Origin: a virus | Length of the DNA stretch: 26,931 nucleotides | Virus record (IMG/VR): IMGVR_UViG_3300034103_000118 | Coordinates: 1 to 26,931 of that record | Strand: one strand, 5' to 3' | In this document: piece by piece, positions 1 through 26,931 of the stretch | Position numbering within the stretch: the stretch's first letter is position 1 | Layout: the number at the start of each line of letters is the position of its first letter | The notes under the pieces: generated by a model | What the model saw: only the letters and a program-made list of their open reading frames with translations | What the model was told of the DNA's origin: nothing | The model's database searches: none | Made by a program: the position numbers and the translations under genes

Positions 1-270
1 ACCAAGCCCGCCCGCAAGGCCAAGTACACGCCTGACTTCCGTCTACCGAACGGGATCTACATCGAGACCAAGGGACGCTTCGTCACTGAGGATCGGCAAA
101 AGCATCTGCTTGTCCGTGACCAGCGGCCCGATCTCGACATCCGGTTCGTCTTCTCCAACCCCAACACGAGGATCAGCAAGGGCAGTCCGACCACCTACGC
201 AATGTGGTGTGATCGTCACGGCTTCCGTTATGCTGCGCAGCTGATCCCAATGTCATGGATCAACGAATGA
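1..270 (+). CDS. Endonuclease I (Holliday junction resolvase), T7 gp3-like, 5' partial
   Basis: The reading frame is open from base 1 to a TGA at 268-270, giving the last 89 residues of a T7 gp3-type protein; the N-terminus is outside the window. This family resolves branched DNA and, in T7, helps degrade host DNA. The catalytic pattern is visible: Asp12 in YTPDF, then Glu22 and Lys24 in ETKG. The spacing matches T7 Asp55, Glu65 and Lys67. The C-terminal block with KGSPTTY and a final IPMSWINE also matches T7 gp3 closely. The frame ends in an ATGA overlap with the next gene. Identification is by recognised motif order and is secure. Confidence 0.95.
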   Translation, partial: TKPARKAKYTPDFRLPNGIYIETKGRFVTEDRQKHLLVRDQRPDLDIRFVFSNPNTRISKGSPTTYAMWCDRHGFRYAAQLIPMSWINE

Positions 271-701
271 ACCTACTGTCACGGCAAGACGCCTTGGCAC
301 AGGGTTCCTCGACTTACTTTACCGGCGCACCGTGCAAGCACGGCCACGTCGCTTCTCGCTTCACCACCACCCGACAGTGCGTGACCTGTTCCTCCGTGAA
401 GGCTGCGGCCTATCACGCGAGGACGGGTCGCGTTCGTTCGAAGGCCCGACACATCGAGCGCACCTATGGGCTCACGTCAGCCGAGTACGAAGCACTTCTC
501 CAGAAACAGAACGGTCGCTGTGCGATTTGTTGCGAAGAGGTGATCACTGCGGAAGGTAGTTTAGCGAAGGCGGCGGTGGTTGATCATTACCACAAGACCG
601 GAAAGGTACGGGGCATCCTGTGCAACCACTATAACCGGGCTCTCGGACTGTTCCGAGACAACCCAATCTTCCTTCGTTCAGCTATAGCATACTTATCATG
701 A
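267..701 (+). CDS. Endonuclease VII-like HNH nuclease with one zinc ligand replaced
   Basis: This 144-residue protein matches the recombination endonuclease VII (HNH/His-Me) family found in many phages. An N-terminal Cys/His knuckle (Cys23, His25, His27, Cys38, Cys41) is followed by the core: CAIC at 85-88, VDHYHKTGKVRG near 105-116, then LCNHYNRALG. Family members normally have LCxxCN here, so Tyr122 (codon TAT, 630-632) replaces the fourth zinc cysteine. Cys89, next to CAIC, might compensate. I chose the ATG at 267 because it overlaps the preceding stop as ATGA; an in-frame ATG at 255 would add four residues, and neither has a good ribosome binding site. With endonuclease I it makes two junction-type nucleases in a row. 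Activity is uncertain. Confidence 0.85.
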   Translation: MNLLSRQDALAQGSSTYFTGAPCKHGHVASRFTTTRQCVTCSSVKAAAYHARTGRVRSKARHIERTYGLTSAEYEALLQKQNGRCAICCEEVITAEGSLAKAAVVDHYHKTGKVRGILCNHYNRALGLFRDNPIFLRSAIAYLS

Positions 702-1141
702 GCAACTACGCAACGCGCCGCTCCACGCGGTTCATAGCCATCCACTGCTCTGCTACCCGCCCCTCGCAGAACGTCGGGGCCGCTGAGATCCGCCGCTGGC
801 ACTGCGCCAGGGGTTGGGTGGACATCGGCTACCACTTCATCATTCGCAGGGATGGTACCGTCGAGCGCGGTCGCCCACAGAACACGATCGGAGCCCACGT
901 CGAGGGCTTCAACAGCACGTCTGTCGGCGTCTGCTTGGTTGGTGGCGTCACTGAGCGGAACATTAACAAGGCCGAAGACAACTTCACGCCCGCCCAGTGG
1001 GCTGCGTTGAAGACCCTCGTGACTACCCTTCGAGAGTTGTACCCCAACGCCGTCGTGCAGGGCCACCGCGACTTCCCCAAGGTCACCAAGGCTTGCCCCT
1101 CGTTCGACGCCAAGGCGTGGGCGAAGGCCAACGGGTTCTAA
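698..1141 (+). CDS. N-acetylmuramoyl-L-alanine amidase (T7 lysozyme-like endolysin)
   Basis: This 147-residue amidase_2 protein aligns along its length with T7 gp3.5 (151 residues). It should cut the amide bond between N-acetylmuramic acid and L-Ala in peptidoglycan. Visible zinc ligands are His16 (IAIHCSAT), His123 (QGHRD) and Cys133; Tyr45 (GYHFIIRRDG) and Lys131 (TKACPSF) are the expected catalytic residues. There is no signal peptide or membrane segment, so release would need a holin. The gene starts in an ATGA overlap with the endonuclease VII gene and lies at the T7 position, between gp3 and gp4. In T7 this protein also inhibits the phage RNA polymerase; no such polymerase is seen in this window, so that role is unproven here. 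Confidence 0.95.
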   Translation: MSNYATRRSTRFIAIHCSATRPSQNVGAAEIRRWHCARGWVDIGYHFIIRRDGTVERGRPQNTIGAHVEGFNSTSVGVCLVGGVTERNINKAEDNFTPAQWAALKTLVTTLRELYPNAVVQGHRDFPKVTKACPSFDAKAWAKANGF

Positions 1142-1169
1142 ATACCCCTGCCCCTAGCAACTACCCAAC

Positions 1170-1198
1170 GGTCCCTACCTCCTCGTGAGGTGGGGACC
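1170..1198 (+). terminator. Strong hairpin after the amidase gene; terminator or RNA-processing site
   Basis: Bases 1170-1181 pair with 1187-1198 in a 12 bp stem with one G-U pair and a 5-base loop (CTCGT). It is the main structure in the roughly 100-base gap between the amidase and the HTH gene. No T-run follows, so it is not a classical Rho-independent terminator. It could be an attenuator, an RNase III site or an mRNA end protector. The rest of the gap holds the AGGGAA ribosome binding site for the gene at 1244 and no clear promoter. Confidence 0.55.
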
Positions 1199-1243
1199 TA
1201 TCCACCAGCGCGATCAATACGCACCCAACATCAGGGAAATTAT

Positions 1244-1735
1244 ATGACCAATCACAACATCGGTGACAGCGTCCGCGTCAACAAGGTCACCTTCTACCCC
1301 GAGAGGGCGGGCAAGGAAGGCACCATCATCGGCTTCTCCGACTACGGAAACCCCCTCGTCTCATTCCCCGGTTGGAAAGGCGGCCATGCCGGCAACGGCT
1401 ATGTCGATAACGTGGACAAGCTCCGTAAGGATTGTTGGTTCTTCCAGCTGGAACACCTCGACAACCTCTCGGCCAAGGCTCCGGCTCCCCTGCGGTCCTT
1501 CAAGAAGGGCTCACAGAACGCCATGCTGCTCAAGCACCTGATCAGCGGTCGAACGATCACCCGCATCGAGGCCGATCACATGTACCGGATCGCCTCGCTC
1601 ACCCGCCGCATCCGTGACCTCCGTGTCGCGGGCTACCCGATCACCTCGCTGGTGAAGTCGGACCCGCACGGTAGCCCCTACACCGAGTACGCGCTCCAGC
1701 AGCGTGACCGCTTCGGGAACAAGAAGGTGGCGTAA
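1244..1735 (+). CDS. HTH-domain protein with SH3/KOW-like N-terminus
   Basis: This is a 163-residue protein of unknown exact role. Residues about 6-76 look like a small SH3/KOW-type barrel: GDSVRV, then GKEGTIIGF, then a VDKL strand. Residues about 93-133 resemble the helix-turn-helix found in many phage small proteins (MLLKHLISGRTITRIEA followed by LTRRIRDLRVAGYPI). This suggests DNA or RNA binding, perhaps a transcription regulator. I chose the ATG at 1244 because AGGGAA lies 5 bases upstream; a longer in-frame start at 1190 would lie inside the hairpin. The stop overlaps the primase-helicase start (TAATG). The fold calls are by eye only. Confidence 0.75.
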   Translation: MTNHNIGDSVRVNKVTFYPERAGKEGTIIGFSDYGNPLVSFPGWKGGHAGNGYVDNVDKLRKDCWFFQLEHLDNLSAKAPAPLRSFKKGSQNAMLLKHLISGRTITRIEADHMYRIASLTRRIRDLRVAGYPITSLVKSDPHGSPYTEYALQQRDRFGNKKVA

Positions 1736-3348
1736 TGGACGAAAGCTCCTTCATCGGTAAGGAGCCATGCCCTGAGTGCGGGTCGAGGGATAACCTCGCC
1801 CGCTACTCGGACGGCCACGCATACTGTTTCGGATGTGGTCACTATGAGTATGGCGATGACGAGAACCCTACAACCAAGAGGAGTACCTACGTGGTAAGTG
1901 GCCTGATCACTGACGGCGGGATCGTAGCCCTCTCGAAGCGGGGCATCTCGGAAGAGACCGCGAAGAAGTTTGGCTACCGCGTGGCCACCTACAACGGCCA
2001 GAAGGTCCAGATCGCACCCTACTACGACGCTGAGGGCAACCTCGTGGCGCAGAAGGTGCGTTGGGCCAACAAGGACATGAAGATCTTCGGGGACTTCAAG
2101 AACGTCCTGCTCTTCGGTCAGCAGCTATGGGGTGAGGGTGGCCGCAAGGTCGTCATCACCGAAGGCGAGATCGACGCGATGACCGTGTCGCAGATGCAGG
2201 GCAACAAGTGGCCTGTCGTCTCGATCCAGAACGGTGCCCCAGGCGCGGCCAAGTCCATCAAGAAGCAGCTTGAGTGGCTCTCCTCGTTCGAGGAGGTCAT
2301 CCTGATGTTCGACATGGATGAGGCTGGCCAGAAGGCTGCTGTCGAGTGTGCCGAACTATTCGCCCCCGGCAAGGCGAAGATCGCTCACCTCCCTGAGAAG
2401 GACCCGAACGACTGTCTGACGAAGGGCAAGGGTCAGGAGATCATCAATGCCGTTTGGAACTCCAAGACCTACCGACCGGATGGTATCGTCGATGGTATGT
2501 CGCTGTGGGAAGCGGTCGTTAGTGAGGATCAGACGGCTTCCGTCACCTATCCTTGGGTCGCTCTCAACGTCACAACACATGGTCTACGATGTGGTGAGTT
2601 GGTCACCCTCACTGCCGGATCTGGAATTGGCAAGAGCGCCGTGGTCCGTGAGATCGCCCACCACCTGATCAAGATGGGCGAGCGGATCGGTATGATCATG
2701 CTCGAAGAGAGTACGAAGCGTACCGCTCTGGGCCTGATGGTCATCGAGTTGAACCGTCCTATCCACCTCAGCAAGGAAGGCGTCAGTGAGCAGCAACTCC
2801 GAGAAGCCTTCGATGCCACCCTCGGAAGCGGGCGTGTCTTCCTCTACGACCACTTCGGATCGACGGAGGTGGAGAACCTACTGTCCCGAGTCCGGTATAT
2901 GGCTCGCGCCCTCGACTGCCGGTGGGTGGTTCTTGACCATCTCTCCATCGTCGTATCGGGCCTTGATGATGGCGGCGACGAGCGCAAGCTCATCGACCGC
3001 ACGATGACCATGCTCAGAACCTTGGTCCAAGAGACCGGCATCGGCCTCATCCTCGTCTCCCACCTCAAGCGCCCCGACAAGAAGGGCCACGAGGAGGGCG
3101 CTCAGACCTCCCTGTCCCAACTTCGTGGCTCCCATGCCATCGCTCAGTTGTCGGACATGGTCCTCGGTCTGGAGCGCAACCAGCAAGGCGACAACCCCAA
3201 CGTCACGACAGTCCGCGTCCTCAAGAACCGGTTCTCCGGTGAGACGGGCGTGGCCTGCCATCTGGCATACGACAAGCACACCGGTCGGCTGGCCGAGTGC
3301 GAACCGGACTTCAAGGACGAGACCCAAGATGTGGATGGAGAGTTCTGA
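1735..3348 (+). CDS. DNA primase-helicase, T7 gp4-like
   Basis: This 537-residue bifunctional replication protein (T7 gp4 is 566) primes lagging-strand synthesis and unwinds the fork as a hexamer. The zinc-binding domain has Cys12, Cys15, Cys31 and Cys34. The TOPRIM primase core shows VVITEGEIDA (139-148) and ILMFDMDEAG (189-198). The RecA-like helicase core has Walker A AGSGIGKS (294-301), Walker B-like RWVVLDHLS (396-404), and a later VSHLKRP segment. It starts in a TAATG overlap behind an AAGAAGGTGG ribosome binding site. A candidate internal GTG start at 1891 would yield a 485-residue form without the zinc domain, like T7 gp4B. The next small gene begins at its stop codon. Confidence 0.97.
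   Translation: MDESSFIGKEPCPECGSRDNLARYSDGHAYCFGCGHYEYGDDENPTTKRSTYVVSGLITDGGIVALSKRGISEETAKKFGYRVATYNGQKVQIAPYYDAEGNLVAQKVRWANKDMKIFGDFKNVLLFGQQLWGEGGRKVVITEGEIDAMTVSQMQGNKWPVVSIQNGAPGAAKSIKKQLEWLSSFEEVILMFDMDEAGQKAAVECAELFAPGKAKIAHLPEKDPNDCLTKGKGQEIINAVWNSKTYRPDGIVDGMSLWEAVVSEDQTASVTYPWVALNVTTHGLRCGELVTLTAGSGIGKSAVVREIAHHLIKMGERIGMIMLEESTKRTALGLMVIELNRPIHLSKEGVSEQQLREAFDATLGSGRVFLYDHFGSTEVENLLSRVRYMARALDCRWVVLDHLSIVVSGLDDGGDERKLIDRTMTMLRTLVQETGIGLILVSHLKRPDKKGHEEGAQTSLSQLRGSHAIAQLSDMVLGLERNQQGDNPNVTTVRVLKNRFSGETGVACHLAYDKHTGRLAECEPDFKDETQDVDGEF
1876..1893 (+). promoter_or_regulatory. Candidate internal ribosome binding site and GTG start for a helicase-only form
   Basis: AAGAGGAG at 1876-1883 is followed after 7 bases by an in-frame GTG at 1891-1893 (codon 53). 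That position is just after the zinc-binding domain (last Cys34) and before the TOPRIM domain. T7 makes gp4A and gp4B from the same gene by an internal start at codon 64, so a similar two-product arrangement is plausible. The ribosome binding site and codon are seen; use of the start is inferred. Confidence 0.55.
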
Positions 3349-3590
3349 TGCGTGACCTCGAACGACTTGAGCGCGATGCCAATCGTGCCATCGGTGACTT
3401 GCTCAACCACCTCGCTGCCCTCAAGGCCCCGGCTCTGGAGCGCGGCGAGATCAAGGGCGTCATCAAGATGATGGAAGACGTGACGGCGCTGTCTCGTGTG
3501 GTCCTTCAGGCCATCGAGGCTGCCGAGATTGCAGAGCGCGAAGTCGAACGGGTTCGCGAGAAGCTGGCTGAGACCATGGAGGAAATCTGA
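3348..3590 (+). CDS. Small charged coiled-coil protein between helicase and polymerase
   Basis: This 80-residue protein has no function I recognise. It is almost entirely helical and rich in Glu, Arg, Lys, Leu and Ala, with heptad-like spacing at both ends (MRDLERLERDANRAIGDLL and ERVREKLAETMEEI). It has no cysteines, signal peptide or membrane segment. ATG 3348 overlaps the helicase stop (TGATG), with GGAGA just upstream; an upstream in-frame extension to 3297 would run into the helicase gene and is less likely. It ends in another TGATG overlap with DNA polymerase. The tight coupling suggests a replication accessory role, which is an inference only. Confidence 0.8.
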   Translation: MRDLERLERDANRAIGDLLNHLAALKAPALERGEIKGVIKMMEDVTALSRVVLQAIEAAEIAEREVERVREKLAETMEEI

Positions 3591-5362
3591 TGCGACTTGT
3601 CTTTGACCTCGAAAGCGATGGCTTCCTCGATACGATGACGAAGATCCACGTACTCGTGGTCAAGGACATCGACGCGGGTAAGAGCCACACCTTCCTCGGC
3701 AAGTACATCGAGGACGGCGTGTGGATGCTGAACGACGCTGATGAGGTGATCGGTCATAACATCATCAAGTTCGACATCCCCGCCATCCAGAAGCTGTACC
3801 CCAGCTTCAACCCGCAGAACGTCACCGACACCCTCGTCCTGTCCCGTCTCCTCTACCCGGAGATCAGGGACAAGGACGCGGTCAACTCCAAGAAGGGGAC
3901 GTTCCCCAAGAAGCTGACCGGTGCCCATACCCTTGAGGCGTGGGGCTACCGGATCGGTAACTACAAGGGCGACTTCAAGGGTCCGTGGGACATCTGCACG
4001 GACGAGATGGTTGAGTACTGCGAACAGGACGTGGAGGTCACCGATACCCTGTACAGCCGACTGATGGCAAAGCAGCCCTCGCCCATGAGCGTGTGGATCG
4101 AGCATGAGTTCGCCACGATCCTCGCGATGCAGGAGGCCCACGGCTTCGGCTTCGATCGGATCGGTGCCGCCTCCCTCTACTCCACCCTCGTCGGTCACCG
4201 CCTCGAACTGACCCAACGTCTCAAGGAAGCCTTCCCTCCACTCCCCTACGAGTGGGTGCCGAAGGCCAACAACAAGAAGTTGGGCTACGTGAAGGGCGAG
4301 CCGGTCACCTGGTACACGGAGTTCAACCCCTCGTCCCGCCAGCAGATCGCCAAGCGATTGAAGATGTTGGGATGGGAGCCGCAGGAGTTCACCCCGTCCG
4401 GTGAGGCGAAGGTGGACGAGATGGTCCTCGAAGGTTTGCCCTACCCGGAGGCCAAACTCCTCGCTGAGTACTTCCTCATCGAGAAGCGCATCGGTCAGTT
4501 GGCCGAAGGTGATCAGGCTTGGCTCCGGTTGGTCACCGACAAGGACAAGATCCACGGCGCAGTGAACCCCAATGGGGCCGTCACTGGCCGCTGCACTCAC
4601 TCGCGTCCCAACATCGCTCAGGTTCCCAAGGTAGGATCGCCGTATGGAAAGGAATGTCGTTCCCTCTTTCGCCCCAGCCCTGGCCGAGTTCTGGTGGGGG
4701 TGGATCTTTCTGGGCTTGAACTGCGCTGCCTTGCTCACTTCATGGCCAAGTGGGATGATGGGGCTTATGCCCGCGTTCTTCTCGAAGGAGACATCCACAC
4801 AGTAAACCAGCAAGCCGCTGGACTGCCTACCCGCGACAACGCCAAGACCTTCATCTACGCCTTCCTCTACGGGGCAGGCGATTGGAAGATTGGCCACATC
4901 GTGGACGAGCAGGCTCCCGATCCGGTCAAGAAGGCCACCGGGAACAAGCTCAAGAAGCGGTTTCTCGCCAAGACCCCCGCCCTCAAGAAGTTGAAGGAGG
5001 TGGTCGGTGAGCGAGCGTCCACCAAGAAGTACCTTCTCGGTCTCGATGGCCGGAAGCTCCACGTCAGGTCCGCACACTCGGCGCTGAACACCCTGCTCCA
5101 ATCGGCGGGTGCCCTCATCGCCAAGGTTGCAACCATCTACGCATACCACAACCTATTCAACGCTGGATACAAGTGGGGTAAGGATTGGACTCTCGTGGCC
5201 CATGTTCATGACGAACTGCAAGTTGAGGCCCGCCCGCAGATTGCGGAGGAGGTTGGCAAGATCATCGTCCGTTCCATGCAGGAAGCGGGCGAGTACTTCA
5301 AGTTCCGAGTTCCAATCACGGGAGAATGGAAAGTTGGTACCAACTGGGCTGAAACTCACTGA
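3590..5362 (+). CDS. DNA polymerase, family A, T7 gp5-like with 3'-5' exonuclease
   Basis: This 590-residue replicative polymerase is related to T7 gp5 (704 residues). The proofreading domain shows Exo I Asp6 and Glu8 (VFDLESDG), Exo II around IGHNIIKFD (54-62) and Exo III YCEQDVEVT (143-151). Polymerase motif A is VGVDLSGLELR (369-379), motif B is RDNAKTFIYAFLYGAG (415-430, keeping the T7 O-helix Lys and Tyr), and motif C is VAHVHDELQVE (536-546). Between about 218 and 245 only a short loop precedes FNPSSR, where T7 carries the long thioredoxin-binding insertion; that clamp appears absent. A GGAGG ribosome binding site precedes the ATG, which overlaps the upstream stop. The following small gene starts inside its last codons. 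Confidence 0.97.
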   Translation: MRLVFDLESDGFLDTMTKIHVLVVKDIDAGKSHTFLGKYIEDGVWMLNDADEVIGHNIIKFDIPAIQKLYPSFNPQNVTDTLVLSRLLYPEIRDKDAVNSKKGTFPKKLTGAHTLEAWGYRIGNYKGDFKGPWDICTDEMVEYCEQDVEVTDTLYSRLMAKQPSPMSVWIEHEFATILAMQEAHGFGFDRIGAASLYSTLVGHRLELTQRLKEAFPPLPYEWVPKANNKKLGYVKGEPVTWYTEFNPSSRQQIAKRLKMLGWEPQEFTPSGEAKVDEMVLEGLPYPEAKLLAEYFLIEKRIGQLAEGDQAWLRLVTDKDKIHGAVNPNGAVTGRCTHSRPNIAQVPKVGSPYGKECRSLFRPSPGRVLVGVDLSGLELRCLAHFMAKWDDGAYARVLLEGDIHTVNQQAAGLPTRDNAKTFIYAFLYGAGDWKIGHIVDEQAPDPVKKATGNKLKKRFLAKTPALKKLKEVVGERASTKKYLLGLDGRKLHVRSAHSALNTLLQSAGALIAKVATIYAYHNLFNAGYKWGKDWTLVAHVHDELQVEARPQIAEEVGKIIVRSMQEAGEYFKFRVPITGEWKVGTNWAETH

Positions 5363-5564
5363 GGTCCTTCGACGGGCGTGGATCGCGTCCTTCAAGACCA
5401 AGAGCGACTTCGCTCGCGAGAATGCCGACTTCGTGGCCATGGCTGCGAGTGACGGCCTGATCACCACACGGATCGCTACGGGGCTCTACGGGGCCTCGTG
5501 GTTGATCACGGCCAAGGGCATCAACCACCTCACTCACATCGACGGAGCAGACTATGAAGGCTGA
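5334..5564 (+). CDS. Small conserved-looking phage protein, winged-helix-like, non-ATG start
   Basis: This 76-residue protein overlaps the end of the polymerase gene by 29 bases in another frame. No ATG fits. TTG at 5334 has GGGAGA 8 bases upstream and is my choice; CTG at 5349 is the alternative. The body (KTKSDFARENADFVAMAAS, DGLITTRIA, then SWLITAKGINHL) follows a pattern I recognise from small uncharacterised phage proteins. The ending resembles the wing and last helix of a winged-helix fold. No catalytic motif is visible. Its stop overlaps the start of a tiny Cys-rich ORF. The function is unknown. Confidence 0.7.
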   Translation: MVPTGLKLTEVLRRAWIASFKTKSDFARENADFVAMAASDGLITTRIATGLYGASWLITAKGINHLTHIDGADYEG

Positions 5565-5622
5565 CGTATGCAATCGCTGCCACTGCGACCTCACGGAGGA
5601 GAACTGGCATCTCTCTTCTTGA
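5554..5622 (+). CDS. Putative 22-residue Cys-rich microprotein
   Basis: ATG 5554 has GGAG 6 bases upstream (5544-5547) and opens a 22-codon frame ending at TGA 5620-5622. It overlaps the preceding gene by 11 bases. The product has a CNRCHC cluster (Cys6, Cys9, Cys11, plus His10) and a later Trp-His, which could bind one metal ion. It fills most of an otherwise empty gap before ThyX. It is too short for coding statistics and may be a chance ORF or a translational coupling device. Confidence 0.4.
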   Translation: MKADVCNRCHCDLTEENWHLSS

Positions 5623-5640
5623 CAAAGCGAAGGAGTACCT

Positions 5641-6303
5641 ATGCAAGCCAGCTATGTAGACCACATGGGCACCGACATGTCCGTGGTGGATGCCGCTCGC
5701 GTCTCCTTCGCGAAGAAGGGCGAGTGGTACTGGGACCCCATCCAAGAGGTGTGGTTCATGACCGAGACGGATCGCAAGCTGATCCGCTACCTCGCCCGGT
5801 ACAACCACTGGACCCCGTTCGCCCACACCGCGATCACCTTGCGGATGCAGGCCCCGGTGCCGATCAGAACCCAGTGCTTCAAGCACAAGTATGGCTTCGT
5901 CGAGAACGAGGAGAGCCGCCGCTACATCAGCACCACACCCGAACTGTTTATCCCCTACGTGTTCCGCAGCAAGGCCGACAGCGTCAAGCAGGGCTCCGGT
6001 GGGAAACACTACAACAGTTTCGGGTGGCTGTTCGACTACGAGGTCACATGCCGTCAGGCCATCAGCCTCTACGAGCGGATGATCGAGGACGGCATCTGCC
6101 CTGAGCAGGCCCGCTTCGTCCTCCCGCAGGGCGTCGAGGTTAACTGGGTATGGACCGGCAGCCTCGCCGCCTACGCCCGCTTCTACAACCAGCGTACCGA
6201 TCCCCATGCCCAACTTGAGGTTCAACAGTTGGCCTGTGAAGTCGGTGCGATTGTTGAACCCCTGTTCCCCCTCTCATGGAAGGCCCTGACCAATGGACTA
6301 TGA
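5641..6303 (+). CDS. thyX: Flavin-dependent thymidylate synthase (ThyX)
   Basis: This 220-residue ThyX methylates dUMP to dTMP using FAD, NADPH and methylene-tetrahydrofolate. Landmarks are NHWTPFAH (55-62), the signature region FKHKYGFVENEESRRY (80-95), EQARFVLP (155-162) and DPHAQLEVQQ (187-196). The usual RHRx7S signature is here KHKx8S, a divergent form I associate with phage ThyX proteins. Phage ThyX lets the virus make dTMP without host ThyA and without generating dihydrofolate. AAGGAG 6 bases before ATG 5641 supports the start. The gene opens the nucleotide-metabolism block, and its stop overlaps the next gene by 11 bases. Confidence 0.95.
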   Translation: MQASYVDHMGTDMSVVDAARVSFAKKGEWYWDPIQEVWFMTETDRKLIRYLARYNHWTPFAHTAITLRMQAPVPIRTQCFKHKYGFVENEESRRYISTTPELFIPYVFRSKADSVKQGSGGKHYNSFGWLFDYEVTCRQAISLYERMIEDGICPEQARFVLPQGVEVNWVWTGSLAAYARFYNQRTDPHAQLEVQQLACEVGAIVEPLFPLSWKALTNGL

Positions 6304-6514
6304 AGACTTCGATCCGACCAACGTTGGACCCACTGGTGACCCGATCATCGACCGTGGTGACGTGCTAATCCGCCTGGCCTTCGCTGCCGAACAGGTGAAG
6401 CGGAAGGAACACAAGGCGCTTATTCAGGCGTACATGGTCAAGGTGTTTGAGAGCATCCGCCTGTCCAAGCCGAAGGCCGAACTCCGCTCCATCGACGGAG
6501 GTAAGTTTCAGTGA
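6293..6514 (+). CDS. Small hypothetical protein
   Basis: This 73-residue protein is not recognised. It has an acidic N-terminus (MDYEDFDP) and a helical middle and end rich in Lys and Ala (LIRLAFAAEQVKRKEHKAL). It has no cysteines, signal peptide or membrane segment. ATG 6293 overlaps the ThyX end by 11 bases, with GGAAGG upstream, and its stop forms a GTGA overlap with the lipoprotein gene. The coupled position within the nucleotide block is the only clue to its role. Confidence 0.75.
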   Translation: MDYEDFDPTNVGPTGDPIIDRGDVLIRLAFAAEQVKRKEHKALIQAYMVKVFESIRLSKPKAELRSIDGGKFQ

Positions 6515-6672
6515 AACTATCCATCCTCGTGATAGTCGCACTCCTGATGACGGGCTGCGGCCTGAACGGGGGTGGACTGATTTCCAACAAGGCCATCGAC
6601 GACCACAACATCCAGTTCTGTCAGGACAAGTATGGACACTGGGAGGTGTGCAAGCATGACGTTCGCATTTGA
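6511..6672 (+). CDS. Small putative lipoprotein, GTG start
   Basis: This 53-residue protein begins with GTG 6511, overlapping the previous stop as GTGA. A strong GGAGGT (6497-6502) lies 8 bases upstream. The N-terminus is a short lipoprotein signal: MKLSILVIVALLMTGC, with Cys16 as the lipidation site. The Met at -3 is slightly off consensus. The mature part is about 38 residues with Cys37 and Cys47, which could form a disulphide in the periplasm. It overlaps the glutaredoxin gene by 17 bases. Small phage lipoproteins in an early block are sometimes superinfection-exclusion proteins, which is speculation here. It does not resemble an o-spanin, and a spanin pair is found elsewhere. Confidence 0.75.
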   Translation: MKLSILVIVALLMTGCGLNGGGLISNKAIDDHNIQFCQDKYGHWEVCKHDVRI

Positions 6673-6907
6673 CAAGTGGGTCATCGTCGGCAAGGATAGC
6701 TGCCACTGGTGCCACAAGGCGATGGTTCTGCTCCAGCAGAAGGACATCAACTACACCTACCAGAACATGGACCGCCACCCTAACCTCAAGCAGTTCATCT
6801 TGGATTGCGGTCTCAAGACTACCCCTCAGGTCTTCTTCAACGGCTACCTGATCGGCGACTACCGGGAACTGGAGGAGTGGTTCGAGGGCATCGGAGATAG
6901 CCTATGA
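6656..6907 (+). CDS. Glutaredoxin
   Basis: This is an 83-residue thioredoxin-fold protein with active site CHWC (Cys16, Cys19) in GKDSCHWCHKA. The cis-proline motif is TTPQVFFNG (Pro57), followed by a GDYRELEEW helix start as in glutaredoxins. It should reduce disulphides using glutathione. Its nearness to the RNR gene suggests it regenerates the RNR C-terminal cysteine pair. I chose ATG 6656 because GGAGG lies 9 bases upstream; the eight extra upstream codons have no support. The stop makes an ATGA overlap with the exonuclease gene. Confidence 0.93.
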   Translation: MTFAFDKWVIVGKDSCHWCHKAMVLLQQKDINYTYQNMDRHPNLKQFILDCGLKTTPQVFFNGYLIGDYRELEEWFEGIGDSL

Positions 6908-7644
6908 GAACCCTCCTGATCGACGCTGACGTGGTGGCCTACAAGGCTGCCACGTCGGTCGAGGTGGCCGCCGAATGGGAGCCCGGTTACTGGACGTGGC
7001 ACTGCGACGAGTACGAGGTGCGACGTGCCATCGACGACCAGATCGACAAGGTCATGGGTGATCTCGACGGCAAGGATTATCGCCTCTGCCTGACCGACAG
7101 CGCGGGAAACTTCCGCAAGCGCATCCTGCCCACCTACAAGGGCAACCGCTCCAACGTGAAGAAGCCCCTCGTCCTCAAGGCCATCCGCCAGTGGCTCATC
7201 GAGGAGAAGGGAGCCTACCTCCGACCTGGTCTGGAGGGCGACGACTGCATGGGCATCTTCGCCACATGGTCCAAGCTCAAGGGCGAGAAGGTCATCGTGT
7301 CCATCGACAAGGACATGAAGACCATTCCCGGCCTCTACAGCCGCGATGGCGAGACCATCGTGGAGGTGAGCGAGGACGAAGCCGACTACTGGCATCTCTT
7401 CCAGACCCTCACCGGGGACCAGACGGATGGCTACTCAGGCTGTCCCGGCATCGGCCCCAAGAAGGCTGAGGCCATCCTCCAGCACCCCGACAATCAGGAC
7501 GACCTGTGGGGTGTGGTGGTTCGGACCTTCGTCAAGGCTGGCCTCAACGAGGATGAGGCTCTCGTGCAGGCCCGTGTGGCCCGCATCCTCCGCGCCTCCG
7601 ACTACGACTTCGAGAAGAAGGAGCCAATCCTGTGGACCCCGTGA
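6904..7644 (+). CDS. 5'-3' exonuclease, T7 gp6-like
   Basis: This 246-residue protein belongs to the FEN/5'-3' exonuclease family. In T7, gp6 removes RNA primers and degrades host DNA to nucleotides. Metal-binding acidic clusters are visible at Asp7 (LLIDADV), EGDD (111-114), SIDKD (133-137) and GDQTDGY (171-177). They are followed by a helix-hairpin-helix DNA-binding segment, GCPGIGPKKA (179-188). The basic stretch TYKGNR (77-82) fits the family. It sits at the T7 gene 6 position, after polymerase, though several inserted genes separate them. The next gene begins within its last codons. Confidence 0.95.
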   Translation: MRTLLIDADVVAYKAATSVEVAAEWEPGYWTWHCDEYEVRRAIDDQIDKVMGDLDGKDYRLCLTDSAGNFRKRILPTYKGNRSNVKKPLVLKAIRQWLIEEKGAYLRPGLEGDDCMGIFATWSKLKGEKVIVSIDKDMKTIPGLYSRDGETIVEVSEDEADYWHLFQTLTGDQTDGYSGCPGIGPKKAEAILQHPDNQDDLWGVVVRTFVKAGLNEDEALVQARVARILRASDYDFEKKEPILWTP

Positions 7645-8072
7645 AGTGTTCCTTCTGCGGCGGCGTAACGCTCGAACCCTGCACCTCCCTTGTGGAGGCA
7701 GAGCAGAGCGCCGAACTCTGCACCTCCCTTGTGGAGGCAGAGCAGAGCGCCAAACTCGGCACCCACCCCTGCGTCAGCTACCACTATGCAAAGGCCACGA
7801 TGCCCAAGATGCACGCAACGATCAAACCCAAGGCTACTCCTGAGAAGTCCGATGGTTCTTTCACTGGCTACTACAAGATCCCCGAAGGTGCTACCGACCT
7901 GATCGACCTGATCGAACACAAGAACATGTCGTTCGGTGTCGGCAACATCTTCAAGGCCTGCTACCGCCTCGGAGAGAAGGACGGCACTGATGCCACCTAC
8001 GACCTCCGCAAGATCATCTTCTTTGCACAACGCACCCTCGCGCAGATCGAGAAAGGAACTACCAATGGTTAA
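7632..8072 (+). CDS. DUF3310-family protein with a duplicated N-terminal segment
   Basis: This 146-residue protein ends in a DUF3310-like domain (from YYKIPEGATDLIDLIEHK through MSFGVGNIFKACYRLGEKDG to DLRKIIFFAQRTL). The family is common in phages and is sometimes labelled nucleotide kinase, without firm evidence. GTG 7632 is chosen because AAGAAGGAG lies 8 bases upstream. GTG 7641 and ATG 7801 are alternatives, the last giving only the conserved domain. The N-terminus has a CSFCGG knuckle, then two tandem copies of a 13-residue unit ending in TSLVEAEQSA, encoded by a 39 bp direct repeat. That segment is not part of the family core and looks like a recent insertion or duplication. Confidence 0.8.
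   Translation: MDPVKCSFCGGVTLEPCTSLVEAEQSAELCTSLVEAEQSAKLGTHPCVSYHYAKATMPKMHATIKPKATPEKSDGSFTGYYKIPEGATDLIDLIEHKNMSFGVGNIFKACYRLGEKDGTDATYDLRKIIFFAQRTLAQIEKGTTNG
7674..7763 (+). repeat. 39 bp in-frame tandem direct repeat with internal hairpins
   Basis: Copy 1 (7674-7712) and copy 2 (7713-7751) differ at one base (37 or 38 of 39 match by eye). A decayed start of a third copy follows at 7752-7763 (10 of 12 bases match). Each unit holds a CCTCC, CTTGT loop, GGAGG stem (7684-7698 and 7723-7737). In copy 2 outer CTCTGC/GCAGAG arms can extend the stem. The unit is 13 codons, so the reading frame is kept. Confidence 0.9.
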
Positions 8073-8547
8073 TCGCTCGCTGCGTGAAATGGTGCGTGAG
8101 TTCGCCCTCGCCTTCGGTGCTAGCCATAATCCCAACCTGTGGGTCAAGCTGGTGCAGGAGGAGGTCAATGAGTTCGAGAACGCCTTCAAGGCCATCATTA
8201 TCAACCCCGGCATGGACCGCCATGAACTCCGTGTGGCCGCCGCCGAACTCCTCAAGGAGGTCATCGATGTGTCCTACGTCTGTAACGGCCTGTTCCTGAT
8301 GCTGGAGGACTACAACGGTCCTGCGGTCGAGATCGACGAGGGCCTGATCCTCTCGGTCGAGGTGATCTCCAACATCGTGCAGAACACCTATCCCATCGAG
8401 AAGTTCCAGATCGCCTTCGAGCGCGTCCATGCCAGCAACATGTCGAAGCTGGGTGAGGATGGGAAGCCGGTTCGTCGCGACGACGGCAAGATCATGAAGG
8501 GACCCAACTACCGGGCTCCCTATCTTATGGACCTGATCAATCCATGA
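8065..8547 (+). CDS. MazG-like all-alpha NTP pyrophosphohydrolase
   Basis: This 160-residue protein carries the metal-binding pattern of the MazG/HisE superfamily: Glu32, Glu33 and Glu36 in QEEVNEFE, then Glu65 and Asp68 in LLKEVIDV. The C-terminal block (VHASNMSKLGEDGKPVRRDDG, then KGPNYRAP) is typical of phage and bacterial pyrophosphatases related to phosphoribosyl-ATP pyrophosphohydrolase. It probably hydrolyses a nucleoside triphosphate to the monophosphate. It could trim dNTP pools or supply dUMP for ThyX, but the substrate cannot be read from sequence. ATG 8065 has AAGGA upstream and overlaps the previous stop by 8 bases. The stop overlaps the next ATG. Confidence 0.88.
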   Translation: MVNRSLREMVREFALAFGASHNPNLWVKLVQEEVNEFENAFKAIIINPGMDRHELRVAAAELLKEVIDVSYVCNGLFLMLEDYNGPAVEIDEGLILSVEVISNIVQNTYPIEKFQIAFERVHASNMSKLGEDGKPVRRDDGKIMKGPNYRAPYLMDLINP

Positions 8548-8663
8548 TCGAGAAGATCGCGAAAGCGTTCGTGGTGACCCTCGCGGTATTGGTGGCTCTG
8601 GTCATCAACATCGCGTGGCTCATCTTCCCCCTCTTCTTCATCTACTGGGTGATCTACGGATGA
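8544..8663 (+). CDS. 39-residue membrane microprotein
   Basis: ATG 8544 overlaps the MazG-like stop (ATGA), and TGA 8661-8663 overlaps the RNR start (ATGA), so the frame exactly bridges the two genes. After a short basic start (MIEKIAKAF) the product is almost wholly hydrophobic, with about 28 residues from VVTLAVLVALVINIAWL to the FFIYW region. That is enough for one long or two short membrane segments. It has no lipobox or cleavage site. No strong ribosome binding site is seen, so translational coupling is likely. Its function is unknown. A holin role is possible but the position is odd for that, and another holin candidate lies at 14719. Confidence 0.7.
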   Translation: MIEKIAKAFVVTLAVLVALVINIAWLIFPLFFIYWVIYG

Positions 8664-10606
8664 CAGTCTCTACCCGCGCTCAGGTGACCACCCGGCGCAC
8701 TTACAACAGACCCCTAGATGGCGGCACCTACGAGACGTGGGAGCAGACCATCGACCGGGTGATCTCTCACCAACGTTGGCTCTGGGAACGCGCCAAGAAG
8801 GCGTACCTCTCGGACTATGAGAACGCGGAACTGGATGAGCTTCGTCACCTGATGCTCGACCGTAAGGCCCTCCCCTCGGGCCGCACACTCTGGCTCGGAG
8901 GAACCGACGTTGCCAAGCGGAGGGAAGCCTCGCAGTTCAATTGCTCTTTCGGTCGCATTGAGACTGTTCACGATGTTGTTGATGCCTCCTGGCTTCTCTT
9001 ACAGGGATGCGGAGTTGGTGCTCAAGCAGTCGTTGGCACTCTCAACGGCTTCGCTGTCCCGGTGGAGATCGAGGTGGTTCGCTCGACGCGGACCACGAAG
9101 GGTTACGAAAACAGCGTCCTCATCAACGTCCAAGGCACGGTCGTCCTCAAGGTTGGTGATAGTGCTGAGGCATGGACCAAAGCGGTTGGTAAGCTCCTTA
9201 CGTACAAGACCCCGTTCAAGAAGCTGATCCTCGACTTCTCGGAGATCCGTCCTGCCGGCACAATCCTCGCGGGCTATGGTTGGATCTCCTCGGGGGACAA
9301 ACAGATCAGCATCGCCTTCCCAGCCATCGCGAAGATCCTGTCCGACAGGGCAGGGCAGCTTCTCACGGCTGAGGACATCAACGACGTGATCAACCACCTC
9401 GGTGACATCCTGTCCTCGCGACGTGCCGCTGAGATCCTGCTCCACAACTACGGCACCCCTGGTTGGGAAGAGTTTGCCCTTCGCAAGAAGGACCACTGGT
9501 CGAACGGCCAGATGCAACGGGCTCAGTCCAACAACTCCCTCCTGTTCTACACGAAGCCCACGCGGGCCGAACTGTGGGACATCTTCCTCAAGATGGAGGA
9601 GGGTGGTGGATCGGAGCCGGGGTTCATCAACGCTCAGGCTGCCCTCAAGCGGGCTCCTTGGTTCAAGGGGGTTAACCCCTGCGCCGAGATCCTGCTTGGC
9701 AACAAGAGCTTCTGCAACCTCGTGGAGATCGACCTCGGCAAGTTCAACGGGGAGTTCACCTCCCTTCGTTGGGCCATCCGCCTGATCGCTCGGGCGAACT
9801 ACCGGCAGACCTGTGTGAACCTCGACGACGGCATCCTCCAGCGGTCGTGGCACGAACTGAACGAGTTCCTGCGCCTGTGCGGCGTGGGCCTCACTGGCAT
9901 CGTCCGGTGGGAGTTCAGGGACCAGCCCAACATGTTCCGCCGTCTTCGCGGCGAGGCCTCGCGGGGCGCTCACTCCATGGCTGACGAACTGGGCCTCCCT
10001 CGGGCCAAGGCCATCACCACGGTGAAGCCCTCGGGCACCCTGTCGAAGATCATGGACACCACGGAGGGCGTCCACAAGCCCCTCGGGAAGCACGTCTTCA
10101 ACAACATCAACTTCTCGGTCTACTCACCCATCATCCCGGTCCTCCGTGACGCTGGCTACCGGGTCTTCCCAAACCCCTACGATGCCACCTTGGTACTGGC
10201 CACGTTCCCTGTGTCCTACGAGGACGTGGAGTTCGACATCGTGGACGGCAAGGAGGTGAACGTGGAAAGTGCAGTTGCCCAGCTTGAGCGTTATCGGCTC
10301 CTGATGGACAACTATGTGGACCACAACTGCTCAATCACGGTCTCCTACGACAAGGAAGAGATCCGTGACATCATCGAGTGGCTGCTCCTCAACTGGGACA
10401 GCTACGTTGGAGTGTCGTTCATCTACCGGAACGATCCGACCAAGACTGCCGCTGACCTTGGCTACCCGTACCTCCCTCAGGAGGTGGTGTCCAAGGAGGT
10501 GTTCAACATCTACGTCGCTGGCCTCAAGCCGGTGAACCTAGACGCCTCGGTGGTCGATGACATGGAGGATGCTGACTGTGCAACAGGGGCCTGCCCCATC
10601 CGTTGA
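8660..10606 (+). CDS. nrdJ: Adenosylcobalamin-dependent (class II) ribonucleotide reductase, monomeric type
   Basis: This 648-residue enzyme reduces ribonucleotides to deoxyribonucleotides with a B12-derived radical, without oxygen or a second subunit. The pattern matches the Lactobacillus leichmannii-type enzyme. Cys95 (SQFNCSF) and Cys352 (NKSFCNL) form the active-site pair. Cys341 and Glu343 in GVNPCAEI are the radical cysteine and acid, and the 11-residue spacing of Cys341 and Cys352 is the same as in that enzyme. The shuttle pair is Cys640 and Cys645 in CATGAC near the C-terminus. VKPSGTLS (455-462) is the phosphate-binding loop. ATG 8660 overlaps the upstream stop; a 15-codon extension to 8615 lies within the membrane microprotein gene and is rejected. 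The host must supply cobalamin. Confidence 0.96.
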   Translation: MTVSTRAQVTTRRTYNRPLDGGTYETWEQTIDRVISHQRWLWERAKKAYLSDYENAELDELRHLMLDRKALPSGRTLWLGGTDVAKRREASQFNCSFGRIETVHDVVDASWLLLQGCGVGAQAVVGTLNGFAVPVEIEVVRSTRTTKGYENSVLINVQGTVVLKVGDSAEAWTKAVGKLLTYKTPFKKLILDFSEIRPAGTILAGYGWISSGDKQISIAFPAIAKILSDRAGQLLTAEDINDVINHLGDILSSRRAAEILLHNYGTPGWEEFALRKKDHWSNGQMQRAQSNNSLLFYTKPTRAELWDIFLKMEEGGGSEPGFINAQAALKRAPWFKGVNPCAEILLGNKSFCNLVEIDLGKFNGEFTSLRWAIRLIARANYRQTCVNLDDGILQRSWHELNEFLRLCGVGLTGIVRWEFRDQPNMFRRLRGEASRGAHSMADELGLPRAKAITTVKPSGTLSKIMDTTEGVHKPLGKHVFNNINFSVYSPIIPVLRDAGYRVFPNPYDATLVLATFPVSYEDVEFDIVDGKEVNVESAVAQLERYRLLMDNYVDHNCSITVSYDKEEIRDIIEWLLLNWDSYVGVSFIYRNDPTKTAADLGYPYLPQEVVSKEVFNIYVAGLKPVNLDASVVDDMEDADCATGACPIR

Positions 10607-10886
10607 GGATCGTACAGTTAGGTTCTGTGAGAAGCGTTATCTGTGGAACTACCACCTGTACTACGTCCTCGGAACGTCGTGCGTAGATGACGCCTCTCAC
10701 GATGCGGATGAGAGGTGCCTCGAACTCAATCGTGGTCTCTTGAGCGACTACTTCAAGAGCCACCTTGAGGACCCCGATGCACCACTCAAGCCGCAGGCCC
10801 ACACGATCCGCATAAGCCCTGAGGAAGCCGCTAACGCCCTGAAATGGGCCGAGTACGTAACCTTCATCAGGACCCATTCCCTCTAA
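10578..10886 (+). CDS. Hypothetical protein downstream of RNR, GTG start
   Basis: This 102-residue protein is not recognised. The middle is rich in Tyr, His and Asp (WNYHLYYVLG, then DASHDADERC), and the C-terminus is helical (SPEEAANALKWAEYVTF). Cysteines occur in FCEK, TSCVDD and ERCLEL. I chose GTG 10578 because GGAGG (10564-10568) lies 9 bases upstream. ATG 10569 directly abuts that GGAGG, and ATG 10557 precedes it. The gene overlaps RNR by 29 bases, and its stop overlaps the AAGGA that serves the PhoH gene. The function is unknown. Confidence 0.75.
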   Translation: MQQGPAPSVEDRTVRFCEKRYLWNYHLYYVLGTSCVDDASHDADERCLELNRGLLSDYFKSHLEDPDAPLKPQAHTIRISPEEAANALKWAEYVTFIRTHSL

Positions 10887-10896
10887 GGACCCACCC

Positions 10897-11574
10897 ATGG
10901 CCCGCAAGTCCCGCGACGACAAGTTCGTGGAGGAGCGCGTTCCTGCGCCGATCCGTCCCCTGACTGCCAAGCAGGCTGAGTACATCAATGCCATCATGAC
11001 CTCCGAAATGGTGACCGTGATGGGACCAGCCGGAACCGGAAAGACGTATGTCGCTGCCACCATCGCTGCTGATCTTCTACGGGCTCGCCACATTCATCGG
11101 ATCGTCCTCACTCGACCGAACGTTGCGTCAGGCCGATCGCTCGGCTTCTTCCCCGGAACCCTCGAAGAGAAGATTGGGCCTTGGGTGGTCCCGTTCACGG
11201 ATGTCATTCGCCAGAGAATGGGTGAAGGAGCGTTCGAGGTTGCGCTGAAGAAGGGCGACATCGACATCGTCCCCTTCGAGGTGATGCGTGGGCGCACCTT
11301 CAACAACAGCTTCATCATCCTCGACGAGGCGCAGAACACCACGATCCCTGAGATCAAGATGTTCCTGACCCGGCTCGGTAAGGACAGCACCACGATCATC
11401 AACGGCGATGTGGCCCAGACGGACCTCAGGGAGACCTCAGGCCTCTCGAAGGTCATCCAGATGGCCAAGCGGCACATGCTGCCAGTACCGGTCATTGAGT
11501 TCGGTGTTGAAGACATCGTCAGGTCTGACCTGTGTGCCATGTGGGTCAAGGCTTTCTTGAAAGAAGGTCTGTGA
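10897..11574 (+). CDS. phoH: PhoH-like ATPase
   Basis: This 225-residue P-loop protein of the PhoH family is common in marine phages. Walker A is GPAGTGKT (43-50), Walker B is FIILDEAQNT (139-148), and INGDVAQTDL (168-177) is the sensor-like block expected in PhoH. RPNVASGRSLGFFPGT (73-88) is also a family hallmark. The cellular role is unsettled; proposals include phosphate stress and RNA metabolism. AAGGA (10885-10889) is 7 bases before ATG 10897. It is the last gene before the structural block, and only 25 bases separate it from the next ORF. Confidence 0.94.
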   Translation: MARKSRDDKFVEERVPAPIRPLTAKQAEYINAIMTSEMVTVMGPAGTGKTYVAATIAADLLRARHIHRIVLTRPNVASGRSLGFFPGTLEEKIGPWVVPFTDVIRQRMGEGAFEVALKKGDIDIVPFEVMRGRTFNNSFIILDEAQNTTIPEIKMFLTRLGKDSTTIINGDVAQTDLRETSGLSKVIQMAKRHMLPVPVIEFGVEDIVRSDLCAMWVKAFLKEGL

Positions 11575-11599
11575 TTATCCCTGACCCTAGGAATACAAA

Positions 11600-11800
11600 A
11601 TGGATGAGGAATTACGATTTCCCCCTATTCCCAAAGACATCATCGACGCTCTGAACGAACGGTTCCCTGAACGCTCCGCATCGCTTGGAGAGAAGATCGA
11701 AGAGATCATGTTCAAGGCAGGCCAAAGGGACGTAATACGTTTCCTGAATGCCCAGTTCGATGAGCAAAACAAAACCATTCTCACGAACAGGATCACATAA
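11600..11800 (+). CDS. Small protein upstream of the gp7.3-like gene
   Basis: This 66-residue protein starts MDEELRFPPIPKDIIDALN and ends in a helix with AGQRDVIRFLNAQFDEQN. Short proteins of this pattern (PPIP, then an acidic middle, then a C-terminal R-x-V-I/V-x-FL helix) often precede the portal gene in T7-like phages. No function is known to me. An AGGA-type ribosome binding site lies about 7 bases before the ATG. It is separated from the following gene by 2 bases and probably shares its transcript. Confidence 0.75.
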   Translation: MDEELRFPPIPKDIIDALNERFPERSASLGEKIEEIMFKAGQRDVIRFLNAQFDEQNKTILTNRIT

Positions 11801-11802
11801 CC

Positions 11803-12138
11803 ATGGGCTGGTTCAGCAGCATGTTCTCGGGACGTAAGCAGCGTCTCGCAATGATGACACAGGCGCAACAGTATCAGGAGCAGCTTCACGCTCAGGAAGA
11901 GGCTACCAATCGCCAGATCGCCGCACAGAAGGAGATGGCCACTCAGGTCTCTCAGGCTATCCGGGCTACCAACGCGCAGTCGGTTCAGGAAGCAGCGGCC
12001 ACTACGGTCGAGAACCCTGACAGTATGACCTCGGGCAACACGGCTACCAACGCCAAGCGGCGTGGCCGTAGCGCCCTCCGCATTGACCGCACGGTTGGTG
12101 CAGCGGGTGGTGGGTCTGGCCTCAACATCGCGAACTGA
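11803..12138 (+). CDS. T7 gp7.3-like tail/adsorption protein
   Basis: This 111-residue protein is mostly a Gln/Ala-rich helix (QQYQEQLHAQEE onward). It ends in a basic, Gly-rich tail, RGRSALRIDRTVG followed by GGGSGLNI. T7 gp7.3 ends in a similar SLSVARSSGGGINI and is also encoded directly upstream of the portal gene. Gp7.3 is a virion tail protein needed for adsorption and tail assembly. The match rests on the C-terminal motif and position, since the rest is low complexity. The stop is 5 bases before the portal ATG, which has no clear ribosome binding site, so the two are probably coupled. Confidence 0.75.
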   Translation: MGWFSSMFSGRKQRLAMMTQAQQYQEQLHAQEEATNRQIAAQKEMATQVSQAIRATNAQSVQEAAATTVENPDSMTSGNTATNAKRRGRSALRIDRTVGAAGGGSGLNIAN

Positions 12139-12143
12139 TCGCC

Positions 12144-13700
12144 ATGAGCGCCACCGTAACCGCAGAGGGACGCTACTCCCAACTAATGGCAAACCGTAGC
12201 TCCGTCCTCGACCGGGCGCGTGATGGTGCAAAGCTGACCATCCCAAGCATCCTGCCCCCGGACGGTCACTCGGAGGTCACTCGCCTCACTACCCCTTATC
12301 AGGGCATTGGAGCCCGTGGCGTGAACAACCTCGCCTCGAAGCTGCTCCTTGCCCTCCTTCCTCCGAACGCTCCGTTCTTCCGCATGGTGATGGACGACTT
12401 CACCATGGAGAAGATCGCGCAGCGGGAGGGAATGCGTGCTGAGGTCGAGAAGGCCTTCAACAAGATCGAGCGGGCAGTGATGTCCGACATCGAGACCTCC
12501 ACGATCCGCGTGTCCTCGTTCGAGGCCCTCAAGCAGTTGATCGTGTGCGGCAACGTCCTGTGCTACCTCCCGACCGGCGGTGGCATGAAGGTGTTCCGTC
12601 TGGATCGCTTCGTCGTCCATCGTGACCCGATGGGCCATGTGCTGGAGATCATCGTTAAGGAAACCGTCTCACCGTCCGTCCTCCCCGATGGGATCAGGGA
12701 CGCGGTGTCGAAGGAGCTTGGTGGCTCGGTGCAGAAGTCGGCGGACATCTACACCCACATCCAGCGCAAGCCGAACCAGTGGGCCGTCTATCAGGAGTGC
12801 AAGGGGATAAAGGTCCCCGGCTCTCAGGGCCAGTACCCCCTCGACAAGTCGCCTTGGATACCGCTCCGGTGGACCAAGATCGACGGTGAGGACTATGGCC
12901 GGGGCTACGTCGAGGAGTACCTCGGTGACCTCCGCTCCCTCGAAGGGCTCACTCAGTCCATCGTGGAGGGATCGGCGGCAGCCGCCAAGGTCCTGTTCCT
13001 CGTCAACCCGAACGGGACGACCCAACAGAAGACCCTCGTGGACAGCCCCAACGGTGCCGTCCGTGCAGGCCGTGCTGACGACGTGTCGGTCCTACAAGTT
13101 GAGAAGTTCGCGGACTTCCGCATCGCCTTCCAGACCATCGAGATCATCCAGCAGCGCCTCTCCTACGCCTTCCTCATGAACTCTGCCGTGCAGCGTTCCG
13201 GGGAGCGTGTGACCGCTGAGGAGATCCGGTACATGGCAGGGGAACTCGAAGATGCCCTCGGTGGCGTCTACTCGATCCTGTCGCAGGAGTTCCAGCTACC
13301 GCTCGTCAACCGCATCATGTTTCAGATGGAACGCGCTGGGAAACTCCCACCACTCCCTCGGGAACTCATGAAGCCTGCGATCACCACAGGTCTCGAAGCC
13401 CTCGGTCGCGGACACGACCTCAACAAGTTGCAGATGCTCCTACAAGTTTTGTCCCCTCTGGGGCCGGAAGCTGTTTCGACCTACCTATCCACGGGCGACT
13501 ACATCATGCGAGCCGGGACCTCTCTCGGCATTGACATGGCTGGTCTCGTCCGCTCGGAGGAGGAGGTTCAGCAGATGATGCAGGCGCAGCAGCAGCAGGA
13601 AATGCTCGCCCAACTTGGCCCAGCGGCCATGCAGATGGCAGGCAAGATGCAAGGAGCCGAAGGTCAGAATGGCCCGCAAGCGCAACCAGCAGAAGAATGA
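12144..13700 (+). CDS. Head-tail connector / portal protein, T7 gp8-like
   Basis: This 518-residue portal protein (T7 gp8 is 536) should form the dodecameric ring at the capsid vertex through which DNA is packaged and ejected. The N-terminal RDGAKLTIPSILPP and the following QGIGARGVNNLASKLLLALLPP are highly typical of podophage connectors. The C-terminus (about residues 476-490) is Gln-rich with AQQQQE. The start ATG lacks a strong ribosome binding site and relies on coupling to the gp7.3-like gene. The 3' end overlaps a small proline-rich ORF by 32 bases. Confidence 0.96.
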   Translation: MSATVTAEGRYSQLMANRSSVLDRARDGAKLTIPSILPPDGHSEVTRLTTPYQGIGARGVNNLASKLLLALLPPNAPFFRMVMDDFTMEKIAQREGMRAEVEKAFNKIERAVMSDIETSTIRVSSFEALKQLIVCGNVLCYLPTGGGMKVFRLDRFVVHRDPMGHVLEIIVKETVSPSVLPDGIRDAVSKELGGSVQKSADIYTHIQRKPNQWAVYQECKGIKVPGSQGQYPLDKSPWIPLRWTKIDGEDYGRGYVEEYLGDLRSLEGLTQSIVEGSAAAAKVLFLVNPNGTTQQKTLVDSPNGAVRAGRADDVSVLQVEKFADFRIAFQTIEIIQQRLSYAFLMNSAVQRSGERVTAEEIRYMAGELEDALGGVYSILSQEFQLPLVNRIMFQMERAGKLPPLPRELMKPAITTGLEALGRGHDLNKLQMLLQVLSPLGPEAVSTYLSTGDYIMRAGTSLGIDMAGLVRSEEEVQQMMQAQQQQEMLAQLGPAAMQMAGKMQGAEGQNGPQAQPAEE

Positions 13701-13842
13701 GGACGTGGTGGGGGAAAAGACCCCCGTCACTCCCACCACTTCCGAACCCACCCCTGAGCCGCAGGCTCCCACCCCCGAAGTCAAGGAACACACTGTCGTC
13801 GTTGATGGCGAGCAGCTGACCTTCGGCTTCATCACCTACTGA
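13669..13842 (+). CDS. Small proline-rich protein between portal and scaffold
   Basis: This 57-residue protein starts with basic MARKRNQQKN. It continues through a Pro/Thr/Glu-rich linker (TPVTPTTSEPTPEPQAPTPE) and ends in a short strand-like segment (HTVVVDGEQLTFGF). ATG 13669 has AAGG 5 bases and AAGGAG 12 bases upstream. The 18-codon extension to 13615 would lie inside the portal gene. It overlaps the portal end in another frame, and GAGGTT at its stop serves the scaffold gene. It is likely a minor head or assembly factor by position; function unknown. Confidence 0.7.
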   Translation: MARKRNQQKNEDVVGEKTPVTPTTSEPTPEPQAPTPEVKEHTVVVDGEQLTFGFITY

Positions 13843-13848
13843 GGTTCC

Positions 13849-14709
13849 ATGACGGAACAGATCAATACCGGGGCCAACGTCACAGAGACCAAGGCAGCCC
13901 CTGAGGGTCACGACGCCGCCATGGCTGCCCGCTACGAAGCGGAGCAGACCGTGAAAGTGGGCACGGTGACCAATCCCACCCCGCAGGAGCAGACCCCCGA
14001 ACGCCCTGCTTGGCTGCCTGAGAAGTTCAAGACCGTCAATGACTTCGTGAAGTCCTACGGCGAACTGGAGAAGAAGCTCGGTCAGCCAACCGCCGAGAAG
14101 CCTGCTGAGAAGCCGGCCACGGAGAAGGCTGACAACCCCTTGGGCATCAAGCCTGAGGATGCCGCTGCGTTCGACGCTATGACCCCGGAGGAACGGGCAC
14201 AGGGTGCAGTCGCGGAGGCGGGCCTCAAGTACGACGAACTCGTCAAGGAGTTCTCGCAGGCTGGTGTCCTGTCCGACGAGACGTATCAGCGTCTGGAGAA
14301 GGCCGGGATCACGAGGGACATGGTGACTGACCACATCGAGGGTCAGATCGCTCGTGCTGCCTTCCACCGCCAGGCTGTCCTCTCCGAGATCGGTGGTGAG
14401 GCGAAGTTCACCGAAATGGCCCAGTGGGCTGCCGCGAACCTCCCGAAAGCCGATCTGGACGCCTACAACGCTGCTGTCGAGGGTGGCCTCGCCTCCCAGA
14501 AGATGGCCGTTGCGGCTCTCTACCAGAAGTTCACTGCCGCCAATGGCTCCGAACCGTCCCTCGTGGGTGGCTCGCAGACCGGTGATGGCCTCGCTCCGTT
14601 CCGTTCGGACGCTGAGGTCGTGCAGGCAATGAGCGATCCCCGCTACCAGATGGATGACGCATACCGCAAGGATGTGATGACCCGTCTGTCCCGCTCCAAC
14701 GTCTTCTGA
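13849..14709 (+). CDS. Capsid assembly scaffolding protein, T7 gp9-like
   Basis: This 286-residue acidic, helix-rich protein (T7 gp9 is 307) guides procapsid assembly and leaves before DNA packaging. The segment PAWLPEKFKTVNDFVKSYGE followed by LEKKLG is a recognised hallmark of podophage scaffolds. A short repetitive Glu-Lys-Pro-Ala linker (about 83-94) follows it. The C-terminal part (DDAYRKDVMTRLSRSNVF) fits the capsid-binding helices of the family. GAGGTT at the preceding stop provides the ribosome binding site. In T7 the capsid gene follows directly; here three small membrane-related genes intervene. Confidence 0.93.
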   Translation: MTEQINTGANVTETKAAPEGHDAAMAARYEAEQTVKVGTVTNPTPQEQTPERPAWLPEKFKTVNDFVKSYGELEKKLGQPTAEKPAEKPATEKADNPLGIKPEDAAAFDAMTPEERAQGAVAEAGLKYDELVKEFSQAGVLSDETYQRLEKAGITRDMVTDHIEGQIARAAFHRQAVLSEIGGEAKFTEMAQWAAANLPKADLDAYNAAVEGGLASQKMAVAALYQKFTAANGSEPSLVGGSQTGDGLAPFRSDAEVVQAMSDPRYQMDDAYRKDVMTRLSRSNVF

Positions 14710-14718
14710 GGTGTAACC

Positions 14719-14862
14719 ATGGAAAAGGTCAAGACCTTCTTCGTCACGCACAAGGACAAGCTCAAGATGGGTGTTGCGTTCATCCTCGGTGGCCTCGCGG
14801 CCATCAAGGTGCCAGTCCCTGAGTTCGTCCCGGTGTTCCTCGCGGCCATCGGCCTCCAGTAA
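14719..14862 (+). CDS. Small membrane protein, holin candidate
   Basis: This 47-residue protein starts at ATG 14719, with GAGGTG 5 bases upstream overlapping the scaffold stop region. A basic N-terminus (MEKVKTFFVTHKDKLK) precedes a hydrophobic stretch, MGVAFILGGLAAI, then a Pro break and VFLAAIGLQ. This could give one or two membrane passes. It is directly coupled (TAATG) to a spanin pair, so a holin role is the most likely, but there is no family match to prove it. Possible charge and length are within the range of small phage holins. Confidence 0.6.
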   Translation: MEKVKTFFVTHKDKLKMGVAFILGGLAAIKVPVPEFVPVFLAAIGLQ

Positions 14863-15089
14863 TGAACTTCATCCTCTCAGGTATCGCAGCCTTCTTCACT
14901 CTCCTCGGCTCCCTCTGGGAGGCGTATCAGCGCGAAGTCAAGAAGCGCGAGATCCGGGAGGAGGTTCGTCTCGAACAACTCAAGAAAGAACGGGAGGCCA
15001 ATCTTGCGGCCCGTAAGGTTCGCGATGATGTCGCTACTCGTTCTGATAGCGATCTCGACCGCGAGTTGTCAAAGTACTACCGCGATTGA
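14862..15089 (+). CDS. i-spanin-like (Rz-like) inner membrane protein
   Basis: This 75-residue protein has one N-terminal membrane segment (about 3-19, FILSGIAAFFTLLGSLW). A highly charged coiled coil follows (about 20-57, including REVKKREIREEVRLEQLKKE). This is the usual i-spanin design: inner membrane anchor plus periplasmic helix. The last 65 bases overlap, in another frame, a small lipoprotein gene that looks like an o-spanin. Spanin pairs fuse inner and outer membranes in the last step of lysis. It is shorter than lambda Rz. The start overlaps the stop of the holin candidate. Confidence 0.8.
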   Translation: MNFILSGIAAFFTLLGSLWEAYQREVKKREIREEVRLEQLKKEREANLAARKVRDDVATRSDSDLDRELSKYYRD

Positions 15090-15213
15090 AGTAACGACTG
15101 AGTGTGCGTGGACGGAACTTTTCAAGCCGTCCCGCCAAGACATTCTGACGACGGACACGAAGCGCCAGATCGTCAATCACAATCGCAATTACGAAGCAAA
15201 TTGTTCGAAGTGA
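15025..15213 (+). CDS. o-spanin-like (Rz1-like) outer membrane lipoprotein
   Basis: This 62-residue protein starts at ATG 15025, with TAAGG 6 bases upstream; ATG 15028 is equally possible. A signal MMSLLVLIAISTASC puts the lipidation cysteine at position 15 (Thr at -3 is a weak lipobox). The mature part contains CAWTELFKPSRQDILTTDT followed by QIVNHNRNYEANC. This follows a pattern I know from phage Rz1-like proteins (Cys-Trp, then a Pro-x-x-x-x-D-x-L block, then HNR and a final Cys). The gene starts inside the i-spanin gene and ends beyond it, an overlapped spanin arrangement. Confidence 0.8.
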   Translation: MMSLLVLIAISTASCQSTTAIEVTTECAWTELFKPSRQDILTTDTKRQIVNHNRNYEANCSK

Positions 15214-15419
15214 TTTTCAGCCGGGGGTGAGCCAGTGGCCCCCGGTGTCACCACTTGCCCATTCGGCGGGTGACCAGCTTTTCCAAGTAACTCTCACACC
15301 AAACCCTGACCCGTTACTAGCCTCCTGAGGGAGAAACAGACCGGACAATCTTGCGTGTGCTGTGGGTGTTCGACGGGAGCTTCATCACTTCCTTCCAACA
15401 TCTACAAGGATATTTCAAA
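15214..15419 (+). promoter_or_regulatory. Structured non-coding leader between o-spanin and capsid genes
   Basis: This 206-base gap, the longest in the window, contains no convincing gene. CCGGGGG (15221-15227) pairs with CCCCCGG (15239-15245). GTCACC (15247-15252) pairs with GGTGAC (15269-15274) and is followed by TTTT (15279-15282), a weak terminator shape. GGTGA (15226-15230) can instead pair with TCACC (15248-15252), so the first stem and this one exclude each other. AGTAAC (15286-15291) and GTTACT (15313-15318) form a further inverted repeat. AAGGA (15406-15410) is the capsid ribosome binding site. A capsid promoter is expected here, but I cannot name -35 and -10 boxes with confidence. 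Confidence 0.55.
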
Positions 15420-16397
15420 ATGGTTGCTTCTGTTCCGTCCCGCGTTGGCCAGATCAACGGTGCAGGCGATGTCGATGCGCTCTTTCTCAAGGTCTTCGGC
15501 GGCGAAGTTCTGACGGCTTTCGAGCAGGCCACGGTCATGAAGAACCGGGTCACGCTGCGTCAGATCGCCCACGGTAAGTCTGCCCAGTTCCCCCGTGCTG
15601 GCCGCATCTCCGCTGCCTACCACGTCCCCGGCGCTGAGATCACCGGTCTTTCGATGAACCACGGAGAGATCACGATCATCATCGACGACCTCCTAATCTC
15701 GCACGCCTTCCTTGCGAACATCGACGAGGCCAAGAACCACTACGATGTCCGTTCGATCTACTCGACGGAGATCGGCCGCGCTCTCGCAACCCAGTGGGAC
15801 AGGCACCTCTTCCAGCTTGGCGTCATTGCCTCGATGGCCACCAACGTCATCACCGGTCTTCCGGGCGGCACGGTGATCACCACGACGTTCCCCGGCGCTC
15901 CCGCGTCCGCGAACTTCGCCACAAACGGCGCTCACATCGCCGCCGCTCTCTTCCTCGCTGCCCAACGTATGGACGAGAACGACGTGCCTGGGACCGACCG
16001 TGTCGCGTTCTTCAACCCGGCTCAGTATTACGCTCTCGCCTCCACCACGAACAACATCAACAAGGATTGGGGTGGTCAGGGCGCGTACTCGGACGGCAAG
16101 GTGCTTCGCATCGCCGGCTTCGAGATCGTGAAGACCACGAACGTCCCGAACACCGACCTGTCGGCGGTGACGGACGTTCGCGCCGGTACGGGCAACCGCT
16201 ACCGTGCCAACTTCCTGAACTTCACCGGCCTCTGCATGCACAAGTCCGCGCTGGGCACTGTCCAGCTCATGGGCCTCGGCATGGAGAGCGAGTACGACAT
16301 CCGCCGTCAGGGCACCCTGATGGTGGCCAAGTACGCGGTCGGCCATGGCGTCCTCCGTCCTGAGGCTGTCGTGTCCATCAAGAACGCGGCTTCGTAA
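15420..16397 (+). CDS. Major capsid protein, T7 gp10-like
   Basis: This 325-residue protein (T7 gp10A is 345) is the shell protein. Recognisable segments include VFGGEVLTAFEQATV near the N-terminus, GKSAQFPRAGRISAAYHVPG, DDLLISHAFLANIDEAKNHY and the RVAFFNPAQYYAL block. I chose ATG 15420 because AAGGA lies 9 bases upstream; a 23-codon upstream TTG extension at 15351 is unlikely. A strong terminator follows within 7 bases of the stop. No downstream frame continues the protein, so a T7-like 10B frameshift product is not indicated. Confidence 0.96.
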   Translation: MVASVPSRVGQINGAGDVDALFLKVFGGEVLTAFEQATVMKNRVTLRQIAHGKSAQFPRAGRISAAYHVPGAEITGLSMNHGEITIIIDDLLISHAFLANIDEAKNHYDVRSIYSTEIGRALATQWDRHLFQLGVIASMATNVITGLPGGTVITTTFPGAPASANFATNGAHIAAALFLAAQRMDENDVPGTDRVAFFNPAQYYALASTTNNINKDWGGQGAYSDGKVLRIAGFEIVKTTNVPNTDLSAVTDVRAGTGNRYRANFLNFTGLCMHKSALGTVQLMGLGMESEYDIRRQGTLMVAKYAVGHGVLRPEAVVSIKNAAS

Positions 16398-16403
16398 TCC
16401 CCA

Positions 16404-16444
16404 AGGGGAGATCCTTCTTCACAGAGGGGTCTCCCCTTTTTTTT
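16404..16444 (+). terminator. Rho-independent terminator after the capsid gene
   Basis: AAGGGGAGATCC (16404-16415) pairs with the 3' arm ending at 16439 in a 12 bp stem with one T-G pair, and the 3' arm runs into a T-tract (16438-16444). It lies directly after the capsid stop, the place of T7 terminator T-phi. It would raise capsid mRNA relative to the tail genes. Confidence 0.9.
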
Positions 16445-16461
16445 CGACCTTGGAGATCTCA

Positions 16462-17058
16462 ATGGCTGAGACGCCAACCACTGAACTCGAAGCGGTCAAC
16501 CAGATGCTGGCCGCGATTGGCGAGAGCCCTGTCAACACCTTGGAGAACAACGGTGTTGTGGATGCCGTTCTCGCCCGACAGATCCTCAAGAACGTCTCCC
16601 GTGAGTATCAGGCCATGGGATGGCACTGGAACACGGAGGTGGGATACACAATCCTCCCTACGTCTCCTGACGGCTACCTGATGCCCCCGACGAACACGCT
16701 CAAGATCGACCTCGTTGAGGGTGACCTCGACCTCGTCCAGCGTGGACCCCGGATGTATGACCGGGTGAAACACACCCACCAGTTCACTCAGGAGTACAAG
16801 TTCGACATCGTCGTCTTCCTCCCCTTCGAGGAACTCCCTGAGGCTGCCCGCCAGTTCTTCATGCTGGAGGCTGGTGTACGATTCCAAGCGAACTTCGTGG
16901 GATCTCAGCAGCTTAACGCCTTCAACGAGCGTGACGCTGCCCGTGCGTGGGTGATCCTCCTGAACAACGAGGGTGACACCGCTGACCACAACATCCTCTC
17001 GAACACCCCCGTGGCCCGTGTGCTTGACCGCGTGACGACCCGTGGAGGCCATGGATGA
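16462..17058 (+). CDS. Tail tubular protein A, T7 gp11-like
   Basis: This 198-residue protein (T7 gp11 is 196) forms the adaptor ring between portal and nozzle. The N-terminal ELEAVNQMLAAIGESPVNTL and the WHWNTEVGYTILPTSPDGY block are typical of the family, as is the late ERDAARAWVILLNNEGDTAD. I chose ATG 16462 because TGGAGA lies 5 bases upstream; a 39-codon longer frame to 16345 would run through the capsid end and terminator. The stop overlaps the next ATG. Confidence 0.95.
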   Translation: MAETPTTELEAVNQMLAAIGESPVNTLENNGVVDAVLARQILKNVSREYQAMGWHWNTEVGYTILPTSPDGYLMPPTNTLKIDLVEGDLDLVQRGPRMYDRVKHTHQFTQEYKFDIVVFLPFEELPEAARQFFMLEAGVRFQANFVGSQQLNAFNERDAARAWVILLNNEGDTADHNILSNTPVARVLDRVTTRGGHG

Positions 17059-19412
17059 GCCTGATCTCCACCACGATCCCAAACCTCGTCAACGGGGTCT
17101 CTCAGCAGCCTTACGCTCTCCGTCTGCCCTCGCAGGCTGAAGAGCAGATCAATGGCTACTCCACGGTGGTCGAGGGTCTCCGCAAGCGTCCCCCGTCCAG
17201 GCACATCAAGCGGTTCCTGAACACCCCCACGACCAGCGCCTTCATCCACACGATCAACCGTGACACGATTGAACGCTACATCGTGGTCATCACAAACGGG
17301 GACCTCAAGGTCTTCGATCTGGCGGGTACGGAGAAGACGGTCGCGTTCCCCAACGGGAAGGCCTACCTGACCAATACGGACCCTGCGAAGGGCTTCGTGT
17401 GCCTCACGGTGGCCGACTACACCTTCGTCATGAACAAGTCCGTGGTGGTGGAGGAGAACACGACCCCACTCGCTACGAGGCCCTTTGAGGCCATCTTCTG
17501 GGCTCGGGTAGGCAACTACTCGACCACGTACCAGATCACTGGCGGCTCCAACACGGGGACGTTCACGACCCCTGATAGCTCTGTGGCTGCTAACGCTGCC
17601 CAGATCGCCACTAACAACATTGCTACCCAACTTCACACCTCGATCCCGGTGACGGGTGGGTTCTCGAAGTCGGTGACCGGTTCGGTGGTCTACTACTCGA
17701 ACACGACGGACTTCAACGTCACGGCGAGGGATGGTCAGGGTGACACGGCGCTCCGTGCCTTCAAGGGCAGGGTGCAGCGGTTCTCGGATCTTCCGGCTGC
17801 CAACGTCCCCTCGGGGTTCAAGATCGAGATTGCTGCGGACACCACGTCCAACTTCGGCAACTACTGGGTTGAGTTCTCCAATGGGAACTGGACCGAGAGT
17901 GCGAAGCCCGGTGAGCGCAACCAGATTCTCGCCAGCACGATGCCCCACATCCTCGTGCGTGAGAGTGATGACACCTTCACGTTCAAGGTAGCGACATGGG
18001 AGTCCCGCAAGGTTGGCGATCTGGACACAGTCCCATTCCCGTCCTTCGTGGGTAAGCCCCTCAACGACATCTTCTTCTACCGGAACCGTCTCGGCTTCCT
18101 CGCGGACGAGAACATCGTCATGTCGCGGAACGGGGAGTTCTTCAACTTCTTCCGGGCCTCGGCTCGTGAGTTGATCGACACCGATCCCATCGACGTGTCC
18201 GTGAGCCATGTGAAGATCTCGATCCTGCGCCATGCCGTCCCCTTCGCGGAGCGGCTGGTGATGTTCTCGGACCAGACCCAGTTCGTTCCGGGTGATGCGG
18301 ACCTCCTCACGGCCAAGACGATCTCCGTTAAGACCACGACGGAGTTCGAAGCGAACCTTGATGTGAAGCCCATCGGCATCGGGAAGAACATCTACTTTGC
18401 CATCAACCGTGGCCGTTATGCTGGTATCCGCGAGTACTTTGTGGATAACCTGACGGATGCGGAGGACGCGGTAGAGAACAGCGCCCATGTGCCGAAGTAC
18501 ATCCCCGGATCGGTGATCAAGATTGCTGGGACCTCGAACGAGGACACCTTGGCAGTTCTGTCCTCTGAGGATCGGAGCCACCTGTATATCTACAAGTGGT
18601 ACGTGCAGGGACAGGAGAAGCTCCAATCCTCGTGGTCGAGGTGGGAGTTCGATGGTGACATCCTGAACATGGATTTCATCGAGAGCGACATGTTCCTCGT
18701 GATCTCCCGCCCTGATGGCACCTACCTCGAACAGATGTCGCTGGAGCCCGGTCGGATTGACGTGGACGGTGAGTTCACGGTCCATCTGGATCAGCGCATC
18801 ACCTCCAACTCGTCCGGTGTGACCCCCGGTGTGTCCATCAGCTACGACGTTGGGACCGATCAGACCACGATCACCCTGCCGTACAAGCTGGTGGCCGGTG
18901 AGACGTATCGGCTGGTGGCTTGGTATGGTGACCCCACCTACTCCCCAGGCCAGCTAATCCCCGCCACGGTCATCACTGGTCCCTCTGTGGACCAGATCCG
19001 CGTCAACGGGGACGTGGACCGGTTCTTCTTCGGTCGCCAGTACGACTTCCGCTACACCTTCTCCACCCTCGTCCTGCGTGAGAACGCTCAGGGTGGTGGT
19101 CAGCAGGCGGTAGGGGAGGGTAGGCTCCAGCTTCGCAACATGCGGATCGGGTACGCCAAGACCGGCTACTTCCGTGCCGAAGTGACCCCCGCTGGTCGCG
19201 ACACCTACACCTACGTCTTCTCTGGTCGAACCCTCGGATCGTTCCTCGATCCCCTCGGTGAGATCGGGATCAACGACGGGACCTTCAAGTTCCCGGTGCT
19301 GGCCCAGAACACTCAGGTGAAGATCGAGATCGTCTCCGACAGCTTCCTCCCCTGTGCCCTGTTAGGCGCGGAGTGGGAGGGCCTGTTCGTTATCCGCTCA
19401 CGAAGGATGTAA
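17055..19412 (+). CDS. Tail tubular protein B (nozzle), T7 gp12-like
   Basis: This 785-residue protein (T7 gp12 is 794) forms the tail nozzle. The N-terminal LVNGVSQQPYALRLPSQAEE and the following NGYSTVVEGLRKRPPS are a strong family signature. Further hallmarks are FFYRNRLGFLADENIVMSR and VMFSDQTQFVPG in the middle of the protein. ATG 17055 overlaps the gp11-like stop (ATGA), so the two tail rings are translationally coupled. No truncation is seen. Confidence 0.97.
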   Translation: MSLISTTIPNLVNGVSQQPYALRLPSQAEEQINGYSTVVEGLRKRPPSRHIKRFLNTPTTSAFIHTINRDTIERYIVVITNGDLKVFDLAGTEKTVAFPNGKAYLTNTDPAKGFVCLTVADYTFVMNKSVVVEENTTPLATRPFEAIFWARVGNYSTTYQITGGSNTGTFTTPDSSVAANAAQIATNNIATQLHTSIPVTGGFSKSVTGSVVYYSNTTDFNVTARDGQGDTALRAFKGRVQRFSDLPAANVPSGFKIEIAADTTSNFGNYWVEFSNGNWTESAKPGERNQILASTMPHILVRESDDTFTFKVATWESRKVGDLDTVPFPSFVGKPLNDIFFYRNRLGFLADENIVMSRNGEFFNFFRASARELIDTDPIDVSVSHVKISILRHAVPFAERLVMFSDQTQFVPGDADLLTAKTISVKTTTEFEANLDVKPIGIGKNIYFAINRGRYAGIREYFVDNLTDAEDAVENSAHVPKYIPGSVIKIAGTSNEDTLAVLSSEDRSHLYIYKWYVQGQEKLQSSWSRWEFDGDILNMDFIESDMFLVISRPDGTYLEQMSLEPGRIDVDGEFTVHLDQRITSNSSGVTPGVSISYDVGTDQTTITLPYKLVAGETYRLVAWYGDPTYSPGQLIPATVITGPSVDQIRVNGDVDRFFFGRQYDFRYTFSTLVLRENAQGGGQQAVGEGRLQLRNMRIGYAKTGYFRAEVTPAGRDTYTYVFSGRTLGSFLDPLGEIGINDGTFKFPVLAQNTQVKIEIVSDSFLPCALLGAEWEGLFVIRSRRM

Positions 19413-19415
19413 CCT

Positions 19416-19871
19416 ATGATGCAGTCCGTCCGAAGCGCAAGGCTTGAGGACATTGAGTACCTCGTGCCACACCTTCGGGCGGCTGATCTAGCTGAGGTTG
19501 CTGCGGCGAGCGCACTACCGCCCGCCAATAGCCTCGCAATCGCCTTCAGGGGCTCGTACACGGCCTTCACAACCCTCTCGGCTACTACCCTACTGCCCAC
19601 GGGTATGGGAGGCGTTGTAGGGGCTCCTGAGAGGCCGGGGCTCGTATGGTTCCTCGGGACCAACGAGGTCACCGAACAATCCGTCTATCACCTCAAGATG
19701 AGCAGGAGGGTGGTGGACGCCCTCGCGTATGGGAGGCCTGAACTCCACGCAATCTCCGACAACCGGAACACCGTCCACCACAGATGGCTCAAGTGGGTGG
19801 GGTTCATCCCCACAGACGTACTCGTCGCTGACGGGTTCACCCACTTCATAAGGAACAACGAACATGTGTGA
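19416..19871 (+). CDS. gp13-like protein with acetyltransferase (GNAT)-like fold
   Basis: This 151-residue protein (T7 gp13 is about 138) sits between gp12 and gp14 homologues. The N-terminal VRSARLEDIEYLVPHLRAAD is typical of GNAT-like N-acetyltransferases. The C-terminal VWFLGTNEVTEQSVYHLKMS and NRNTVHHRWLKWVGF match the gp13 pattern. T7 gp13 is needed for proper core assembly rather than known enzyme activity. The ORF starts 3 bases after gp12 with an ATGATG. It overlaps the gp14-like gene by 8 bases. Confidence 0.85.
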   Translation: MMQSVRSARLEDIEYLVPHLRAADLAEVAAASALPPANSLAIAFRGSYTAFTTLSATTLLPTGMGGVVGAPERPGLVWFLGTNEVTEQSVYHLKMSRRVVDALAYGRPELHAISDNRNTVHHRWLKWVGFIPTDVLVADGFTHFIRNNEHV

Positions 19872-20514
19872 TGTCGCTGGCATTGCAGGGTTTGGCATCT
19901 CTGCCGCGCAGTCCGTTCTTGGCGGCATCTCTTCGAGCATCCAGACCAAGAACGCGGCCCTTCAAGCCCACACCAATAACCTGATGGAATACTGGAAGGC
20001 CGAGATGATCGCTCGGGTCCAGACCAAGCAGTACGAGTTTAACAAGGAACTGGCGCAGTCGGCCTTCGAGGACAACCTCGCTCAGATCGGGCGTCAGGAA
20101 CAGCAGATCATGGAGGCTGCTTCCGAGACGACCCAGACCATCCAGCGTCAGGGCCGTCAGGCGCGTGGCACGGCGGCTGCGGCTGCCGGTGAGAGTGGCG
20201 TAGGTGGCATCTCCATCGAGAGCGTTCTGGCTGACATGGTTGGCAAGGAGCGCGATGCGATCTCTGTGGCCCAACGCCAGAAGGAGTGGGACTACGAGGG
20301 AGTGAAGTCTGCCCGCAAGCAGGCTGGCACCCAGATGATCGACCGCACCTTCTCCATGGCCCCCGGCATCCAGCCGATCATGCCGACCTACCAGAAGCCC
20401 TCCACGGGCATGAACTGGGTCAGCAGCGGCCTCCAGATCCTTGGCGCTAGCATGGACAACTACTCCGCAGCTAACGCCCGCATCAAGGCTGGCACGTCTT
20501 CGAGGATCTTCTAA
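19864..20514 (+). CDS. Internal virion protein B, T7 gp14-like
   Basis: This 216-residue protein (T7 gp14 is 196) is expected in the ejectosome, where gp14 forms the outer-membrane channel. It starts MCDVAGIAGFGISAAQSVL and has a long amphipathic helix rich in Gln and Glu. The QARGTAAAAAGESGVGG motif and the SIESVLADM segment that follows it are family hallmarks. The stop overlaps the next start (TAATG). The call rests on motif and gene order between gp13-like and gp15-like proteins. Confidence 0.9.
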   Translation: MCDVAGIAGFGISAAQSVLGGISSSIQTKNAALQAHTNNLMEYWKAEMIARVQTKQYEFNKELAQSAFEDNLAQIGRQEQQIMEAASETTQTIQRQGRQARGTAAAAAGESGVGGISIESVLADMVGKERDAISVAQRQKEWDYEGVKSARKQAGTQMIDRTFSMAPGIQPIMPTYQKPSTGMNWVSSGLQILGASMDNYSAANARIKAGTSSRIF

Positions 20515-22886
20515 TGGCGCGTACCTCTCCCGGCCTCACTCCCTTCGTGGAGGATCGCCCCGAAGTTCGGCGCGTATCCGCTGGCATGCGTATCCCTGAT
20601 GCGCGTATCGACACCCCTCGACTCCGTCCCGGTGGAGCGAACGTCTCCGACACCTACACGGGTGCCCCTCAGATGCCCACGCTGGCACAGGGTGTCCCTC
20701 AGCAGATCCCCACCGGTGAAGGGGAGATGATGAACCGGCTGGTGCAGTCCCTCGGGGCTCTCAATCCCAACCTCCAGAGGTTCATCACCACCATCACGGA
20801 ACCCAACAACAAGAACATCGACAGCAAGGTCCAGAAGCTCCTCGCTGGCAAAACCTACGCGGAACAGCAGAAGATCCTCAACGAGAACCCGCTGTTCAAG
20901 AACCAAGTCGCGAAGGAGTACGGTGGCAAGCTCGTGGGCCTCAAGAAGGCTGACGAGACCATCGAACGCCTCAAGAAGGAATACCTCGAAGGAGGGTTCG
21001 ACCGTGAAGGCGGGAACCTTGAGGAGTGGATCAACAACGCCATCAAGGCTGACATTGCTGGCCTCGATGAGACCAGTGCTACCCAGTACGCCGACCGCGT
21101 CCGCGCAGGGACGAACTCGCTCTACACAACCCACGGTAAGTGGCTCGCTGAGGGCAAGCTCCGTCAGCAGGACGACATCATCTACGGGGCCTTCAAGGCC
21201 ACGGTGAACAAGGGCTTCGACGACAACAAGGATGGAGTCGCGATCCTCGCTGAGGTCGAGGGGCAGTTCAAGGCCAACAAGGCCCTGACGAACAAGCCCT
21301 TCATCGAACAGGAGGCTATGCTCCTACAGGCTGTCCAGCAGTTCGCTGGTGACATCAAGCCTGAGGACCCGGACGCTCCCCGGAAGTACGCACTGGTCGA
21401 ACAGATGCTCAACGCCAAGCGCAAGCTCCCAGATGGCTCCGAGATGTCCTTCCTTGAGCGCGGCTCAACCTCTGGTCAGGCTGCCAAGATCCTCGAACAC
21501 GCCCGCAAGGTGAACGTTGCTGCCGGGGATTGGATCAAGAAGGACAACATCGCGAACCTCCGCGAGGGGGCGGCTTCCGGTCAGGCTGGCTTCATCCCGA
21601 AGCTGGATGCCTTCGTCAAGGAGAACCCCGGCGTCATCTCCTCGTCCCAGTATCAGGCGATGCGCTCTGCCCATCTTGAGGCCACCGCAAGGAACCTCAA
21701 GGCTCTGGAAGAGCAGAAGCGCATTCAGGCTGAGGAAGCCCAGAAGAAGGACATCCTCCTGTCCGCTCAGGTCGCTGCCGCCTCCGGTACGCTCTACAAG
21801 CAGGAGGACCAGACCTACATCGACCGTAACGGCAACGTGAAGGTCTACAAGGCTGAGGACATCCGCAAGGACACCGTCGCTGCCGCCCATCAACTCATCA
21901 ACGTCCAGTACGAAGCCGCTCGCAAGAAGATTGGTGAAGAGGCTGCCCTGAACATGAAGGTCGCCAAGGAGACGGAACTCTACGGCACCTCGCTGGAGAA
22001 GAACCCTCTCTGGGAGAACATGTTCAAGAATGGCCCCGGCGCTGCCAATACGGTGGTCGGTGCTGGCGGTGACATCCCCGGTACGCTGGTGGACAGCTTC
22101 CGCAACTACCGGCACCTCAAGACCAAGTCCCCTCAGCTTCTCAACCGTCACGTTGACCGGGAGAACGCCATGTTCTGGGAGGTGGCTGATGCTGCCCTCG
22201 CAACTGGCTTTGCTGCCAACGAGAAGGAAGCCCTCACTCTGGCACAGAACGCCACTCAGAAGGCTCGTTCCACGATCAACGCTGGTCTCCCCGGTCCTGA
22301 GAAGTTCAACGACCGGATCTCGAAGAAGATGACCGGTAGCTGGTGGGAGCGTGTCACGAAGGGCACTCAGGTGAGCGAGACCCTCAACAACGGCGTAGCG
22401 GTGCTGGAAGCTCGTGAGCTTGCCACCACGCTGGCCGCTGGTCTCGGCATCAACTGGGAACTGGCTGCGGATCGTGCCGCTGAGACCGTGATGAAGCGTT
22501 ACGTGGTTGTGAACAACTCCGCTGTCCGTATCGCGGACAAGGAGGTGGACAAGGACTTCGCTAATCACGCCAACCGCTACGTGCGGTATTGGCTTGAGAA
22601 CAACGCTGCCGCCTTGAAGAAGGAGGGTGTCAATCCCTCTGACATCTCGATCCGTTCTGTCAACGACCGGTCGAATGTGTGGGTGATCTACAACACCTCC
22701 ACGTTCGAGCAATACGATCTACCCGGCTCGAACTTCACGCCCAAGCAGATCCGCGAGATGCTGGAGATCGTCCAGAAGAAGCAGGAGATCAAGGGCAACC
22801 GGGCGGTCGAGGCCGAGAAGGAGAAGGCCCGCAAGGTTCGTGAGCGTGACGCTCTGGACCGTGACGCACTCAACTCGAACAGGTAA
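20514..22886 (+). CDS. Internal virion protein C, T7 gp15-like
   Basis: This 790-residue protein (T7 gp15 is 747) occupies the gp15 position. T7 gp15 forms the periplasmic tunnel with gp16 during DNA ejection. Sequence is largely helical, with many Lys, Glu and Ala, and it starts with MARTSPGLTPFVEDRPEVRR. Long helices such as LKALEEQKRIQAEEAQKKD are visible. I see no enzymatic motif. The start overlaps the gp14-like stop. The identification depends on size, order and helical composition more than on sharp motifs. Confidence 0.85.
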   Translation: MARTSPGLTPFVEDRPEVRRVSAGMRIPDARIDTPRLRPGGANVSDTYTGAPQMPTLAQGVPQQIPTGEGEMMNRLVQSLGALNPNLQRFITTITEPNNKNIDSKVQKLLAGKTYAEQQKILNENPLFKNQVAKEYGGKLVGLKKADETIERLKKEYLEGGFDREGGNLEEWINNAIKADIAGLDETSATQYADRVRAGTNSLYTTHGKWLAEGKLRQQDDIIYGAFKATVNKGFDDNKDGVAILAEVEGQFKANKALTNKPFIEQEAMLLQAVQQFAGDIKPEDPDAPRKYALVEQMLNAKRKLPDGSEMSFLERGSTSGQAAKILEHARKVNVAAGDWIKKDNIANLREGAASGQAGFIPKLDAFVKENPGVISSSQYQAMRSAHLEATARNLKALEEQKRIQAEEAQKKDILLSAQVAAASGTLYKQEDQTYIDRNGNVKVYKAEDIRKDTVAAAHQLINVQYEAARKKIGEEAALNMKVAKETELYGTSLEKNPLWENMFKNGPGAANTVVGAGGDIPGTLVDSFRNYRHLKTKSPQLLNRHVDRENAMFWEVADAALATGFAANEKEALTLAQNATQKARSTINAGLPGPEKFNDRISKKMTGSWWERVTKGTQVSETLNNGVAVLEARELATTLAAGLGINWELAADRAAETVMKRYVVVNNSAVRIADKEVDKDFANHANRYVRYWLENNAAALKKEGVNPSDISIRSVNDRSNVWVIYNTSTFEQYDLPGSNFTPKQIREMLEIVQKKQEIKGNRAVEAEKEKARKVRERDALDRDALNSNR

Positions 22887-22890
22887 GTGA

Positions 22891-25800
22891 ATGACAATCC
22901 CTACACCCCCTGAACACATCAAGCGGATCATCGACGAGAACGTCCCCGAAGAGATGCGCGACTACGCCTACCGCATGGCGTACAAGGAGAGCGGATACCG
23001 CCCGAACGCACGTCCCCGCGACAAGGATGGCAATCTCCTGTCGAGCGCCACTGGTCTGTACCAGTTCATCAAGGGCACCGGAAAGCAGTATGGGCTGATT
23101 GATGAAGAGGGGGACTACCGGGATGATCCTGTTCGCAACACGCGAGCCTTCGTCCAGCTAACCATGGACAATCGCGGCCACCTTCGTCGTGCGCTCGGAC
23201 GTGATCCGACGTGGGGCGAACTGGCCGTGGCCCATCAGCAGGGTGCCGGTGGTGCTGCCGCTCTCCTCCGTGGAGAAGGACAGGTCGTTGGCACCCAAGC
23301 TGGGGCTCCGAAGAACGCTCGCGACATCATGCGGTACTACGGGTACGACGGTGGGAACGATATCGTCTCCACCTCGTCCAACGTCTCCCTCTATGATGCA
23401 ACTCCCGGCGAGGTCACCTCCAACCGGGAGGAGCGCATCAACTCCGTCATGGCTGACGAGGCTCCCAAGTGGTCCATGCCGACCGCTCTGTGGGAGAGCG
23501 TCAAGCAGGAGAACATGGTTGGCTGGATCTTGGAGGACTTCAAGGCCAAGGCTGACCCAAACTTCAACGGCCCCGACTACATGGAGACGGAGGCTGAGAA
23601 GGAGCGCCTCAAGAAGTACCCTGCCATTATGGTCAAGGATCTCGTGTGGTCCGTCTCCAAGGACGACTACGAGCGCAAGATCGAACTGATCGAGCAGGAG
23701 ATGAAGTATCAGACCGAGTTGCAGAAGCTCGGCTGGAAGGGCACCGCTGCACAGATGCTCGGTGCTATGGCTGATCCGGCTGGATGGGCTCTTGCAGTCC
23801 TCTCTCCGGTCTCTGGCGGTGCCGTGAAGCTCGGTCGTGCTGCCCAGATCCTCGCCATTGGTGCTGAGGGTGCTGCTGGCAACGTGATCGCTGACCTTCC
23901 CCAGCTTGCGAACCGGCCCGGCTTCCAGAAGGAGCAGTTGCTCTATTCGGCTGCTGGTGGCTTCGCCTTCGGTACTGGCCTCGGTGCGTTCATCAAGCCC
24001 CGTGCTGACCTCGTTGACGACGTGGATGCCATGCGGAGAACCGCAGAGCGCCTCCAGCGGAACATCGAGGCTCGTGCTGGTGCCGGTGGTGCCGCTCCGA
24101 ACTTCGGTGACGTGGCCCCTGTCCACGCCGCTACGGACCTCTTCCTGACCCCTGAGTTCGACAAGGCTGCCGCTGCAACTGACAAGTCCCGGTATCGCGT
24201 TGACTTCGTGGGTCGTACCGCTTCCCCGGATAGCGATCCGCTCTCCCGCTCCATCGTCCGCAACCTCGCTGAGGACGGCGTAGGATCGGCTGACGGTTCC
24301 GCAACTCCTCGTGCGGCTTCGGTGGAGGCCAACCGCATCAACCTCACCAACCTCGTCTGGTTCTCTCGCGAGTTCACCACGGCGTGGGACGACTACGCCA
24401 CCCGCAACAAGGTGGGTTGGTTCAACAAGGGTGAGGCTCAGATCCAGTTCAAGGCCGACATCTCTGAGGCAACGCGGACCACGGACCCCGCTCGGTTCAC
24501 TGAGTTCGACCCTGCCGTCCAGAAGATGGCCACCTTCCAGAAGGAGTGGTATTGGCGCTGGCTGGAGATGGCCCAGAACCCCGGCGTTCTGGATGGGACC
24601 ACCCGTCGTCCCCTCAAGGGGTTCGAGGAGGTTGGCCCGAACGACTTCTACGCTCCCCGCCTTTACGACAAGGTCAAGTTCGACGGCCACGTCTACCGCT
24701 TCGGTGACATTCAGATCGAGAAGCTGGTCAAGGAGAGCATCTACGATCACCTCGACGACATCTCGAAGGATCTTGCGGATAAGGTTGCCAAGGCCTTCTA
24801 CAAGGGCCTCAGGGAAGCCTCTATCGGCGGTGAGGTTCGGATGAGTGCAGCCCTTGCTGGACACGACCGCGAGGCCCTGAGGGCCATGCTACGTGACGCT
24901 GGGAGCATATCGGACGATGAGATCACTTCGGTGATCAACAAACTCTCCCCGCCCAAGGAGGGCACGACGAACGCTCGCGGCAAGCGACGTACCCCGATGA
25001 ACATCGACCACGTCGTGTACCTCAAGGACAGCAAGACGGGAGAGACTATCCCGGTCAAGGTTTCGGATTGGACCGAGAACGACGCGGTGAAGGTCGCTCA
25101 CATGTACTCGCGTACCATGTCGGCTGACATCGCTCTGGCGCGTATGCGTATCGAGAACCCCGCTTGGCGGCAGGGTGACCCGGAAGCCGACCGCTGGTTG
25201 GTGGATGGCATCCACTCCGAGAGCGAGTGGGTTACGCTCATGGACAAGGTCCGTGACGTTGCCAACCAGAAGGGTGTCGATCTCAACAAGACCAACTCCA
25301 ACATCGAGCGTATGTCGTTCATCTACGATGCCATGAAGGGCAAGGTGGACAAGTGGGAGAAGGGCAAGCTCGGCTCGTTCCTCCGCATGGTTCGCGATTG
25401 GAACTTCACCCGCGCCATGAACCAAGTTGGCTTTGCTCAGATCCCTGAGCTTGGTGTCGCCATTGGTCAGGTGGGGCTCAAGACCGCTTACAACGCCATG
25501 CCGTCCTTCCGCACGTTCCTGCGAGACGCCCGTACCGGGAAGCTCGCTGACGAACTGGCAGAGGAGATGGAGTGGATCGCGAACGGTGGCACGGACGCCC
25601 TGCGCTCTGGCACCTTCATCAACAACGATCCCCTCGGCAACCTGATCGAGGGTGATGGTATGATGGGGACTCTGGAGAAGAAGATGGCGAAGGCGGCTCA
25701 CGTCACCTCGCACATCTCTGGGATGCAGGCTGCCAACGTGTTCCTCCAGCGGTTCAGCATGAAGCTGATCGCTGCGAAGTTTGCCACGGCTGCCAACGGG

Positions 25801-26622
25801 GACACGGCGCTCAACATGAAGCGTATGGCTGTCCTCGGCATCGACAAGGATGACGCCAAGGAGATCTTCGCCCAGATCAAGAAGCACGCCAGCTACTTCG
25901 ATGCTGATGGCAAGAAGCTCCGTCGTCTGAACGTGGAGAACTGGGACCCCGGTCCTCGCTATGCTTTCGAGCATGCGGTGTTCTCTTGGACGCGGCGTAT
26001 GATCCAAGAGAATGACATCGGTCAGATGAACAGTCTCTTCGGATCTACGTGGGGCAAGATCATCTTCCAGTTCCGGTCGTTCATGATCGGGGCGTACACG
26101 AAGAACACGCTGCACAACCTCTCGGTAGGTACGCCCTACGAGATCGCAATGATGACGGCCCTCCAGATGACGATGGGCACCTTGGCCTACACGTCACAGG
26201 TCCATTTGCAATCGCTTGGTCGCTCGGACAGGGAGAAGTTCCTCGAAGAGAAGTTGGGCAAGGAGGGTGAGTACAATAAGCTCGTTATGGCCGCTATCCA
26301 GCGGACCGGCAGCTTCTCGATCCTCCCCGCCTTTGGTGACATCCTCACTGGTGTCCTTGGTATGGACCCCCTGTTCAACTCGCGTGTGACCGGAACCCCC
26401 GCACAGGGCTTCGTGTCGAACCCGACGTTGGCTGGGATTGACAACTTCCTCCGTGGTGTACGTGGGGTCTCCTCCACGATCACGAAGGACAGCCCGCTCA
26501 CGCAAGGGGAGTTTAGGGCACTGACCTCAGTACTCCCGTTTGCGAATGCGCTCCCCACTGTGTGGACGCTCAATGCAGCGGCCAATGCGTTGGGACTTCC
26601 CGAGAAGGAACCCAGAAAGTGA
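22891..26622 (+). CDS. Internal virion protein D with lytic transglycosylase domain, T7 gp16-like
   Basis: This 1243-residue protein (T7 gp16 is 1318) is the large ejectosome protein. Residues about 1-150 form an SLT-type transglycosylase: Glu33 in YKESGYRPNA is the likely catalytic acid, followed by ATGLYQFIKGTG (53-64) and VAHQQGAGG (113-121). This would open peptidoglycan locally at infection. A hydrophobic stretch near 290-335 (AMADPAGWALAVLSP onward) is a plausible membrane-interacting region, as expected for gp16. The rest is helical. It starts 4 bases after the gp15-like stop and ends just before a strong terminator, closing the tail/ejectosome operon. Confidence 0.95.
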   Translation: MTIPTPPEHIKRIIDENVPEEMRDYAYRMAYKESGYRPNARPRDKDGNLLSSATGLYQFIKGTGKQYGLIDEEGDYRDDPVRNTRAFVQLTMDNRGHLRRALGRDPTWGELAVAHQQGAGGAAALLRGEGQVVGTQAGAPKNARDIMRYYGYDGGNDIVSTSSNVSLYDATPGEVTSNREERINSVMADEAPKWSMPTALWESVKQENMVGWILEDFKAKADPNFNGPDYMETEAEKERLKKYPAIMVKDLVWSVSKDDYERKIELIEQEMKYQTELQKLGWKGTAAQMLGAMADPAGWALAVLSPVSGGAVKLGRAAQILAIGAEGAAGNVIADLPQLANRPGFQKEQLLYSAAGGFAFGTGLGAFIKPRADLVDDVDAMRRTAERLQRNIEARAGAGGAAPNFGDVAPVHAATDLFLTPEFDKAAAATDKSRYRVDFVGRTASPDSDPLSRSIVRNLAEDGVGSADGSATPRAASVEANRINLTNLVWFSREFTTAWDDYATRNKVGWFNKGEAQIQFKADISEATRTTDPARFTEFDPAVQKMATFQKEWYWRWLEMAQNPGVLDGTTRRPLKGFEEVGPNDFYAPRLYDKVKFDGHVYRFGDIQIEKLVKESIYDHLDDISKDLADKVAKAFYKGLREASIGGEVRMSAALAGHDREALRAMLRDAGSISDDEITSVINKLSPPKEGTTNARGKRRTPMNIDHVVYLKDSKTGETIPVKVSDWTENDAVKVAHMYSRTMSADIALARMRIENPAWRQGDPEADRWLVDGIHSESEWVTLMDKVRDVANQKGVDLNKTNSNIERMSFIYDAMKGKVDKWEKGKLGSFLRMVRDWNFTRAMNQVGFAQIPELGVAIGQVGLKTAYNAMPSFRTFLRDARTGKLADELAEEMEWIANGGTDALRSGTFINNDPLGNLIEGDGMMGTLEKKMAKAAHVTSHISGMQAANVFLQRFSMKLIAAKFATAANGDTALNMKRMAVLGIDKDDAKEIFAQIKKHASYFDADGKKLRRLNVENWDPGPRYAFEHAVFSWTRRMIQENDIGQMNSLFGSTWGKIIFQFRSFMIGAYTKNTLHNLSVGTPYEIAMMTALQMTMGTLAYTSQVHLQSLGRSDREKFLEEKLGKEGEYNKLVMAAIQRTGSFSILPAFGDILTGVLGMDPLFNSRVTGTPAQGFVSNPTLAGIDNFLRGVRGVSSTITKDSPLTQGEFRALTSVLPFANALPTVWTLNAAANALGLPEKEPRK

Positions 26623-26629
26623 ACGTAAT

Positions 26630-26658
26630 GGGGGGCAATAGTGCCCCCCTTTTTCTTT
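26630..26658 (+). terminator. Rho-independent terminator after the ejectosome genes
   Basis: GGGGGGCA (26630-26637) pairs perfectly with TGCCCCCC (26642-26649) around a 4-base loop, followed by TTTTTCTTT (26650-26658). It lies 8 bases after the gp16-like stop and separates that gene from the tail fibre gene. Confidence 0.93.
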
Positions 26659-26670
26659 GAAAGGTCTCCA

Positions 26671-26931
26671 ATGGCAACCACGTTTGTCGAATATATCGGG
26701 AATGGCTCCAACAAGAACTTCACGGTTACCTTCCCCTACATCTCCCAGAGCCACGTCAAGGTCACCCTTAACGGTGTCCTTCTGATCACTCCTACGAACT
26801 ACGTATGGCTCTCGGCCTCGGTGATCCAGTTCGTCACTGCACCTGGCTTTGGGGCCTTCATCCGCATCGCTCGTCAGACGCCGACCGGGGTCCTCGTGGA
26901 CTTCGTTGACGGCTCGACGCTGACCGAGACG
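26671..26931 (+). CDS. Tail fibre protein, T7 gp17-like N-terminus, 3' partial
   Basis: The first 87 codons are present; the frame is still open at the window end. AAGG (26661-26664) is 6 bases before ATG 26671. The start MATTFVEYIGNGSNKNFTVT and the following VTLNGV and FGAFIRIARQTP match the conserved tail-binding domain of T7 gp17-type fibres, which attaches the fibre to the gp11/gp12 tail. The host-recognition part is outside the window. Because a terminator lies between it and gp16, it probably has its own promoter or is expressed by readthrough. Confidence 0.9.
   Translation, partial: MATTFVEYIGNGSNKNFTVTFPYISQSHVKVTLNGVLLITPTNYVWLSASVIQFVTAPGFGAFIRIARQTPTGVLVDFVDGSTLTET

Follow-up and report, generated by a model that had tools for sequence, protein, structure and literature searches.

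The primase-helicase gene in the window studied here (the whole stretch of DNA analysed, a virus record of 26.9 kb) probably has a second, internal start at codon 53, which looks selected, forms a dual start of the phage T7 gp4A/gp4B type, and would give rise to a short form of the protein. The site consists of a Shine-Dalgarno (SD) sequence and an in-frame GTG in the linker between the zinc-binding and RNA-polymerase domains, and codon choice at the corresponding sites of related genes looks selected as well. A dual start is already known from T7; judging from the genes compared here, its distribution beyond T7 is likely the more interesting part.

Position of the proposed internal start

The gene encodes a zinc domain, an RNA-polymerase/TOPRIM region and a DnaB-type helicase in one chain (Table 1), the architecture of T7 gp4, and its fold is already covered by solved T7 gp4 structures. 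Pfam searches of the 537-aa protein place Helic-prim_T7_N at aa 61-119 and DnaB_C at aa 276-518, with TOPRIM, the second half of the RNA-polymerase domain, starting at about aa 138; zinc models gave sub-threshold matches only. The GTG of codon 53 is in frame with the ATG at 1735 and falls between the last zinc cysteine, at aa 34, and the RNA-polymerase domain at aa 61, so that an in-frame start codon stands where the gp4A/gp4B arrangement has one. Upstream of it, AAGAGGAG is formed by Lys48 (AAG), Arg49 (AGG) and the first two bases of Ser50 (AGT), and is separated from the GTG by the seven bases TACCTAC (1884-1890). The earlier note had described an SD seven bases before an in-frame GTG at codon 53, and the sequence reads exactly so; its placement of the site between the zinc-binding and TOPRIM domains is right as to the zinc side and slightly loose as to the other, which is the RNA-polymerase domain as a whole.

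Table 1. Features of the primase-helicase gene and its two candidate starts
Feature	Position	Strand	Evidence
Primary ribosome-binding region AAGAAGGTG	1721..1734	+	Precedes ATG 1735; SD -9.7 kcal/mol
Primase-helicase ORF, full length, 537 aa, gp4A-like	1735..3348	+	phrog_239 E=4e-208; T7 gp4 6n7i E=1.6e-128
Zinc-binding domain, cysteines aa 12, 15, 31, 34	1768..1836	+	Aligned with T7 zinc domain
Internal Shine-Dalgarno AAGAGGAG	1876..1883	+	-11.0 kcal/mol; synonymous-null p=0.014
Proposed internal GTG start, codon 53	1891..1893	+	Codon-choice test and homologues
Proposed short product, 485 aa, gp4B-like; RNA-polymerase/TOPRIM and helicase, without zinc domain	1891..3348	+	Predicted; 1q57 alignment
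Decoy ATG191 with SD-like GAGGAGGT	2290..2307	+	Conserved TOPRIM residues EEVILMFD; synonymous-null p ~0.4

Codon choice at the linker site

We scored SDs as ungapped, spacing-limited duplex energies, assuming the standard anti-SD; unconstrained duplex folding was dropped as a score because it gave spuriously strong values. Codon 53 has a stronger SD than both the primary start and the median gene start of the window (-7.7 kcal/mol). Strength alone is nevertheless weak evidence, because strong SD-like sites are common among the 327 internal in-frame ATG/GTG codons of the 23 ORFs surveyed (with an offset of one base in the entry for one small ORF): 54 score -7.5 kcal/mol or below, 16 reach -9.5 and six reach -11. 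Within the same gene, ATG191 scores -16.5 kcal/mol, and its SD is fully explained because the TOPRIM amino acids force SD-like letters. Duplex strength was rejected as a sole criterion, as amino-acid-forced sites of this kind score higher.

Because strong sites are common and ATG191 outscores codon 53, we applied a synonymous null in which codons were redrawn from the phage's own usage with the amino acids held fixed. Among the 24 internal ATG/GTG codons tested in the primase-helicase gene, codon 53 is the only one with p<0.1. It ranks second (p=0.013) among the 16 strong internal sites of the window (SD <= -9.5); the first, at 19866, is explained by a real gene start at 19864 and serves as a positive control. 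A further positive control, the T7 gp4B start, has an SD of -15.3 and a synonymous-null p of 0.02-0.04. Codon 53 thus has its own ribosome-binding site, suitably spaced and exceeding what the protein sequence forces. Openness of the mRNA is ordinary at the site, being exceeded at 31% of codons, and is uninformative; Rfam and tRNA scans gave no hits. GTG is a less efficient initiator than ATG.

Taken without the relatives, a single-gene p of 0.014 is modest. It could be that the codons for Lys-Arg-Ser and then Val produce an SD and a GTG by accident, and that only the full-length protein is made; the frequency of chance SD-like sites in the window and the many relatives that have no linker site fit such a coincidence. 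The SD at codon 53, however, needs minority codons (AGG provides 45 of 433 Arg codons in the window, AGT 14 of 389 Ser codons), and matching codon bias recurs specifically before the linker start codons of relatives. We therefore think coincidence unlikely.

Linker start codons among relatives

We reduced 434 usable homologues to 156 representatives at 85% identity, 106 of which form the window's group. One homologue, from what is almost the same virus, has an identical gene and contributes no further information. Among distinct relatives the closest (L002, 72%) reads CCT AGG AGG AGC CGC ATG, that is, AGGAGG and an ATG53 one aligned column later (synonymous-null p ~0.02-0.03), and the next one out on the tree (L209) has GGAGG and an ATG in the linker. 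At 59% identity, L045 has the identical AAGAGGAG, again followed after 7 nt by a start codon, in this case ATG. Linker sites are also present in the Pelagibacter phages HTVC134P (ATG48, GAGGTG) and HTVC031P (ATG46, AAGGAG) and in the isolate CRP-171 (GTG48, GAGGTG), and RHEph21 and TRX32-1 have a linker ATG with AAGGA; among the named isolates checked, Pasto, CRP-804 and CRP-118 have no linker site.

Across the 106-member group, SDs with p<=0.1 precede 23 of 93 linker ATG/GTG codons and 127 of 2160 such codons in the rest of the gene (p=1e-8, a value that is optimistic, like those of the other group tests, because related sequences count as separate). When each 70% cluster is represented once, the linker starts still differ from starts elsewhere (p=1e-5) and from non-start linker codons (p=0.001). 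Of the 45 arginine codons two to five positions before linker starts, 35 are AGG or AGA, compared with 26% elsewhere (p=1e-12). Together with the sites in L002 and L209, this SD-forming bias supports the reading of codon 53 as a gp4B-like start that the earlier note had put forward.

The SD-like stretch might instead make ribosomes pause, or help the protein to fold, between the zinc and polymerase domains, and its location at the domain junction would suit that role. A pause, however, would require no suitably spaced start codon, and within these linkers only 7% of the non-start codons (130/1777) have codon-driven SDs, as against 25% of ATG/GTG (p=5e-7); the remaining linker arginines in those genes are mostly CGN, with AGR in only 4 of 24. 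We consider a pause very improbable, and a start at codon 53 remains our preferred reading.

In genes that have no linker ATG/GTG, the corresponding arginine figure is 13 AGR of 25, which might reflect TTG starts. One clade (L211-L226) has no linker ATG/GTG, and linker TTG codons with moderate SDs are seen there (L211 TTG57, L218 TTG56); these are possible TTG starts.

The trait is patchy. A linker ATG/GTG of any kind occurs in 67 of the 106 group members and a start with a strong SD in 43, with the strong site absent or weak in the other 63; among T7-group representatives, 9 of 14 have a strong linker site. On the 156-member tree the trait changes 36 times, compared with 52 for shuffled labels (minimum 41), and is clustered but turning over. 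The expectation that homologues would keep the SD and GTG despite synonymous drift is borne out only loosely, through function-like features, which recur in L002, L209 and the group statistics. The exact combination of AAGAGGAG and GTG is not kept, and the motif, the start codon and the position all vary.

Comparison with T7 and other phages

The window gene and T7 gene 4A/4B are homologous over their whole length, and T7-group proteins are about 42% identical to the window's. In T7 the internal start is codon 64, which follows the zinc domain within the linker and has a strong SD; the window site is likewise placed, and T7 Met64 aligns about three residues from Val53. The T7 chain 1q57, with 503 residues (the length of T7 residues 64-566), aligns with aa 60-523 of the window protein. 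The window differs in using GTG in place of ATG, in its weaker SD and in its shorter linker; both 4A and 4B are annotated in the T7 record, whereas the short product of the window is putative.

GTG is also used, with strong SDs, in the linkers of two T7 relatives from a lineage other than the window's, Yersinia phage vB_YenP_AP10 (AGGAGGT) and Morganella phage vB_MmoP_MP2 (GGAGGTG), whose annotated features under the match include no short form. The earlier note's idea of a convergent start with a different codon is therefore not supported over common descent; on the sequences compared, shared ancestry with turnover appears to fit at least as well.

Rhizobium phage RHEph21 has an ATG53 where the window has GTG, at the equivalent junction. 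Its deposited primase/helicase CDS (L448, MW980070.1, 357-1856) begins at this internal ATG53, and a zinc domain encoded in frame upstream is omitted by the annotation; the CDS is a probable mis-annotation of the long form. In Desulfovibrio phage ProddE (L084), the annotated genes 006A and 006B comprise a primase/helicase of full length and a helicase CDS internal to it. The internal start there, GTG at codon 105 (position 595), lies beyond the linker and inside the polymerase domain, unlike that of T7 gp4B, and the ProddE linker has no ATG/GTG. A search of literature available without subscription found no reports of gp4B-like forms outside T7 and no ribosome profiling of T7.

A model for two products from one gene

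We infer that one mRNA would yield two collinear proteins. Ribosomes starting at the ATG at 1735 would make the 537-aa primase-helicase, and others, binding AAGAGGAG in the interdomain linker, would start at the GTG at 1891 and make the 485-aa protein. The latter would retain the RNA-polymerase/TOPRIM and helicase domains and lack the zinc domain needed for recognition of priming sites. If T7 gp4A/gp4B is a guide, helicase rings may incorporate both forms and would then carry fewer zinc domains. In T7, the 63-kDa form is required and the 56-kDa form is unable to prime, and unwinding and synthesis are better coupled by mixtures of the two than by the long form alone (PMC12593628). Two forms here would most likely share the work in the same manner.

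Whether the two-product strategy is old and widely maintained in the T7-type primase-helicases of marine, soil and enteric phages, with function kept as the start codon (ATG or GTG) and its exact position turn over, is to us an evenly balanced question, and so is the idea that the junction ATG/GTG of Syn5-type phages may persist without an SD. The evidence that codon choice in distant phages preserves a linker start suggests that the short form is important in nature. Gene callers may overlook this form or, as with RHEph21, report it alone and so hide the zinc domain.

Syn5-type cyanophages and other features of the window

In the Syn5 group (L127-L206), 24 of 27 representatives have an ATG/GTG at the zinc/polymerase junction or close to it, 12-14 codons before a conserved Arg of the polymerase domain. 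No strong SD accompanies it at the junction itself, although in about half of the representatives one of the candidate primary starts has a strong SD. The junction Val is encoded by GTG in 10 of 11 cases versus 20% elsewhere, a figure that derives partly from related Met-Val pairs. These codons may mark internal initiation that needs no SD, or Met may simply be favoured there.

Elsewhere in the window, thymidylate synthase, ribonucleotide reductase and PhoH-like genes (5641-6303, 8615-10606 and 10897-11574, respectively) lie in the same replication/metabolism stretch. A small ORF at 7632-8072, with a weak match to kinase-family PHROGs, contains near its start an in-frame tandem repeat (7673-7763; period 39, 2.3 copies) that encodes the repeated peptide CTSLVEAEQSAEL.
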